From positions 1-64,000 of the forward strand of contig JARLGV010000045.1 of NCBI GenBank assembly GCA_031292555.1: a DNA stretch of 64,000 nt. Reading direction: 5' to 3'. This document shows positions 1-64,000 of this stretch, one piece after another; position 1 is the stretch's first letter; the number at the start of each line of letters is the position of its first letter. This DNA is from Fimbriimonas sp. Lineage in GTDB: Bacteria; Armatimonadota; Fimbriimonadia; Fimbriimonadales; Fimbriimonadaceae. The notes under the pieces are model-generated. The model was not told the DNA's origin, did not search any database, and saw only the letters and a program-made list of their open reading frames with translations. Position numbers and translations under genes: made by a program.

Positions 1-576
1 GCAAAGCACCTGGCGGAGAAGCTCTGCGCCTATTTCTTGGGGTCTGCCGGCGATGCATGGGTGCAGCCCACCGCCAAAGCCTACTTGGAAAGCCGGGGAG
101 ACATCCGAGCGATGCTCCGGCCGATTTTGAAGTCGTCCGAGCTCCTGTCGTCGCCTCCGATTCTGAAGCGGCCGTTCGACTACATGGTTTCTGCGATGCG
201 GGCCCTCGATGCAGAGACGGACGGAGGATCGGCCCTCCAAGAGCATCTATCGAAGATGGGCGAACCGCTCTACCAGTGGCCAATGCCGGACGGCTATCCG
301 ACCCGAACCGCATCCTGGACCGGCACGATGCTCCCTCGCTGGAATTTTGCTCTCGCCCTAGCTGGGAACCGAATCGGTGGCACGAATGTCGATTGGCACG
401 CACTTTTGCCCGCCCCAGAACCGGAGCGCCTGTTCGAATTGACCCACGCGGCCCGACCTGAACCCGAAGATCGCGAACTCTTCCATCGCGTCGACGCCGA
501 ACTGAAGCAAGAAGAGGATGGACGCCAAACGGCGGGCTTCCTGTGCCTCGCCTCCCCGAAGTTTCAATGGAGATGA
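1..576 (+). CDS. DUF1800 family protein, C-terminal part (cut by window edge)
   Basis: The reading frame is open from base 1 and ends at TGA 574-576, giving the last 191 residues of a protein that starts upstream. The first residues (AKHLAEKLCAYFLG) and the later PFDYMVSAMRAL and QWPMPDGYP stretches are typical of the DUF1800 family, large secreted proteins of unknown function. These are commonly encoded directly upstream of a DUF1501 gene, as here (start 4 bp further on). The pair is usual in Planctomycetota, Armatimonadota and some Proteobacteria. Co-translation with the next gene is likely because the Shine-Dalgarno of that gene lies inside the end of this one. The family is assigned from sequence; the function is unknown. 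Confidence 0.85.
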   Translation, partial: AKHLAEKLCAYFLGSAGDAWVQPTAKAYLESRGDIRAMLRPILKSSELLSSPPILKRPFDYMVSAMRALDAETDGGSALQEHLSKMGEPLYQWPMPDGYPTRTASWTGTMLPRWNFALALAGNRIGGTNVDWHALLPAPEPERLFELTHAARPEPEDRELFHRVDAELKQEEDGRQTAGFLCLASPKFQWR

Positions 577-580
577 CCGA

Positions 581-1900
581 GTGACGATCAAGAACAGTTG
601 GTGGAGTTGCGACGAGCAGAGGAAGTGGGAAGCATCAGTCTCCCGGCGCAGTGTCCTGCTGGGTGCAGGATTCAGCCTGGCGATGTGGACGGGAGCGAGA
701 TCGGCGCTGGCAGACCTTACGGTGGCAACCCAGGCAAGAGATCGTCCCCACGACGTGCTCGTGTACGTGTTTCTTCGAGGGGGCGCCGATGGGTTGAACA
801 TTGTGGCGCCCTATGCGGAGGACGCCTACTATCGCCGTCGCCCGAACCTCTCGATCGCCGCACCGAAGGATGCCCGGACGAAGCCGGAAGCGAGATTGCT
901 CGATCTGGACGGCTTCTTCGGTCTCCATCCAGCACTCGCTCCTCTACTCCCCTCCTATCGCGAGGGGCAGATGGCGATCCTCCATGCCGTCGGCTCGCAG
1001 GACGGCACCCGTTCTCACTTCGAGGCGATGGCGGCGGTAGAAAGAGGTCTGGCGTTCGAAGGACCGGGCCCTTCCAGTGGATGGATCGCCCGCCACTTGT
1101 CGTCGACCGAAAAGCAGGCGGATTCTCCGTTGCGCGCGGTTGCGTTCGGCGGAACAATGCCCGACTCCCTTCGAGGGGCATCAAACACGGTCGCGCTCGA
1201 ATCGATCACCGACTTCAAGTTGGAGACGGATGACGATCGCCGTGCTCACTTGGAACGATCCTTGTTGAGCCTATACAGCGAAGGTAGGGATGAAGTCGCC
1301 CATGCCGGTCAGGAGACCATCAAGGTGTTGGATGCGCTGCGGAAAATCGACCCCAACCAGTACAAACCTTCGAACGGGGCAACCTATCCGGCGACCGACC
1401 TCGGGAGTGGCTTTCGGCAAACGGCGTGCCTGATTCGCGCCAAGTTAGGGCTGGAGGTCGCGTGCCTTGACCGAACTGGGTGGGACACCCATTTCGCACA
1501 GGGCAGCACCGTTGGAATACTCGCTCTATCGCTTGATGACTTAGGCAAGTCGCTATCCGCGTTTGTCCGGGATCTTGGCCGCGAAATGGCGGGAGTGACG
1601 GTTGTCGTCATGACCGAATTCGGCCGCCGGCTTGCGGAGAACAGCAGCCTCGGCACCGACCACGGGCGGGCGAGCGCCATGTTCGTCTTGGGCGGGGGCG
1701 CAGCCGGGGGGCAGGTCTACCGGCGCTGGCCGGGGATCGAGGACTATCAACTGGACGAGACTGGCGATCTCAGGGTGACTACTGACTATCGGGACGTCCT
1801 CGCGGAAGTGCTCCGGAATCGGCTTGGAAGCGATCGGCTGGATACGATATTCCAAGGGTACGCGCCAAAACCAGTGGGAATCGTCAAAGCGGCTTTATAG
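581..1900 (+). CDS. DUF1501 domain protein, Tat-exported
   Basis: A 439-residue protein beginning at GTG 581. This start is preferred over an in-frame upstream start because a GGAG Shine-Dalgarno (569-572) sits eight bases before it and the Tat signal (SRRSVLLGAGFSL, residues ~21-33) is then near the N-terminus. The DUF1501 signature FLRGGADGLNIV, the TEFGRR motif and the TDHG motif are all visible; the family is distantly related to alkaline-phosphatase/sulfatase folds. The protein is expected to fold in the cytoplasm and be exported by Tat. It forms a two-gene unit with the preceding DUF1800 gene. The biochemical role of the family is not established. Confidence 0.9.
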   Translation: MTIKNSWWSCDEQRKWEASVSRRSVLLGAGFSLAMWTGARSALADLTVATQARDRPHDVLVYVFLRGGADGLNIVAPYAEDAYYRRRPNLSIAAPKDARTKPEARLLDLDGFFGLHPALAPLLPSYREGQMAILHAVGSQDGTRSHFEAMAAVERGLAFEGPGPSSGWIARHLSSTEKQADSPLRAVAFGGTMPDSLRGASNTVALESITDFKLETDDDRRAHLERSLLSLYSEGRDEVAHAGQETIKVLDALRKIDPNQYKPSNGATYPATDLGSGFRQTACLIRAKLGLEVACLDRTGWDTHFAQGSTVGILALSLDDLGKSLSAFVRDLGREMAGVTVVVMTEFGRRLAENSSLGTDHGRASAMFVLGGGAAGGQVYRRWPGIEDYQLDETGDLRVTTDYRDVLAEVLRNRLGSDRLDTIFQGYAPKPVGIVKAAL

Positions 1901-1924
1901 TGCAATCTGTCGTAAAATGAATCT

Positions 1925-2353
1925 ATGATGCGGTCTCGGCGAATGCGGACGGCGATCATTGGCGGCGTGCTGCTCGTGCCTGTCGGGTTCGCAGTTCTGG
2001 TTGGGGGAGACGGTAATTTGGCGGCCTATTGGCTCATCAAATTGCCGAGGTCGCGAGATGCCCGACTCGTAGGCACTTGGCAAGGGATAAAGCACACGAC
2101 GGACGGTTCGAAGATTCGAACCGTGGAGACAGTTTTCCAAGCCAATGGAAAGGGCATCTCGTCGATCGACGACGTGTATCGCGTGTCGTTTGATTGGGGA
2201 GTCGAAGGGGGCGTTCTTTACACCCGTCGGATGGCGACCGACGCTTGGTCGGCTTCGAGCCATCCGTACACTCTGTCGGCGGACCGGCAAACGGCCGGAT
2301 TCAAACATATCCGTATGTTCGACTTTGTCTGCGCCGACATGAAGCGCAAGTAA
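1925..2353 (+). CDS. Small membrane-anchored protein of unknown function
   Basis: A 142-residue protein with one hydrophobic segment near the N-terminus (residues ~9-25, TAIIGGVLLVPVGFAVLV) preceded by arginines, so it is probably an N-terminal signal anchor with the rest outside the cytoplasm. The remainder (GTWQGIKHTTDGSKI...VFQANGKG) has the look of a small lipocalin-like or copper-resistance-NlpE-like beta domain that measures deviation from a template, but no family can be named. It starts 24 bp after the DUF1501 gene and may be read through from it. No strong ribosome binding site is seen. Confidence 0.6.
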   Translation: MMRSRRMRTAIIGGVLLVPVGFAVLVGGDGNLAAYWLIKLPRSRDARLVGTWQGIKHTTDGSKIRTVETVFQANGKGISSIDDVYRVSFDWGVEGGVLYTRRMATDAWSASSHPYTLSADRQTAGFKHIRMFDFVCADMKRK

Positions 2354-2379
2354 GCCTGGGAGTGCGCCACCGATGGTAG

Positions 2380-4230
2380 CTAGTGGTTGATCCCGTAGGC
2401 ACAGAACTGGTCGAGGAGGACGTTTGACTGATCGACGTCTCCGACGATGCGAATGTACCGGCCGACCGTGGGCGCGATCCGGTAGGTTCGGATCGGCCCG
2501 GGCCGCTGTGACCAGTCGGTTTCGGTGACGACTGTCGTCTCCTCTCCGTGAAACTCGCCAGTCGTCGATATCAGAATGCGGAACTTGCTCCAGAAGCCGT
2601 TCGGGTCCTTTGATTTTGGACGAATCGTCAGCATCGTCAGGGTGACCGGGTCGTGAAGGTCTACTCCCCACCATTCTCCCGCCTTCCCGTTTTTCGGTGA
2701 CCAACCATGGTCGAGGCTTCGGGTGTCACCGTCAACCGCAGAATTGGGGACAGCGATCGTATCCGCATCGTCCTCGGCCGGCTTGTTCTTCGCCAGCGAC
2801 TGTTCGCCCAGCAGTATGAGGTAGGCGGAGCGACTCTGGGAGACTCCCTTGACCCTCACCGCCGTTACGGTACGTTGGGGAAACGTGATCTCGACCGGGA
2901 ACGTGCCCTTGTATCGAGCCAGCACCTCTTCTTCACCTTGGAACGCGCCAGTCAGTGACCCCTCGACGACCGCCTCGCCAGCCGGGTTGAGCAGCCCACT
3001 TATGGAGACGCCCCCCAAGTGGTCGTAGATCGTCGGCAATGCAGCGAGCGGTCCGGCTGAGGGCAGGAAGGTGGCGCTGCGGAGTCGATCGTTGCTGCTT
3101 GTCAGGACGAGCGGGTTCGGACCGGTGACCTGGGCCAAATCCTCGATGTCCAGCGACGGTGTGCCAATAAAGTTGTTCGAGTTAAGCGTCATCGGGCTCG
3201 TGTTCTCGATCGTGAGCGGCTTGGCATAGTCGATGAAGATGTTTTGGTAAAGCCGGATATCGGCCGAATGGTCGAGCGAACTCTTGAAGTACATTGCGAC
3301 CGGGCTTCCGGTGTCCATTGCGAAGGCGTTCCCTGTGTAGTTGGTCTTCGAACCGAATTCGTCTTCGATGCCGCATCGCGAGTTGCCGACGACAAGGTTT
3401 CCCTGAACAAGCGTGTCGGTGGCTCTCTGGAGGAGCAATCCGACTTGGCAATGAGCCTCCGTGTCGTCGATGAGTTTGTTGGAGGGTTGTCCCTGGATCA
3501 CGATGCCGTTGCCATCCGTCCAACTTACGTCGTTTGCCTCGAGCGTGTTGTCTGTGCATGGGGCGCCCGGTTCCTGGCCGAGGAGAATGCCGACCGTCTT
3601 GCACCGAACGACCTGGTTACGCATGATCTGGTTGTGATCGGAACCGTTCGCGATTAGTACGCCTTGTATTGCGCGGCCGTCGGCATCCGCCTTTTCGCCC
3701 GTATACGAGAAGTTGTTGTCCCGGATCAGACACGTGGAGGTCGCATCGAGAGACAGTGCGCAAAGCTCGTTGCGCGTGAAGTCGTTCTTTTCGATCGTGA
3801 CCTTCGAGCATCCAGTCAGCAACACGCCCGAACCGCACCCATGGATCGTAGCGGTCTGGATCTGCGACCCGGAAACTTTTCCCAAGCGGATGCCGATACC
3901 CGTATTGGCGCCTGTAACCGTCACGCCGGAGAGAGTCAACGACGATGTGCCCTGAGCCGAGATCCCGGTTGAGAAACCGACCAGCTTAACGTCTTTGATC
4001 GTCACGTTGCTCAGTGCCCCGATTTGTATACCAACTCCAGAACCTTCCAGCGTGGCTCCATGGCCTTCCAGCACGGTGCCACTATGGGCGATCTCAATCG
4101 GCTTGGTCAATTTGTAGACCTTGGCTTGAAGCCGAATGGCGGGAGGATTCGATTCCGGCTTTGTCGCCTGCATGGCGCCGGGATCGGCGATCCTACCTAG
4201 CAGGCCGATCATCACCACGATTGTGACCAC
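2380..4230 (-). CDS. Secreted right-handed beta-helix protein with C-terminal discoidin-like domain
   Basis: 616 residues. After a hydrophobic N-terminus (MVTIVVMIGLLG) residues ~35-380 consist of repeating short strands with G-N/D-x-I/V spacing (for example VLEGHGATLEGSGVGIQIG, IRDNNFSYTG, LEANDVSWTDGNGIVIQG). This is the pattern of PbH1/NosD-type parallel beta-helices found in pectate lyases and other polysaccharide-active enzymes. The last ~140 residues (from about AKNKPAEDD) resemble an F5/8 type C (discoidin) carbohydrate-binding domain, including GEWWGVDLHDPVTL. The gene is divergent from the LacI-type regulator, which may control it. The substrate is unknown and no catalytic residues can be assigned from sequence alone. 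Confidence 0.8.
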   Translation of the reverse strand: MVTIVVMIGLLGRIADPGAMQATKPESNPPAIRLQAKVYKLTKPIEIAHSGTVLEGHGATLEGSGVGIQIGALSNVTIKDVKLVGFSTGISAQGTSSLTLSGVTVTGANTGIGIRLGKVSGSQIQTATIHGCGSGVLLTGCSKVTIEKNDFTRNELCALSLDATSTCLIRDNNFSYTGEKADADGRAIQGVLIANGSDHNQIMRNQVVRCKTVGILLGQEPGAPCTDNTLEANDVSWTDGNGIVIQGQPSNKLIDDTEAHCQVGLLLQRATDTLVQGNLVVGNSRCGIEDEFGSKTNYTGNAFAMDTGSPVAMYFKSSLDHSADIRLYQNIFIDYAKPLTIENTSPMTLNSNNFIGTPSLDIEDLAQVTGPNPLVLTSSNDRLRSATFLPSAGPLAALPTIYDHLGGVSISGLLNPAGEAVVEGSLTGAFQGEEEVLARYKGTFPVEITFPQRTVTAVRVKGVSQSRSAYLILLGEQSLAKNKPAEDDADTIAVPNSAVDGDTRSLDHGWSPKNGKAGEWWGVDLHDPVTLTMLTIRPKSKDPNGFWSKFRILISTTGEFHGEETTVVTETDWSQRPGPIRTYRIAPTVGRYIRIVGDVDQSNVLLDQFCAYGINH

Positions 4231-4403
4231 GGAATCATTTTAGCGGTGCTGAATCCACCAGGGATTGCTAGGATTTTTATTAGATTGTGTTTTATTGCGT
4301 TTCGGAAGAGTTAGGATTTGGCCTACTTGGCACATAATCAATGTGGAGAGCCGATAGTAGGTTCAAAGTCGCCCAACTTAACGTCTTAACCTCGGTTGCC
4401 GCT

Positions 4404-5381
4404 ATGGCCGTTACCCTTCGAGACATCGCGAAAAAATTAGATATTTCTCACGTAACGGTTTCGCTCGTTCTGAACGACCGTCGTGATGTGACGATATCGG
4501 ATGAGACCCGGGCACGGGTCATCGATATGGCGCAAAAAATGGGCTATCGGCCCAACCATGCGGCGAGGGCACTTGCTAAGGGCAGGACGCAGATGATCGC
4601 CCTGTGGATGGCGAGTCCATCGAAGCTCTACTACGGGAAAGTCTTTGAGACTCTGTATGGGTTGATCCGAAATGCCGGATACGAGACGGTTTTTTGTTTG
4701 GCCGACTATGCGGACAGTAGCCGCAAGCCATATGACTGGCCGGTCGACGGGATCGTCGCCGTCGACACGTACGAGTTGGTCGGCAAGTTTGAGTTGCCCA
4801 AGGGCATCCCGGTCGTCACGTTGGGATCCCATGCCGAGAGCCGGTCCGACTCGGTGACGGTCGACATCTATGGTGGAGCAACGAAAGCGACTCAACACCT
4901 TGTTGAAATTGGCTGTAAACGGATTGCCCACGTCACGACCCAGAGACCGCTTGCCGAGCGGACGGGACGGAGCGCGGCTTATAAAGCAATCGTCAAAGGC
5001 GCTGGATTGAAATCTGAGGTGATCCTCTGCGAGCCGGGAGGTCCGCTCAAAGTCCGGGAATCGATCTGTGCCTACGTTGAGAAGCACGGATTGCCGGACG
5101 GGATGTTCTGCTACAGCGACGATTTCGCGTTCGCGACCATGCGAGCCATTGCAGATCTTGGATACCGGGTGGGGAAAGATTGCGCCGTCATCGGCTTCGA
5201 CAATGTGTTCGAAGCTCAGATCTCGATTCCGACGCTGAGCAGTGTCGCCCAACCGCTTGAGGACATGTGCCGCGTCGGCATGCACTTCCTTTTGAATCGG
5301 ATTCGCGAGCCGCACCTCGAACGGCAGGTCTCCAATATCCAGATGAGTTTGGTCACTCGCGACAGCACGATCCGCGAGTAG
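4404..5381 (+). CDS. LacI family transcriptional regulator
   Basis: 325 residues from ATG 4404. This start places the helix-turn-helix (VTLRDIAKKLDISHVTVS, residues ~3-20) at the extreme N-terminus, as in all LacI members; an upstream start at 4341 would add 21 residues with no counterpart. The HTH is followed by the hinge region (GYRPNHAARALA) and a periplasmic-binding-protein-like effector domain (GIVAVDTYELV, IAHVTTQRP, GMFCYSDDFAFATMRAI, VIGFDN). It probably represses genes for sugar use; the divergent beta-helix gene is the nearest candidate target. The effector sugar is not deducible. Confidence 0.92.
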   Translation: MAVTLRDIAKKLDISHVTVSLVLNDRRDVTISDETRARVIDMAQKMGYRPNHAARALAKGRTQMIALWMASPSKLYYGKVFETLYGLIRNAGYETVFCLADYADSSRKPYDWPVDGIVAVDTYELVGKFELPKGIPVVTLGSHAESRSDSVTVDIYGGATKATQHLVEIGCKRIAHVTTQRPLAERTGRSAAYKAIVKGAGLKSEVILCEPGGPLKVRESICAYVEKHGLPDGMFCYSDDFAFATMRAIADLGYRVGKDCAVIGFDNVFEAQISIPTLSSVAQPLEDMCRVGMHFLLNRIREPHLERQVSNIQMSLVTRDSTIRE

Positions 5382-5465
5382 CGAACAGAGTGTCACAATA
5401 CTCGTAGGAAACAACGGCGATTGCGTAGCGGGTGCTGCCCGGAGGGCGATCGGCCGAAGACCCAT

Positions 5466-6986
5466 ATGAGTGAAAACCAGATCGATCAGTCGACTGCTCT
5501 GCTCGAGCAGTTCGCCAACCGAGAATACGAGCACGGCTGGAGCAGCGATGTTGCCGCCGATACCTTTGAACCCGGCCTGAACGAAGACGTCGTTCGCCGT
5601 ATCTCTGCCAAGAAAGAGGAGCCCGAGTGGCTGTTGGACTGGCGCTTGAAAGCCTATCGCCACCTTCAGTCGATGAAGCTGCCGAAGTGGCCCAATGTTT
5701 ACTACCCGCCGATCGACCTCCAGTCGATCATCTACTATTCGGCGCCCAAGATGAAGCCGACCCTGAACTCGCTTGACGATGCGGATCCTGAGATCCTCAA
5801 GACGTTCCAAAAGTTAGGCATCCCGGTCGAGGAGCAGAAGGTTCTTCTCAATGTCAGCGGCGCGGCGCCTTCGGCCGCCGACGCGCTCGCCATGCCGAGA
5901 CAGCTTTCGGGCGTTGCCGTGGACGCCGTCTTCGATTCGGTTTCGGTCGTGACGACGTTCCGAGCCGAATTGGCGAAATTGGGCATCATCTTCTGCTCGA
6001 TTCAGGAAGCGGTCAAGGAGCATGCCGATCTGGTCAAGGAGTACTTGGGCAGCGTGGTGCCGTACAGCGACAACTACTTCGCGACCTTGAACTCGGCCGT
6101 GTTCTCCGACGGCTCGTTCGTATACATCCCGAAGGGCGTTCGCTGCCCGATGGAGTTGTCGACTTACTTCCGGATCAACGCCGCCAATACCGGACAGTTC
6201 GAGCGAACGCTGATCATCGCCGACGAGGGCGCCTACGTCAGCTATCTGGAGGGTTGCACCGCCCCGATGCGCGACGAGAACCAGCTTCACGCCGCGGTCG
6301 TTGAGTTGGTTGCCCTCACCGACTCGACGATCAAGTACAGCACGGTTCAGAACTGGTATCCCGGCGACAAAGAGGGTAAGGGCGGAATCTATAACTTCGT
6401 CACGAAAAGGGGCCGCTGCCGGGGCCGCCGAAGCAAGATCACCTGGACTCAAGTCGAAACCGGATCAGCCATCACTTGGAAGTACCCGAGCGTGATCCTG
6501 CAGGGCGACGACTCGATCGGCGAGTTCTACAGCGTGGCGCTGACTGCGAACAAGCAGCAGGCCGACACGGGCACCAAGATGATTCACATCGGCAAGAACA
6601 CCCGATCGACGATCGTCTCCAAGGGTATCTCGGCCGGCAACGGTCAGAACACCTATCGCGGCATGGTGCGCGTGAATCCGGGCGCCGAGAACGCGAGAAA
6701 CTACTCTCAATGCGACTCGATGCTGATGGGCGACCGCTGCGGCGCGCACACGTTCCCGTACATCGAGGTGAAGAACCCTACCGCCACCGTGGAGCACGAG
6801 GCTTCGACCTCCAAGATCGGCGAAGACCAGATCTTCTACTGCAACCAGCGCGGCATCCCCACCGAAGACGCCGTGAACATGATCGTCAGCGGATTCTGCA
6901 AAGAGGTCTTCCGAGAGCTCCCCATGGAATTCGCCGTAGAAGCCCAGAAGCTTCTGGGCGTCTCGCTAGAGGGTTCAGTAGGCTAG
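5466..6986 (+). CDS. sufB: Fe-S cluster assembly scaffold SufB
   Basis: 506 residues from ATG 5466 (MSENQIDQS...); the frame is open further upstream to 5421, but the ATG gives the family's usual N-terminus. SufB is the scaffold of the SufBCD complex, on which Fe-S clusters are built in the cytoplasm. Conserved landmarks are FADGSF-like [33 protein letters not shown], the basic stretch [29 protein letters not shown], and [23 protein letters not shown] with the essential C-terminal Cys region. The gene is isolated: it has no sufC, sufD, sufS or sufU beside it, although sufBCD normally form one operon. Confidence 0.95.
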
Positions 6987-7001
6987 TTCGCACCCGTTCT
7001 C

Positions 7002-7358
7002 TTAGGCATCCGGCCAGTCATCCGCTCCCGATCTGGGTTTGGGGCTGGTCGGTGGCACACTGGCTCCCACACCGGCGGGACCCTGGCCATCGTCTTCGAG
7101 CCGCATTCGGCGGCGGGAGCGCGCCCGAACCTTTCGCCTCCGAATGAACTCAATCATCACCGAGACCAAAGCGAGGTCGGTGACAACGGGCGCCCAAGCG
7201 GAGTGGAGGATTCGGAAGAGCAGATAGTCCAGTAAGGCGATGACCGCCAATGGCAGCAGTAGCCAGGCAACACTCAGTCCCACCGTCATCAACGGTGAGA
7301 TTCGGATGGAAAGCATCGGCAGGAACCGACGTCGGTGACTGGAGCGTGCCTTGGCCAT
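7002..7358 (-). CDS. Small membrane protein of unknown function
   Basis: 118 residues with two adjoining hydrophobic segments (residues ~20-48, LMTVGLSVAWLLLPLAVIALLDYLLF, and ~55-68) flanked by strongly basic stretches (SSHRRRF, RRRKVRARSRRRMR), and a Pro-rich tail. It is predicted to be an inner-membrane protein with cytoplasmic basic ends. It ends 15 bp from the convergent end of sufB. The composition and the charge pattern argue for a real gene, but I recognise no family. Confidence 0.5.
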   Translation of the reverse strand: MAKARSSHRRRFLPMLSIRISPLMTVGLSVAWLLLPLAVIALLDYLLFRILHSAWAPVVTDLALVSVMIEFIRRRKVRARSRRRMRLEDDGQGPAGVGASVPPTSPKPRSGADDWPDA

Positions 7359-7390
7359 GCGTCGTGGTCACTAGTATAAACGGGCAGGCT

Positions 7391-7534
7391 GGGGTTCAGG
7401 GTTCAGGGCCGAGAATGGGTTCGGGATTCGGAGTCATACCAGTGGTCTGGAGACTGCACTTTGCGTATAGCGCCCATCCTGAACCGAACCTTTGACCCCC
7501 AGTTACCCCAAAACCCGTTTGTGCCTGAACCCTA
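7391..7534. repeat. G-rich inverted-repeat element A (gene-less)
   Basis: The plus strand holds five G-runs separated by TTCA/TTC spacers (7391-7425). After ~50 bp of ordinary sequence it turns C-rich (7473-7534). AGGGTTCAGG at 7398-7407 is exactly the reverse complement of 7524-7533, and the inner GGTTCGG motifs also pair. The left arm fits the G-quadruplex pattern. The element fills most of the gap between the ATPase gene of the efflux operon and the small membrane protein gene. It is built like the elements at 8311-8809, 14664-14827 and 27907-27978. Confidence 0.6.
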
Positions 7535-7555
7535 CAATGCCCCGTGCCGAGCAGA

Positions 7556-8305
7556 TTAGGCGGTGACGACGATTGGGGGATCGTCGGGGTTTGGCATCTT
7601 CTGGAGGACCTCTCGGGCGTTCGTTTGCTTCTTGACCTTCTCGTCGACCATGATTCGGCCGTCTTTGAAGCGGATAATCCGCTTGCAGTGCAGGGCGATC
7701 TCCTCTTCGTGGGTTACGATGACTACTGTCTTGCCGTCGTGGTTGAGATCTTGGAACACGGCCATGATCTCCTCGCTTGTGTGCGAGTCGAGGTTGCCCG
7801 TCGGCTCGTCGGCAAGCAGGAGCACTGGCTCGTTTACGATGGCCCGGGCGATCGCAACGCGCTGCTGCTGTCCACCGGAAAGTTCGCTGGGCTTGTGATC
7901 CATGCGCTGGCCAAGTCCCACGAGTTCGAGGGCGGCCTTGGCCTTCTCGTGGCGATTCTTCGATCCGGCGTACATGAGCGGGAGTTCGACGTTCTTGATC
8001 GCGCTGGTACGCGGCAAGAGGTTGAAGTTCTGGAAGATGAAGCCGAGATACCGGTTGCGTACGTCGGCGAGTGCGTTGTCGTTCATACGCGCGACCGCTT
8101 CGCCGTTCAGCAGGTACTCCCCATTTGTCGGCCGGTCCAGGCATCCGATCAAGTTCATAAACGTCGACTTTCCAGAGCCCGACGGCCCCATAATCGCGAC
8201 AAACTCCCCGGGCTCAACCGTCAAGTCGATAGCGCGAAGCGCATGGACGACCTGGTCACCCATAACATAGTCTTTAGAAAGGCGGTGGACTTCGATGATG
8301 TTCAT
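7556..8305 (-). CDS. ABC transporter ATP-binding protein, MacB/LolD type
   Basis: 249 residues. Walker A GPSGSGKST at residues 40-48, Q-loop FQNFNLLPRTSA, signature LSGGQQQRVAIARA, Walker B VLLLADEP and the H-loop VIVTHE are all intact. The length and the RTSAIKNVELPL segment fit the MacB/LolD/FtsE group, which pairs with FtsX-type permeases. The matching permease is upstream in the same transcript direction, but a separate element (8311-8809) lies between the two genes. The start codon is 5 bp from that element's end, so translation signals of this gene may come from the element. Likely role: energising the efflux or lipoprotein-type mechanotransmission of the neighbouring HlyD/TolC system. 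Confidence 0.93.
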   Translation of the reverse strand: MNIIEVHRLSKDYVMGDQVVHALRAIDLTVEPGEFVAIMGPSGSGKSTFMNLIGCLDRPTNGEYLLNGEAVARMNDNALADVRNRYLGFIFQNFNLLPRTSAIKNVELPLMYAGSKNRHEKAKAALELVGLGQRMDHKPSELSGGQQQRVAIARAIVNEPVLLLADEPTGNLDSHTSEEIMAVFQDLNHDGKTVVIVTHEEEIALHCKRIIRFKDGRIMVDEKVKKQTNAREVLQKMPNPDDPPIVVTA

Positions 8306-8310
8306 TTCGT

Positions 8311-8349
8311 GGGGTCGAGGGGAGTGGGGCGGGGCGGGGGGAGAGGGTC
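8311..8349 (+). repeat. Left terminal inverted repeat of the four-helix-bundle element
   Basis: The G-rich arm lies on the plus strand, with six runs of four or more G; it pairs with 8776-8809. It satisfies the G-quadruplex pattern several times over. In the minus-strand operon transcript this arm is C-rich and lies 3' of the small gene. Confidence 0.8.
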
Positions 8350-8356
8350 GGAGGGA

Positions 8357-8737
8357 TCAGGGATTGCGTTCGATACGGTTCAGGCCGGTTTGCAGTGCGC
8401 TCAATTGGCGGCTAACTTGGTCAATTTCGTGAAGTACTGGTTCGTACTGAAGCCCATAGCCTAGCATCTGGCAAGCAAGAACCTGGGTCTCGAGCTCGTA
8501 AAGGCTCCCATAGGAATCGGACAGGAACTTCAAATACTCCTTTCGGTAACGGCGACCGTATCCTTCGGCGATATTCGATGGAACGGAAACCGCCGCTCTG
8601 CGCATCTGCTGAGTCAAGCCGAATCGTTCCTCACTTGGGAGTTTACGGGTTTCTTCGTAGATGAGTTTCAATAGATCCATCGTCCTTTGCCAGACGCGCA
8701 GCTCCCGATAGCTCTTAAGGGGCACTCCCATCCCCAT
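8357..8737 (-). CDS. Four-helix-bundle protein (23S rRNA intervening-sequence protein family)
   Basis: 126 residues with the family hallmarks: the start LKSYRELRVWQRTMDLLKLIYEETRKLP, then FGLTQQMRRAAVSVPSNIAEGYGRR near the middle, and YLKFLSDSYGSLYELETQVLACQMLGY. This family (TIGR02436-like) was first seen in intervening sequences of Leptospira and Coxiella 23S rRNA genes and is structurally related to the Avd accessory protein of diversity-generating retroelements. Its biochemical role is not known; a basic surface that binds nucleic acid has been proposed for relatives. Alternative starts exist at 8737 and 8731. It has no relation to efflux and sits inside paired G-rich inverted repeats, so it is most likely an insertion in this operon. 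Confidence 0.9.
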   Translation of the reverse strand: MGMGVPLKSYRELRVWQRTMDLLKLIYEETRKLPSEERFGLTQQMRRAAVSVPSNIAEGYGRRYRKEYLKFLSDSYGSLYELETQVLACQMLGYGLQYEPVLHEIDQVSRQLSALQTGLNRIERNP

Positions 8738-8775
8738 GTTCTACCCACAAACGCAAAGCAAGGTGGCTTGGTTTG

Positions 8776-8809
8776 GACCCTCTCCCCCCGCCCGTCTCCC
8801 CTCGACCCT
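8776..8809 (-). repeat. Right terminal inverted repeat of the four-helix-bundle element
   Basis: C-rich on the plus strand; its reverse complement matches 8311-8349 at 27 of 28 positions in the two 14-nt blocks. On the operon's sense strand it is G-rich and 5' of the small gene. Confidence 0.8.
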
Positions 8810-8811
8810 AG

Positions 8812-10020
8812 TCATTCGTACCTCAACGCTTCAATTGGCTCTAGGCGGCTGGCTCTTAGGGCGGGGTAGAGGCCGAAGAAGAGGCCTACGCCGGCGCTGA
8901 AGCCGAAGGCGATGATGACGGCTTGGGTGTTGACCATGGGGGGGACCTTGAGCAGGCCGGAGATGCCGAAAACTGCGATGGTGCCGAGGGTGATGCCAAT
9001 CAGACCGCCGACCGAACACATCACGATGCTCTCAAGCAGGAACTGTCCCAAGATGCCTTCGCGCTTGGCGCCGAGCGCCTTGCGCAGTCCGATCTCGCGG
9101 GTTCGCTCAGTGACCGACACGAGCATGATGTTCATGATGCCAATGCCGCCGACGAGCAGCGAGATCGACGCGATTCCGGCCAAAAGGATGCTTAGAAGCT
9201 GGGTCTGTTTCTGCATCGTCTCGATCCAGTCGCCCTGGTTCATCACGCGGAAAAGGGGCTCGCCCGACGCGTTCTTGCGCTTTCGGCCGAGCGAGTCCTC
9301 GACCTGCTGCTGGGTGATCGGCAGCAACTCCGAGCTTCGGCCCTGTATCGCGATCATGTCGAGGTCGCGGCGTCCGAGCAGGCGGTGCTTGGCAGTCGCG
9401 AGCGGAACGTAGATCTGATCGTCGGGGTTCCAGTTGCCGGTGCCGCCCTTATAGGCGCACACTCCAAGTACGGTGAAGCTCTCGTTCTTGATCCTAATCT
9501 GGGTGCCGATAGCGTTCTCGTCGTTGAAAAGCTCTTGGTAGGCGACCCAACCGAGTACGCAAACGTTGTTCGCCTTTGCTTCGTCGTCCATCGTGTACCA
9601 ATGGCCCGCATACATCTTGGTGGCGTTCCGGATGATCGCGATCTGGGGTTCGCCGCCGGTGACCTGGGTCATGTAGCTCGTGGACTTGTACTTGGTGACC
9701 GCCCGGGAACTGACCGTGCCGCTAACGAAGGCGATAAGAGGCACATCTTTCCTGAGCTGAGGTACGTCCTCGTCTTTCAGCGTCGGAATGTCCGAGGAAA
9801 GGCCCATCCCGCCTCGCCGCCAATTGGGCATCACCATCAGCATGTTGGTGCCCATCACCTCGATCTGCTCGAGCGACTTCTTCTTGGTGCCTTCTCCGAT
9901 GCCGATCATGGCGATGACGGACCCAACGCCGATGACGACTCCGAGCATGGTCAAGAACGACCTCAGCTTGTTAGCCGAGATCGCTCTTAGGGCAGTTTGT
10001 ACGCTGTCGACGAAGTTCAT
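8812..10020 (-). CDS. ABC transporter permease, MacB/FtsX family
   Basis: 402 residues with the MacB arrangement. There is an N-terminal transmembrane helix (residues ~18-40, LRSFLTMLGVVIGVGSVIAMIGIG), a large periplasmic domain (~45-275), then three C-terminal helices (~280-305, 330-355, 365-390). The motif VSVTERTREIGLRKALGAKR is the FtsX-family signature. With the adaptor and TolC-like genes upstream it should form a tripartite pump that exports substrates such as macrolides, peptides or lipids across both membranes. It starts 9 bp after the adaptor gene. The cognate ATPase gene is separated from it by the inserted four-helix-bundle element. Confidence 0.93.
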   Translation of the reverse strand: MNFVDSVQTALRAISANKLRSFLTMLGVVIGVGSVIAMIGIGEGTKKKSLEQIEVMGTNMLMVMPNWRRGGMGLSSDIPTLKDEDVPQLRKDVPLIAFVSGTVSSRAVTKYKSTSYMTQVTGGEPQIAIIRNATKMYAGHWYTMDDEAKANNVCVLGWVAYQELFNDENAIGTQIRIKNESFTVLGVCAYKGGTGNWNPDDQIYVPLATAKHRLLGRRDLDMIAIQGRSSELLPITQQQVEDSLGRKRKNASGEPLFRVMNQGDWIETMQKQTQLLSILLAGIASISLLVGGIGIMNIMLVSVTERTREIGLRKALGAKREGILGQFLLESIVMCSVGGLIGITLGTIAVFGISGLLKVPPMVNTQAVIIAFGFSAGVGLFFGLYPALRASRLEPIEALRYE

Positions 10021-10029
10021 GGTTGAGGG

Positions 10030-11730
10030 TTATTTGGTCGTCTTGGCATGGACCTTCTTGCTGCGGTCCGGTCCCCCGCCGACGAGTCCTCCGCCCTGGC
10101 TCGCGTCGACCATCTTCTTCTGGGCGGCGCGCAGTTCATCGAGGTTGATCTCCGCGATGACGACTTGCTCGCCTTCCTTCAATCCGGACGTGATCTCGAC
10201 GACGTCGTTACCCATTTCGCCAACCACGACCTTTCGGGTTTCCGGCTTCTGGGGATCCGCACTCTTTATCCGGATGGTCCCGTCGTCCTGAAGAGCCTGG
10301 TTCGGAACGATCAGGATGTTTTCCTTCTTCATCGTGATGAATTCGCAAGTCGCGTTCATGCCAGGAAGCAACTGCACCTTAGCGCCGGGGAGAATCTTGA
10401 CCCGAACCTTGACGGTCGTTACGTTATTCGCGGTGACAGCGGCCGGGCTGACGCGGGTCACCACCGCATCGACGGTCGTACCGCGAAAGGCATCGGCGAC
10501 CACGCGCACCGACTGACCGACCTTTACGTTCGAGACGTCGGTTTCATCTACGGTGCAGTCAACGAAGAGTTGGGTGACGTCGCTAATCTGCACGAGGCTG
10601 GTGCCCTGGGCGAACGTACTCGTGCCAGGCGGGATGATCGTGCCTTCCTCGAGATATTTCAACGTGACTACGCCGTCCCTCGGGGCAAGCACGGTCGTGC
10701 TGTCCAACTGGACTTTAGCGTTCGCCAACGCGACTCTGTTTCGGACGGTGGATTCTTGAGCCTGGAGGATGTCGCTCCTGCGGATTCCAATCTGCATGCC
10801 GTCGTCCTCCGCTTTCCTCAAAGCGATCTCGGCGCTGCGAACTGCCTTCTGTGCTTCCTGCAGGTCGGTTCGGCTCACGTCGTTCTCGGTCACGTTCGCT
10901 TTGGCCTGCTGAAGAACCGCTGCCATTCGAGAGACGTTCAGCCTTTCGGTTTGAATCTGGCTGGCAACGTCGGTGTCGAGAGTGCTCACCTTCTGCTGGG
11001 CGGTGTCGAAAGCAGCTTTGGCGGCCTCAGCGGCGGCTTCCGCTTTTTCGACGGCCGATCCGGCTACGTAGCCTTTCTCGAGAAGGCTCTTCTGGCGAAC
11101 CAAGTCGGCCAACGCTTCTGCCTTCTGAGCCCGTGCCTGATTAACCGCGCCAACGGCGTCGCGTCGTTCCTGGGGGATCGTCACCTTCTGAAGCCGGTCG
11201 AGGTTGGCAAGTTCGGCGTTGTAATTCGCCTGAGCCGAGTCCACGTTGGTTTGACTGAGGGTGGGTTGTCGCGTGTATTGAATGCGTGCGCGCTCAAGGC
11301 GGACCTTCATCGTTTCCAGAGTCGCTTTGGCATCTGCGATCTCGGTCTTGTTCTGTGCGACCTGCAGGCGGTAGGTTTCTTCGGCCTGCGAAGTCTTCGC
11401 ATTCCCGCTCGCCAGATCAGCGTTTGCCTGATCGTAGACTGCCTGGGTGTCGGCCGGATCGATTCGCGCGATCAGATCTCCCTTCTTAACGATGGTCCCC
11501 TCTTCGACCGCCAGCTTGACGACGATGCCGCCGGCCTTGGACTTCACGTCGACCGCGGTGGTCGCGACGACCTGTCCAGTTGCCGAGATGCTGCGGATCA
11601 ACTCGCCGCGTTCGGCTGGGGCGTAGCGGAATTCAATCTCCGCCGTCTTTTCGGAGCCTCGGGATTCAAAGGCCCAACCGCCCAAGATAAGAACTATGAT
11701 GCCGACGAAGATCGCTAACTTGGTTTTCAT
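10030..11730 (-). CDS. Periplasmic adaptor (HlyD/MacA-type membrane fusion protein)
   Basis: 566 residues: an N-terminal membrane anchor (LAIFVGIIVLILGGWAF, residues ~4-20), a lipoyl-like half-motif (SISATGQVVATTAVDVKSKAGGIVVKL), a very long Ala/Gln/Lys-rich coiled-coil hairpin (~100-330), the second lipoyl half (VLAPRDGVVTLKYLEEGTIIPPG), beta-barrel and membrane-proximal domains (VKVRVKILPGAKVQLLPGMNATCEF). The hairpin is longer than in MacA (about 370-residue proteins). It bridges the inner-membrane permease and the TolC-like outer-membrane channel. The gene is second in the minus-strand operon, 34 bp after the TolC-like gene. Confidence 0.92.
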   Translation of the reverse strand: MKTKLAIFVGIIVLILGGWAFESRGSEKTAEIEFRYAPAERGELIRSISATGQVVATTAVDVKSKAGGIVVKLAVEEGTIVKKGDLIARIDPADTQAVYDQANADLASGNAKTSQAEETYRLQVAQNKTEIADAKATLETMKVRLERARIQYTRQPTLSQTNVDSAQANYNAELANLDRLQKVTIPQERRDAVGAVNQARAQKAEALADLVRQKSLLEKGYVAGSAVEKAEAAAEAAKAAFDTAQQKVSTLDTDVASQIQTERLNVSRMAAVLQQAKANVTENDVSRTDLQEAQKAVRSAEIALRKAEDDGMQIGIRRSDILQAQESTVRNRVALANAKVQLDSTTVLAPRDGVVTLKYLEEGTIIPPGTSTFAQGTSLVQISDVTQLFVDCTVDETDVSNVKVGQSVRVVADAFRGTTVDAVVTRVSPAAVTANNVTTVKVRVKILPGAKVQLLPGMNATCEFITMKKENILIVPNQALQDDGTIRIKSADPQKPETRKVVVGEMGNDVVEITSGLKEGEQVVIAEINLDELRAAQKKMVDASQGGGLVGGGPDRSKKVHAKTTK

Positions 11731-11764
11731 GGAGTTTTCAAGGCGTCCGCCTTGATCCCACGGA

Positions 11765-13075
11765 TTATTCCCCTGGGATCGGGCGGCCGGTCACGAGTTT
11801 CAGATTTACATCTGAAATCCGATAGTCATACAAAGCCTGGATCTGGTTGGACTCGGCCGTTACAAGGCTCACCTGGGCGGTGAGAACCTGTAAAAGGTCA
11901 TAGGCTCCAGCCTTTTGGGAGTCTACCGCCGCATCGTAATTCTTCTGGGCTGCTTCCAAGGCGATTTCAGCCGCCTGCAGGCGTTCCGCATTCGTTTTCA
12001 GTTCTACGTAAGCTGCCTCTATGTCGGCGCGAACGACTCGTTCGGCCTGGTCGAGGGAGGCTCGGTCTGCCTTGATCGAGTAGCCGATCTGCCGTGCAGA
12101 GGCGCGAAGCGCCCCTCCGTCGAAAAGCGGCATCGTGACTGTGAACGTCAGCGTTCTGTTGGCGAGCGCGATCGGCGTCATCTGCTCCGTATAGTTGGCG
12201 CTCAAGTTCATGGTGGGACCGGCTTGAAGGTCAGCGAACATCTTGGAGTAGTGCTCTGATTCGATGTTCTTTCGCTGGGCAATCAAGTCTGGGCGCTTCT
12301 CAAGGCCCTCCGACACCAATCCCTTCAGCGTTTCCGTCGGCAACGGGGCCGCAATGCTCTTTTCTGTCTGCAGCTTGGGCAGCGGCTCGTCAGACTGCAG
12401 ACCAATCGTGCCTTTGAGCGTCGCAGCCGCGTTGGTTGAGGTATTTCGGGCGGTCAGTGCGGTTACGCGGGCGTTCTGAAAATCTGCGTTCGCCTGAAGT
12501 TCCTCGATCTGGGCGGCATCGCGTGCCTTGATTCTCGTCTGGGTCTGGTCGAGAATTGTTTGCGCACGGCTGACTTCGGCCTGGGCAACCCGCTCCAGTT
12601 CTTGGGCGCGGAGCGTGTCGTAATACTGCTGAACGACACTGAACAACGTGGATCGAAGGACCTGTTTGGCGTTGAACCGGCGGGAATCGCGTGACCGTGT
12701 CGCGGACCGGAGATTGTAGTCCCGTTGACCGCTGTCGAGTAGCGTCCAACTGGAGTTCAAAAACGTCTGCGCGCCCTCGAGTTGAAAGAACGACGTCTCG
12801 TTGCCGGTCGTGACGATCTGGTTCCGGTCGCTGTTGTATTGATACTGCGCGTTGAGCGTGGGATAGAACGCGGCTAGCTGCTGTACCACTACCGCATCGG
12901 CCGACTTCACCTGCAGATAGGCAGATCGGACCGTCCCGTTGCGATCTTTGGCGAGGCTGAGCGCTTCGTCCAGCGTCAGCACCGACTGGTCTTGCGCCAG
13001 GGCCGCCGACAAGCAGAAAGTCGAAATCAGCCCAAATGCGAGCGTGCGAGAAAGGCACTGGATGCGCTTAGTCAT
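11765..13075 (-). CDS. TolC-family outer membrane efflux protein
   Basis: 436 residues with a signal peptide (LAFGLISTFCLSAALAQ, cleavage near residue 27) and two repeats of the outer-membrane efflux (OEP) type. The repeats are rich in long amphipathic helices (LTLDEALSLAKDRNGTVRSAYLQVKSAD; ASARQIGYSIKADRASLDQAERVVRADIEAAYVELKTNAERLQAAEIALEAAQKNYDAAV). Trimers should form the outer-membrane channel and periplasmic tunnel for the adaptor and MacB-like permease encoded downstream. It is the first gene of the operon; the presence of such a channel implies a diderm envelope. Confidence 0.93.
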   Translation of the reverse strand: MTKRIQCLSRTLAFGLISTFCLSAALAQDQSVLTLDEALSLAKDRNGTVRSAYLQVKSADAVVVQQLAAFYPTLNAQYQYNSDRNQIVTTGNETSFFQLEGAQTFLNSSWTLLDSGQRDYNLRSATRSRDSRRFNAKQVLRSTLFSVVQQYYDTLRAQELERVAQAEVSRAQTILDQTQTRIKARDAAQIEELQANADFQNARVTALTARNTSTNAAATLKGTIGLQSDEPLPKLQTEKSIAAPLPTETLKGLVSEGLEKRPDLIAQRKNIESEHYSKMFADLQAGPTMNLSANYTEQMTPIALANRTLTFTVTMPLFDGGALRASARQIGYSIKADRASLDQAERVVRADIEAAYVELKTNAERLQAAEIALEAAQKNYDAAVDSQKAGAYDLLQVLTAQVSLVTAESNQIQALYDYRISDVNLKLVTGRPIPGE

Positions 13076-13221
13076 TGCAATCTAGACGTTACCGTTTCGC
13101 GGCGGGTTAGGTTGCCGAAAAACGCCCTCAAAAACCCCGATAGTTATACGTGCGCTTGCGAATGAGAGTTTCCTCCGGTGCGAATCGCCCTTTGGAGCGG
13201 CGATTCGCGCCGAATTGTCCA

Positions 13222-14511
13222 CTATCCCCACACTAGGTCAGGGCGGACCATGATTGTTTCATCGCGGTCGGGGCCGATGCTGACGATCGCAACCGGGGTG
13301 TTCGTCTGATCCTCGACGAACTCGAGGTACTGGCGCGTGCTAGCCGGTAGATCGGAAAGCTTGCGACACGACCGTAGGTTCTGGTCCCACCCTTCGAGCT
13401 CCTCGTAGTGGGGCTTGACCTTCGCGAAATCCCAGACATTGGCCGGAATGTGGTCGATCTGGCCGCCCTCATAGTCGTAGCCGGTGGCAATCTTCACTCT
13501 GTCGATGCCGCTGAGTACGTCTAGCCGAGTGACGACGAGGCCGCTGAGCGAATTGAGCCGGGCTGACTGCCGCAGCACCACGAGGTCGAGCCATCCGCAT
13601 CGGCGTCCCCGACCGGTCACGGTTCCGTATTCCTGGCCCTTGTCTCGAATGAACTGGCCGATCGAGTCTTCGAGTTCGGTCGGGAACGGTCCCGCGCCAA
13701 CGCGAGTCGTGTAGGCCTTGCAGACGCCGAGAACGGACTGAATCGCCCTTGGGCCAATGCCGGTCCCTAGGCAAGCGCCCCCTGCGACCGGGTGGGAACT
13801 GGTCACGTAAGGATAGGTGCCCGAATCGAGGTCCAGGAATGTTCCCTGGGCGCCTTCAAACAACACTCGAAGACCGGTCTCAACCGCCGCTTGAACAAGG
13901 CCGTCGGTGTCCACGACGTACGGTCGAAGGGTGTCGGCGTACCCCGAGTACTCTTCATACAGGGCGTCGAACTCCATGGTCGGCGAGCCGAACATCTGCA
14001 GGAGCCGGTTCTTGTAGGCAAGGACCTCTTTGAGCCGGTGCTTGAAGTGTTCTGGCTGAACGAACTCTCCCATCCGGATGCCGAAGCGCGCGACCTTGTC
14101 CTGGTAGGCGGGCCCAATGCCGCGCGATGTGGTTCCGATTTTGTTCTCGCCACGCGCCTCCTCTTCCAGCGCATCGAGCATGCGGTGGTAAGGGAACACG
14201 ACGTGGGCCGCCGAGGAGATTTGCAACTTTCCGATCTCGCTCTTCTGGGCGACTGTCCGCTCCAACTCGTCGAGCAGCCCCTTAGGGCACACGACCATTC
14301 CACTGCCGATAATGGCGACCGTCCCCGGATGGAGAATGCCGGCCGGAATCAGTTGGAACTTGTAGGTCTTGCCGCCGGTGATCACCGTGTGACCGGCGTT
14401 GTTGCCTCCCGCGTAGCGTACGACCATATCGGCTTGGCTGCCGAGGACGTCCACTAACTTCCCCTTTGCTTCGTCGCCCCATTGGGCCCCGACTATCACA
14501 AGTGTTGGCAT
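13222..14511 (-). CDS. purA: Adenylosuccinate synthase
   Basis: 429 residues, the usual length. It condenses IMP with aspartate using GTP, the first step from IMP to AMP. The N-terminal GTP-binding motif VGAQWGDEAKGK (residues ~6-17), the catalytic His region YAGGNNAGHTV, TTSRGIGPAYQDK, FEGAQGTFLDLDSGTYPYVTSS and the C-terminal VSIGPDRDETIMV are all present. The start codon ATG 14509-14511 is preceded on the minus strand by a GGAG-type Shine-Dalgarno (around 14522-14528). It is single-gene or first in its unit, with a leader of about 130 nt that holds a small hairpin. Confidence 0.97.
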   Translation of the reverse strand: MPTLVIVGAQWGDEAKGKLVDVLGSQADMVVRYAGGNNAGHTVITGGKTYKFQLIPAGILHPGTVAIIGSGMVVCPKGLLDELERTVAQKSEIGKLQISSAAHVVFPYHRMLDALEEEARGENKIGTTSRGIGPAYQDKVARFGIRMGEFVQPEHFKHRLKEVLAYKNRLLQMFGSPTMEFDALYEEYSGYADTLRPYVVDTDGLVQAAVETGLRVLFEGAQGTFLDLDSGTYPYVTSSHPVAGGACLGTGIGPRAIQSVLGVCKAYTTRVGAGPFPTELEDSIGQFIRDKGQEYGTVTGRGRRCGWLDLVVLRQSARLNSLSGLVVTRLDVLSGIDRVKIATGYDYEGGQIDHIPANVWDFAKVKPHYEELEGWDQNLRSCRKLSDLPASTRQYLEFVEDQTNTPVAIVSIGPDRDETIMVRPDLVWG

Positions 14512-14663
14512 ATCTTGCTCCTTGGAGGATCCACCGCGAATTCCGTGCCCAAACGCACAAAAACCGGCGCAACCCTCGCGTCGAGGATCCGCCGGCCCGG
14601 AGTTTCCGCCCCTAAAAGCCGTTGAGCCTTATCTCAACCGGGGAATAGTATACAGCGTTTTGT
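14512..14663 (-). promoter_or_regulatory. purA leader and likely promoter
   Basis: On the minus strand TATACT at 14646-14651 is a good -10 hexamer candidate for purA, and GTTGAG/CTCAAC (around 14622-14639) form a 6-bp hairpin in the leader. I see no known purine riboswitch or other family. The -35 hexamer is not clear. Confidence 0.35.
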
Positions 14664-14827
14664 CTCGAGCGGGGGCGGGTAGAGGGTCGGGGCGCGCGGG
14701 GCGTGGGGAAGGGGTCGGAAAGCAGAGCGGTGAAATTTGAAGCGGAGTGATGGAGAATTGGAGTCAGGGGTCCATCATAGCTGCTTCGGCCGTCTGCCCT
14801 CTTCCCTCGCCCTTCGACCCACTCGAG
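14664..14827. repeat. G-rich inverted-repeat element C (gene-less)
   Basis: The left arm (14664-14716) begins CTCGAG and continues with runs of three to five G. The right arm (14796-14827) read on the minus strand also begins CTCGAG and continues with G-runs. The ~80 bp between holds no gene. The AGAGGGTCGG block of the left arm (14681-14690) is also present in the left arm at 8343-8351. The element lies between purA and the MFS gene, its right end 7 bp from the MFS stop codon. Confidence 0.6.
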
Positions 14828-14834
14828 ATCCGCC

Positions 14835-16064
14835 TCACACTTTCAGGCTCCTAAACTCCCGATCTACCAGACCGAGGAGAGCGGCAAGGGCCATGCCGGC
14901 GCCCATCAGGACGAAGGCCATCGAGATGCCGACGGCGGTGACGAGAACGCCGCCGAGGCAGAGCCCGGCGGGGGCGACGCCAGCGGCCAGCATCATGAAC
15001 ACTGAGTTCGTTCTTCCCCGAAACCCGTCGGGAATCGCCATCTGCATCCAGGTGCGCATTGGAATATCGGCGAACGGAACCGCAACGCCGGCCATCAGGC
15101 ACCAGAAGACGAAGAGGGCGAAGATCTTGCTGAACGCGAGAATCAGGACCGTGATGCCGACGCCGAACGCCCCGCCAATGAATCCAATCCCCGGCCGCTT
15201 GAATTGCATCTTGCCCACGTAGAGGCTGGCAAGAAACATTCCCGCGAAGAACGAGAGCTCGAAGATGGCCAGCGTTTGTGGTTTGCCGCCAAACCAATCC
15301 TTGTTAGCCGCGACATAGACGACGAAGAACGGCGACACCGATAGGCTAAAGCCGGTTTGCAGGGCCAAGAGAACCATGAGCGCGTGGTTCGACCGGATGA
15401 AGCGAAGTCCGTCCTTAAGGTCGTTCCAAGGATGGGCTTCAACCAGCTTCTCTCGAATTGGCAGAATTGTCGGCAGCAGATAGACAAACGCCGCGGATGC
15501 GAAGAAGGACACCGAGTTCAGCATGACTGCCGAGATCAGGAACCACTTCGGCGACCAGGAATAGAAGAAGCTAAGAACACCCGCGGTGAACGCCAACGAG
15601 ATCATCGGCACGATGCTTTGGGTGATGCCACTCAGGGCGTTGGCAGGCATGAGCTGATCTTCCGGAACCAGCGCCGGTATCGCCGCACTCTTGGCAGGCA
15701 TGAAGAACGACCGGACGCATGAGAGAAGGAACGGGATAAGCAGCAACGACCATATGGGTGGCTTTCCCAAGACAAAAACGAGCCCACCCAGGACGCAGAG
15801 CGAGATTCCACTTAGCAGATCCGACCACAGCATGATCACACGGCGATCGAGACGATCGGCAACGACTCCGGCATAGAGGCTCAGAAGCAGGTATGGCAGG
15901 GTCTCGCACGCTCCGACAAATCCGACCATCGCAATCGATCCGGTCACCTTTTGGACCATGAACATAAACGAAACGTAGTAAAAGGCATCGCCAAGCTGGG
16001 AAATAGCCTGACCAAGCCATAGATTTCGGAACGGGCGGATTTTGAGAGTTTCTGAGTACGACAT
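14835..16064 (-). CDS. MFS transporter (EntS/DUF894-like exporter group)
   Basis: 409 residues with about twelve hydrophobic segments and the RNLWLGQAISQLGDAFYYVS N-terminal motif. GVVADRLDRRVIMLWSDL is the MFS loop 2-3 signature, and FRGRTNSVFMMLAAGVAPAGLCLGGVL marks the C-terminal half. These fit the group of single-component exporters related to EntS. The substrate cannot be deduced. It is divergent from fabD, with a 139-bp gap, and has a well placed ATG at 16062-16064. Confidence 0.88.
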   Translation of the reverse strand: MSYSETLKIRPFRNLWLGQAISQLGDAFYYVSFMFMVQKVTGSIAMVGFVGACETLPYLLLSLYAGVVADRLDRRVIMLWSDLLSGISLCVLGGLVFVLGKPPIWSLLLIPFLLSCVRSFFMPAKSAAIPALVPEDQLMPANALSGITQSIVPMISLAFTAGVLSFFYSWSPKWFLISAVMLNSVSFFASAAFVYLLPTILPIREKLVEAHPWNDLKDGLRFIRSNHALMVLLALQTGFSLSVSPFFVVYVAANKDWFGGKPQTLAIFELSFFAGMFLASLYVGKMQFKRPGIGFIGGAFGVGITVLILAFSKIFALFVFWCLMAGVAVPFADIPMRTWMQMAIPDGFRGRTNSVFMMLAAGVAPAGLCLGGVLVTAVGISMAFVLMGAGMALAALLGLVDREFRSLKV

Positions 16065-16203
16065 GGAGCTTCTAAAATCGCGGGGGGCGAGACCACCTCA
16101 GACGATCGGCGTAGCGGTGGCGGCTACGAAAGAAGCGACTCAGTAAACATCGAACCCCTATGATGACATAACGCCTAACATGGCAGAGGGGTAAATTCTG
16201 GCG

Positions 16204-17145
16204 ATGATTGCTGCTTTATTTCCTGGGCAAGGTAGCCAAAAACCTGGGATGGGCCAGGAGCTGTTCGAAGGTTATAGCGAGGCCAAATCCGTGTTTGCAC
16301 GGGTTGCTTCTGCTACGTCCGTCGATATGGCCAAGCTTTGTTTTGATACTGACGAGGACACTCTGCGCGAAACACAGAACGCTCAGTTGGCACTATTCAC
16401 TTGCGGCGTCGCCGCCTGGTCGGTCTTCCGGACCGGCTATACAGCGGAGGACGTCGTGGCCGCAGCAGGTCACAGTGTCGGTGAGTACGCCGCTCTTGCC
16501 GCTGCCGAGATCTTGACCGTGGAGGATGCCGCGCGCCTAGTACATATCCGGGGGCAATTGATGCGTTTGAGTGGCTTGCAGAACGCTGGGACGATGGCGG
16601 CGATCATCGGCATGGAGCGGGAGCCCCTGGAGCAGGTCTGCGAAGAGACCCAAGGCATCGTGGTGATGGCAAACGACAACAGCGGTGGCCAACTTGTTAT
16701 CAGCGGGGAAGTGGAAGCAGTTCGGCTTGCCGGCGAGTTAGCCAAAGAGCGAGGTGCCAAGCGCGTGATCCCGTTGAACGTGAGCGGCGCGTTCCACAGT
16801 CCCCTCGTTGCGGAGGCGGCCCATGCGATGGCCAAAGCGCTCAAGCGAGTCGACTATCGACCGGCACGCCTGCGTGTCTACTGCAACGTCACGTCCGAGC
16901 CGGTCACGGATGAATCTCTGTGGGCGAATCTGCTGGAGGTCCAGCTTCGCAGCCCGGTCCGGTGGGCGGAAAGCGTCCAACACATCCGGCGAGACGGAGT
17001 GACAACGTTCGTGGAGTGCGGCGTCGGAGAGGTGCTCTCCGGCCTCGTTCGCCGGATAGATCGGGAGTCCGTCTGCATGCAAGTCAAAGATCGTGAGTCG
17101 TACGAAGCCACGTTAACCCAATTGAGTGGTAAAACCGGCGCATGA
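16204..17145 (+). CDS. fabD: Malonyl-CoA:ACP transacylase
   Basis: 313 residues. It moves malonyl groups from CoA to acyl carrier protein, supplying extender units to fatty-acid synthesis. The N-terminal FPGQGSQ (residues 6-12), the nucleophile motif GHSVGEY with Ser91, and the catalytic His in GAFHSPL are all in place, as is the C-terminal FVECGVGEVLSGL. It is the first gene of a four-gene fab cluster and overlaps fabG by 4 bp (ATGA), which suggests coupled translation. fabH and plsX, which often precede fabD, are absent here. Confidence 0.96.
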   Translation: MIAALFPGQGSQKPGMGQELFEGYSEAKSVFARVASATSVDMAKLCFDTDEDTLRETQNAQLALFTCGVAAWSVFRTGYTAEDVVAAAGHSVGEYAALAAAEILTVEDAARLVHIRGQLMRLSGLQNAGTMAAIIGMEREPLEQVCEETQGIVVMANDNSGGQLVISGEVEAVRLAGELAKERGAKRVIPLNVSGAFHSPLVAEAAHAMAKALKRVDYRPARLRVYCNVTSEPVTDESLWANLLEVQLRSPVRWAESVQHIRRDGVTTFVECGVGEVLSGLVRRIDRESVCMQVKDRESYEATLTQLSGKTGA

Positions 17146-17882
17146 GTTTTGAAGGCCAAGTAGTCGTCGTCACCGGAGCAAGCAGGGGGATCGGTCGGGA
17201 GATTGCATTGGGGTTCGCCCGCCATGGAGCGGCGGTTGCTTGTGTGGCGACTACCGAGGCTGGGGCATCTGCGACAGCCTCTGCCATCGAGGCGGAGGGC
17301 GGAACCGCCAAGGCTTATGCCTGCGACGTAAGCGATGCAGCCTCGGTCGAAACCCTGTTCACTAACGTGGGTGCGGATCTCGGTGCTCCATCCGTGTTGG
17401 TCAACAACGCGGGAATCAACCGGGACACCTTGCTCATGAGGATGAAGGATGAGGACTGGGATCGAGTTCTTGCGGTGAATCTCAAGGGCGCTTTTCTCTG
17501 CATTCGCGCCGTCACCCGATCGATGATGAAGGCTCGGTACGGGCGAATCGTAAACATCAGCAGCGTCATCGGCCAAACGGGTGCGGCCGGTCAGGCGAAT
17601 TACGCTGCGTCGAAAGCCGGCCTGTTCGGCTTGACGATGTCGGTTGCCAAAGAGCTCGGCAGCCGAGGAATCACTTGTAACGCGGTAGCGCCTGGGTTCA
17701 TCGAGACGGACATGACGGAAAACCTGCCTGCCGAAATGCGGGAGTTGGTCATGAAGACTGCCCCCGCTGGAAGATTGGGGACGCCAGCCGATATTGCACC
17801 CGCGGTGCTGTTTTTGGCCTCCAGGGAGGCATCGTACGTCACCGGCCAAACGATTACCGTCGATGGCGGGCTGACTCTTTAG
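17142..17882 (+). CDS. fabG: 3-oxoacyl-[ACP] reductase
   Basis: 246 residues, a classical short-chain dehydrogenase. The NADPH-binding motif TGASRGIG lies at residues 11-18, followed by NNAG (around residue 88), the catalytic Ser in ISSVIGQTG, Tyr-x-x-x-Lys in YAASKAG, and the C-terminal SYVTGQTITVDGG. It reduces 3-oxoacyl-ACP in the elongation cycle. The start overlaps the end of fabD. Between this gene and acpP there is a 182-bp gap with a strong hairpin. Confidence 0.96.
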   Translation: MSFEGQVVVVTGASRGIGREIALGFARHGAAVACVATTEAGASATASAIEAEGGTAKAYACDVSDAASVETLFTNVGADLGAPSVLVNNAGINRDTLLMRMKDEDWDRVLAVNLKGAFLCIRAVTRSMMKARYGRIVNISSVIGQTGAAGQANYAASKAGLFGLTMSVAKELGSRGITCNAVAPGFIETDMTENLPAEMRELVMKTAPAGRLGTPADIAPAVLFLASREASYVTGQTITVDGGLTL

Positions 17883-17886
17883 CGCA

Positions 17887-17925
17887 GGATAACCTCTCGT
17901 GTCGATGATGTACGCGAGGTTATCC
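17887..17925 (+). other. Perfect 10-bp hairpin between fabG and acpP
   Basis: GGATAACCTC (17887-17896) and its exact complement GAGGTTATCC (17916-17925) enclose a 19-nt loop, four bases after the fabG stop. No T-run follows, so this is not a standard intrinsic terminator. It may be an RNA processing or stability stem that lets acpP be expressed above fabG, or a Rho-linked barrier. Confidence 0.5.
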
Positions 17926-18064
17926 CTCGCGGCAAAACATTGTTCGGCATCGGGAGGTCCGCCAGGTGCATATTGCCGGACGATCCAAAAAACTTCTCCA
18001 AATGAAACGGAAGAAGTTCCCAACGCCGTTCATCTCTTAGGCGAATGGAGGTATCTTCCCAGGC

Positions 18065-18304
18065 ATGTCGCAGGACATTCTGAACCGTGTAAAAAAAGTC
18101 ACCGTAGAGGAGTTGGCAGTGAAAGAGGAAGAGGTTGTGGAAACCGCCTCGTTCACTGAAGATCTTGGTGCGGATTCGTTGGATGTAGTCGAACTCGTTA
18201 TGGCCTTTGAGGACGAATTCGGCATCGATATTCCCGACGAGGAAGTTGGCGAGATCAAGACCGTGGGTGACGCGGTCTCCTATATCTCTAAGAAACTCGG
18301 ATGA
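18065..18304 (+). CDS. acpP: Acyl carrier protein
   Basis: 79 residues, strongly acidic, with the 4'-phosphopantetheine attachment motif [12 protein letters not shown] (Ser38). It carries growing acyl chains in fatty-acid synthesis. It overlaps fabF by 4 bp (ATGA at 18301-18304), as in many bacteria. The 5' gap with its hairpin suggests that acpP has its own promoter or is protected by processing, in keeping with the high level at which ACP is usually made. Confidence 0.96.
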
Positions 18305-19554
18305 GTACGCGACCCGTGCCTTCTGGGCGGGTTGTCGTAACTGGCGTCGGGGCGGTGACGCCTCTTGGTACGGGCGTTGACGTTTTCTGGCCCAGGCTAC
18401 TTGCCGGAGAAAACGGAGTCGCCCGCGTCACTCTGCTAGACCCGTCTGAGTACACGACGCAAATCGCGGCCGAGGTTAAGGACTTCAATCCCGAGGATTG
18501 GCTCGAGAAGAAGGACGCCCGGCGTCTCGACCGGTTTATCGCCTTTGCCGTCGCAAGCGCCACTATGGCGCTCAAGGATTCCCAGATCGAACTCACCGAT
18601 GAGTTGCGTGAGGAGTTCGGCGTCCTGATTGGATCGGGCATCGGTGGCCTGACTTTCATGGGCGAACAGCACCGCCGCCAGGTCGAATTGGGCCCAAGTA
18701 AGGTTTCTCCTTTCCTCGTGCCGTTCATGATCCCGGACATGGCGAGTGGCTTTACGTCGATCGTTCATGGGTTGAAGGGTCCGAACAACTGCGTCGTAAC
18801 TGCCTGCGCCACCGGCGCGAACGCCATCGGCGACGCTTACCATATCGTCAAGCGCGGCGATGCGATCGCGATGCTGGCAGGTGGAACGGAGGCTCCGATC
18901 TGCGAGATTGGTTTGGCCGCGTTCAGCGCCGCACGTGCGATGAGTACTCGAAACGACGATCCGGCCCGGGCATCCCGTCCATTCGATCGCGATCGAGACG
19001 GCTTCGTCATTGCGGAGGGCTCGGCGGTATTCGTGTTGGAAGACTACAACCATGCAATGGCTCGCGGTGCGAAGATCTATGGCGAAATCGTCGGCTACGG
19101 AATGAGCGGCGATGCCTACCATTTCACGCAGCCGCATCCCGAAGGGGATGGCGCGATTCGCGCGATGAAGATGGCGTTCCGAACCGCCGGGCTTTCGCCC
19201 AAGCAGGTCGGATACATCAACGCTCACGGTACGTCGACCCAGTACAACGACAAATTCGAGACAATGGCGATCAAAAAGGTGTTCGGTGAGGATGCCTATA
19301 ACGTGCCGGTTAGCTCGACGAAGTCGATGATCGGTCACACACTTGGCGCCAGTGGAGCGATCGAAGCGTTAATCTGTCTTCTCGCAATGAGGGACAGCAA
19401 GCTTCCGCCGACGATCAACTACGAAGTCGCCGATCCGGAGTGCGACCTTGACTACGTGCCGAACGTCATGCGAGAGGCCAAGGTCGACTACGCCCTTTCC
19501 AACTCATTTGGGTTTGGCGGGCACAACGCCACCTTGATTCTCAAGCGCTTCTAG
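18301..19554 (+). CDS. fabF: 3-oxoacyl-[ACP] synthase II
   Basis: 417 residues. The Cys-His-His triad is visible: Cys in [16 protein letters not shown], His in [11 protein letters not shown] and His in [11 protein letters not shown]. The N-terminal [13 protein letters not shown] and C-terminal [15 protein letters not shown] are typical of KAS II. It condenses malonyl-ACP with acyl-ACP in chain elongation and helps set the saturated/unsaturated balance. It is the last of the fab cluster; the methyltransferase gene that follows 22 bp later is functionally unrelated. Confidence 0.96.
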
Positions 19555-19576
19555 GCGATTCAAGGAGTCGAGGGCG

Positions 19577-21106
19577 ATGCTCCCATCTTCGGCTGCCGCA
19601 AGTCCAATTAGAGATTTGCGGCAGTTTTACACCGATTCCGCTGAGATCCACGGGTTGATGCTTCAACTTCTCGGGGATGTCTCGGGCAAGTCGGTCCTAG
19701 AACCTTGCGCGGGTAGGGGCGCGCTTGTTTCCCGTCTCGATGGCTCACCCTCCAGACTCGATGCGGTCGAGATCGACGGACGAAATATTGAGATCCTTAA
19801 GTTGTACTCGCCGCCGTGGCTCAACGTGATCCATGCCGACTTCCTCGAAGAATGTCCCACTCTCGGGAGGAGCTACGATGCGGTGATCTGCAACCCGCCA
19901 TACGGCTTGCGTCCGACGCCTGAGTACCGTTTGGCTTTGCGCCATCGCTATCCGGATCTTTACGTCACGGAATCGTACGGCCTGTTTCTGTGTCTTGGCA
20001 TCCGGTCCCTTGTGCCAGGGGGCAGGTACGTCTACATCGTGCCGGACACGTTCCTGACCAGCCACAACCTTCGTCCGATTCGCCGATTTCTGCTGACTGA
20101 GGGAGCTCCTACCCACATCGTTAGGTTCAGTGCCACGCGATTTCAAACGGTTGACTTCAACTATGGCCGCCTCTGCGTGATCGCAGGCAACCGCCATTCG
20201 TTGGCGAACGAAGACGCGGTAGCCTGGATCGACGAGGCCCCAAGTGAAAGATCCCTCAACAGTATTTGCTTCGACGCGTCCAGTCGGGTTTCTGGGACTT
20301 ATTTGAGTGAACGGACCGAGGCCGGATGGGTTCAGCCGTCCAAGATTGCCGCCATCAATTTTTCGTGCCCGAGCACGACGCTCGGCGAGATCGCAGAGTG
20401 TCGAACGGGGCTCTACACGGGAGACAACCTTCGGTTCTGCGGCTACAATCGGGATCGACCTCCGGCACGGCGGCTGAACGGGCAGCCGATCGACTGGCCG
20501 GCTGAAGTGCATCTCAATCGGCTGGATGTCAAAGAACGTGAACATGGGTTGACAGGCAACAAGCGCTTTGTCCCCCTCATTCGGGGCGGATGCCGGCACC
20601 CGTTCGCCGAAACTCGGTGGGCAGTGGACTGGAGTGGCGAGGCGCTCGAGGCTTACCGCCAAAAGGGAAAGGCGCGGCTTCAGAACCGACGGTTCTACTT
20701 TCGAAGGGGGCTAGCGGTCCCAATGGTCAGTACTGGCCGGCTATCTGCTTCGTTGATGAGCGATGCGGTCTTCGACCAAGGGGTTGTCGGCGTGTTTCCT
20801 CACAACGAGGCGTGGCTGGAGTTCCTCCTCATCTATTTGAACGGGGCGTTCGTCTCCAATACGGTAAAGCCGGTTCTGAGCCCGGGGGCAAACAACTCGG
20901 CGAACTACATCAAGAGGATTCCGGTTCCTTGGGTTGGGCCGGCTGGCTTGGAGGAAGCTAGACAGATCGTGGAACAAGCCGTAATCGATGGGTGGGAATC
21001 CACAGCGCAGATGCGGGAGGCGTTCCTTAGGCGGGCGCATGCCAACGAACCGGCACTCTTCGCCTTCGAGGAGGCCGAATTGCCGGAGGGGTCAGGTAAG
21101 GTTTGA
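19577..21106 (+). CDS. Adenine-specific DNA methyltransferase (Eco57I/TaqI-like), solitary
   Basis: 509 residues. Motif I for S-adenosylmethionine binding is VLEPCAGRGAL (residues ~39-49), an acidic motif II follows (VEIDGRN), and the catalytic motif IV is ICNPPYGL (NPPY), which marks N6-adenine methylation. The C-terminal half (from ~250) resembles the TaqI-like target-recognition region (LGEIAECRTGLYTGDN; NNSANYIKRIPVPW). AAGGAG (19561-19566) precedes the ATG by ten bases. No restriction endonuclease gene is adjacent, so it is either an orphan methylase or a fused type IIG relic without a visible nuclease motif. Confidence 0.85.
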   Translation: MLPSSAAASPIRDLRQFYTDSAEIHGLMLQLLGDVSGKSVLEPCAGRGALVSRLDGSPSRLDAVEIDGRNIEILKLYSPPWLNVIHADFLEECPTLGRSYDAVICNPPYGLRPTPEYRLALRHRYPDLYVTESYGLFLCLGIRSLVPGGRYVYIVPDTFLTSHNLRPIRRFLLTEGAPTHIVRFSATRFQTVDFNYGRLCVIAGNRHSLANEDAVAWIDEAPSERSLNSICFDASSRVSGTYLSERTEAGWVQPSKIAAINFSCPSTTLGEIAECRTGLYTGDNLRFCGYNRDRPPARRLNGQPIDWPAEVHLNRLDVKEREHGLTGNKRFVPLIRGGCRHPFAETRWAVDWSGEALEAYRQKGKARLQNRRFYFRRGLAVPMVSTGRLSASLMSDAVFDQGVVGVFPHNEAWLEFLLIYLNGAFVSNTVKPVLSPGANNSANYIKRIPVPWVGPAGLEEARQIVEQAVIDGWESTAQMREAFLRRAHANEPALFAFEEAELPEGSGKV

Positions 21107-21148
21107 CACCGGTCAGCGTCACGTTCGCGAGCCTGACCTCTTTCGGAA

Positions 21149-22066
21149 ATGAAGCCGATGCCAGAACCGCCCGTCCGACCATCGCGGATTCGCAAGTGGC
21201 TCCGCAAGAACGGGACGGGGCTGCTCTTCATCAGTCCGTGGCTTGTCGGTTTCTTCTGCTTCACAATCGGACCATTCTTTTCAAGCGTATACCTGTCGTT
21301 TAACTCGTACGACCTCGTACATCGTCCGGTCTGGGTGGGCGCAGCCAACTATGCGACCCTGCTGCATGACGATCCCATGTTCTGGCAGTCGCTTTGGGTG
21401 ACGGTGAAATATGCGGTCGTGTCCGTCCCGGTCGGGATAGTGGTCGGAGTGGCCCTCGCGATCCTTCTGAACACCAAGGTGAAGGGACAAACCCTCTTCC
21501 GTACGATCTTCTATTTGCCATCGATTGTGCCGGCCGTCGCCAACGCGGTCGTATTCAGTTGGATTCTGAACCCGGAGATCGGGCTGATCAACGGCATTTT
21601 GCGAAGCCTAGGCTTGGAGGGACCGGCCTGGCTAAACGATCCAAAGTGGGCACTGTGGAGTCTCATGCTGATGGGCCTCTGGGGGGTTGGAGGCAGCATG
21701 GTGATCTACCTAGCTGGGTTGCAGGACATCCCCATCCACCTTTACGAAGCGGCAACGCTGGACGGAGCATCTGCCTACCAGAGGTTGCGCAAGGTGACTC
21801 TTCCGTTGCTCACGCCTGTCATCTTCTTCAACCTTGTCATGGGGATCATCGGGTCGTTCCAGTATTTCACCGAGGCGTTTATCATGACGAACGGCGGGCC
21901 CGAGGGAAGCACCTCGTTCTACGCGCTCTATCTGTTCCAGCGTGCTTGGCAGTACCTTGACATGGGCTATGCGTGTGCGATGGCGTGGATCGTGTTCGTG
22001 ATCACGATGGTCATCACTGGCATCGTGTTCCAAAGCCAAAAGCGGTGGGTGCACTTTGGGCATTGA
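21149..22066 (+). CDS. Sugar ABC transporter permease (MalF/UgpA-like)
   Basis: 305 residues with six transmembrane segments and the permease EAA loop (EAATLDGASAYQRLRKVTLPLLTPVIFF). The N-terminal GLLFISPWLVGFFCFTIGPFFSSVYLSF is typical of carbohydrate-uptake transporter-1 permeases. It pairs with the second permease at 23435-24283. Its end overlaps the start of the binding-protein gene by 11 bp. No ATPase gene accompanies the set, so a shared MsmK/MalK-type ATPase elsewhere in the genome is expected. Confidence 0.93.
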   Translation: MKPMPEPPVRPSRIRKWLRKNGTGLLFISPWLVGFFCFTIGPFFSSVYLSFNSYDLVHRPVWVGAANYATLLHDDPMFWQSLWVTVKYAVVSVPVGIVVGVALAILLNTKVKGQTLFRTIFYLPSIVPAVANAVVFSWILNPEIGLINGILRSLGLEGPAWLNDPKWALWSLMLMGLWGVGGSMVIYLAGLQDIPIHLYEAATLDGASAYQRLRKVTLPLLTPVIFFNLVMGIIGSFQYFTEAFIMTNGGPEGSTSFYALYLFQRAWQYLDMGYACAMAWIVFVITMVITGIVFQSQKRWVHFGH

Positions 22067-23435
22067 TCAGAGTCCAGATTCCCGTCCGGCTTGGGCGGGC
22101 AGGCTTAAAGCGGCGGGTGCGTTGCTTCTTGTCTTGGCCGTGATTGCCGTTCTCGCGCCTCCCTCACCTCCCGAACTTCACCATCCCGGTCGCATCAAAG
22201 TGATTTTCTGGCATGCATTCGCCGGCGAGTGGCAGCCGATCTATGAGGGGATGGTCGCCCGGTTCAACGCGAGCCAAACGAAATACGAGGTCGTTCCGGT
22301 TTCCGTGCCCGGCGATGCCCTGACGATGAAGTTCCTTCTGTCTTCGGCGGGCGGAGCGACGCCCGACATTCTTCTCGACTGGGACCCGATCCTCGGAACC
22401 TGGACCGACAAGGGTCTGATTCGTTCCTATGACTCGGTCATGTCGCCGGAGGAAAGGAGGGCATATCTTGCGGAGACGTATCCGATCGTGAAGCGGAACT
22501 CGATGTACAAGGGAAAGATCATGGCGATGATCGACGGCCTGGACTTCTGGGCCGTCTATTACCGTCTCGATCACCTGAAGGAAGTCGGAGTCGACAAGGA
22601 TCACCTGCCCAAGTCGCTGGAGGAACTCGTCGAGCTGGGCAAGAGGCTGGATCGATACGACGACCAGCATCGTCTCCGCCGAGTAGGATTCCTACCTCAG
22701 GGGCTGGTCGGCTTCGCTCCGGCGTTCGGAGGTGGGTTCAACAAGAATGGCCGAATCGTAGTGGACACGCCCGAGAACCTGCGGGCCATGCAGTTCTTGG
22801 GGCAGATTCAGAAGCGACTCGGATATGACACGATAACGCGGTTCACTTCGTCGCTGGCGGCAGATGCCGGGCCTAACATGCCGCTGATCGCCGGCAACTA
22901 CTCGATCATGTTTGATGGGGAGTGGCGGGTGAAGCAGGTCGCCCAGTACAAGCCGGACCTTCCATACATCGTCGCTCCGCTGCCTGCGCCCGCCGGCGGA
23001 AAGCCGAATGCCTGTAATACCGCGCCCAACTACCTGGTGATTCCAACCGCGGCGAAGTGCCCGAAGGGAGCGTGGGAGTTCGCGAAATACTGTGTGGGAA
23101 TTCAGCATCCGGAGGAGGGCGGCCGTCATATGGGTGAGATGGGCTGGGTGCCCGACAATCCGTCGATCGCTCGTTCGAAGGCTTACCAGGCCTACCTCCG
23201 CAAGTACCCGCAATACAAGGTGTTCGTCGACCTGATGACCAGCCCTAATCTTGGGATGTTCCCACAGGGCTCCCTGCAGAAGTTTGTAACTGACGAGATC
23301 TCGAAGGCAGAGGATGGCGTCCTCCGAGGCACGCTATCGCCCGAGAATGCGCTGAAGACAGTCGAGACCCATCTGGATGCCGAGCGCGAGCGTTTGCGTA
23401 AATTGGGACAGCCCGTGCTGGAGGGTCGGACCTGA
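22056..23435 (+). CDS. Extracellular sugar-binding protein of ABC importer
   Basis: 459 residues, family 1 solute-binding protein: KVIFWHAFAGEWQPIYEGMVARFNAS after the leader, then GGATPDILLDWDPI, and DNPSIARSKAYQAYL near the C-terminus. It should capture an oligosaccharide or sugar-phosphate outside the inner membrane and deliver it to the two permeases. The start is TTG 22056 with GGTGGG upstream; no ATG fits. The N-terminal hydrophobic segment (ALLLVLAVIAVLAPP, residues ~21-35) has no Cys lipobox, so the protein seems to be membrane-anchored by an uncleaved or non-lipoprotein signal. Its place between the two permeases is unusual. Confidence 0.88.
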   Translation: MGIDQSPDSRPAWAGRLKAAGALLLVLAVIAVLAPPSPPELHHPGRIKVIFWHAFAGEWQPIYEGMVARFNASQTKYEVVPVSVPGDALTMKFLLSSAGGATPDILLDWDPILGTWTDKGLIRSYDSVMSPEERRAYLAETYPIVKRNSMYKGKIMAMIDGLDFWAVYYRLDHLKEVGVDKDHLPKSLEELVELGKRLDRYDDQHRLRRVGFLPQGLVGFAPAFGGGFNKNGRIVVDTPENLRAMQFLGQIQKRLGYDTITRFTSSLAADAGPNMPLIAGNYSIMFDGEWRVKQVAQYKPDLPYIVAPLPAPAGGKPNACNTAPNYLVIPTAAKCPKGAWEFAKYCVGIQHPEEGGRHMGEMGWVPDNPSIARSKAYQAYLRKYPQYKVFVDLMTSPNLGMFPQGSLQKFVTDEISKAEDGVLRGTLSPENALKTVETHLDAERERLRKLGQPVLEGRT

Positions 23436-24283
23436 TGACCAGACTTCAGCGGGTTTGCGTCTACATCGCCCTTATCTTTCTCTCGATTCCTGCGCTGCTG
23501 CCGATGACGTGGATGGTCTCGACGTCGCTAAAGACGGACAAACAGGTTTTCGCCACCGAGGGCAAAGCGGCGCCGACCGTCTCACTTCGGAGTTTGATAC
23601 CCAGTCCGCTTCAGCTGAAGAACTATCCGGACGCGATGAGCACCGTCCCGTTCCGAACCTATCTCCGCAACACCGTGTTTCTGTGCGTCGTCAACGTGTT
23701 CGGCGTTGTTCTTTCTAGCGCGATCGTCGCCTATGGGTTTGCTCGTTGCACTTTCGTCGGAAAGCCGCTCCTTTTCATTGCGATGATCTCCACGATGGCG
23801 GTGCCGCCACAAGTGACGATGGTTCCCGTGTTTGCCCTGTTTCGGGCATTGGGTTGGTACGGCACCTACCTGCCGCTCATTGTGCCGTCGTTTTTCGGCG
23901 CACCGTTCTTCATCTTCCTCATGACGCAGTTTTTTCGGACGCTGCCGGACGACATGGCGGAGGCGGCTCGATTGGACGGTTCGAGCGAATGGGGGATCTT
24001 TTTACGTGTGGTCTTGCCTCTTTCGAGGCCCGCGCTTGCGACCTGCGCTATCTTCCAATTCATGGGCACATGGAACGACTTCCTGGGTCCCTTGCTTTAC
24101 TTGAACAACCCGAACTCCTACACGGTTGCCTACGGACTACAGCAGTTCATGTCGAAGAATGGCGGCCAGTGGACGATGCTGATGGCGGGGGCAACCGTAT
24201 TCACTTTGCCAATGATCGTGCTGTTCTTCTTTGCCCAAAAGACGTTCATCCAGGGCATCGCCACGACAGGGGTTAAGGGCTAG
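23435..24283 (+). CDS. Sugar ABC transporter permease (MalG/UgpE-like)
   Basis: 282 residues with six transmembrane segments; the EAA loop is EAARLDGSSEWGIFLRVVLPLSRPALATC. The family's PLLFIAMISTMAVPPQVTMVPVFALFRALGW and C-terminal FFFAQKTFIQGIATTGVKG are present. The ATG overlaps the TGA of the binding-protein gene by one base. It forms the inner-membrane channel together with the permease at 21149. Confidence 0.93.
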   Translation: MTRLQRVCVYIALIFLSIPALLPMTWMVSTSLKTDKQVFATEGKAAPTVSLRSLIPSPLQLKNYPDAMSTVPFRTYLRNTVFLCVVNVFGVVLSSAIVAYGFARCTFVGKPLLFIAMISTMAVPPQVTMVPVFALFRALGWYGTYLPLIVPSFFGAPFFIFLMTQFFRTLPDDMAEAARLDGSSEWGIFLRVVLPLSRPALATCAIFQFMGTWNDFLGPLLYLNNPNSYTVAYGLQQFMSKNGGQWTMLMAGATVFTLPMIVLFFFAQKTFIQGIATTGVKG

Positions 24284-24377
24284 ATGCATATTTCCAAGGG
24301 ATAACCTCATTTTCACGCCGGATACCGTCTAAATAGTCGACACTCCGCGGAGGCAATGGCTTCGTGGGGGGACTCTG

Positions 24378-25238
24378 ATGCTTGACACCTGGATTCAGCA
24401 GTTTCTCGATCACCTGGCAGTTCATCGATCTGCCAACACGGTGCGATCGTACGGGTCGGACCTTGCCCAACTCGCCGCCTACCTGAAGGGCGAGTTTGAT
24501 CTCACACCGGACCGCCTCCGAGGGTACTTGCGCAAGCATGCTCCCACTCCGGTCACCCGGGCTCGCAAGCTCTCAACCCTTCGGAGCTTCGTGAAGTACC
24601 TGCGGGCGGCGGGGGTGATCACGAGCGATCCGACCGAGATTCTAGAAGCACCGTTTCGGCGAAAGCGGTTGCCCAAGGCGTTGACTCAGAACCAGGCCGC
24701 CACGATGCTCGATCAGGAATCGGCCGGCCGAACCCCGTTGCGAGACCGGGCCCTGCTGGAACTGATGTACTCGGCCGGGCTACGCGTTTCGGAACTAGTG
24801 GGAGTGAATCTGACCGATATCGAGTTTGGTGGGATGACGATTCTGATTCGAGGCAAGGGCAACAAGGAGCGAGTGGCCCTCTTCGGCACAACCGCCATGG
24901 CTGCGATCAAGGACTACCTTGCCGAAGAACGCGTTCCGCCGAAAAAGAGCACTCCGTTGTTCACGAATCGCCTGGGCAGTCGAATCACGACGCGAACCGT
25001 TCAAAACGTGGTGAAGCGGTGGTCGATTCGTGTCGGCCTTCCTCCGGAAACCTCGCCTCATACGCTGCGCCACTCGTTCGCGACGCATCTTTTGGATGGT
25101 GGGGCCGATCTCAAGTCGGTCCAGCAGCTTCTCGGCCATGAGAGTTTGGCGACGACCCAGATTTACACTCATGTCAGCGTCGAGAGGCTAAAAGAGGCGG
25201 TGGACAAGGCCCACCCGAAGGCGCACGCATCGTCTTGA
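24378..25238 (+). CDS. xerC: Tyrosine recombinase XerC/XerD-like
   Basis: 286 residues. The N-terminal SAM-like core-binding domain (LDHLAVHRSANTVRSYGSDLAQLAAYL) is followed by the catalytic domain, in which all key residues can be read: Arg in SAGLRVSELVGV, Lys in RGKGNKERV, His-x-x-Arg in HTLRHSFATHLLDGGADL, His in LLGHESLATTQ and the Tyr nucleophile in IYTHV. The compact length and lack of a nearby att site or phage genes fit chromosome-dimer resolution rather than a phage integrase. xerC versus xerD cannot be decided from this copy alone. Confidence 0.9.
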   Translation: MLDTWIQQFLDHLAVHRSANTVRSYGSDLAQLAAYLKGEFDLTPDRLRGYLRKHAPTPVTRARKLSTLRSFVKYLRAAGVITSDPTEILEAPFRRKRLPKALTQNQAATMLDQESAGRTPLRDRALLELMYSAGLRVSELVGVNLTDIEFGGMTILIRGKGNKERVALFGTTAMAAIKDYLAEERVPPKKSTPLFTNRLGSRITTRTVQNVVKRWSIRVGLPPETSPHTLRHSFATHLLDGGADLKSVQQLLGHESLATTQIYTHVSVERLKEAVDKAHPKAHASS

Positions 25239-25244
25239 ATCAGG

Positions 25245-25610
25245 CTAGACCCAGGTGGACGCCCGACGGAATATCTTGTAGGTAACGGGCCGGCGGACGT
25301 GAGCGAACACGAAGTTGGGCCACCCGGCCATAAAGTCGAGTTCGTAGTCGTCCGGAGGGGAGATCAAAACGAGTGGGACATCCCTGGCCGTCTCGTGGGC
25401 CATCTTGCCCATCGCGAACTCCTCGTAGCCCTCGATTTTGTGGGGCTCCCTGAGGGTTGCGAGCAGATCGACAAACATCAGATCCGCTCTTAGCGAAGCT
25501 TCCATGGCCTGCCTCCAACTCTCGAAGACGAGGCATTCGTCGGAGGGATGGAACCCTTCCCTTGCCGCTTGGGCTACCTCCACATCGTTAGTAATGACGA
25601 CGAACTTCAT
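25245..25610 (-). CDS. Degenerate receiver-like domain protein
   Basis: 121 residues with the strand pattern of a CheY-like receiver: VVITND at the first strand, LMFVDLL with an Asp at the position of the phospho-acceptor, LVLISPP at strand four and VRRPVTYKIF at the place of the usual Lys-Pro. The conserved Lys is replaced by Arg and the acidic pair is reduced, so phosphorylation is doubtful. It has no output domain and no histidine kinase beside it. It is convergent with xerC, with only 6 bp between the stop codons. Confidence 0.55.
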   Translation of the reverse strand: MKFVVITNDVEVAQAAREGFHPSDECLVFESWRQAMEASLRADLMFVDLLATLREPHKIEGYEEFAMGKMAHETARDVPLVLISPPDDYELDFMAGWPNFVFAHVRRPVTYKIFRRASTWV

Positions 25611-25743
25611 AGCTTGTCTGGAACCTGCCGAACTGGCTTGAGATTACTTCAATTGCCAACTCAGGAGTTTATGAGGAAACACCAGTGGGTCGAACGTCCG
25701 ATGATTCCCTCGAAAATGCGTGCAATAGATCAATGGAGACTGA

Positions 25744-25749
25744 TATAAT
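25744..25749 (+). promoter_or_regulatory. Candidate -10 hexamer of the ECF sigma gene
   Basis: A perfect TATAAT lies 74 bp upstream of the sigma-factor start; the -35 region 18 bp before (around GTGCAA) is weak. The leader between carries GGAG (25813-25816) in front of the ATG at 25823. Confidence 0.4.
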
Positions 25750-25822
25750 CGAGAAGCCTTGACATCAAAAAAGTATTGAGAGCATCGCGCCGAAAGACGC
25801 GTCCCACCCGTAGGAGAAAGCG

Positions 25823-26410
25823 ATGTCCGTAGTTGAGAGTACATTACAAAATCCGGTAAGAGTAGAGGAAGACTTCCAGAGATTCCATGACATGATGGCG
25901 GACACCCGCCGGCGAGCCTATACGATGGCTCTACAGCTCACCCGGAACCCGTCTGACGCCGAAGACCTGATGCAGGACACTTATGTAAAGGCCTGGCGCG
26001 GATTTGACAGCTACATTCCCGGTCGTCCGTTTTTGAACTGGCTGCTCCGCATCATGCAGCGCGCCTACCTGGATTCCCGACGCCGGGACAATCCGATCCG
26101 GAAGGCAGAATCGCTCAATTCGATGATCTCGCCTTCCGATGGCGAGGTGCAGGAACTTCCAATTTCAGATAGCGGTCCCTCGCCCGACGAGGAGATCCTC
26201 CACCAGGAGTTTCGGCAGAACCTTCATGCCGCGCTTAACGAACTTCCGGAAGTCTATCGTGACGCGATCACGATGTGCGACCTCGAAGAGATGTCGTATT
26301 CCGAGATCGCCGACATGCAGAAGACGACGATCGGCACCGTTCGGTCCCGGATTCATCGAGGTAGGCGCCTATTACGCGAGATTATCCAACGACGGGGCGC
26401 GATAGCGTAA
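25823..26410 (+). CDS. RNA polymerase sigma factor, ECF type
   Basis: 195 residues. Region 2 is clear (AYTMALQLTRNPSDAEDLMQDTYVKAWRGFDSY, then LNWLLRIMQRAYLDSRRRDNP) and so is region 4 (ALNELPEVYRDAITMCDLEEMSYSEIADMQKTTIGTVRSRIHRGRRLL). The acidic linker between them is long. No anti-sigma gene is adjacent: upstream is the convergent receiver-like gene, downstream a strong terminator. This suggests either control by transcription level or a partner located elsewhere. It resembles the SigW/RpoE group. Confidence 0.93.
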   Translation: MSVVESTLQNPVRVEEDFQRFHDMMADTRRRAYTMALQLTRNPSDAEDLMQDTYVKAWRGFDSYIPGRPFLNWLLRIMQRAYLDSRRRDNPIRKAESLNSMISPSDGEVQELPISDSGPSPDEEILHQEFRQNLHAALNELPEVYRDAITMCDLEEMSYSEIADMQKTTIGTVRSRIHRGRRLLREIIQRRGAIA

Positions 26411-26431
26411 AGCGGTTTCTTTGACATGCTG

Positions 26432-26470
26432 GGCGCACTATCCACATTCGGCGGATAGTGCGCCTTTTTT
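26432..26470 (+). terminator. Intrinsic terminator of the ECF sigma gene
   Basis: Twelve-bp perfect stem (GGCGCACTATCC at 26432-26443 with its complement at 26453-26464) followed directly by six T. It lies 22 bp after the sigma-factor stop codon. Confidence 0.92.
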
Positions 26471-26571
26471 ACTGGATTCGGTCGCGATTGCCGACAACCT
26501 CGGGACCAGAAGCAGCAATCGAGCGGCTCAGGGCGGGATTCACGTTGCTGCTCCGCAAATGAAGGGGTAAA

Positions 26572-26835
26572 ATGGTGCTTGTGACTCAGAAGAAGCCCCT
26601 TGCCAAGCCCGTTTGGTATAAGAACACCTACTTCTGGATCGCAGGAATACTCTTCCTTTTAGGCATCGTCGGTCTCGTTAGCGGGGATAAAGCGATCCGA
26701 GATCCTGGACAAAAACGTGAGGGCGGGCTCTTTCTTCTGTATTTCGTTGCCTCCGTTGTCATGTATGTGAATGGCTATATCAGCCACCGTCAAACCGTCC
26801 AGCAATACGAGGAAGAGACACAAGGAGCCCAATAG
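26572..26835 (+). CDS. Small two-helix membrane protein of unknown function
   Basis: 87 residues with two transmembrane segments (TYFWIAGILFLLGIVGLVSG, residues ~19-38; GLFLLYFVASVVMYVNGYIS, ~51-70) and a polar tail rich in Gln and Glu. GAAGGGG (26561-26567) precedes the ATG at a good distance. It is followed 3 bp later by a small zinc-ribbon-like gene, with which it probably forms an operon. No family recognised. Confidence 0.65.
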   Translation: MVLVTQKKPLAKPVWYKNTYFWIAGILFLLGIVGLVSGDKAIRDPGQKREGGLFLLYFVASVVMYVNGYISHRQTVQQYEEETQGAQ

Positions 26836-26838
26836 AAT

Positions 26839-27048
26839 ATGGTTTTATGTTCGTGCGGAAAACCGATTGAGAAACTGCCCAACTGGTTGCAAGGAACCAA
26901 AGTCGAATTCGTCTGCAACAATTGCCCTAACCGTCAAACCAAGAATATCGCCCTCGTCAGCCTCGAACTCGATATGAAGCCGGCGGCCAAAGCCGACGAC
27001 GACGAGCTAGAGATGGACGAGATGATCGAAGACGATCTGGACGTTTGA
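26839..27048 (+). CDS. Small zinc-ribbon-like protein with acidic tail
   Basis: 69 residues. Four cysteines arranged as C-x-C ... C-x2-C (LCSCGKPIEKLP and FVCNNCPNR) could bind one zinc ion, and the C-terminal third is almost entirely acidic (DDDELEMDEMIEDDLD). The combination suggests an RNA-polymerase- or ribosome-associated small factor, but this is only an impression. It follows the two-helix protein gene at 3 bp; AGGAG around 26822 may serve as its ribosome binding site. It is convergent with ispE. Confidence 0.65.
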   Translation: MVLCSCGKPIEKLPNWLQGTKVEFVCNNCPNRQTKNIALVSLELDMKPAAKADDDELEMDEMIEDDLDV

Positions 27049-27066
27049 TCCGAGCCCGTCAGAGGC

Positions 27067-27888
27067 TCACTCGTCGATCCGCAAGCTTTCCGATCGGCCA
27101 AGATAGCGTGTCACCCAGGTGCGTGCCTGGCAATCGTCTTCCAGCCGTTCCGCCGCCGTTTTGGCGGCGTCTCCCGAATCGAACCGCCCAAAGACGGCGG
27201 AACCCGATCCAGTCAAAGCGGCGTCTCGGGCACCCAATTCCCCCATTTTTTCGATGAACTTGGTGCATTCGGTCGGGGCGACCCGTTCGAAGTCGTTATA
27301 CAACACGTCCTCTTCGCTAAATGGCCGCCAATCCCGGTTGATGGCGTCGAGTCGCGCGTACGCCTGGGCGGTCTTGCATCCGACGCTTGGCCGGGCGACC
27401 GCCAGCCAAACCGGTTCCGGGTCGGGCAGGGCGGTAAGTCGCTCGCCATAGCCTTCCGCACGCGCCTGGCCCCCTAAGAGGAAGAAAGGGACGTCCATGC
27501 CGATCGCCTCGGCGATCCCCTTCAGTTCGCCATCTGGAATCGTGAGTCCGGCGATCCTCTGGGCGGCTCGAATCATCCCGGCCGCATTCGAACTGCCGCC
27601 GCCCAACCCACTTTCGGCCGGAATTCGCTTTTCGATTGTCACGTGCAGGCGCGGAAGCGGCAACACCTCGGATAGAAGCCGAAGCGCCTTCGTGACGGTG
27701 TTGTCGTCCGGCACCTCCGGGTCGTCGCAATCCACGACATGCCGATCCTCGCCATCTCGGATGAGGAGAGTGTCGCTCAACTCGATCGCCTGAAAGATCG
27801 TTCGAAGCGGATGGTAATTCCGAGCGTCCTTCGGACCGACCGACAAGAACAAGTTGACTTTCGCCGGACACCGAACACGAAGGAGCAT
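27067..27888 (-). CDS. ispE: 4-diphosphocytidyl-2-C-methyl-D-erythritol kinase
   Basis: 273 residues from the ATG at 27886-27888, chosen because it is directly followed by the conserved LRVRCPAKVNLFLSVG start of the family; an open extension to 28011 runs through repeat element D and is not likely to be translated. The GHMP-kinase ATP motif PAESGLGGGSSNAAG and the C-terminal TGSGSAVFGRF are intact. It phosphorylates CDP-methylerythritol in the non-mevalonate isoprenoid pathway. It is divergent from the tmRNA gene. Confidence 0.93.
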   Translation of the reverse strand: MLLRVRCPAKVNLFLSVGPKDARNYHPLRTIFQAIELSDTLLIRDGEDRHVVDCDDPEVPDDNTVTKALRLLSEVLPLPRLHVTIEKRIPAESGLGGGSSNAAGMIRAAQRIAGLTIPDGELKGIAEAIGMDVPFFLLGGQARAEGYGERLTALPDPEPVWLAVARPSVGCKTAQAYARLDAINRDWRPFSEEDVLYNDFERVAPTECTKFIEKMGELGARDAALTGSGSAVFGRFDSGDAAKTAAERLEDDCQARTWVTRYLGRSESLRIDE

Positions 27889-27906
27889 GGAGGCATTATG
27901 GCTTGG

Positions 27907-27978
27907 TTCGGGGAGCGGTGTTCGGGGCGCGGGGTTCGGGAAGCGCCACCACCCGCAAAGAGCAACCCACGCCCCGAA
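27907..27978. repeat. G-rich inverted-repeat element D (gene-less, hairpin type)
   Basis: The left arm has four G-runs spaced by TTC/CGC (27910-27940). Its segment 27921-27936 (TTCGGGGCGCGGGGTT) is complementary to 27964-27978 with one mismatch and a one-base difference, giving a stem of about 15 bp around a 27-nt loop. It lies between the divergent ispE and tmRNA genes, where both promoters must also be. The TTCGGG spacing is shared with element A. Confidence 0.6.
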
Positions 27979-28011
27979 AATGGCGTAAAGGTAGAATAGA
28001 GATGCATCCAT

Positions 28012-28365
28012 GGGGGCGAACGGGTTCGACAGGGCTGGTTCGACTTTCGGTTGCGAGCCGAGGCGCCGTTGGCCTCGTTAAAAGCGGCAAAAAAAGTAAT
28101 TGCGAATAACAACTACGCCTACGCGGCCTAATCTCCGCGTGGTCCACCACTTCCAAGCCGGTCGGGAGTGTCATGGGCCTAAGAAAATCCGGATCGTTTA
28201 GGGAGCTTCTGTTCGTAGCGACCTCGACTAGATAAATCGAGCTGGACGACCGCCCAGGTGGCCCCGACAGAGGGCGGCGTCGAGATAAAGTACAGGGGAG
28301 ACGCTCGTGGTTAATTGAAGGGCCGACAGTTTTGGAAGGGAGTTCAATTCTCCCCGCCTCCACCA
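28012..28365 (+). ncRNA. ssrA: Transfer-messenger RNA
   Basis: The 5' end GGGGGCGAACGGGTTCGACAGG is the universal tmRNA start, and the 3' end (TTCAATTCTCCCCGCCTCC then ACCA) supplies the T-arm and the acceptor strand. The 7-bp acceptor stem GGGGGCG/CGCCTCC pairs with one G-T. The reading frame for the tag starts at GCA 28087 and ends at TAA 28129-28131, encoding AKKVIANNNYAYAA. With SmpB it rescues stalled ribosomes and marks the product for proteolysis. CCA is encoded. The 3' end overlaps the left attachment repeat of an integrated island. Confidence 0.97.
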
Positions 28366-28367
28366 AA
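28343..28367 (+). repeat. attL-like direct repeat (3' end of tmRNA gene)
   Basis: A 25-bp segment covering the T-loop 3' half, acceptor strand, CCA and two further A. It is repeated without mismatch at 30906-30930. The tmRNA 3' end is a classical target of tyrosine integrases, which keep the gene intact by supplying the same sequence. Confidence 0.92.
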
Positions 28368-28377
28368 GTTTGAACCT

Positions 28378-28409
28378 AAAGCCAGCCAAAAGCTGGCTTT
28401 CTTCTTTTG
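28378..28409 (+). terminator. Intrinsic terminator after tmRNA, inside the island
   Basis: Nine-bp stem AAAGCCAGC/GCTGGCTTT (28378-28386 with 28392-28400), loop CAAAA, then CTTCTTTTG. It lies 12 bp beyond the tmRNA end and beyond the left repeat, so it belongs to the inserted DNA. No comparable hairpin follows the right repeat. Confidence 0.85.
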
Positions 28410-28462
28410 AATGTCACCCATTCGGACAAGAACTGTCATTATTCCTGTGTTAGAAGCCGTTT

Positions 28463-29320
28463 GTGGCAACCCAAAAAGTAGCAGCGGCGGCTTCCCAGGC
28501 AAAGTCGAAGCAGCCCCGCAACGTGAAATATGGCGAAGGATCGCTTACCTTCATCAAGGATCGGAACCTGTGGCGAAAGTGCTAATACGTTGAAATCCTT
28601 GAAGGCGACGAAATCAAAAGGGTCAAGCGATCTGTCCACCACGCGGACATGCCCAAAACGGTTGAACTCGCAAACGAGCGGATTGCCGAGAGCGAGTCAT
28701 GGTGGCGGCCCCCCAAACCTGCGCCAGAATTTGGCCCAAATTTCGGGCTTGCTCGGCAAGCTGACCGAATCGAAATAAAGGTTCCCACTCAGCGCCTCGA
28801 TTTCTTCCCCACAGTTGCGGAAACTTACATGGATAGCCGCATCAAGTGGAGGGCGGACGGAACCCAAACAAGCCTGAAACCGGGCACTCGCAAGCGATAC
28901 TCATCGTGGATCAACAACTCTATGGACCCAGAGCTTGGATCGCTTGCGATGGTTCCCATGAGGAACTTGGCCCTTGACGGGGACATAGATCCGCACTTTA
29001 AGCGTTATCTCGCGACCTACGATGCAGACACAGCCCAGCGGTACAGAGGGTTTCTGATTGGCATCGGCAAATACGCAGAAGACCTCGACATTTGGCCGAA
29101 GAACCTCTTCTCCAAACTGCCTCCAGTCTCAGGGTCGGCATTGACGACCGAAAAGCGAATCCTCTCTCTAGAAGAAATCGACTGGTTGTACGCTGCCGCA
29201 GTTGACCCAGGTTTCAAAACCGAGAAGATGCGAACGTCAGCACTTGCCGCCCTTAGGCTTCTTCGACTCGGTCTACGGCCCGCAGAGGTTTTCGCATTGT
29301 CAATGGTGGGCAGACCACTT
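28463..29320 (+). pseudogene. Tyrosine-type integrase, nonsense and C-terminal truncation
   Basis: The frame from GTG 28463 reads RNVKYGEGSLTFIKDRNLW, then hits TAA at 28583-28585, and continues in the same frame as YVEILEGDEIKRVKRSVHHADMPKTVELANER and onwards. The later part shows a core-binding domain (FPTVAETYMDSRIKW...PGTRKRYSSWINN) and the start of the catalytic domain with the first Arg (LGLRPAEVFAL). Homology stops there, around 29300, where the frame enters the antisense of the Fic gene. The His-x-x-Arg and Tyr boxes are missing. An ORF from ATG 28649 remains open to 29380 but cannot make an active recombinase. Confidence 0.85.
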
Positions 29321-30538
29321 TCAGGAAATCGTTTCTTCTTCTTCTTGGAAGCTATTGACATCATCGGCGGACATTTGTGAGTCGTCGAACATTCGGAAGT
29401 AGGATTGGTGGAGGTAGACCCGATTCCTTGACCTGCCCGTCATCTCTCTGAGGATATCGGCGTCAACCATTTGTGAAATAAGTCTATTCGCGGCATGAAA
29501 GCCCTTGCCGACGAGGTGCTGGGCTTGGGCGACATTGATATACGGATGTTGGAATAGCCCGTCGTGAAGAACCAGGCCGTCAGCGGTCATCCTTCCAAAG
29601 CTTGCTTGGATTCGCACTCGTTGCTCTTCCCGCAGACTGACTATCCGCCTCGCGACCTCGGTTGCTTCATTGGCAACCACCGTGACTCCCCGCAGGAAAA
29701 ACTTTAGCCATCCCTCCCAGTCACCTTTGTCACGAACTGCTTGAAGGCGGTCATAGTATTCGAGCCGGTTGAGCTTGAAGTAGTGGGAGAGGTACAGCAA
29801 CGGACGTTTAAGGACCGCGCGCTCGCATAGCATGAAAGTGATGAGCAGCCTACCGATTCTTCCATTCCCATCAAGGAAAGGGTGAATCGTTTCCAACTGA
29901 GCATGTGCCAATCCAACCTTGACCAAAAATGGCATCGGTCGTTCACTGTGCAGAAATTGCTCCCAGTCTCCGAGCGCCTGCTTCATGTCGTCTGGTGCGG
30001 GTGGCACAAAGCGGGCCGTGGTGAGCGTACAGCCCTGTGGCCCGATCCAGTTTTGACTACGCCTGAATTCTCCAGGATTTCGCTCTTGCCCCCGTGTGCC
30101 CTCCATGAGCCTCGCATGAATCTCGCAGAGCATTCTGAGAGAGATGGGCAAATCTTGAAGTCTCTCCAGTCCGTAGTTCATTGCGCCGACGTAATTGATA
30201 ACCTCGGCAACGTCGGTGGGCGTCTGAGGCTCAAATACCCTTGCTTCGAGTTCGAGCACATCGGCGAGGGACGCTTGGGTGCCTTCGATTTGAGAACTCA
30301 AGACCGCCTCCTTGCGGACGTACATCATGACGAACAACTCGGGATTTGGTAAGGCTTCCGTAGAGCCATCGAGCCGCCCCAGCGCTCTATCGGCGCGAGA
30401 GAGCAAGTCCAACATTTCGTCGTCAAACTGTACTGGAGGGTTGGGCGGTAGCGCGGCGGGCACAAAGGCTCGATAGCCCGTCGCCTGTTTGATGTAAACC
30501 CCCGATCTGGCCGATGTCTGTTGCACCCTGTCGATCAT
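29321..30538 (-). CDS. Fic family protein (AMP-transferase type)
   Basis: 405 residues. N-terminal Fic-N-like domain with the inhibitory helix motif SSQIEG (S-x-x-x-E-G, residues ~81-86), which marks self-inhibited class II Fic proteins. The active-site motif HPFLDGNGRIGR lies near residue 217. A C-terminal winged-helix-like region follows (INVAQAQHLVGKGFHAANRLISQMVDADILREMTGRSRNRVYL). Such enzymes usually transfer AMP from ATP to a target protein hydroxyl. The gene is intact and is the only functional gene inside the tmRNA island. No separate antitoxin gene is present, in line with the built-in inhibitory helix. Confidence 0.93.
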   Translation of the reverse strand: MIDRVQQTSARSGVYIKQATGYRAFVPAALPPNPPVQFDDEMLDLLSRADRALGRLDGSTEALPNPELFVMMYVRKEAVLSSQIEGTQASLADVLELEARVFEPQTPTDVAEVINYVGAMNYGLERLQDLPISLRMLCEIHARLMEGTRGQERNPGEFRRSQNWIGPQGCTLTTARFVPPAPDDMKQALGDWEQFLHSERPMPFLVKVGLAHAQLETIHPFLDGNGRIGRLLITFMLCERAVLKRPLLYLSHYFKLNRLEYYDRLQAVRDKGDWEGWLKFFLRGVTVVANEATEVARRIVSLREEQRVRIQASFGRMTADGLVLHDGLFQHPYINVAQAQHLVGKGFHAANRLISQMVDADILREMTGRSRNRVYLHQSYFRMFDDSQMSADDVNSFQEEEETIS

Positions 30539-30905
30539 TATGATGGCTGGAATGCGTCGTTATTGTCACTTCTCTCGTGTTTCGGCAATAAGAGGAGGCA
30601 ATTGAGCGGTTTATGGTTCGTAGTCGATCATTGTCACGTGGTTTGGGTTCCCAATGTTTTTTGCTTGCCCGCGCTGAAAGGCGTAGAAACGTGCCGCAGA
30701 TAATCCCGCAATCGGTTGACGTCCTTGGCTTGTTCAGCATTGTTCTGGAGTCCTTACAACAATGGTTAGGAGACAAGGCACTTGGGCTGTGCCGACTAAA
30801 ACATGTCACACTTCTTGGTCGCAATGGCGTGATTTGCGGTGTTTAGACGCTCTTCGCAAGACGCTCTTGAACCTAAATGGGCCTTCTCGTGAAATTGTAG
30901 GTGTC
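30539..30905. other. Gene-less right part of the island
   Basis: Between the Fic start codon and the right attachment repeat. I see only short overlapping frames without family features; it presumably holds the Fic promoter on the minus strand. Confidence 0.4.
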
Positions 30906-30930
30906 TTCAATTCTCCCCGCCTCCACCAAA
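30906..30930 (+). repeat. attR-like direct repeat
   Basis: A 25-bp exact copy of 28343-28367, the 3' end of the tmRNA gene, without the rest of the gene. It marks the far end of the integrated island. Confidence 0.92.
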
Positions 30931-31109
30931 CCGTGGCAATTGCTTATTGGAGTTGGCCAGATATCTCGCGATTGATGGTCCTCCCAAGCTTTTCGTCAAG
31001 TTAACCATCAAGCCGGCCGATCTTTGTAGTGTGATTGCTCTATCCGAGCTTCGGCAAGAAAGCCAACCTCTTTCATTCACCGACTAAATGCAATCCTGGG
31101 CGACAGCAC

Positions 31110-31385
31110 ATGAGCATCAATACCGGTAACGGGAGATACGCCATTGGTGGGATGATTTTCGGCATCGGCTCGATCGTTCTCATCTATCCATGGCCGTTTG
31201 CCGTCGCATGCTCCGCCGTCGGCCTGACTCTCTCACTAAAGGGTCTCCATTCACCTCGCCGCAAGATGGCGATCGCCGGTCTTGTCTGCAGCGCAATGGT
31301 TCTGGCGCTGACTGGGGCGATGGCAATTGATACCCTCCTAACTTCTGGCCGGTGTTGGTGCTCGCTAGCCTTCTTTGACGTGTAG
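31110..31385 (+). CDS. Small membrane protein (DUF4190-like) of unknown function
   Basis: 91 residues from ATG 31110. It has two or three hydrophobic segments: GGMIFGIGSIVLIYPWPFAVACSAVGLTLSLKGL (residues ~13-46) and KMAIAGLVCSAMVLALTGAMA (~51-71). The layout of small hydrophobic helices separated by a short basic turn (HSPRRK) resembles DUF4190-type proteins. It overlaps the end of the convergent next gene by 21 bp. An upstream in-frame start at 31035 adds only polar residues. Confidence 0.55.
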   Translation: MSINTGNGRYAIGGMIFGIGSIVLIYPWPFAVACSAVGLTLSLKGLHSPRRKMAIAGLVCSAMVLALTGAMAIDTLLTSGRCWCSLAFFDV

Positions 31386-31937
31386 CTCGATCGCCAGGAT
31401 CGATTCCTTTCGGGCGGTGACCAGGAGCTTATCCAGCTGAATCAGTTGCTCGGCGGTCATCGTGGTTCGAGCTTCCTGTAGGTCGGCGATTGCCTTCTCG
31501 ATGAGTTCCAGTCCCCTTCGGAAATCCTTCTGGCTACGGGAGACCTGTGTCCTTTCCACTTCGGCCTTTTCCTCGGCAGTCAGCGTCTTTGGAGCGCCGG
31601 GCTTGGTGGCAACGACAGGCTTCGCCGGCTCGGATTTCTTGTTTGTCACCGGTTTTGTGGCGGTCGCCGACGTTGTCGCAGCTGCTGGCGCTGGCGGTTC
31701 GATCGTTACGATCACGGTGTTCACGATGCCGTCTGCCTCTTTGAGCGCGGTCATGGCATTGGCTCGGCGGCCATTGTAAATCGGCATGCCGGAACGAATT
31801 GCATTCATCGAAGCTTCGACATCGGTTCGAAGGGCCTTGAGGGCGTCGAGCTTTGCGGCGGGAACGGATTGCGCCGATGCCGTACAGATGGCCGTCACTG
31901 TGATAATAGTAACAAGAATCGTCTTTCGAAGCCTCAT
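31365..31937 (-). CDS. Secreted helical protein of unknown function
   Basis: 190 residues from the ATG at 31935-31937, which puts the signal peptide (MRLRKTILVTIITVTAICTASAQ) at the very start; an in-frame ATG at 31955 would add six residues. The mature part has two helical segments (VPAAKLDALKALRTDVEASMNAIRSG and EEKAEVERTQVSRSQKDFRRGLELIEKAIADLQEARTTM) joined by an Ala/Thr/Lys/Pro-rich linker. It is likely periplasmic or surface-located. No family is recognised and no ribosome binding site is obvious. Confidence 0.6.
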   Translation of the reverse strand: MRLRKTILVTIITVTAICTASAQSVPAAKLDALKALRTDVEASMNAIRSGMPIYNGRRANAMTALKEADGIVNTVIVTIEPPAPAAATTSATATKPVTNKKSEPAKPVVATKPGAPKTLTAEEKAEVERTQVSRSQKDFRRGLELIEKAIADLQEARTTMTAEQLIQLDKLLVTARKESILAIELHVKEG

Positions 31938-32310
31938 GGCGAAAACAACATACATCGTTATTGGAGAACCGCGCCCGCCCGAGTCCCAACTTGCGCCAAA
32001 TTCGGCAAGGCTACAACTGTTGCGGGTGACAGAGAATGATGCACAGCTTTGGCGAAGACGCAGTGGCCCAGAGCCTTTCTCGTGTACAGCCTCTTGCCAG
32101 GCACTTCGACAGAATATCGTCCTGTCGCAGCTGCCCTTGGAGGCCGCGAATCACATTTACGAACTGCCCTCCAGCGCTGTCTGCCATCGTCTGGTAGGCG
32201 AGGGCGTGCGCTAGCCATCGGCAAGGGCAAGTAAGTGCGCCGGGACGGAGTTTCGGGCCACCAAGTCAGTGGCCGCACCGAATCATTGGCGCGGCCATAG
32301 ATATCGGAAG
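31938..32310. other. Gap without convincing gene
   Basis: Only short frames with composition unlike the neighbours are present on either strand (for instance on the minus strand 31958-32278). I see no RNA gene or repeat. It must hold the promoter for the secreted protein gene on the minus strand. Confidence 0.4.
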
Positions 32311-33558
32311 CTAATCGCCTCCGGCTTCCTGGATTAGGCGCATGGCGGTGGGGTTCACCCAGTCTTGATCGTGGAACCGGCGGCCCCAGTCGAGAACCGA
32401 CACGTCGCGGTATTCGTGCTCGGTCTCGTCGTCGACGAAGCGCAGGCGTTTCCTGAGCGAGGCGCGGGCCGACGGGTTCGCTCCGGCATCCAGGAGGAGG
32501 CGAGTCATCGCGCCGTCCTTCTGACGGTTACAGCGGAACGACTGAGAAACGACGCAGCCGAAGAGAGCGGTATGTCCGCCGAACCGGGCCGCGTCGATGG
32601 CGGCAGGGGCGTCGACTGCCCCTCCCCTTTCGAGGAACCATTTCGCGATCTCGTACTCGTCGAAGTCCACAGCCAGGTGGAGCAACGTCGCACCAGCAAG
32701 CGGAGTGCCGTGCAGACCCAGCGACTCGTCCTCGTGGCATCCAAGTTCGAGAGGGTAGATCTCCCGATAGGAGAAGGTTCGTCGAAGGAGGCCGGGGTCG
32801 GCAGCGAGGTGCTTGTCCAACAGATCAATGCGGCCGAGGTGGAATGCCATCGCGGGCGTATCCGGAAATTTCACGCCTTGGGCTGCCGTGATCTTAAGGC
32901 ATCCGTGTTTACCAGAGGGATTCCGGCCATACGTCTCGAGCAGCAGGGCGACCAACGGTTTCCAGTCGCCGCTCTTGTCGACGAAAGGAAGTCCCAACTC
33001 CATCAGGAACTTCATCCCAGCCGGGTTCTGGGTCTCGCACGTCCACAAAAGGCAGTCGTCTCCCGGTACGGCGCCCATCGTGTGGAGCATCCGAGCAGTT
33101 TCGATCCGGCCTTGGAGGCACGCACGATCGAACGCATGGTTCAGGTCGTCGGCGCCCAGACTCCGCAACATCTCAATTATCTCGTTCTGCCCCACGTTAG
33201 CCGCGTACGACATCGGCGGCCCCCAATTGGAGTCGGGGGTTCCTCGGGCCGTCTCATGAAGCAGTTTCGGTTCCTTCAGCACAAGTCGTTTGACGGCATC
33301 GACGTCGCCACGCCAGATCGCATCAGTCATCTGACAGGCCATGACGAGGCGCCGCCAACTCGGAACTCGATAGCTGCGCGCCAGCGCGAGTTGCGCGTCC
33401 GCGAGTTTGGCATCGGCGGACGATGGCGGGGAGGGATGGTGCTCTCGAAAGTCCGCGATGGTCGCAGGGTCTTCCTGCTGAAGCAGGCGCAAATAGTCTT
33501 TAGCCTGGTGGCGGAGCTGTTCGAGGTTGGGGCGAACGGGTAAGTGACGATATGACAT
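32311..33558 (-). CDS. Ankyrin-repeat protein
   Basis: 415 residues. After an N-terminal region (LEQLRHQAKDYLRLLQQEDPATIADFREHHP), common in a group of bacterial ankyrin proteins, several ankyrin repeats can be read. Examples are GPPMSYAANVGQNEIIEMLRSLGADDLNHAFDRACLQGRIETARMLHTMGA, ATLLHLAVDFDEYEIAKWFLERGGAVD and GHTALFGCVVSQ...MTRLLLDAGANPS. Ankyrin repeats bind proteins; the partner is unknown. No signal peptide, so cytoplasmic. AGGAGG is five bases upstream of the ATG at 33556-33558, and both lie in a potential hairpin (33556-33616) that could control translation. Confidence 0.88.
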   Translation of the reverse strand: MSYRHLPVRPNLEQLRHQAKDYLRLLQQEDPATIADFREHHPSPPSSADAKLADAQLALARSYRVPSWRRLVMACQMTDAIWRGDVDAVKRLVLKEPKLLHETARGTPDSNWGPPMSYAANVGQNEIIEMLRSLGADDLNHAFDRACLQGRIETARMLHTMGAVPGDDCLLWTCETQNPAGMKFLMELGLPFVDKSGDWKPLVALLLETYGRNPSGKHGCLKITAAQGVKFPDTPAMAFHLGRIDLLDKHLAADPGLLRRTFSYREIYPLELGCHEDESLGLHGTPLAGATLLHLAVDFDEYEIAKWFLERGGAVDAPAAIDAARFGGHTALFGCVVSQSFRCNRQKDGAMTRLLLDAGANPSARASLRKRLRFVDDETEHEYRDVSVLDWGRRFHDQDWVNPTAMRLIQEAGGD

Positions 33559-33616
33559 GAAGCCTCCTTCGTGACGTTGCCCGTTGTCCGCTAAGTCGGG
33601 CGAAAAGGAGGTTCAT
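33556..33616 (-). promoter_or_regulatory. Hairpin covering the Shine-Dalgarno and start codon of the ankyrin gene
   Basis: In the minus-strand transcript ATGAACCTCCTT (33616 to 33605) can pair with AAGGAGGCTTCAT (33568 to 33556) with a single bulge, around a 36-nt loop. The paired segment contains the AGGAGG ribosome binding site and the AUG. This is the build of a translation-repressing or thermosensing leader. Confidence 0.5.
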
Positions 33617-33828
33617 CAGAACCTAGAACCGATATGGGAAACAAGTGGACTCAGTCCTGTCCGCGGACGGGTGGCGCCTTGCGAGCCGCCCAGAATTGTA
33701 CAGCAATTCTGCGTGGGAGGCAAGTTCGGGTCACGTTCGAACCGCATGGCATCGAAGGCAGCCTATTTCGAATCGGGCGAGGTCAGCCCATTGAGCACTC
33801 CGTTCCGCCTGTCCCGTGAAGCAGGCGA

Positions 33829-34695
33829 TCAGTTGTGCGCTTGGGCGACCGACCACTGTTCGTTGCCCCAGTAGGCGTTCCACTGACCCTCAGTCCCTCC
33901 TGAGGCGACGCCGGGAAGCGTGCCCCACGGATTTCCCGAAGCAGTCGATTGATTGTCGGTGCAGTAGATCCAAGCGGCGCCTTTTGTTTTGGCGACCTGA
34001 ACGATCGACGTAAGCAGCACGGGCTGACTCGCCGGGAGTTGGTAGAACGCGACGGCGCCCTTGTTGGAGTTACCCTCAGCATTGAGCCAAGCGGGCAAGG
34101 AGTAGGAGCCGTCTTTGATGGCAGGGTAGGCGTTCTCGACCAAGCAGAAGATGTCTGCGAGTGCAGATGAGTCGGATTCCTTGCTCGACACGTCGAAGGG
34201 CGATCCCGAGTTCCCAATCACAAACTTCAGGTGGTGCACGTCTTGGATCAGCTTCTGGAGTGTCGAGTAATAGCTGTGGTTGCCCTTTTGGGCACCGCCC
34301 CACGCGTCGAGGAAGATTCCATCCAATTCCGGTCCGTAGAACGCGACCCATTGGTCGATCTGCTTTTCGATTGACGCGATCGGCGCTTTTCCAAAATCGG
34401 TGAAGACATAGCCGACGACCTTCCCTCCGCTCGCTCGGAGTTTGGCGAAGGCACTGGCATAGTTCGGGTCCTTGGCTTTGCCAGGGCCGCTGTCGACGTT
34501 GCCGATCGCGATCAACGTGTCATATCCAGATTTCCCGTTCTCGTGCATGTATTTGGCCGCTGCCGCGAGTTGAAACCAGTCGTCGTTCACGCCGCCGCCG
34601 CTCGGATACCAATAGGCGGGGATGAGCATTCCACCACCAAACGCGGGTACGAAAAGTGCGAGGAGTAACACAAAAGCCAAAACACGCTTGCTCAC
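33829..34695 (-). CDS. Secreted Spherulin-4 (spherulation-specific family 4) protein
   Basis: 288 residues with a signal peptide (VLAFVLLLALFVPAFGGG). The mature part has the family's TIM-barrel-like features: LIPAYWYPSGGG at the N-terminus, TLIAIGNVDSGPGKAKDPNYASAFAKLRASGGKVVGYVFTDFG, WVAFYGPELDGIFLDAW with the likely catalytic Asp pair, and VIGNSGSP. Relatives are glycoside hydrolases such as endo-alpha-1,4-galactosaminidase-like enzymes, so a secreted polysaccharide hydrolase is likely. The exact substrate is not deducible. It is a single gene on the minus strand. Confidence 0.88.
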   Translation of the reverse strand: MSKRVLAFVLLLALFVPAFGGGMLIPAYWYPSGGGVNDDWFQLAAAAKYMHENGKSGYDTLIAIGNVDSGPGKAKDPNYASAFAKLRASGGKVVGYVFTDFGKAPIASIEKQIDQWVAFYGPELDGIFLDAWGGAQKGNHSYYSTLQKLIQDVHHLKFVIGNSGSPFDVSSKESDSSALADIFCLVENAYPAIKDGSYSLPAWLNAEGNSNKGAVAFYQLPASQPVLLTSIVQVAKTKGAAWIYCTDNQSTASGNPWGTLPGVASGGTEGQWNAYWGNEQWSVAQAHN

Positions 34696-34803
34696 GATAC
34701 AGCGATTGTATCGCGATGCTCTAGTCGAAGCTAAGCCGCAATTAGCCGTGTTACTGGGTCAATCGATTGTCTCCGTAGGTCTTTATGCCTAACGGCGTTC
34801 GAA

Positions 34804-35544
34804 TTAGGCGATTGCTTTCATGGCTACCCTCGCCAGGCTCATCTCATCCATCGGGGCAGAGAAAACGAAGGCGAGGTGGTCTCTTTCGATCACAACCAAT
34901 GCTCCACCGCCGTGCGAGCAGCAGAAAATCTTCCTACCCATCATCTCCATTGCCTTCATTCCATGGGTGCGAAGGCATGCCGAATCGACTTGATAGCACG
35001 TTACACGCTTGCCACCGATGCGATACATCATCACCGGAAGGTCAGAGCCGGAGACGGATATACATGTACCACCCTCAAAACGATCTGCTCCGCTAACCGG
35101 GATCGGAGTTACGTGCAACCCCGTTTCCTTGATGAGCGCCGTAGCGACCTTGGTGTCGTTGTCGACCATTAAGCGGCTAGGCACGGGGGCGTCCGCAAGG
35201 GCCAACGCTTCGATCTGATGAACGTTCGGGAGGCGATTTGTGAATATCCAAAGAAGGACCAAGCAAATGGCGCCCAGTGATAGCGAGTATGGCAATACCC
35301 GGCTCCGCATCGGTACTTGCTGAGGCGGGAGCGACAGTTCTAAGCTGGCCATCAATCCTGCAGGCGGGAGAATATCGGCCTTGAGGGCCGATGATATGCG
35401 CAGGACGTCACGGACTACCGCCCGAGACTCATTCATGCACGCTTCGCAGCCGTGGAGGTGAGTAGCTACCTTTCGGTGAAGACCGAGATCCAGTTCGCCA
35501 AGCGCATAGGCGGTCAGCAGCTCTCTGACTTTGCGGCAGTTCAT
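34804..35544 (-). CDS. Anti-sigma factor with zf-HC2 domain
   Basis: 246 residues. The N-terminal zinc-finger-type anti-sigma domain has CRKVRELLTAYALGELDLGLHRKVATHLHGCEACM, with the H-x3-C-x2-C motif. One transmembrane segment follows (LPYSLSLGAICLVLLWIFTN, residues ~83-102), so the sensor part is periplasmic. That part is unusually Cys-rich (GGTCISVSG, VTCYQVDSACLR, IFCCSHGGG). The gene overlaps the end of its sigma-factor gene by 4 bp. The design suggests release of the sigma factor in response to an envelope or redox signal. Confidence 0.88.
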   Translation of the reverse strand: MNCRKVRELLTAYALGELDLGLHRKVATHLHGCEACMNESRAVVRDVLRISSALKADILPPAGLMASLELSLPPQQVPMRSRVLPYSLSLGAICLVLLWIFTNRLPNVHQIEALALADAPVPSRLMVDNDTKVATALIKETGLHVTPIPVSGADRFEGGTCISVSGSDLPVMMYRIGGKRVTCYQVDSACLRTHGMKAMEMMGRKIFCCSHGGGALVVIERDHLAFVFSAPMDEMSLARVAMKAIA

Positions 35545-36095
35545 TGTTCGCGCACCTCAATGTTGGGGGTAAGTGCCGATCTCAGCGCTTCGACTCCCTT
35601 CGCGATCCGAAAGGCAACCGTCGGCAACTTGATTCCTGTTTGTTCTGAGATCTCTCGGAACGTGAGGTCCAGGGAGAACCTCATCACGACGAGTAACCGG
35701 ACTTGGGTTGGCAGCTTCGCCAAAGCGTCGATCAACTCTTGGCGCTCCATTCGGTCGAAGACTTCCCGTTCGACGTCCTCCGACGCATGGGCTGCCAAGT
35801 CGTCATCCAGCGGCAATTCCCGGTCATGCCGTCTCGACTCCCCCTCGCGCCAATTGAGGCAGACGTTTGACGCAACCCGCATAAGCCATGGTTGAAATGG
35901 CCGTTTGGCATCATATTTCCGAATCTGCACGTAGGCCCGGATGAGGATCTCTTGGCAAAGGTCCTCGGCCCGCTCGACGGAACCGGCAAAGCGGTACGCC
36001 AGCTTATAGAGCGGCGTATGGTAGCGGTGAAGGAGGGAGAGGAACGCCTCTCGATCCCCTTTCTGCGCTTGCTTGGCCAGTTCCGAATCAGTCAT
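35541..36095 (-). CDS. RNA polymerase sigma factor, ECF type
   Basis: 184 residues. Region 2: FLSLLHRYHTPLYKLAYRFAGSVERAEDLCQEILIRAYVQIRKYD and PFQPWLMRVASNVCLNWRR-like; region 4: LAKLPTQVRLLVVMRFSLDLTFREISEQTGIKLPTVAFRIAKGVEALR. It is translationally coupled to the downstream membrane anti-sigma gene. The pair is the classical ECF module. The third gene upstream, coding for a secreted CxxC protein, is read in the same direction and is a plausible target or signal source. Confidence 0.93.
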   Translation of the reverse strand: MTDSELAKQAQKGDREAFLSLLHRYHTPLYKLAYRFAGSVERAEDLCQEILIRAYVQIRKYDAKRPFQPWLMRVASNVCLNWREGESRRHDRELPLDDDLAAHASEDVEREVFDRMERQELIDALAKLPTQVRLLVVMRFSLDLTFREISEQTGIKLPTVAFRIAKGVEALRSALTPNIEVREQ

Positions 36096-36134
36096 GAATC
36101 TTGTCGTTTTTTGTGCTTCGCCTATCTGGCTGGA

Positions 36135-36713
36135 TTACATGCCACAGGTCTTCATCATCGCCATCTTTAGGGCCTTGATGCCTCCGTCGTCTCCAACGAG
36201 GTTCACGAAGTTGGCGCTTACCTTCCGGTCGCGATAGACGATGACCGTATTCTTGACCGAGGCAGCCGTATTAATCTTGTATTCGCCCACGGCCTCGTTA
36301 GCCGATCCGTCCACGAAGAGCAGGCCCACGTGCTGCAAATGGCACTGGTTCGCCACCATTCTTAGCAGGTTCTGAATCTTTGCGTCTGACTCGCCAGTCG
36401 GCTTGATGAACACGACGAAGCCCTTGAGCTTTGAAGGGCCCTCCATTTTGATTGCGCCTTCGAGGGCGTCGGCGATCTTGGCGACGTTGCCGATCTTGTC
36501 TCCGTTGACCCAGACCTGGACGGCCGGCGTGTTCCCGTATTTGCAGACGGGGCACGTTTTCGAGCCAGCATCGGGACCCGTTACGTGGGTTGGCTCGAAA
36601 GCGGAAACCATCTCGCCAACGGCAAGTCCCGACTTGGCTGCCCCTCCGCCTGCGGAGACGATCAGCGGGAGTGCGAAGAGAAATCCAGTCAGTGCGATAT
36701 GTGTCTTGTTCAT
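36135..36713 (-). CDS. Secreted protein with CxxC motif, thioredoxin-like fold suspected
   Basis: 192 residues with a signal peptide (IALTGFLFALPLIVSAGGG). The mature part holds TCPVCKYGNTPAVQVWVNGD, a C-x-x-C followed by a strand and a helix; VGLLFVDGSANEAVGEYKI and NTVIVYRDRKVSANFVNL could be later thioredoxin-fold strands. A further Cys pair member occurs at the C-terminus (MKTCGM). It may be a periplasmic redox or thiol protein. It lies directly upstream of the ECF sigma/anti-sigma genes on the same strand (39-bp gap), and the anti-sigma sensor is Cys-rich, so a redox circuit is possible. Confidence 0.6.
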   Translation of the reverse strand: MNKTHIALTGFLFALPLIVSAGGGAAKSGLAVGEMVSAFEPTHVTGPDAGSKTCPVCKYGNTPAVQVWVNGDKIGNVAKIADALEGAIKMEGPSKLKGFVVFIKPTGESDAKIQNLLRMVANQCHLQHVGLLFVDGSANEAVGEYKINTAASVKNTVIVYRDRKVSANFVNLVGDDGGIKALKMAMMKTCGM

Positions 36714-36893
36714 GTTTCGGTTCCTATCGACTTCGAGGAGTCGAGTACAGCCGTCTATTACAGCCGACCCTCGCCATTTTTCTAACGAGAGCCTTGAAGA
36801 AACAAGCTTTGCTTCCAGTGATGGGGAGATTCTATAGCGATCACATCATGTACATACTGTCGTGATATATACTAAGTCGAAAGGTATAGCTCG

Positions 36894-37247
36894 ATGGAAT
36901 ACGGTCCAGAACTATTGAAGGGGAATATCCAGACGTTGGTGCTCGCGGTGCTTGAGGCCGGCGCCTTGCACGGATACGGAATATCGAAGGAGATTGAGCG
37001 GAGAAGCGACGATGCGTTGTCATTTGGCGAGGGAACGGTCTATCCGGCGCTAAAGGCATTGGAGCGGGAAGGCTTCATCGTCGGGACGTGGGACAATCCG
37101 CCGGCAGGTCCGGCGCGCAAGATGTACACGCTAACTGAAACCGGCCGTCGCGAGGCGGCGCGTCGCCGTGACGTGTGGGAGCGGTTTACTCAGACTATCG
37201 ATCGAGTTTTAGGTCGCCGGGACGGGAAGGTGATGGGATGCGCATAG
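36894..37247 (+). CDS. PadR family transcriptional regulator
   Basis: 117 residues. The winged-helix PadR domain is plain: LLKGNIQTLVLAVLEAGALHGYGISKEIERRSDDALSFGEGTVYPALKALEREGFIVGTWDN, then RKMYTLTETGRREAARR. Members repress efflux pumps or detoxification genes or pair with membrane HAAS-domain proteins. Here it overlaps by 10 bp a gene for such a membrane protein, a common arrangement in which the second protein transmits a signal. A TATACTAAGT-like stretch just upstream (36867-36876) could be its promoter or operator. Confidence 0.92.
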   Translation: MEYGPELLKGNIQTLVLAVLEAGALHGYGISKEIERRSDDALSFGEGTVYPALKALEREGFIVGTWDNPPAGPARKMYTLTETGRREAARRRDVWERFTQTIDRVLGRRDGKVMGCA

Positions 37248-37918
37248 GACGAAACCTAGAGGAATTCGACGATCCTATTGAACTGCGGGAAGACTTTCTG
37301 CGCCGGTTGGCGCAGGGACTCTCGAGAAATATGTCGCCTTTCGAGCGCGACGACATTGTCAAAGAGGTACGCACTCATTTGGTAGCCAGTTCAGCCGCGT
37401 TCGAGGAGTTGGGTTTGAACTCGATCGACGCGATGAAAGAGGCCATCGAACGCTTTGGTGACGCCGAGAGGATCAAGCGCCAGCTATCTGAGCAAGTCCG
37501 TCCTCCGCGCCCCGAATTCCTGCCTGCTTCGCTCTCCATCGTTGTGAGCTTTGTGATCGGGGGAGTTCTGCTGACGCTCGCAGACTTTGCGATCTACTTG
37601 ACGGGAGTAGTGTCGCATCCAAGCGAAGGCTCATGGATGATCGGCGGCGTAATCGGATCGATGGTCGGATGGGCCATTTACCGCCGACCGCGGAGACCGC
37701 TGGTTTCGGCCGTTCGAGCCGGTTTGATCGTACCGTCGACATTGCTCGTTGCGGTAAGCCTTCTCAACGGCCGCCTCCCCGATGCAACATTCGCCACCGT
37801 GTTCCTTGTCGGAATTGGCATATGTGAGTTCGCGGTTGGTTTTCTTGCGGCCCATGCCATCCATGTGGTGACGCGCGATTGCCATCGGACAGGGCGACCA
37901 CCGGCAGCATTGGAGTAA
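37238..37918 (+). CDS. HAAS-domain membrane protein, partner of PadR regulator
   Basis: 226 residues from ATG 37238, which overlaps the PadR stop codon; the frame is open further upstream but that part is antiparallel to nothing and overlaps PadR fully. The N-terminal cytoplasmic helical domain (EDFLRRLAQGLSRNMSPFERDDIVKEVRTHLVASSAAFEELGLNSIDAMKEAIERFGDAERIKRQL) is the HAAS/DUF1700-type module found beside PadR genes. Four hydrophobic segments follow (FLPASLSIVVSFVIGGVLLTLADFAIYL and others), so it sits in the inner membrane. It probably binds or titrates the PadR protein. Confidence 0.8.
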   Translation: MRIGRNLEEFDDPIELREDFLRRLAQGLSRNMSPFERDDIVKEVRTHLVASSAAFEELGLNSIDAMKEAIERFGDAERIKRQLSEQVRPPRPEFLPASLSIVVSFVIGGVLLTLADFAIYLTGVVSHPSEGSWMIGGVIGSMVGWAIYRRPRRPLVSAVRAGLIVPSTLLVAVSLLNGRLPDATFATVFLVGIGICEFAVGFLAAHAIHVVTRDCHRTGRPPAALE

Positions 37919-37994
37919 CGGTTGCCGTGGGCCGTATGGCCACTACACGTTTCCGTGACTACGCCGTACGGAGGCGCTCGCGTAGCCTGATTCC

Positions 37995-38195
37995 ATGCGA
38001 GAGGTTGGGAGAAAGGCGAGGATGTACTTCGAGGTGATTTCGGACGTTCTGTACTTGGACGGAGCGGTCCTGCATTGCGGCGACATGCTCAATCCGACTA
38101 ACCTTGGGGCCAGACTAATCGATCTAGTCGCGCTGGACATGATCCGTCCGGTAGACCGCCCACATCGCCGTTCGGTGTCCTCTAACCTTCCTTAG
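37995..38195 (+). CDS. Possible small protein, weakly supported
   Basis: 66 residues (MREVGRKARMYFEVISDVLYLDG...). It has no recognisable domain, but the start region has an acceptable composition, and the 367-bp gap in which it lies holds nothing else that I can name. It could equally be non-coding. The C-terminal part (RPHRRSVSSNLP) looks like random GC-rich frame. Confidence 0.2.
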   Translation: MREVGRKARMYFEVISDVLYLDGAVLHCGDMLNPTNLGARLIDLVALDMIRPVDRPHRRSVSSNLP

Positions 38196-38285
38196 GCGGA
38201 TGGGCAAGAGATAAGTTAAAACCTGTTAACACTTAGGCACGCGAGACGGCGTGAACCGTCCTATACTAAGACTGGAGGATTGCCG

Positions 38286-38699
38286 ATGCCGAATTTTGAT
38301 GCCGGGTCAACGCCAAGGGATAAAGCTGTCGAACTCATCGCGACTGAGATCGCTAAAGCCGACTTTGATCGCGTTCCAACATCCCGTCAAAAGCTCGGTC
38401 AGTTGGTCAGCGTCAAGCTGCTGATACCTCCGGCAGAGGCTTACAAGATCGTCGACGAGTACTGCGACGACAAAGCCCCAGGCGTGCCGCACTACCTGCA
38501 GGAAGAATTCGCGATGCCTTATCTGAAGGTACTGGCCGTTGTCAATTCGATCCTCGGCATCGCCGCCCTTTGGTGGGCGGCGCACTCGATGAAAGCGGGC
38601 AAGCCTTCTTGGCCCTGGTTCATCGTCGCCGCCGTCTTGGTCGGCTTTTCCGGACTGTCCTTCTTCAAGGTCGTCCAGCGCGAAACATCTCAGGATTAG
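38286..38699 (+). CDS. Membrane protein of unknown function
   Basis: 137 residues from ATG 38286, chosen because GGAGG (38274-38278) lies seven bases before it. The N-terminal half is soluble and helical (DKAVELIATEIAKADFDRVPTSRQKLGQLVSVKLLIPPAEAYKIVDEYCDDKAP), the second half has two transmembrane segments (YLKVLAVVNSILGIAALWWAA; WPWFIVAAVLVGFSGLSFF). No family recognised. It is convergent with the UBP-type zinc finger gene, the two stop codons overlapping by 4 bp. Confidence 0.65.
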   Translation: MPNFDAGSTPRDKAVELIATEIAKADFDRVPTSRQKLGQLVSVKLLIPPAEAYKIVDEYCDDKAPGVPHYLQEEFAMPYLKVLAVVNSILGIAALWWAAHSMKAGKPSWPWFIVAAVLVGFSGLSFFKVVQRETSQD

Positions 38700-38950
38700 A
38701 CGTAGGTCTGGTCGATGTAGCACCAGCGCCAGCTTTCACCCGGCTCAGCCGACTGCACGATCGGATGACCCGTTGAGTGAAAGTGAGCGGTTGCGTGCTT
38801 GTTGGGTGACGAATCGCAGCATCCCACGTGTCCGCAAATCAGGCACATTCGAAGGTGCACCCACCTTCCGCCCGTCCTAAGGCAATCTTCGCAGCCTGGG
38901 GCGCTCGGGACGACGTCCGAAATCTGTTCTAGGTGGGCGCATTGGGACAT
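38696..38950 (-). CDS. UBP-type zinc finger protein
   Basis: 84 residues made up of one ZnF-UBP domain: CEDCLRTGGRWVHLRMCLICGHVGCCDSS, NKHATAHFHSTGHPIVQSAEPG and WRWCYIDQ. The Cys and His ligands of the domain are all visible. In eukaryotes this fold binds the C-terminal Gly-Gly of free ubiquitin; bacterial stand-alone copies occur in several phyla but their ligand is not known. No ubiquitin-like gene is nearby. A single-gene unit on the minus strand. Confidence 0.88.
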   Translation of the reverse strand: MSQCAHLEQISDVVPSAPGCEDCLRTGGRWVHLRMCLICGHVGCCDSSPNKHATAHFHSTGHPIVQSAEPGESWRWCYIDQTYV

Positions 38951-39012
38951 AGGAGCATTATAAGGGGATTTGCGCGCCGAACGCTGCGCTGCGCAATTGC
39001 CGTCCTACCGGT

Positions 39013-40944
39013 GTGGGTGCCTCCAGAGCCGGGATCATCCTGCCGCTTCTCCTTTGCGCTGCAAACGCGTTTGGTCAGGTCGTTTCCGACCCTGCGAAGG
39101 TAACGGGGCTTCAGCAGCCGGTGGACATTCACCTCAAAAGGGCGCTTCTGCCCGAGTTGATCGGAGCCCTGCACAAGCAGACGGGCCTGAAGTTCTCGAT
39201 GTCGGGCGAATTGGAACCGCTGATGGTCTGCGTCTTCGTCGAGAAATATCCTCTTGGTAAGGTCATGCACGCTGTCGCCGACGTTCTTGGATGCGAATGG
39301 CACGATCTACGGAGCGAGTGGAGGCTCGTGGAAAGTCCTAAGGCCAAGGCTATGCTGGCGACCTACACCCTTGCTGAGCAAGTGACCTTGGAACGTGATG
39401 GGCGTGAAAGGGCAAACGCCCTCGCCGACTACGTCAGGAGCCATTCCTTCCAACCTCAATCTGTCGAGGCTCTAGCGGCGCCTGAACCTGACAGCGAAAC
39501 TCCGGCCCAATGGGTCGATCGCGTCGTTGCGGACGAGGCCTACTACGTCGCGGGAATTATGTTCCGCGATACGCCGCCACTGGTACGGCGGGGCAATACG
39601 ACGGCGGCACCTATGCATGTGTATGCCTCTGAGTTCGGTGGAGGTGGATGGCCGTGCGCTTACCGGCTGATCGCCCCTGCCAACGAGGCAATCGACGGCT
39701 GGCTTGATTGCGGTCCTGCGGGGAACTTGGCGGCCAATCTTGGCGACGCCCAAGCGGTGATACGTTTCCTGCCTTGGGTCGGGTCGATCCAAGCGGTGCT
39801 TGTCGATTCGGCTGCTCACCGAGCTAAGAAGCCGAAGCACCTCATCCGGTACCCAAAGCCGGTCGGGTCGCTTGTGAAGAACGTTGGTGCAAGGTGGATA
39901 GTCGGCTGGGAGTCCAATCTGAGCGATGTCAAGGAGCCTGGTTTGGACTTGCCGGTCAATAGCCTGGATCTTCAGCCCTCGGGTTTCGATCAAGGTCAGC
40001 GAGGCATTGAGGACTATCTCGAGGCGCTATTCGATCGCACGAAGCAGCCGATCCTTTCGGATGGGTTCCGGATACCAACCCTTGGGGTCCCGCCGCCGAA
40101 CGATGCCCCTTCCATTCGTAGCTGGCTTGCCCAGACGCGTGAATCGCAGAAGTGCTTCGTAAAGGTCGACGACGGCTGCGTCATGATCCGGCACGGTGGA
40201 TACTGGGATCTTCGAGCCTACGAGCCGGATGAGAAACGTCTGCGAGCTTTTGAGAAGATTACGCGTCCGGACTTGAACGACTACGCAGACTACGTAGTTG
40301 CGGCAGGAGAGGATCCGACTGGAGTGGTCTTCTACCAGATGTTCCCCATCTTCGACACCCAGGAAGTCCCACTGACCCGCTTCGATTCCAAACCTCTGCG
40401 GGAATATCTATATCCCTTACTGGCATACGGCCAGATGTCGCCGGCGAGTCGAATGGCGGTTCTCGCCGGCGGTTCATTCGACACTGTGACCCATCACTAT
40501 GCGACGGAGAGATTCTCGGCACTGGTCAAAGGCACCACCGCAAAGGGACGTCCCGGCGCGGCACGCGAGACCGTTTGGTCAGGCACGCGCGAAGTCGGCG
40601 CGGAGGTTCAAGATATGTACTTAACGACAAGCGCCTCGCTCGGGATCTTCTACGGAGGAGTACCGGTCGGTCGTGAACGAGAGATGCTGGAGGCCTATGC
40701 CTTTCCATCGAATTACCTGTCGCTCTGGAATCGATGTCCCGATCAAGCCCCGGACTTCGTCGCTAAGTTCGGTTTGACTGTGGAATCGCATGCGCACTAC
40801 CTCTTCCTGCGTTCTGGGGCGAATGTGCCTCCGGCTGGGGCCGCGATGCCGTCAAAGACTCTCTACGGGAGATTCGAGTTCCTGGCCGGAATAAGCGACC
40901 ACGATGGAGTCATCAACGTGATCGACATTCCGTTTCCGAAATAG
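39013..40944 (+). CDS. Secreted protein with two STN-like modules, copy 1
   Basis: 643 residues from GTG 39013, which precedes a signal peptide (IILPLLLCAANAFGQ). The N-terminal module (VDIHLKRALLPELIGALHKQTGLKFSMSGELEPLMVCVFVEKYPLGKVMHAVADVLGCEW) has the form of a secretin/TonB short N-terminal domain. A second similar module lies further on (IEDYLEALFDRTKQPILSDGFRI...CFVKVDDGCVMIRHGGYWDL). The same order occurs in the protein at 54361-56157 (IADHADVPVIGDAFRVY...GWLFVRHRSFW), so the two are paralogues. No beta-barrel or secretin domain follows. Function unknown; probably periplasmic or surface located. Confidence 0.75.
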   Translation: MGASRAGIILPLLLCAANAFGQVVSDPAKVTGLQQPVDIHLKRALLPELIGALHKQTGLKFSMSGELEPLMVCVFVEKYPLGKVMHAVADVLGCEWHDLRSEWRLVESPKAKAMLATYTLAEQVTLERDGRERANALADYVRSHSFQPQSVEALAAPEPDSETPAQWVDRVVADEAYYVAGIMFRDTPPLVRRGNTTAAPMHVYASEFGGGGWPCAYRLIAPANEAIDGWLDCGPAGNLAANLGDAQAVIRFLPWVGSIQAVLVDSAAHRAKKPKHLIRYPKPVGSLVKNVGARWIVGWESNLSDVKEPGLDLPVNSLDLQPSGFDQGQRGIEDYLEALFDRTKQPILSDGFRIPTLGVPPPNDAPSIRSWLAQTRESQKCFVKVDDGCVMIRHGGYWDLRAYEPDEKRLRAFEKITRPDLNDYADYVVAAGEDPTGVVFYQMFPIFDTQEVPLTRFDSKPLREYLYPLLAYGQMSPASRMAVLAGGSFDTVTHHYATERFSALVKGTTAKGRPGAARETVWSGTREVGAEVQDMYLTTSASLGIFYGGVPVGREREMLEAYAFPSNYLSLWNRCPDQAPDFVAKFGLTVESHAHYLFLRSGANVPPAGAAMPSKTLYGRFEFLAGISDHDGVINVIDIPFPK

Positions 40945-41288
40945 GTTGCTCGAAGGCATGGTGCGAAGGGCGTAGCACTAGGAGGTGAGGACCGTCTGGA
41001 TCGCTATTTGGGGGTTGGTGTTCGCACCCACCGCGTGGGTGGAACTCATGCTGACGACTCCGCATGAACTCCTTATATGACTTATAGGACCCAGATGTCC
41101 AACAAGACCCATATCCCAAATGGCCCATCGGGCCCCACGCCCCTCGCCGTAGACCCTGGCCTTGTGCCACAGGTATCATTTACGTTTGCCGGGTCATCGC
41201 ACTCGGCGATCACAGCCAGGCCACGAGCTAGGCGAAGGTTCCTTGCCAGGGGACCTTTCGAACCGGCACGGGAACGGCGGGAGAAAGT
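40945..41288. promoter_or_regulatory. Upstream region of the ribosomal operon fragment, with degenerate 9-bp repeats
   Basis: No gene. 41076-41138 is seven units of 9 bp with consensus close to TAKGACCCA (for example TAGGACCCA, CAAGACCCA). The region also must hold the promoter of the rpsN operon; no clear -35/-10 pair is visible. A GGCGGGAG Shine-Dalgarno (41277-41284) precedes rpsN. Confidence 0.45.
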
Positions 41289-41474
41289 ATGGCAAAGCAA
41301 TCGCTTATTGAAAAGCAAAAGAAGAAGCCGAAATTCAAGGTTCGGCAATATAACCGATGCGCTCTTTGTGGGCGCGACAGCGGTTATTTTCGGTTTTTCG
41401 GCATCTGCCGCATCTGTCTGCGGGAAAAAGCACATAAGGGCGAACTGCCTGGCGTGAAGAAGTCGAGCTGGTAA
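41289..41474 (+). CDS. rpsN: Ribosomal protein S14, zinc-binding type
   Basis: 61 residues, the short zinc type of S14, with Cys24, Cys27, Cys40 and Cys43 (RCALCGR and GICRICLRE). Binds 16S rRNA in the head of the small subunit. In most bacteria rplE lies directly upstream; here the gene begins the local operon. GGCGGGAG just before the ATG serves as ribosome binding site. Confidence 0.96.
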
Positions 41475-41492
41475 GGACGGGAGGTCCAAAGA

Positions 41493-41888
41493 ATGCATAG
41501 CGATCCGATCGCGGACCTTCTGACGCGTATTCGAAACGGCGCTCACGCGCATCTCGATACGGTCGACGTTCCGCACAGCAAAATCAAAGTCGAAATCGTC
41601 AAGATCCTTCAGGCGGAGGGTTATGTCACCTCGCACGAGATCTCGAACGAAACCAAGTTTCCCACCATTAAGGTGACTCTGCGTTACGACAACAAGCGCA
41701 AGCCCCTTATCAACCACATCGCACGCGTTAGCAAACCCGGTCTTCGTGTCTACAAGCCGGTGAGCGATCTGAAACCGATTCGCAGCGGCCTTGCCACGCG
41801 AATCATCAGTACGAGTGCCGGACTCATGACGGACCGCGAAGCGCGAAGGCGCAAGATCGGCGGCGAAGTCATCTGCGAGGTCTATTAA
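41493..41888 (+). CDS. rpsH: Ribosomal protein S8
   Basis: 131 residues with MHSDPIADLLTRIRNGAHAH at the start and the C-terminal GLMTDREARRRKIGGEVICEVY. It is a primary 16S rRNA-binding protein of the small subunit and, in E. coli, the translational repressor of the spc operon. It is preceded by GGGAGG and overlaps rplF by one base. Confidence 0.97.
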   Translation: MHSDPIADLLTRIRNGAHAHLDTVDVPHSKIKVEIVKILQAEGYVTSHEISNETKFPTIKVTLRYDNKRKPLINHIARVSKPGLRVYKPVSDLKPIRSGLATRIISTSAGLMTDREARRRKIGGEVICEVY

Positions 41889-42454
41889 TGTCACGTATCG
41901 GTAAAGCACCCATCACCGTGCCCTCCGGCGTCACCGTCTCCGTCGATGAAGCGACGAACGTGGTTACCGTCAAGGGCCCCAAGGGCGAGCTCACCCAGCC
42001 GATCTCCCGACTGCTGACTCTTCAGCAGGACGGCGGAAAGCTGTCGTTGGATCGCCCGAACAATCTTCGAGAAGCCCGCAGCCAGCATGGCTTGGCGCGA
42101 ACGCTCGTCAACAACATGGTCGAGGGCGTGACGAAAGGTCACTCCAAGACGCTGGAGATCCTCGGCGTCGGCTACCGCGTAACTCTCGAGGGCAAGAACC
42201 TCTTGCTCAACATGGGTTATTCGCATCCCGTCCGAATCGAGGCCCCCGAAGGTATCAGCTTCGAGGTCAAGGCGGACGAGAAGACCCGTACCCAGCAGGT
42301 CCTTGTAAACGGAATTGACAAGGCTGCGGTCGGACAGATCGCCGCCGACATCCGCAAGGTGCGCAAGCCGGAGCCCTATAAGGGCAAGGGTATTCGCTAC
42401 AAGGGCGAAGTTGTTAAATTGAAGGCCGGTAAGAGAGCGGCCGCGAAGAAGTAA
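41888..42454 (+). CDS. rplF: Ribosomal protein L6
   Basis: 188 residues; SRIGKAPITVPSGVTVSV at the start, GVTKGHSKTLEILGVGYRV in the middle and the universal KPEPYKGKGIRYKGE motif near the end are typical. It binds 23S rRNA near the stalk base of the large subunit. The C-terminus is extended by a basic tail (KLKAGKRAAAKK). Confidence 0.97.
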   Translation: MSRIGKAPITVPSGVTVSVDEATNVVTVKGPKGELTQPISRLLTLQQDGGKLSLDRPNNLREARSQHGLARTLVNNMVEGVTKGHSKTLEILGVGYRVTLEGKNLLLNMGYSHPVRIEAPEGISFEVKADEKTRTQQVLVNGIDKAAVGQIAADIRKVRKPEPYKGKGIRYKGEVVKLKAGKRAAAKK

Positions 42455-42468
42455 GGAGTTAACGTAAC

Positions 42469-42822
42469 GTGGCAGTCAGATTTAGAGAAGAGCTGCGCGC
42501 GGCGCGGCACAAGCGCCTTCGGAAGAAGGTTGAAGGAACGCCCGAACGCCCGCGGCTCGCAGTACATCGCAGTTTGAAGCACATCAGTGCCCAGATAATC
42601 GACGATACGACCGGCACCACTTTGGTGGCAGCCAGTTCGGTCGAGAAGGGTATCGAGGCGTCCGGAAACGTCGCCGGCGCAAAAGTCGTCGGCACCAAGT
42701 TGGCCGAACGGGCCAAGGAAAAGGGCATCAACCTCGTCGTTTTTGATCGTGGAGGCTACAAGTACCACGGCCGCGTCGCGTCCCTGGCGGACGGTGCGCG
42801 TGAAGCAGGGTTGGTGTTCTAA
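42469..42822 (+). CDS. rplR: Ribosomal protein L18
   Basis: 117 residues from GTG 42469: [36 protein letters not shown] and the C-terminal [24 protein letters not shown]. It binds 5S rRNA in the central protuberance. Short 2-bp gap to rpsE. Confidence 0.97.
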
Positions 42823-42824
42823 CC

Positions 42825-43397
42825 ATGAAAATGATGAATCGCCTCAGCGGCAAGCGCGAAAGCCGAGCCACTGATGGCCCCCAATATGATGTTCGGGTCG
42901 TACGAACGAACAAAGTTTTCAAGACTCACAAGGGCGGCAAAACCGCATCTTGGTCGATTCTCGTCGTCGTCGGAGATAACAAGGGTCAGGTCGGGGTCGG
43001 TCTCGGCAAAGCCCGAGGTATCCCGGACGCCATCCGCAAGGCCGAAGAAGCCGCCCGTAAGGCGATGTTCGCGGTCCCGATGATCGGTACCACGATCCCT
43101 CACGAGATCGTGGCGGTTTCCGGAACGGCGAAGGTTATCCTTCGTCCGGCCGCCGCCGGCACCGGCGTCAAAGCGGGCGGAGCCGTCCGCGCCTGCTTGG
43201 AAGCCTGTGGCATCCACGACGTGCTCGCTAAATCGTTAGGCAGCCGAAACGCAATCAACATGGCTTACGCCACGATGGAAGCGTTTAAGGGTCTGACGAC
43301 TCCTGAGAGCGTCGCCGCGAGCCGCGGACTCGAAGCCAAGCAATTGACACCGTGGATCGGAAAGGCACGTAAGGAGGAAGCCGATGCTGCGTATTAA
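42825..43397 (+). CDS. rpsE: Ribosomal protein S5
   Basis: 190 residues; it has the dsRNA-binding-like N-domain (VVRTNKVFKTHKGGKTASWSILVVVGDNKGQVGVGLGKA) and the C-domain (VILRPAAAGTGVKAGGAVRACLEACGIHDVLAKSLGSRN). A small-subunit protein involved in decoding accuracy. The C-terminus overlaps the start of rpmD by 14 bp. Confidence 0.97.
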   Translation: MKMMNRLSGKRESRATDGPQYDVRVVRTNKVFKTHKGGKTASWSILVVVGDNKGQVGVGLGKARGIPDAIRKAEEAARKAMFAVPMIGTTIPHEIVAVSGTAKVILRPAAAGTGVKAGGAVRACLEACGIHDVLAKSLGSRNAINMAYATMEAFKGLTTPESVAASRGLEAKQLTPWIGKARKEEADAAY

Positions 43398-43674
43398 GCT
43401 TGTCAAAAGCCCGATTGGAAACAATACGCGCAACCGAGCGACCGTTCAAGCGTTAGGACTGCGAAAGGTGCATCAAGTCGTCGAGCACGACGATAACCCG
43501 ACGATTCGCGGCATGATCCATCACGTCAAGCACATGTTGGTGGTGGAAGAGGTTGCGGCAACGGCTGCAGCGGTCGAGGCCGTCGAAGCGCCGGCGCCTG
43601 TCGTAGCGGAAGGGGATGCGGCTGCAACGCCCGTCCGAAAGCCGCGCGCCAAGAAGGAGAGTGACGCAGAGTGA
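43384..43674 (+). CDS. rpmD: Ribosomal protein L30 with C-terminal extension
   Basis: 96 residues. The first ~58 form a complete L30 ([56 protein letters not shown]). The remaining ~38 are a low-complexity Ala/Glu/Pro/Val tail ending in basic residues ([12 protein letters not shown]), absent from standard L30. The ATG is inside the end of rpsE and the stop overlaps the GTG of rplO. Confidence 0.93.
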
Positions 43675-44111
43675 GTCTGAACAATTTTCAAGCCAATGAG
43701 GGGAGTTCGTTCCCCAAGCGGCGGGTCGGACGCGGAATCGGATCAGGAATGGGCAAGACCGCGACGCGCGGTACCAAGGGTCAGAAGGCACGCCGACAGA
43801 TCCATCCGAACTTCGAAGGCGGCCAGTCGCCGATCCATCGTCGGCTTCCGATGAAAAAAGGGTTCCGAAACATCAACCACAAGGAGTACGCCATCGTAAA
43901 CCTTGATGATTTGGAAACCTTATTCGAAGCAGGACAAGAAGTAACTCCGGAGGTGCTCATCAAGTCGGGCATTATCTCGGGTGTCAAAGACGGCGTGAAG
44001 GTCTTGGCGTTTGGCGAGTTGACCAAGAAACTCACCGTCCACGCGCACAAGTTCAGCAAGGCTGCCGCCGAAGCAATCGCGGCAAAGGGCGGTGAGGCGG
44101 TAACCCTGTGA
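43671..44111 (+). CDS. rplO: Ribosomal protein L15
   Basis: 146 residues from GTG 43671; contains [42 protein letters not shown] and the C-terminal [19 protein letters not shown]. Large-subunit assembly protein. Its stop overlaps the GTG start of secY by 4 bp. Confidence 0.97.
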
Positions 44112-45493
44112 GCCTGCCGGCAGGTTTTGGGGGAGGCGGCGGCTCCTATTCGAGCCGCGGCGACAAGGCTCTTTCGATGCCCTTGCTCGAAACGCTGCGG
44201 CTAGCTTGGGCCGATCCGGAACTGCGCCAGCGTATTACGTTCGTGTTGATGATGTTCGGAGTGTTCACGCTCGGCGTGTACATTCCGGTGCCGGTTCCCG
44301 GCATCTCATCTACCGACGTTATGAAATCGCTGGAGAACGTAGATGCGCTTCAGCTGCTAAACGCTATGACGGGAGGCGCTTTGCGGCGCCTTTCGATCTT
44401 TGCACTCGGTTTGAACCCCTACATCACGGCTTCGATCATCATGCAGATCCTCTACACCGCGGTTCCGCAGTGGAAGAAGGAGATGCAGGAGGGGGGCGAG
44501 TATGCCCGTACTCAGCAGAACAAGAAGACCCGCGGTCTGACGATCGGTCTATGCTTGATTCAGGGATGGGGCCTGCTGAAGATCATGTCGGCGGCGCCGG
44601 CCATTGCAGCGCTCTCGATCGGTCAGCAAGCCATGATCGTAACGTTCTGGACAGCAGGAGCCATGTTTGTTCTCTGGCTTGGCGAGCAGATCTCGGAAAA
44701 GGGAATCGGCAACGGCGTTTCTCTGATGATCTTCGCGGGAATCATCCTTGCGATGCCGAACCAGTTCGACAACCTGATGACCGGTTACCATAAGGGCTAT
44801 GTCCACTGGTTCAGCTTCGTCATTCTGGCGGCGCTGTTCCTGGCGACTACTTGGGTAATCGTCTACTTCACTACCGCTCAACGACGCATTCCGATCCAAC
44901 ATATGCGACGAATGGTCGGGACGAGAATGATGGGTGGGCAGACAAGCTATCTGCCGCTTTCTGTGAATATGGCCGGCGTTATGCCGATCATCTTCGCGGT
45001 CTCGCTCATCGGACTGCCCTATCAGTTCAGCATCATGTTTCGTGGCAGGAATACGGCGATCGGCAACTTCTTGGAGACTTTGGGGCAATACCTTAGCCCA
45101 AGTTCGCAGAACTGGTTCCAAGCGTTCACCGGATCGATCATCTATACCGTGTTGATCTTCTTCTTCACGTATTTCTGGACGGCAATCCAGTACAACGTGG
45201 AAGACATCAGCAACAACCTAAAGAGGGGTGGTTCGTTCATTCCGGGAGTACGGCCCGGTAAGCAGACGAAGGACTTCCTCGACGGCGTGATCTCGAGGGT
45301 CACGATCGTTGGAGCGGCGTTTATCTCCGTGGTTGCGCTCGTTCAGTGGCTGGCGCCCCGAATCTCCGGGATTCCGCCTGGTGTACGAATCAGCGTGATC
45401 GGCGGTACCACGCTGCTCATCATGGTCAGCGTTGCGCTCGATACGATGCGCCAAATCGAGGCCAATATCTTGATGAAGCAGTACGGCCAGTAA
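44108..45493 (+). CDS. secY: Preprotein translocase subunit SecY
   Basis: 461 residues with ten transmembrane segments. Signatures are [37 protein letters not shown] (plug and helix 2), [13 protein letters not shown] and the C-terminal cytoplasmic loop [15 protein letters not shown]. It forms the protein-conducting channel of the Sec system with SecE and SecG. The start is GTG 44108, coupled to rplO; the first ~20 residues are a Gly/Ser-rich leader not found in E. coli SecY. A hairpin-rich 98-bp gap separates it from adk. Confidence 0.97.
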
Positions 45494-45500
45494 GGGAACT

Positions 45501-45590
45501 ACCTAGGGCGAAATACGTCCTAGGTATGTTCACGGCAAAATACCGGAACTCCTACACACCACCGCCCGTCTGGGCGGTTTGGCAGTTTTA
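45501..45590 (+). terminator. Two hairpins in the secY-adk gap, possible attenuator
   Basis: First stem ACCTAGG (45501-45507) with CCTAGGT (45519-45525). Second stem ACCGCCC (45561-45567), loop GTCT, GGGCGGT (45572-45578), followed by TTGGCAGTTTTA and the adk ATG at 45592. The second resembles an intrinsic terminator with a poor T-run, 13 bp before the start codon. Confidence 0.5.
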
Positions 45591-45591
45591 A

Positions 45592-46263
45592 ATGAGCACA
45601 CGACTCGTATTATTCGGCCCCCCTGGCGTGGGTAAAGGCACACAAGCCGCCCTACTTCAGCAACGACTCCGACTAAATCCCATCTCCTCGGGCGACATTT
45701 TCCGCAAAGAGATTGAAGCGGAAACAGACCTGGGAAGAATGGCTACCCGTTACATTGAGCGCGGAGAATTGGTGCCCAATGGCGTGACGATCGAGATGAT
45801 GGCAAAGAGGCTGCGTCAAGACGATGTGCGACAGCACGGTTTCGTGCTGGATGGGTTTCCCCGAACGGTCAAGCAGGCGGAAGCCCTTGACGAGATTCTC
45901 CTGAAAATGGACTTTGGCCTGACCAAGGTTATTTCCATCGAAGTTCCGGATGAGGTGGTGTTGCACCGTCTCGCCGGACGAATGGGCTGCACCAAGTGCG
46001 GCGAGATCTATCATCGCGAGGACAAACTGCCCAAGCGCGAAGGTTTGTGCGACAAATGCAACGGGCCATTGTTCGTCCGAGCGGACGACCAGCCGGACAC
46101 GATTATGGAGCGATTGCGCGTGTTTCACGAAACCACTGAGCCAGTAATCGATTACTACCTAAAGTCGGGTTTGCTTCAGCGGGTGAACGGCACGATGGGA
46201 CCGGAAGAGACGTATGCACAAATCGTCTCCGACCTGATTCATGTTATGTCTGAAGTCTCGTGA
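45592..46263 (+). CDS. adk: Adenylate kinase, zinc-LID type
   Basis: 223 residues. The P-loop GPPGVGKGT lies at residues 9-17, LDGFPRT supplies the AMP-binding region, and the LID carries four cysteines (CTKCGEIYH...GLCDKCNG), the structural zinc site found in many non-enteric bacteria. It interconverts ATP + AMP and 2 ADP. No good Shine-Dalgarno is visible because a GC-rich hairpin sits just upstream. The end overlaps map by 23 bp. Confidence 0.96.
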   Translation: MSTRLVLFGPPGVGKGTQAALLQQRLRLNPISSGDIFRKEIEAETDLGRMATRYIERGELVPNGVTIEMMAKRLRQDDVRQHGFVLDGFPRTVKQAEALDEILLKMDFGLTKVISIEVPDEVVLHRLAGRMGCTKCGEIYHREDKLPKREGLCDKCNGPLFVRADDQPDTIMERLRVFHETTEPVIDYYLKSGLLQRVNGTMGPEETYAQIVSDLIHVMSEVS

Positions 46264-46996
46264 CGAGATAGAGAAGATGCGAGCGTCCGGACGAATCGTC
46301 GCCCGGACGCTCCGTCTGATGTCGGAAGCGATCGTTCCCGGTAAGACCACTCCGGCTGACTTGGACGCCCTGGCTGGCCGCCTGGTTGCCGAATCGGGTG
46401 GCATTCCCAGCTTCCTCAACTACCGGGGGTTTCCCGCGAACGCATGCATTTCCGTCAATCAGGGGGTCGTGCATGGGATTCCCAACAAAGTCCCGCTGCA
46501 AGGCGGCGACATTGTCAGTCTCGATATGGGTGTGATCCTCAATGGGTGGCATGCAGACGGAGCTTGGACCTATGCCGTAGGCACGATCGACGCTGAGGCT
46601 CAGCGACTGCTGAACGTTACGAGGGAGTCGCTGTACCAGGGGATCGCCAAGGCAAGGGTCAGCAACCGCATCGGCGACATTTCTCATGCGGTGCAGAAGT
46701 ACGTCGAAGGGAACGGATACTCAGTTGTTCGCGACTTAGTCGGGCACGGGATCGGCAGGAAACTCCACGAGGAGCCCTCTTCGATCCCCAATTTCGGACC
46801 GCCCCACAAGGGTGAGTTTTTGCGGGACGGTATGACGATCTGCATCGAGCCGATGGTGAACCAGGGCACATATCGGGTGGAAACACTTCCCGACAAATGG
46901 ACGCTTGTCACCGCCGACGGGAAGCTATCCGCCCACTTCGAGCATACGGTCGCCATCACAAAGCAGGGCACTGAGATCCTCACCACGGAGGACTAG
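46241..46996 (+). CDS. map: Methionine aminopeptidase, type I
   Basis: 251 residues. The metal ligands are visible: Asp in IVSLDMGV, Asp in WHADGAWTY, His in VGHGIGRKLHEEP, Glu in TICIEPMV and Glu in FEHTVAIT. It removes initiator methionine from new proteins. The ATG 46241 is inside the adk coding region, implying translational coupling, as in the usual spc arrangement secY-adk-map-infA. Confidence 0.96.
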   Translation: MLCLKSRDEIEKMRASGRIVARTLRLMSEAIVPGKTTPADLDALAGRLVAESGGIPSFLNYRGFPANACISVNQGVVHGIPNKVPLQGGDIVSLDMGVILNGWHADGAWTYAVGTIDAEAQRLLNVTRESLYQGIAKARVSNRIGDISHAVQKYVEGNGYSVVRDLVGHGIGRKLHEEPSSIPNFGPPHKGEFLRDGMTICIEPMVNQGTYRVETLPDKWTLVTADGKLSAHFEHTVAITKQGTEILTTED

Positions 46997-47055
46997 CCCC
47001 CGTTTCGCAGAGGCGATGGAGAACCGTCAAGCGATAGGGCGGTAAACTGTTGGCA

Positions 47056-47310
47056 ATGGCTCGCAAAAGACCTCCGTATAAGCCTCAACAGGACAAAGAA
47101 AAGGGCATTGAAGTCGAGGGTGTGGTACTCGAAAACCTGCCCAACGCCCGATTTCGCGTCAAGCTGGACGAGGGCGATGTGGAGATCCTTGCCCACGTAA
47201 GCGGGAAAATGCGCATGAACTACATTCGAATCCTCCCCGGAGATCGAGTGCGCGTTGAATTGAGCCCGTACGATCTCACGATGGGTCGCATCGTGTATCG
47301 TTTCAAGTAA
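47056..47310 (+). CDS. infA: Translation initiation factor IF-1
   Basis: 84 residues from ATG 47056; TTG 47050 two codons upstream is an alternative with better spacing to GGGCGG. The S1-like OB-fold is complete ([67 protein letters not shown]). There is an N-terminal extension of about 14 basic residues beyond the standard 72. rpmJ, rpsM, rpsK, rpsD and rpoA, which normally follow, are not here. Confidence 0.95.
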
Positions 47311-47346
47311 CTTCTCTAATTGCTTTGTTTGACTTGAGGTGGCGTT

Positions 47347-47673
47347 ATGCTTATTTTCACTCGCAACGCGTTCCTTTCCATTGTCGACCATGCTCAAGAC
47401 GACCGATTCCTCGTGGTGCGTGCACGAATAGCCGGTGATATCGAGACCCTGTTCCCCGACGCCGAGGTCTTTGAACGCCCCGGCGCCGACTACCGGTTTC
47501 AGGCAACCGTTCCCCGCGAAAGAGTCTCCCAACGCGTCGCTCACGCCGTGAAGGAAGTCCACTACGACGCGTTCGAAGCCACCGTCGAAGATGGCGACCG
47601 CCGCCAGGCCTACCTCCAAGTGTGGAGCGCAATGTACGAGGAACAAGCCCGCAGAAACGAACTCGAGAAGTAG
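47347..47673 (+). CDS. Conserved hypothetical protein (phosphoribosyl-AMP-like small alpha/beta protein)
   Basis: 108 residues beginning MLIFTRNAFLSIVDHAQDDRFLVVRARIAGDIETLFPDAEVFERPGADYRFQATV and ending in a helix-rich tail (RQAYLQVWSAMYEEQARRNELEK). This type is seen as a small conserved protein in many bacteria, without an assigned function that I can name with certainty; the label in the call is only a guess at fold class. GAGGTGG precedes the ATG. It lies just downstream of infA in the same direction. Confidence 0.7.
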   Translation: MLIFTRNAFLSIVDHAQDDRFLVVRARIAGDIETLFPDAEVFERPGADYRFQATVPRERVSQRVAHAVKEVHYDAFEATVEDGDRRQAYLQVWSAMYEEQARRNELEK

Positions 47674-47696
47674 CACGGTTCGCCTCGCCTGAAGGG

Positions 47697-49883
47697 CTAC
47701 TCTCCCCCTCCTTTGAAGGCTTGGAGGATGTTCGAGAAGTCGTCGGTCCAGGCTTTCTGTTTGCCGGGACCTTCTAGTGACTGCCACGATAAGTTGCGAT
47801 TTAGGCCCTGAAAGTCATTCTTATCGGCGGCAAGGATCACCCAGTCGGAGGGGGTCTTGCCTTGCTGAAGCTCCTCGTTCGGGATGTTGTCGTCGGTGTC
47901 GCGGAGGGCGGCCAGGTGAAGATCCTGAGCGGCGGCGGATACGACGGGCGCCAGACTCAGGTAGCGGTTGCTTATGTGGACGGCGATCACGCCGTGCGGC
48001 TCCAGCTTCGTCAGATACATTCGGAAGGCGTCTTCGGTCAGCAGGTGGACGGGAATCGCGTCGGAGCTGAATGCGTCGAGGACGATGATTCCGAATCGAT
48101 TGGCCGGCTGCTGGGCCAACGTGAGACGGGCATCACCCATCACGATGCTCACATTGGCCTTGGAATCGCGGAGGAAGGTGAAGTACACCGGGTTCGTGGC
48201 GATAGAGCGAACGACCGGGTCGATCTCGAAGAACGTCATATCCTGGCCCGGCTCGCCATAGGCGGCGACCGAACCTACGCCCAGTCCGACGAAGGCGACA
48301 TGCTCCTTTCGCTTCGCGCCGTGAAACTCGCCGAAGACTTGCCCGATCGGCCCCTGTCTCGTGTAGTAGGTCAGCGGCTCAGACCTCTTGTTCATATTCT
48401 GCATGCCGTGAGTGGTCGTGCCGTGGACCAACTCGTGCATGTAGTAATCTTTGCCCTTCTCCAGCACGCGGTGGACGCCAAAAAAGCTGCGGGCGGTATA
48501 GACGACTGCGCCTCCCGAGGACGTGTGCATGGCGAAAGCGGCGGCGAAAACGGCGGCAAGGGAAAGTGCATACCGACGGGGGCGGTCGACCGCCACGAAG
48601 CACGCGATTGCGGGAAGGCCGATCGCGACCATCGTTCGAGAGGGCGAAGGCTCGAAGTTCATCAACTTGGAGACTGCCGTAATGGCGAAGGTCGTGAAGC
48701 CGAGAGCGACGGGATAAGCGGCATCGGCGCTCGTAAACGAGTTGTCGATGCCAGCCCTTGGGGGACGCAGAAACGCCGCCAGTACGAGCGCGATCGGGTA
48801 CTCAATCAGCGTCGTGAAAACGAGGGGCGCCACAACCGCGTTGAATAGCCCGCCGACCACACCGCCTACCGACATCCAGAGATAGAACTCAGTAAGGTGC
48901 GAGGCGGCCGGCCTCGACTCGGTGAGTCGCGAATGGCACATCCAAGCAGCCACAAAGAAGGTGACAAGGTGGAAGAGGGCGAGCGGGAGCAGGGGATAGG
49001 ACGATTCGAGGATGACGACGACCGCTAGTGGGGTCATCAGCATGGGAAGGAATCGAGCAAGGGTCGACGATGTCGTCACCGGCTTCTTGGCGAAGGCTAG
49101 GATGAAGGTGAGCAAGTACAGGGCGAGCGGCACGACCCACAGCAGGGGTATTGGGGCGACGTTGGTCGTCAGGTATGCGGTTACACCCAGGAGCAGGCTG
49201 CATGGGACGGCGCCCAACAGCACCCAGGTCGCCCGCTCGCGGTTTGTGGGCATTGGTGACGGAGTGGAAGCCTCTTCTTCAAGTTGGGCAGGCTTTCGCG
49301 TCCAGACGACGACGGCGGCAAGCGCCATCGCCGCGACCAGAAGGATATAGCCTCCTGACCACAAACGGGTCTGTTCGGAGAGCCTGAATGATGGTTCGAC
49401 CAAAAGCGGATAGGCAATCAGAGAGATCATGCTCCCCAGGTTGCTGGCGCTGTAGAGGAAATACGGGTCGTGGGCGTGGGGGTCGTCGGTGGCGGCAAAC
49501 CAGCGCTGCAAAATGGGAGCACCTGCCGAAACGGTGAAGAACACGACGCCCACCATCGAGGCCAGCACGCCCAATATCTGAAAGAGCGGAGTTCGACTGC
49601 CCGTCGCCCCACCGACGACGTGGGTCGCGAACGGGAGAGTCACGACGGCGAGCGCCATTAGCGGCACGTGGAGAAGGGTCTGGCGTCGGGGCCCTAACTT
49701 CGCATTCGAGAAGTGCGCGTACGCGTACCCGGCCAAAAGCACCGCTTGAAAGAACACCATGCTGGTCGTCCAAACGGCAGGTGAGCCTCCGAACGCCGGC
49801 AAAATGATCTTGGCGACCATCGGCTGGATAAGGAAGAGCAGCGCGGAGCTTAGGAAGATGGTGAGCGTGTACAGAATGCGCAA
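47697..49883 (-). CDS. Membrane protein fused to spermidine-synthase-like domain, copy 1
   Basis: 728 residues. The N-terminal ~480 hold about ten to twelve hydrophobic segments (FLSSALLFLIQPMVAKIILPAFGGSPAVWTTSMVFFQAVLLAGYAYAHF is the family's first block). The C-terminal ~230 are a Rossmann-type methyltransferase fold related to spermidine synthase (VAFVGLGVGSVAAYGEPGQDMTFFEIDPVVRSIA; GDARLTLAQQP; IIVLDAFSSDAIPVHLLTEDAFRMYL). The polyamine-binding Asp-Asp of true SpeE is not clear, so actual aminopropyl transfer is uncertain. It is in tandem with a close paralogue; both read towards infA. Confidence 0.88.
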   Translation of the reverse strand: MRILYTLTIFLSSALLFLIQPMVAKIILPAFGGSPAVWTTSMVFFQAVLLAGYAYAHFSNAKLGPRRQTLLHVPLMALAVVTLPFATHVVGGATGSRTPLFQILGVLASMVGVVFFTVSAGAPILQRWFAATDDPHAHDPYFLYSASNLGSMISLIAYPLLVEPSFRLSEQTRLWSGGYILLVAAMALAAVVVWTRKPAQLEEEASTPSPMPTNRERATWVLLGAVPCSLLLGVTAYLTTNVAPIPLLWVVPLALYLLTFILAFAKKPVTTSSTLARFLPMLMTPLAVVVILESSYPLLPLALFHLVTFFVAAWMCHSRLTESRPAASHLTEFYLWMSVGGVVGGLFNAVVAPLVFTTLIEYPIALVLAAFLRPPRAGIDNSFTSADAAYPVALGFTTFAITAVSKLMNFEPSPSRTMVAIGLPAIACFVAVDRPRRYALSLAAVFAAAFAMHTSSGGAVVYTARSFFGVHRVLEKGKDYYMHELVHGTTTHGMQNMNKRSEPLTYYTRQGPIGQVFGEFHGAKRKEHVAFVGLGVGSVAAYGEPGQDMTFFEIDPVVRSIATNPVYFTFLRDSKANVSIVMGDARLTLAQQPANRFGIIVLDAFSSDAIPVHLLTEDAFRMYLTKLEPHGVIAVHISNRYLSLAPVVSAAAQDLHLAALRDTDDNIPNEELQQGKTPSDWVILAADKNDFQGLNRNLSWQSLEGPGKQKAWTDDFSNILQAFKGGGE

Positions 49884-49973
49884 CTTGGGTTCAACCTTAG
49901 CACCTTGGAGGGCAGATGTCGGCGCTCTGTACCGACTTCAATCGTATTTTTTGGCTGCGACTGAGGAGCGCCA

Positions 49974-52181
49974 TCAGCCTCCTGAAGCCTGGAATGCGTC
50001 CAGGATATCCGAGTAGTCGTCCGTCCAAGCCTTGGCGCGTGTCGGATCTCCAAGCGAGAACCAGGAACTCTTCGCACCCAGTCCCCCGAAGTCGGATCGG
50101 CTCCGCGCCATGATAACGAAATCCGAAGGTGTCTTTCCCCGCTCCCGCATCGAATTGGACACGTGGGCGTCGTGGTTCCGAAGCGAGGCGAGATGAAGGT
50201 CGAAGGCGACGGACGCAAGCATCGAACTCAGGTGCAAGTACCGGTTGGTGATGTTGAAGACGAGCAGACCATGGGGAGCCAGTTTGGATAGGTACATACG
50301 AATCGCCTCTTCGGTAAGGAGGTGGATAGGAATCGCGTCGGAACTGAAGGCGTCCAGGAAGATCAGCCCAAAACGGGAGTTCGACTGCCGTTCGAGGCTC
50401 AAACGCGCATCGCCCATCACGATACGAACGGTTGCCTTGGTGTCCTTGACATAGGTGAAGTACTTGGGATTCAGCGCAATGTCTCGGACGACCGGGTCGA
50501 TCTCGAAGAATGTGAAATCTTGACCCGACTGGCCGTAGGCCGCCATCGTCCCGACGCCAAGGCCGGCAACTGCCACGTGCTGCTTCGCCTTGGCGCCGCT
50601 GAACTCGGCAAAGATGCCGCCGATCGGCCCGGAGCGCGTGAAATAGGTGAGAGGTTCGCCGGGTCGCAGGCTGTCTTGGAGGCCGTGCGTGGTCGTTCCG
50701 TGGACTAGTTCGTGGACGTGGTAGCTCTTGCCCTTTCCCAGAACGCGATGGACCCCGAAGAAGCTACGGGCGGTGAAGAGTACCGTGCCACTGGAGAGTG
50801 TGTGCATGGCGAATGTCGCTGCGAAGACTGCTGCCACCGATAGGCCGTATCGAAATGGCCTCCCCATCGCGAAGAGGCAGGCTGCGGTCGGAATGGCGAT
50901 CGACACGATCGTTCTGCCGAGCGATGGCTCGACGTTCAGCAGCTTTGTGCATGCCGTGACAAAGAACGTGACGAATCCGAGAATGACCGGAAAGACCGCG
51001 TCGGAACTGGAAAGCGAGGCTTCCTCCTTTCTGGCGGGGCGGAGGAAGCAGGCGAGGACGATAGCGATCGGATACTCGAGGAGAGTCGTGAATATGGAGG
51101 GGGCGATCACCGCGTTGAAGAAGCCGCCCGCCACTCCTCCTACAGAAATCCAGAGATAGAACTCGGTAAGTCCCGCGGCCTCGGGTCTGGACTCGTGGAG
51201 CCTTGCGTGGCACATCCAAGCGATGAAGAAGAACGCGCCGAGATGGATTGTGGCGAGAAGGATCAGCGGGGACGAGGCTTCGAGAATGACGACGAATACG
51301 AGTGGCGTGACTAGCCATGGGAGGTATCGACCGATGTTACTTGCGCCAAGCAAGCGCTTACGGGCGAACGCGAGGATGAACGTCAACAGGTAAAGCGCAA
51401 GCGGGAGAACCCAAAGGAGGGGCATCGGCGCGATGTTGGTAGTCAGATACGTGGTGACTCCGAGCAGCAGGCTTGAGGGAATGGCTGCCATTGCCACCCA
51501 GGTTGCCTTCTGGCTCGCTCTGATCGGTGCGTACGATCTTAGGTTGTCGATGGTCGCTCCGGGGCCGTGCCGGCGGATTCTCACCGCCCACGCTACTGCG
51601 CCGACCAGAAGAACCAATGCGACGTATCCGGCGGTCCAAACGCTCGACTGCTGGGAGAGCCTGAATCGGGGCTCGAAGAACGCCGGGTAGGCAAACAGGG
51701 CGATCATGCTCCCGAGGTTGCTCGCGCTGTAGAGGAAGAACGGGTCATTCGCGTGCGGATCGCCCGTCGTCGCGAACCACCTTTGCAGCATGGGGGCGCC
51801 GGCGGATACGGTGAAGAACACCAATCCGACCAGCCCAGTCAGGGCCATGATCACGTGCACGAGAGGCGGTCGGGAGGCGGGCACGGAGTCCCTGACGTGG
51901 GACGCGAAAGGCAAGGTGAGTACGGCGAGCGCCATCAGCGGAACGTGAATCAGGGCCTGTCGGCGAGCGCCCAGTTTGCGGATTGAAAGATGGGCATAGG
52001 CGTAGCCGGCAAGCAAGACGGCCTGGAAGAAGACCATGCAGGTAGTCCAGACGGCCGAGGATCCTCCAAACGTTGGAAGCAGGATCTTCGCGGCCATCGG
52101 CTGGATCAGGAAAAGCAGCGCCGAGTTGAGAAAGATGGCAACGGTAAACAGGAGCCGCACGGTGTTTTCTGCCTTGGGCAA
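49974..52181 (-). CDS. Membrane protein fused to spermidine-synthase-like domain, copy 2
   Basis: 735 residues with the same architecture and block-by-block identity to the next gene (FLNSALLFLIQPMAAKILLPTFGGSSAVWTTCMVFFQAVLLAGYAYAHL; VAVAGLGVGTMAAYGQSGQDFTFFEIDPVVRDIA; GDARLSLERQ; LIFLDAFSSDAIPIHLLTEEAIRMYL). It is clearly a tandem duplication: the gap to the copy is 90 bp. The membrane half may act as a transporter or scaffold for a polyamine-like product made by the C-terminal domain. The start lies about 90 bp from the divergent rRNA promoter. Confidence 0.88.
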   Translation of the reverse strand: MPKAENTVRLLFTVAIFLNSALLFLIQPMAAKILLPTFGGSSAVWTTCMVFFQAVLLAGYAYAHLSIRKLGARRQALIHVPLMALAVLTLPFASHVRDSVPASRPPLVHVIMALTGLVGLVFFTVSAGAPMLQRWFATTGDPHANDPFFLYSASNLGSMIALFAYPAFFEPRFRLSQQSSVWTAGYVALVLLVGAVAWAVRIRRHGPGATIDNLRSYAPIRASQKATWVAMAAIPSSLLLGVTTYLTTNIAPMPLLWVLPLALYLLTFILAFARKRLLGASNIGRYLPWLVTPLVFVVILEASSPLILLATIHLGAFFFIAWMCHARLHESRPEAAGLTEFYLWISVGGVAGGFFNAVIAPSIFTTLLEYPIAIVLACFLRPARKEEASLSSSDAVFPVILGFVTFFVTACTKLLNVEPSLGRTIVSIAIPTAACLFAMGRPFRYGLSVAAVFAATFAMHTLSSGTVLFTARSFFGVHRVLGKGKSYHVHELVHGTTTHGLQDSLRPGEPLTYFTRSGPIGGIFAEFSGAKAKQHVAVAGLGVGTMAAYGQSGQDFTFFEIDPVVRDIALNPKYFTYVKDTKATVRIVMGDARLSLERQSNSRFGLIFLDAFSSDAIPIHLLTEEAIRMYLSKLAPHGLLVFNITNRYLHLSSMLASVAFDLHLASLRNHDAHVSNSMRERGKTPSDFVIMARSRSDFGGLGAKSSWFSLGDPTRAKAWTDDYSDILDAFQASGG

Positions 52182-52272
52182 CGATTCGTCGCTACCGCGG
52201 CCTGTCCAAAAGATTCAAGACGGGCCGAACCGGCCAAAAGACGCCGTTTTTCACAGAAAGGTTAACAGGGGG

Positions 52273-52303
52273 TTGACAAACGGCTTCTCGATGAAGCTAC
52301 AAT
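52273..52303 (+). promoter_or_regulatory. Promoter P1 of the 16S rRNA gene
   Basis: TTGACA (52273-52278) and TACAAT (52298-52303) separated by 19 bp, about 250 bp upstream of the mature 16S 5' end. A second TATAAT at 52390-52395 without a good -35 could be a P2. The leader that follows has several short stems but no tRNA. Confidence 0.65.
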
Positions 52304-52552
52304 ATCCCTCGTTGCCTGACACGGCAGCGAAGAACTTTGAAAGTTTCATAGAGGAATTAAACGTTCAGATAAGTAGTTCTGACGGAAAATATAATCGAAA
52401 GATTAATTCCCGTTAAAATACCCGAAGCGAAAGCAGAGGGCGGTGGCCAGAAGCCTGCGAGCTAGTCTCGGTGGCAGAAGGACCCTCGAAAAGAGGGAGA
52501 ACACCAAATTAGTAAGTCAACCAATCCACAATAGTGGAAATGGTATAAACTT
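52304..52552 (+). other. 16S rRNA leader
   Basis: About 250 nt between promoter and mature rRNA. It contains CTTTGAAAGTTTC-like sequence (52335-52347) that may act as a boxA-type antitermination signal, and GAGGG/CCCTC stems. No coding region. Confidence 0.5.
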
Positions 52553-54061
<1,509 letters not shown>

Positions 54062-54152
54062 AAGGATCTGTACTCGATTCTCCATGCGAGAGTCGACATA
54101 TCCAGGTCGAAGCTTTTCTGAACGCCTCTATGAGCTTTTAAAGCAAATTTAT

Positions 54153-54185
54153 GCTCGATCGAAAGATCGGGCTATTTTTGTTTTT
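54153..54185 (+). terminator. Intrinsic terminator of the 16S rRNA gene
   Basis: Stem GCTCGATC (54153-54160) with GATCGGGC (54165-54172), eight pairs including one G-U, a GAAA tetraloop, then TATTTTTGTTTTT. It ends the rRNA transcript directly after 16S. Confidence 0.92.
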
Positions 54186-54360
54186 GGGGCACCTCCTTGG
54201 AGCACGGGACAGCCGGAGAGGGGACATAGCCATGTTCGTTCGCCCTCGACTTGCTCTTTCTCGGGTGAAGTAGCAAGCACCAGGTTAATAACCGTTCAGG
54301 GTTTGGGAGTTCGAACTCTCTAACTTGGATGCGAGCAAATGGCACTTACAATCTGTTCAA

Positions 54361-56157
54361 ATGATCAGCTTGCGGTATTTGATGGCGTCGGCGTTCCTGG
54401 CGGGGTCGCTTGTTGGCAGCGCTCAGACGGCGCCGGAGGCCTTCGGCGGGGATTCCCGCCTAGTGACAAAGATCTCCATGCGAGCCAAAATCGTTTCGCT
54501 TGCCGATTTTGCCGCCCAAATGAAGAAGTTAACCGGCATCCCAATGTCGGTGGCTTCCGACATCGCCGATCGGAAGATCACCGCCATATATCGCGATCGT
54601 CCAGCGGCGGAGGTGCTTGGGGCCGTGCAGGATGCGCTGTTTCTTGAATGGAAGAAGGTCGGCGACGGGTACAAGCTGACCCTGCCGACAGTCGTCGATC
54701 ACGAGGAACAGGAACTCATTCAGGCGGAAAGGGATGCGGTCCGGTCCGGTGTGCTCAAGTCGCTGACCCGCTACGCCCAAATCGCAGCGATGTCCCCAGA
54801 CGAGATCGCTAGCCGGATCAAGGACCTGAAGGATCGGGCGATGGCCCGCGAGGCATCGCGTCCTCCCAATTCGAAGTCACCGGAACTGCAGGAAATGCAG
54901 GCGTTGCGCAGCGTCTCCGGGCAGGCAATCTGCGGTGCATTGTCTGGAGCGTTGCCAGCGGTGACCGATAGTATCCTCGCCGGCAAGACGGTGTGCGCAT
55001 CGACTCGGGCAGAAGACCCGGTGCCCAAGATCCCAGCTTCGTACCTCGACCATGCCAGCAAAATGCGCTCCGGACCGCCTACCGCCGCACTCGTGTTGAT
55101 GAGATACGTCGCATCGGAAGAAATGGTCGAAGGCGAATCATGCTTCGTGGGATCCAGCCCAAGGATGGGTTCCACGATTACGGATTTCTTCGTGATTCGC
55201 CCAAGCATGGATTCACCCGACATTCAGAAGTCCAAGTTTTTGGCCCGACTGGCGAAGTGGCAGAGCCAAGCGGACAAAAAGGTCCTCGACAAGACGTTCT
55301 TGTCGAGTGTGCCGGCGACGCTGATGCCTCGATACTTCGACCTGGGAGGGATGGCGGGCTTGACCTTGGCCGATCACCTGGAGTACATCGCCGACCATGC
55401 GGACGTGCCCGTCATCGGCGACGCGTTTCGTGTGTATTGCTCAGGCAAGCAATTTCGAGGGGAAGCGACGATTCGATCGTATATTCAAGGGCTGATGTCA
55501 TCGAACCATATGGAAGGCAGCCTCTCCGAACCACCGGTCGGCTTCGTCTCCAGCACAAACGGATGGCTCTTCGTTCGGCACCGAAGCTTTTGGCGGCGGC
55601 AACTGACCGAGGCGCCCGAGGCGGTCCTAAAGCCAATCGAGGATGCGGCCCAAACGAAGGGCGTTCCAACGTCAGTGGACTATGGCCGGTTTGCCGCCGC
55701 TCTAGACTACGACCAGGCGATGGCGATCACGAACAACGGGATAAATATGGCGTTTCGATTCAACCCATTTCCGCTTCAGCATGCCTACTCGTCGCTTAGG
55801 CTCTGGGCGACTCTATCCGACGCACAAATGGCGGCCGCCCAGAACGGCGGCTTCAAACTGTCAGAATTGTCGCCAGCTCAAGCCAAACTGCTGATCGACG
55901 GCTGGGCGGAGAAGATGTGGCGGGGGCAGGTTCCGGTGACGCTGTGGGCATCGTTCCTCTCGCCTCGGGGGCTGATCGACACGAATCCGACGCTGAACTA
56001 CCGAAGTGACGAGTTCAAAATGGAGATTCCGCCTGCGAGCGAGCTTCCCCCAGGCGCGGATCCACCGGCCAGCCTACAGGTTCACGTGCAGTTCACGTAC
56101 GTCGTGAGGCCAGGCGTGATGTTCGCGGACGACTACGTCGTCTCGGGTGGCAAGTAG
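54361..56157 (+). CDS. Secreted protein with two STN-like modules, copy 2
   Basis: 598 residues from ATG 54361, which gives a clean signal peptide (MISLRYLMASAFLAGSLVGSAQ); an in-frame TTG at 54325 would add 12 polar residues. The N-terminal module SMRAKIVSLADFAAQMKKLTGIPMSVASDIADRKITAIYRDRPAAEVLGAVQDALFLEWKKVGDGYKL is STN-like, and a second one (DHLEYIADHADVPVIGDAFRVY...NGWLFVRHRSFWRRQL) follows after a 250-residue helical middle part. The order matches the protein at 39013-40944. No ribosome binding site is plain. Function unknown. Confidence 0.78.
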   Translation: MISLRYLMASAFLAGSLVGSAQTAPEAFGGDSRLVTKISMRAKIVSLADFAAQMKKLTGIPMSVASDIADRKITAIYRDRPAAEVLGAVQDALFLEWKKVGDGYKLTLPTVVDHEEQELIQAERDAVRSGVLKSLTRYAQIAAMSPDEIASRIKDLKDRAMAREASRPPNSKSPELQEMQALRSVSGQAICGALSGALPAVTDSILAGKTVCASTRAEDPVPKIPASYLDHASKMRSGPPTAALVLMRYVASEEMVEGESCFVGSSPRMGSTITDFFVIRPSMDSPDIQKSKFLARLAKWQSQADKKVLDKTFLSSVPATLMPRYFDLGGMAGLTLADHLEYIADHADVPVIGDAFRVYCSGKQFRGEATIRSYIQGLMSSNHMEGSLSEPPVGFVSSTNGWLFVRHRSFWRRQLTEAPEAVLKPIEDAAQTKGVPTSVDYGRFAAALDYDQAMAITNNGINMAFRFNPFPLQHAYSSLRLWATLSDAQMAAAQNGGFKLSELSPAQAKLLIDGWAEKMWRGQVPVTLWASFLSPRGLIDTNPTLNYRSDEFKMEIPPASELPPGADPPASLQVHVQFTYVVRPGVMFADDYVVSGGK

Positions 56158-56606
56158 CTCGGCCAATGGCGCGCCCCGAGGGCTTGTGCTGAAACACATC
56201 TCTTGCGGCGTGATGAGAAGGTGAATTCGGCTCCGGCAGGGTCCGCTCTTGCCCATTGCCGGTGCGCAGCGCCACCTGGTTTGCGCGGACAAATCGGCCT
56301 AGTCAGATATCGAATGGAGGCACAACGACCTCTTGCCAGACTTGTATCAGTGTGCACACCCCCGCTCCCGGTGGGCTACTTTGGCACATCTCGGTGACCC
56401 GCGCGGGGCAGTTCGCGTAAGGACAAGCCTCACTTCTTTATGTGAGCAGTGACTTGACCCTACCGAGATCCGGGCGCTACGAGCGAAACGCCGGTACGAA
56501 CCCTCCCGCGGCTACATTGGATTTGGCGGCACTGGACCGCCGATCCGGTCTTGACGACACCTCGATTCCGGTGAAATCCGATCATTTGGCACGGACATAG
56601 GGTGAA
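56158..56606. other. Gap without recognised gene, upstream of the rhamnosidase operon
   Basis: About 450 bp with several short imperfect stems (for instance TCACTTCTTTATGTGA around 56431-56446) and only short overlapping frames. I cannot match it to a known riboswitch or small RNA. Confidence 0.4.
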
Positions 56607-56621
56607 ATGACAAACTGTCAT
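56607..56621 (+). promoter_or_regulatory. Palindromic operator candidate before the rhamnosidase gene
   Basis: ATGACA-AAC-TGTCAT, a perfect 6-3-6 inverted repeat ending 20 bp before the ATG. Its place between a likely promoter and the start codon suits a repressor site. Confidence 0.5.
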
Positions 56622-56641
56622 CGACCAGACTGGAGATACCG

Positions 56642-59600
56642 ATGTCTTTGCTGTTTCTCGCTACCACCATGCTCGCCGGTCCGACGATTGTTAGCGCGAC
56701 CGACCTCCGATGTGAATATCTCAACAACCCGCTTGGCATCGAGGAGACTCACCCTCGATTCTCGTGGGTGGACGCCTCTGAAGGTCGCAACGCGCGGCAA
56801 CTTGCCTACCGGATCATCGTATCGAGTTCGCCGTCCCTCCTGAAGCGAGATCGAGGCGACCTATGGGACACCGGCAAGGTCACTTCCGACCAGACCGCCC
56901 AGATTGAATACACGGGGCGTCCGTTACAGAGCCGCCAACACGCTTGGTGGAAAGTGGCGATCTGGAATGCATACGGGCAGCAATCGCCCTACAGCGCGCC
57001 TGGGCAGTGGGAGATGGGGCTGCTCAACCGGTCGGATTGGCAGGGCAAATGGATCGGGCTCGCCAAGAAGCAGTCGTCCGCCCTCACGCTGGACGGCGCC
57101 TCTTGGATTTGGTACCCGGAAGGGGACATGGAGGCCGGAATGCCCTTGGGCTCAGTCTTCCTCCAAAAGAAGCTGTCGGTGGACGGACGAAGCTCGATCG
57201 TGGCCGCCTCGATCGGCATCGCTGCCGACGACCATTTCGTGCTCATGGTGAACGGCAAGCAGGCCGGCAAAGGCAGCGGCTGGCAATCTCTCCATACGCT
57301 GGACATCCGCCAATACCTGCAAGCCGGAGAGAACACGATTCAAGTAGAGGGCATCAACGATACCGGCCCGGCGGGGGTCGCGCTTACGGGGCGGATCGCC
57401 TTCGCCGACGGATCGGTTCAGAACCTGAAGAGCGACGACTCCTGGCAGGCGGCCAAATCGCCAGACGATACGTGGCAATCAGCGAAAGTACTCGGCGAGG
57501 TCGGCATGCAGCCATGGGGCAAACCCGGCGCTCCAAAGGAGAACGGACCGGCGCCGTATCTGCGAAAGGGATTCACTGTCGGCTCCTCAGTGGTCAAAGC
57601 GCGGGTATACGCCAGTGCGCTGGGTCTGTATAAGTTGTACATCGACGGCAAGCCGGTCTCCCAGGATATCTTCCGGCCTGGCTGGACCGACTACCGAAAG
57701 CGAGTCCAGTATCAGACCTACGACGTAACTCCGCTTTTGAAGCCGGGCAAACACGCGATCGGAATGGTGCTTGGGAACGGTTGGTACTGCGGTCGGGTCG
57801 GCTGGACTCTCGGTCAGAATTACGGGCCGCAGGCAATGGGCCTCGTCCAACTAGAGATCCAAGAGCGGAACGGCCGACTTCAGCGAATCGCCTCCGATGC
57901 GACATGGAGGGCAGGAACCGGTGCGATCCTGGCCGACGACTTGCTCGACGGCGAGACTTTCGACTCGCGGCAAGAACCGTACGCTTGGAGCACCAAGCTG
58001 TTCAGCGACTCCAAGTGGTCGACTCCTCTCGTGCAGCCTCTGACTCGGATCGCTCTCAACGCACAGCAGAGCCGTTCGGTTGAGCGACTCCAGGAGATTC
58101 GGCCGCTTACGATCAAAGAGAACCCCAAAGGGAGCTTCATCTTCGATATGGGGCAAAACATGGTCGGATGGGCTCGCCTCAAGGCCAAGGGGCCGGCGGG
58201 AACGGCGGTGCGGATCCGATTCGCCGAAATGCTCAACCCGGATGGAACGATCTACGTTACCAACCTTCGAAGCGCCAAGGCGACCGATACCTATGTGCTG
58301 CACGGCGGATCGACCGAGGTGTATGAGCCGTCTTTCACGTTCCACGGATTCCGATACGTAGAGGTGACCGGCTATCCGGGAATGCCCACCAAGGATTCGA
58401 TCACCGGCGTCGTCGTGGGCACCGATAATCCCCAAGTGGGAGAATTTGCATGCTCGAATCCGTTGGTAAACCAACTTGCCCACAACATCTTCTGGGGCGA
58501 GCGTGGCAACTACCTGGAGGTCCCGACCGACTGCCCCCAGCGCGACGAGCGCCTCGGGTGGATGGGCGACGCGCAGATCTTCGTCCGTACCGCTACATTC
58601 TTTAACGATATCGCCCCGTTCATGACCAAGTGGACTCGGGACGTCGAGGATGCCCAGTCGGCAAAGGGCGGTTATTCAGACGTTAGCCCACGGTTGGTCG
58701 ACAACTCCGACGGAGCTCCGGCGTGGGGCGATGCGGGCGTGATCGTTCCATGGACGATCTATGAAGCATACGGCGACAAGCGCATCCTGGCCCGGCACTA
58801 CGATTCGATGGCCCGATGGATCGACTACATCGACAAGCCGAACCCGAACCACATCTGGGTGAACAACTCGAATGCCAACTTCGGAGACTGGTTGAACGTC
58901 GGTGACGACACTCCCCGGCCGGTGCTGGCGACGATGTTCTTCGCTCACAGCGTCGATCTGATGTCCAAGATCGCGAAGGTGCTGGGCAAGAAGAGCGACG
59001 CGATGAGGTACGGGCTGCTTTTTGACAACATCAAGCTCGCCTACAACCGCGAGTTCGTCGCCCCCGATGGCACGATCAAGGGAGACAGCCAGAGCGCATA
59101 CGTCATCTCCCTCTGGTTCAACTTGCTTCCTGAGGATAAGAGAAGGATTGCCATTCAAAAGCTGGCAAATTTGATCGTTGTCAAGAAGAAGAACCACCTG
59201 TCGACCGGCTTCCTTGGCGTCGGCTACATCTGCCCGACCCTTACTTCGATGGGGAGAACCGACATCGCTTACCGGCTGCTCCAGAACGACACCTATCCGT
59301 CGTGGGGCTATTCGATCCGGCAAGGTGCGACCACGATATGGGAGCGATGGGATGGCTGGCGAAACGACAAGGGATTCCAAGATCCCGGCATGAATTCGTT
59401 CAACCACTACTCCATGGGCTCGGTCGGCGAATGGATGATGTCCCGGGTTGCCGGCCTGGACTGGGATGTCGACGACCCCGGCTACCGTCACATCTTGATG
59501 CACCCGACGCCTGGCGGAGGGCTCACTTACGCAAAGGCGTCGCTGAACTCGCTTCGAGGTCTGATCAAGATCCAGTGGAAGCAGTTGGCCAATCACCTAT

Positions 59601-59791
59601 TCACGATCGACGTCACCGTTCCACCGAACACGTACGCGACTTTGTTCGTGCCGAGCCGGAACCCGTCCCACATCATGGAAGGAAACCAGCTTGCGAGCCG
59701 GTCCAACGGAGTTCTTGGATTCTCGGCATCGAAAGTGGAAGCGGTGATGGAAGTCGCCAGCGGGACCTATCACTTCAGGACGACATTATAG
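56642..59791 (+). CDS. Alpha-L-rhamnosidase, glycoside hydrolase family 78
   Basis: 1,049 residues with a signal peptide (LLFLATTMLAGPTIVSA). An N-terminal Ig-like domain (DLRCEYLNNPLGIEETHPRFSWV) is followed by beta-sandwich modules (VKARVYASALGLYKLYIDGKPVSQDIFRPGWTDYRKRVQYQTYDVTPLL) and the six-hairpin catalytic barrel. The catalytic acid region DCPQRDERLGWMGDAQIF and the base region QGATTIWERWDGW are intact. It releases terminal L-rhamnose from plant or microbial polysaccharides outside the cytoplasm. GGAG six bases upstream supports ATG 56642. It is followed by a RhaTPQ-like importer. Confidence 0.95.
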   Translation: MSLLFLATTMLAGPTIVSATDLRCEYLNNPLGIEETHPRFSWVDASEGRNARQLAYRIIVSSSPSLLKRDRGDLWDTGKVTSDQTAQIEYTGRPLQSRQHAWWKVAIWNAYGQQSPYSAPGQWEMGLLNRSDWQGKWIGLAKKQSSALTLDGASWIWYPEGDMEAGMPLGSVFLQKKLSVDGRSSIVAASIGIAADDHFVLMVNGKQAGKGSGWQSLHTLDIRQYLQAGENTIQVEGINDTGPAGVALTGRIAFADGSVQNLKSDDSWQAAKSPDDTWQSAKVLGEVGMQPWGKPGAPKENGPAPYLRKGFTVGSSVVKARVYASALGLYKLYIDGKPVSQDIFRPGWTDYRKRVQYQTYDVTPLLKPGKHAIGMVLGNGWYCGRVGWTLGQNYGPQAMGLVQLEIQERNGRLQRIASDATWRAGTGAILADDLLDGETFDSRQEPYAWSTKLFSDSKWSTPLVQPLTRIALNAQQSRSVERLQEIRPLTIKENPKGSFIFDMGQNMVGWARLKAKGPAGTAVRIRFAEMLNPDGTIYVTNLRSAKATDTYVLHGGSTEVYEPSFTFHGFRYVEVTGYPGMPTKDSITGVVVGTDNPQVGEFACSNPLVNQLAHNIFWGERGNYLEVPTDCPQRDERLGWMGDAQIFVRTATFFNDIAPFMTKWTRDVEDAQSAKGGYSDVSPRLVDNSDGAPAWGDAGVIVPWTIYEAYGDKRILARHYDSMARWIDYIDKPNPNHIWVNNSNANFGDWLNVGDDTPRPVLATMFFAHSVDLMSKIAKVLGKKSDAMRYGLLFDNIKLAYNREFVAPDGTIKGDSQSAYVISLWFNLLPEDKRRIAIQKLANLIVVKKKNHLSTGFLGVGYICPTLTSMGRTDIAYRLLQNDTYPSWGYSIRQGATTIWERWDGWRNDKGFQDPGMNSFNHYSMGSVGEWMMSRVAGLDWDVDDPGYRHILMHPTPGGGLTYAKASLNSLRGLIKIQWKQLANHLFTIDVTVPPNTYATLFVPSRNPSHIMEGNQLASRSNGVLGFSASKVEAVMEVASGTYHFRTTL

Positions 59792-59801
59792 GCGGAAGAA
59801 T

Positions 59802-61307
59802 CTGAGCGGAAAACCGGTCGTTGGCGCCCACGGAATGCGGATGGCTTTCGGGGGTGTGGAAGTGCTGAAAGGGGTCGACCTCGACCTCTTTCCTGGCGAG
59901 GTGCACGGGATCGTCGGCGAGAACGGCGCCGGCAAATCCACGCTTGGCAAGCTAATCGCGGGAGTGCATCGGGCTACCGGCGGCGAACTCGAGATCGGCG
60001 GTTCGGTTCGCACCTTGACGAATCCGAGGCAGGCCCTCGATCTGGGAGTCGCGCTGATTCACCAAGAGCCGTTGACGTTTCCGGACCTCGATGTTGCCGA
60101 GAATATCTTCGTCGGCCGTCAACCGAAGACGCCGGCCCGGCAGATCGGCTGGAAACGGATGTACGCGGAGGCGGCAGTCCTCCTGTCGTCGCTCGGAGTC
60201 TCGCTCAATCCGCGCTCGAAAGTTCGCGGGCTGGGGGTGGCCGACCAGCAGATGATTGAACTTGCGGCCGCGCTCTCGCAGCATGCAAAGGTCCTCATTC
60301 TTGACGAGACGACCGCCTCGTTGACCCCTAAAGAGGTCGCCGAATTGTTCGCAATCGTGCGACGGCTACGCGACGAAGGGTGTGCCATCGCGTTTGTGAG
60401 CCACCGGCTCGACGAAGTTTTCGACATCTGCGATCGAATCACCATTCTACGAGATGGCGAGAAGGTGGGTGAGCGAACTCCGTCCGCTTCCTCCATCCCG
60501 GAGATCGTTCGCCTGATGGTGGGTCGGGAACTCGCTTCGATGGAGGTCCGGCACGCAACGGGTTTGGGCGGAGAGATGCTCTCCGTCCAGAATCTGTGCC
60601 AGGGCTCGATCTTCCATGATGTGAGTTTGACCGTCCGGAAGGGCGAGATCGTCGGGATGGCGGGCCTCGTTGGGGCGGGCCGTACCGACGTCGCCAGGGC
60701 TATCTTTGGGATTACGAAGCCCTCGGCCGGTGAGATTCTCGTCGACGGAAAGCCGGTTCAGATTCAGGGGCCGAAACAGGCGATGGCGGCCGGACTCGCG
60801 CTCGTGCCGGAGGATCGACAGCACCACGGGCTGCTACTACCCGTTAGCATCGCGGAGAACGCAAGCTTGGCGATCCTGCGAAGCCTGACCAAGGGAGGTT
60901 GGGTTCAGTCGAAACGCATCGACGAAAACGCCAAATCCTATGGCAAGAAGTTGAACATTGTGATGCGAAGCGTCGACCAACCGGTCAAGGACCTATCGGG
61001 GGGCAACCAGCAGAAGGTCGTTCTATCCAAGTGGCTGGCGTCTCAGCCGAAGGTTTTGATCCTCGACGAACCCACTCGCGGAATCGACGTTGGCGCCAAG
61101 GCGGAGGTTCATCGGCTGATGCGAGAGTTGGCCGACGAGGGGCTGGCCATCTTGATGATCTCGTCCGACCTGCAAGAGGTGCTGACCATCTCGGACCGCG
61201 TCGTGGTCATGCGGGAAGGGAGGCTTGTCAAGGCCTTCGAGCCGAACGAAGCGACGCAAGAGAATGTGATGTTGGCGGCCACCGGCCAGGAGGCACATGC
61301 GTCCTGA
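59802..61307 (+). CDS. Sugar ABC transporter ATP-binding protein (RhaT/RbsA-like), probable non-AUG start
   Basis: About 490-500 residues with two ATPase halves: Walker A GENGAGKST near the start and a degenerate one in the second half (GLVGAGRTDVARAIFG), signatures LGVADQQMIELAAALSQ and LSGGNQQKVVLSKWL, and Walker B LILDETTASL and LILDEPTRGIDVG. The first ATG (59835) gives MRMAFGGVEVLKGVDL and cuts the usual first strand; codons just before it (VVGAHG) continue the family alignment. GGCGGA (59791-59796) stands 5 bp before CTG 59802, so a CTG start is possible. Together with the permeases it should import rhamnose or a related sugar. Confidence 0.88.
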   Translation: MSGKPVVGAHGMRMAFGGVEVLKGVDLDLFPGEVHGIVGENGAGKSTLGKLIAGVHRATGGELEIGGSVRTLTNPRQALDLGVALIHQEPLTFPDLDVAENIFVGRQPKTPARQIGWKRMYAEAAVLLSSLGVSLNPRSKVRGLGVADQQMIELAAALSQHAKVLILDETTASLTPKEVAELFAIVRRLRDEGCAIAFVSHRLDEVFDICDRITILRDGEKVGERTPSASSIPEIVRLMVGRELASMEVRHATGLGGEMLSVQNLCQGSIFHDVSLTVRKGEIVGMAGLVGAGRTDVARAIFGITKPSAGEILVDGKPVQIQGPKQAMAAGLALVPEDRQHHGLLLPVSIAENASLAILRSLTKGGWVQSKRIDENAKSYGKKLNIVMRSVDQPVKDLSGGNQQKVVLSKWLASQPKVLILDEPTRGIDVGAKAEVHRLMRELADEGLAILMISSDLQEVLTISDRVVVMREGRLVKAFEPNEATQENVMLAATGQEAHAS

Positions 61308-62295
61308 CGTGGTTCATCGCCTGGCCGCGTTGCGCGAAGCAGGGACGGTGGTGCTTCTCGCAGGAGTCGTCGTTGCGGCAATGGCGAAGAACCCCCAGTT
61401 TCTCGACGTCAAGAACCTGAACAGCATTCTGCTGTGGATTCCTCTGCTGGTTGTAGTAGGCATGGGACAGATGCTCGTGATTCTGACTCGCGGCATCGAC
61501 GTTTCGGTTGGCTCGACGATGGGAGTTGCGGGGATCGTCGTCGGAATGCTCTTTCGCGACCACCCGGGCCTTAATATCTACCTGGGCGCAGCGATAGGGA
61601 TGGCGATCGGATTTGTTCTCGGCGCGATCAACGGCGGGCTCATCGCGTGGGCGAAGATACCTCCGATCATCGCGACCCTCGGTACCTTGAGCGCCTACCG
61701 CGGTTTGGCGTTTATCGCCTGCAAGGGCGAGCAAATCGATTCAAACAACATACCGGACGGCTTGACGAACTGGGCGCTGTTCGGGCCGATCACGATCAAT
61801 GGGGTCACGATCTCCTGGCTGATCGTTTGGGCGGCGGCGGCAGCGATTCTCACCGCCTACTTTCTTCGCTGGACCCGAACGGGTCGCGACGTGTATGCGA
61901 TCGGCAGCCATCCGGAAGCCGCTCAGTTGAGAGGCCTGCCGGTCACCAAAGTGACGTTCCTCGTGTATTCGGTTTGCGGAGCGTTGGCAGGACTTGCGGG
62001 AGTGCTCTATGCATCGCGATACGGCTTCGTGAATCCGGGCACGGCGGGACAGGGATTCGAACTTACGGTGATCGCGGCGGTCGTTATCGGCGGAACGAAC
62101 GTTCTCGGAGGATCGGGAACGGTCTTCGGCGTTCTGCTAGGATGCTTGCTTCTGGGAACGATCAACGTGGCGCTGGCCGTGCTCGGGATCGATGCGGCGT
62201 GGCAGACTTTAGTTTATGGGATCGTCATTCTGATCGCCCTTACGATCGACTCGTACCTCCAGAGATTGCTTAGGCGGCTGGCGGTGGGCGCATGA
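61297..62295 (+). CDS. Sugar ABC transporter permease (RhaP/RbsC-like)
   Basis: 332 residues, nine to ten transmembrane segments. The motifs VVVGMGQMLVILTRGIDVSVGS, LGAINGGLIAWAKIPPIIATLGTLSAYRGLAF and AVVIGGTNVLGGSGTVFGVLLG are those of the RbsC/RhaP/Q family. It overlaps the ATPase gene by 11 bp and the next permease by 4 bp. With two different permease genes the transporter fits the rhamnose system RhaTPQ, which uses a heterodimer. Confidence 0.92.
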   Translation: MRPDVVHRLAALREAGTVVLLAGVVVAAMAKNPQFLDVKNLNSILLWIPLLVVVGMGQMLVILTRGIDVSVGSTMGVAGIVVGMLFRDHPGLNIYLGAAIGMAIGFVLGAINGGLIAWAKIPPIIATLGTLSAYRGLAFIACKGEQIDSNNIPDGLTNWALFGPITINGVTISWLIVWAAAAAILTAYFLRWTRTGRDVYAIGSHPEAAQLRGLPVTKVTFLVYSVCGALAGLAGVLYASRYGFVNPGTAGQGFELTVIAAVVIGGTNVLGGSGTVFGVLLGCLLLGTINVALAVLGIDAAWQTLVYGIVILIALTIDSYLQRLLRRLAVGA

Positions 62296-63233
62296 AGAAA
62301 CTCGTTGCCCGAAGCGAAACGATACCGGCGATCCTTCTCGTTCTTGCCTTCGTGGCGGGGGCGATGCAATCGAAGTTCTTCCTCGATGTCCGCTACTTGC
62401 TCGATTCGTCGACCCTATACGTGGAAACGGGTCTGCTTGCGATCGGAATGACGTTCGTGATCGTGAGCGGGAACATCGATCTCTCGGTCGCATCGATGAT
62501 CGCCCTTGTGGCGTGCGTCACCGCCCGACTCATGGGCGCGGGGTGGTCGATTCCGGCCGGATGCGCCGGAGGGTTGATCCTTGGATTGCTGCTCGGCGGC
62601 TTCAACGGTCTTCTGGTCGCGAAGGTCAAGCTGCCGTCGTTCGTCGTCACCTTGGCTACGATGGCCGTCTATCGCGGTATCGCTCAGGTTCTGCAGGGCG
62701 CCGAGTCTGCCAAGTTGCCCTCCGGGTTCGTCGGGATCGACATGCAGCACTTGCCTGGACACGTGCCAATCCCGCTCGTCATCCTGCTGTTGATAGCGGT
62801 CGTGCTGGGGTTGGTGCTTCAGCGCACTTTGTTCGGAAGGTGGGTCTATTCCATTGGCACGAACGAGGAAGCGTCGTTCTATGCCGGCCTGCCTACTTCG
62901 ACCGTCAAGATCGCCGTCTTTGCGCTCTCTGGTTTCCTGGCGGCAGTCGCGGCCTTGCTCCTGAATTCCCGGCTCGGAGTGGCCCGGTTTGACGACGCAC
63001 GCGGCTTGGAATTGGATGCCATCACCGCGGTCGTGCTGGGTGGCGCGAGCATCTTTGGGGGCAAGGGCACGATGCTCGGGACGATGCTGGCCTTGTTCTT
63101 GGTTGCGGTGCTTCGCATCGGCATGGGGGTCGCGAACGTGAAAGCCGAGTATCAGCTTGCCGTCATCGGTACTCTCCTCATCGTCGCCGTCTTGGCCGGA
63201 AACGTGGCCACCAAGCTATCTGCGAAGCGGTAA
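62292..63233 (+). CDS. Sugar ABC transporter permease (RhaQ-like)
   Basis: 313 residues; IGMTFVIVSGNIDLSVASMIALVACV, LLGGFNGLLVAKVKLPSFVVTLATMAVYRGIAQVL and AVVLGGASIFGGKGTMLGTMLA are the RbsC-type motifs. It is the last of the three ABC genes. A periplasmic rhamnose-binding protein (RhaS-like) is not found in the window and is expected downstream or elsewhere; the antitoxin gene follows instead. Confidence 0.92.
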   Translation: MKKLVARSETIPAILLVLAFVAGAMQSKFFLDVRYLLDSSTLYVETGLLAIGMTFVIVSGNIDLSVASMIALVACVTARLMGAGWSIPAGCAGGLILGLLLGGFNGLLVAKVKLPSFVVTLATMAVYRGIAQVLQGAESAKLPSGFVGIDMQHLPGHVPIPLVILLLIAVVLGLVLQRTLFGRWVYSIGTNEEASFYAGLPTSTVKIAVFALSGFLAAVAALLLNSRLGVARFDDARGLELDAITAVVLGGASIFGGKGTMLGTMLALFLVAVLRIGMGVANVKAEYQLAVIGTLLIVAVLAGNVATKLSAKR

Positions 63234-63340
63234 AGGTTTCGGCGCCCATAAAGATGGGAGTGCAGCACGTGGCTGCTGTCGGGAGAGCCTGAAGTGACCT
63301 CGTTGGTTTTCGGATTCAAAACATGGTCTAGGATAGGACT

Positions 63341-63559
63341 ATGCTCGAAGCTGATGTCGCCGAAGTCAAGGCAAGGCAATCCTACTATCTGCGTTTGGCT
63401 AAGGCGGGTGAGGATGTGGTGATATGCGAATGCAATCGCCCAGTAGCTCATCTCGTGGCGATCAAACCGCAGATAGATCGAGCGCTACTCGAATCTGCAA
63501 TCGGCATGTTTGAAGGCGGAATGACGGATCCGAACTTAATGAAGCCCTTCGACCGATGA
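63341..63559 (+). CDS. Antitoxin, Phd/YefM family
   Basis: 72 residues: MLEADVAEVKARQSYYLRLAKAGEDVVICECNRPVAHLVAIKP has the Phd/YefM fold (start strand, KARxxYYL helix, AGEDVVI, RPVAHL). The C-terminal part (ALLESAIGMFEGGMTDPNLMKPFDR) would wrap the toxin. It is intact. The toxin gene that starts in its last codons is broken, so the antitoxin is now without its partner at this locus. Confidence 0.9.
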   Translation: MLEADVAEVKARQSYYLRLAKAGEDVVICECNRPVAHLVAIKPQIDRALLESAIGMFEGGMTDPNLMKPFDR

Positions 63560-63980
63560 CTGATGTCGAGACAGACCCCTTTATCAAGGGGAGGTTTTTA
63601 GGCTCTTTCTTGATACGAATGTGATGATTCGGCTTGCAGGTACGAATGCGCCAATCAGAAGTGAGCCGTCGGACATCGTTGTGAATGCGGAGGAAATATT
63701 GGTCACGCCCATCGCACGTGCCGAGATTGGGATCAAATAGTCGATAGGTAAGCACCACCTGCCTGCGGCTGAGGACTTGCTATGGAGCGAAGTTTCGGCC
63801 CGGCTTCAAGCAACCGAACTTCCGTTCAGTTCAGAGCACGCCTGCCTTCTTTCAAGATTGTCCCTTCACCATCGCGACCCGTTTGACCGAATCATTGCGG
63901 CGCAGTATCTGGTTGAAGGTCTTCACCTGGCAACCACGGACAGCGTTTTTGAAAGGTACGGAGTTCAGGTCGTCCAGTAA
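63556..63980 (+). pseudogene. PIN-domain (VapC-like) toxin, frameshift and nonsense
   Basis: The gene would start at ATG 63556, overlapping the antitoxin stop, and reads MTDVETDPFIKGRFL. Then the family sequence LFLDTNVMIRLAGTNAPIRSEPSDIVV continues in another frame, so a frameshift lies around 63600. In the second frame TAG at 63738-63740 interrupts (IARAEIGIK stop SIGKHHLPAAEDLLW), after which the domain runs to its normal end with DPFDRIIAAQ and TTDSVFERYGVQVV. The first active-site Asp (LDTN) and the late acidic residues are still recognisable. Two independent lesions make a functional toxin very unlikely. Confidence 0.88.
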
Positions 63981-64000
63981 CAAAGTCAGCTCATGCAGAA

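Follow-up and report, generated by a model that had tools for sequence, protein, structure and literature searches.

We propose that genes of the 23S rRNA intervening-sequence family (IVP/S23) form part of a dispersing element, made of inverted short-tandem-repeat arms and a single IVP gene, which would spread in a RAYT/REP-like manner with a helper that is not a transposase; we give this reading a probability of roughly 0.55. It starts from one locus in the window, by which we mean the whole 64,000-nucleotide stretch of Fimbriimonas sp. DNA that was analysed, and draws on 61 related genomes and on IVP loci from many phyla. Movement of the element is what we infer from these sequence comparisons.

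The IVP gene of the window lies between inverted heptad arrays

The IVP gene of the window (23S_rRNA_IVP/TIGR02436, a four-helix-bundle family; 8357..8737, minus strand) encodes 126 amino acids and is the sole gene between two arms. On the sense strand of the gene, the 5' arm upstream of the IVP start (8776..8808, minus strand) is a degenerate G-rich heptad array, GGGTCGAGGGGAGACGGGCGGGGGGAGAGGGTC, and the 3' arm (8312..8349, minus strand) is inverted relative to it, with GGGTCGAGGGGAGTGGGGCGGGGCGGGGGGAGAGGGTC as its reverse complement. The inverted repeat reaches 83% between 8312-8341 and 8779-8808 and 86% between 8322-8349 and 8776-8803, and GGGTCGAGGGGAGACGGGCGGGGGGAGAGGGTC and GGGTCGAGGGGAGTGGGGCGGGGCGGGGGGAGAGGGTC align end to end with gaps of 4 and 1 nt, a result equalled by none of 200 shuffles. 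Because self-match within the arms is highest at lags 7 and 14, we regard them as degenerate heptad arrays, of the form GGGnnnn. These measurements, together with the PF05635 match of the 126-residue product, bear out the original prediction of inverted G-rich arms around a single gene of the IVP family.

The element occupies the gap between two genes of a host operon, a MacB-like permease gene upstream (8812..10020, minus strand; PF12704 and PF02687, MacB_PCD/FtsX) and an ABC ATPase gene downstream (7556..8305, minus strand; PF00005). Three bases separate the outer arm end at 8808 from the permease stop and six separate 8312 from the ATPase start, close to the 2 bp and 5 bp that had been predicted. 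The only rRNA in the window is SSU at 52553-54061, and the element, sitting between the permease and ATPase genes, is outside it. No reverse transcriptase gene was seen beside the IVP gene in this operon. As RNA, the element is predicted to fold with a long closing stem that holds the IVP gene in its loop (z=-4.8).

Elsewhere in the window, a G-rich period-14 array, TTCGGGGAGCGGTGTTCGGGGCGCGGGGTTCGGG, was observed at 27905-27945. It lies upstream of the tmRNA gene (28012-28365), at a distance of about 70 bp, and may be the array of another unit, without a gene.

The IVP protein is conserved and has no known catalytic domain

The window protein matches PF05635, its sole Pfam match, with E=3.6e-34 and 117.6 bits (cut-off 33.8), and TIGR02436 with 115.8 bits (cut-off 24). 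Its model (pLDDT 93.8) has the fold of PDB 2GSC (rmsd 0.8), of 2RLD and of the Avd protein 4DWL (TM 0.72), and the full-domain profile match and the fold together place it in the IVP/S23 family. Across 138 sequences, W16, Y27, P34, E37, Q44, R47, S51, N55, E58, G59, R62, S78, E81 and T84 are 91-99% conserved, and the many polar residues among them suggest a functional surface rather than a scaffold alone. A comparison of X. arboricola with X. dyei gave a dN of 0.014 and a dS of 0.233, showing that IVP is under purifying selection in Xanthomonas. The protein contains no known catalytic domain, and the Y1 (HUH) transposase domain is absent from the flanked gene, which PF05635 alone matches. IVP/S23 genes are still annotated as encoding proteins of unknown function.

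Orthologous operons lack the element

Orthologous permease-ATPase operons had been named by the original prediction as the place to look for empty sites, and five orthologues of the MacB-like operon in the same genus have gaps with neither an IVP gene nor the window's arms. Counted from where the permease ends up to the first ATPase residue in the match, these gaps are 14 bp (G005, the shortest), 108 bp (G004), 206 bp (G019), 90 bp (G006) and 628 bp (G008); the G019 permease is 90% identical to the window permease. Since the orthologous gaps are without IVP and arms, the element has been added in this genome to a gap that is variable anyway and is too diverged among the orthologues for exact insertion ends to be read. 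The possibility that the arms are ordinary operon sequence is ruled out by the same gaps, which have neither arms nor gene. A second orthologous site at which the cassettes differ is the groES-groEL gap of two sister genomes described below.

IVP genes occur in 31 of the 61 related genomes, with 0-11 matches each. No insertion with target duplication was found, the orthologous sites of dispersed arrays being mostly occupied or too diverged. What stands of the predicted self-contained mobile unit is a gene-plus-arms unit whose arrival as such is well supported by the empty gaps, the patchy copies, the joint travel of gene and arms and the scattered cognate arms. It has no other gene inside, and its arms are short tandem-repeat arrays and not classical transposon ends.

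Inverted arms are a general trait of IVP loci

A search for paired arms at the IVP loci of relatives, which had also been proposed, gave significant inverted arms (0 of 200 shuffles as good) at 42 of the 63 loci with both flanks. Such arms were likewise found at 56 of 77 testable loci in a cross-phylum sample of GTDB species genomes, for which XCC0516 of X. campestris (PDB 2GSC) was the seed and which includes Bacteroidota, Pseudomonadota, Nitrospirota, Planctomycetota, Chloroflexota and candidate phyla. Only 6 of 866 other ORFs in related IVP-positive genomes passed the same test, IVP genes being bracketed by arms about a hundredfold more often than other ORFs, and because so few other ORFs have such flanks, the inverted arms of the window are far beyond chance. 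Roughly one IVP locus in three had no detectable arms.

A period of 7 or 14 fits best for 65 of 84 arms in the relatives and for 88 of 112 arms from many phyla, and one of 8, 9 or 10 at some loci. The 5' arm has more G than C on the sense strand in 86 of the 95 loci with a bias. Arms were present at all three plasmid copies examined, including (TAGGGAG)n in Nostoc; the (TAGGGAG)n-armed IVP gene on plasmid pNe_5 of Nostoc edaphicum (L231) lies antisense between the genes for the ribonucleotide reductase beta and alpha subunits. Copies recur in tight operon gaps, namely permease-ATPase in the window, groES-groEL, and accB-accC in Xanthomonadaceae, where groES/groEL and accB/accC are names that we presume from reading the flanking protein sequence and not from a profile search. 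Two of the groES-groEL copies (L013 and L017) have significant arms, and two more (L015 and L021) have arms recognised by eye. No IVP gene within rRNA was found among 40 other IVP loci (no Rfam match).

The groES-groEL gap of three further genomes (L029, L031 and L094 in G001, G015 and G018) was observed to hold a diverged IVP-like domain with no significant arms, which carries a long repetitive C-terminal tail rich in Arg, Gly and Asp; this protein may be a domesticated IVP. At another locus (L041, L212:14569-15033; G002:C6:274621-274938), the IVP gene has an in-frame TAG stop and both heptamer arms are kept, as expected of a decaying element.

The arm unit follows the protein clade

The arm unit varies by locus (AGTTGGC, TTCGGATTAG, TAGCTTC, GGGAATC and others) and is identical, and inverted, on both sides of the gene. 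In the IVP protein tree, the AGTTGGC-type loci L010, L011, L044 and L048, from three genera, form one clade (100/99), and L013 and L039, which both have TTCGGAT arms and come from different genera and loci, are joined (95/90). When only arms were compared and pairs at known orthologous loci were left out, the unit was common to 28.6% of protein pairs with a similarity of at least 0.55, as against 3.1% expected (0 of 10000 permutations). A Mantel test on the relatives, also with arms only, gave rho 0.148 (27 of 5000), with a flipped-strand control near zero.

The sister genomes G013 and G014 have one groES-groEL gap in common, with flanks 96% and 80% identical. The IVP genes that occupy it belong to different subfamilies and have arms that differ as well, and gene and arms therefore change together. 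Comparison of sequences across these loci shows that gene and arm unit go together between loci, with a unit specific to the genome and the protein clade. Near-identical Calothrix copies at two plasmid sites were considered as independent cases and rejected, as they represent one shared module.

Cognate arrays without a gene are scattered in IVP-positive genomes

AGTTNGC arrays were found in 10 of the 61 genomes, all of them IVP-positive and including all five with an AGTTGGC-armed IVP gene (Fisher p=8e-4). The (GGGAATC)n repeats of Xanthomonas are the arms of its IVP gene, and GGGAATC arrays were present in 5 of 5 Xanthomonadaceae genomes (16-124 exact hits) and in 0 of 3 genomes with other units. 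In a reciprocal search with TAGTGGN, the matches were confined to its own genome. Partial copies of the window's arm occur at six further places in its own genome (G000), one of them in an inverted pair, and no copies were found in four relatives. The scattered copies of X. arboricola occur either singly, as one arm, or as convergent pairs with a spacing of about 50-120 bp, and many have an inner end in common with the IVP-cassette arm. These comparisons show that the cognate unit is dispersed without the gene, in the form of lone arms and of convergent pairs of arms. At some orthologous array sites the unit differs between Xanthomonas species, from which it follows that arrays are also remodelled in place.

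Period-7 arrays were also counted irrespective of their unit, in 20-kb stretches from 18 genomes (N runs in L300, L305 and L320 removed by hand). The ten IVP-positive genomes yielded 24 arrays in 1.0 Mb, of which two are IVP arms, and the eight IVP-negative genomes yielded none in 0.6 Mb, counts that are not independent events because the 18 genomes share descent.

Two loci with paired arrays were observed in addition. At L218:17949-18120, a convergent pair of heptamer arrays about 110 bp apart has no gene between them and resembles a miniature version, and at L301:400-1154 a 153-aa gene with no Pfam match, and no IVP, lies between inverted composite heptamer arrays of the ATTTTGG and AGCTATC types, possibly a passenger-carrying version.

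Alternative explanations

If the arrays themselves were primary, produced by replication slippage or by a Y1/RAYT-type mobiliser, the IVP gene would be a passenger caught between two of them. Inverted array pairs without a gene, the one unrelated gene that also lies between inverted arrays (L301) and the remodelling of arrays in place are consistent with this, as is a correlation between the number of Y1 transposases (0-26) and the number of IVP genes in the 61 related genomes (Spearman rho 0.40, p=0.0016), which perhaps reflects general mobile-element load. We nevertheless consider it unlikely that the gene is a passenger: the bracketing of 42 of 63 IVP genes as against 6 of 866 other ORFs is seen in many phyla, the sampled IVP-free genomes are without arrays and several of them have Y1 transposases (G004, G005 and G019), and G031 has four IVP genes and dense cognate arrays but no Y1 match. 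A processing or regulatory module, in which the RNA stem of the arms is cut by RNase III in the operon transcript, complementarity is kept for that cut and spread occurs only by ordinary horizontal transfer and recombination, would account for the predicted closing stem of the window element and for the recurrence of copies inside operons, and it has a precedent in the Coxiella intervening sequence (IVS), whose 28-bp terminal stem is cut by RNase III (PMC4990558). It leaves unexplained why the heptamers are in tandem, why arrays of the same unit are scattered without a gene and why a copy lies antisense between the ribonucleotide reductase genes, and we judge it improbable.

The fold match to Avd (4DWL, TM 0.72) raises the further prospect of a retroelement like the diversity-generating ones, with IVP as the Avd-like partner of a reverse transcriptase in trans. 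But RVT_1 was found in just 10 of the 61 genomes and is absent from G002 (11 IVP matches), G010 (9) and G008, and the numbers of RVT_1 and IVP gave rho 0.11 (p=0.41) in a search that very divergent reverse transcriptases could escape. As RVT_1 is missing from the IVP-richest genomes, retrotransposition with a reverse transcriptase in trans is rejected, which leaves such a partnership a very slim chance; the IVP element does not need an RVT_1 reverse transcriptase. Chance would require that self-complementary G-rich intergenic or ordinary operon sequence gave rise to the arms, and low-complexity G-rich sequence does ease chance matches, but this is refuted by the orthologous gaps without arms and gene, by the shuffles and by the control ORFs, and its probability is negligible.

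Proposed mechanism and relation to known systems

We therefore return to the dispersing element with a single IVP gene as the preferred explanation. An IVP cassette would sit in a narrow gap between two genes of an operon, and the IVP protein would recognise its cognate repeat in DNA or RNA, the target probably being the hairpin that the arms can form. The protein would help to spread its own cassette, and gene-less arms in trans, while cutting and joining may be carried out by host replication and repair enzymes or by an as yet undescribed IVP activity. Joint travel of gene and arms alone is not proof of recognition.

Taken as a whole, the element is most closely related to the rRNA intervening sequence. 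The 23S rRNA IVS of Leptospira and Coxiella likewise has one IVP/S23 ORF in terminal inverted repeats that can form a stem, in a total of about 0.4-0.5 kb. It differs from the window element, which lies in a protein-coding operon, outside ribosomal RNA genes, and whose arms are arrays of tandem repeats. Cognate copies of these arms are scattered elsewhere in the genome; to our knowledge, such scattered copies have not been described for IVS. Mobility of the rRNA IVS has been proposed earlier but not demonstrated (PMC4990558). Avd of diversity-generating retroelements has the same fold as IVP, but most genomes here are without RVT_1 and the sequence identity of IVP and Avd is about 12%. IVP also appears by name in the legend of a figure that deals with CRISPR-array-associated genes (PMC10910872).

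Heptameric simple repeats have been reported without a known maker or function in Xanthomonas (GGGAATC) and Nostoc (GGGGA(C/T)T) (PMC4692102) and in Beggiatoaceae (TAACTGA) (PMC4679880). The passages on these repeats in the two papers report no associated gene, and for Beggiatoaceae it has been speculated that the mobile element could be a protein which binds the repeat (PMC4679880). In Xanthomonas, the repeats match the arms of the accB-accC IVP gene both in their unit and in their convergent pairing. We see in the IVP family a strong candidate for the partner that bacterial 7-base repeats have so far lacked. In the open-access literature we found no paper that couples IVP/S23 with tandem repeats, and an earlier description may exist elsewhere. 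The link between IVP and repeats lets both puzzles be tested together in one system, which pairs a specific small protein with a specific repeat and offers genomes in which both are present or both are absent. More tentatively, and at somewhat less than even odds, IVP/S23 proteins may be the helpers of previously unrecognised and very widespread bacterial mobile elements, each reading its own heptamer and spreading arrays in trans, which would explain the heptameric repeats of Xanthomonas, cyanobacteria and others; rRNA intervening sequences would then be a special case, copies that had landed in 23S genes.

The closest functional analogue is the RAYT (TnpA_REP)/REP system (PMC2817692), which also has a single gene, inverted short-repeat flanks and many gene-less, genome-specific copies, and the IVP element appears to work in this way. 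Unlike RAYT, the IVP element is without a Y1/HUH domain, and its repeats are tandem heptamers and not GTAG-type palindromes. If IVP does direct the spread, this would be a RAYT/REP-like system with an origin of its own, and a mobile element that has no recognised transposase. In one of the related genomes (G008, L293:380-1910), a FAD-binding/lactone oxidase gene was observed between long inverted palindromic repeats of the CACTGGCTTGAAGCCAGTG type, which resemble REPs and not heptamers.
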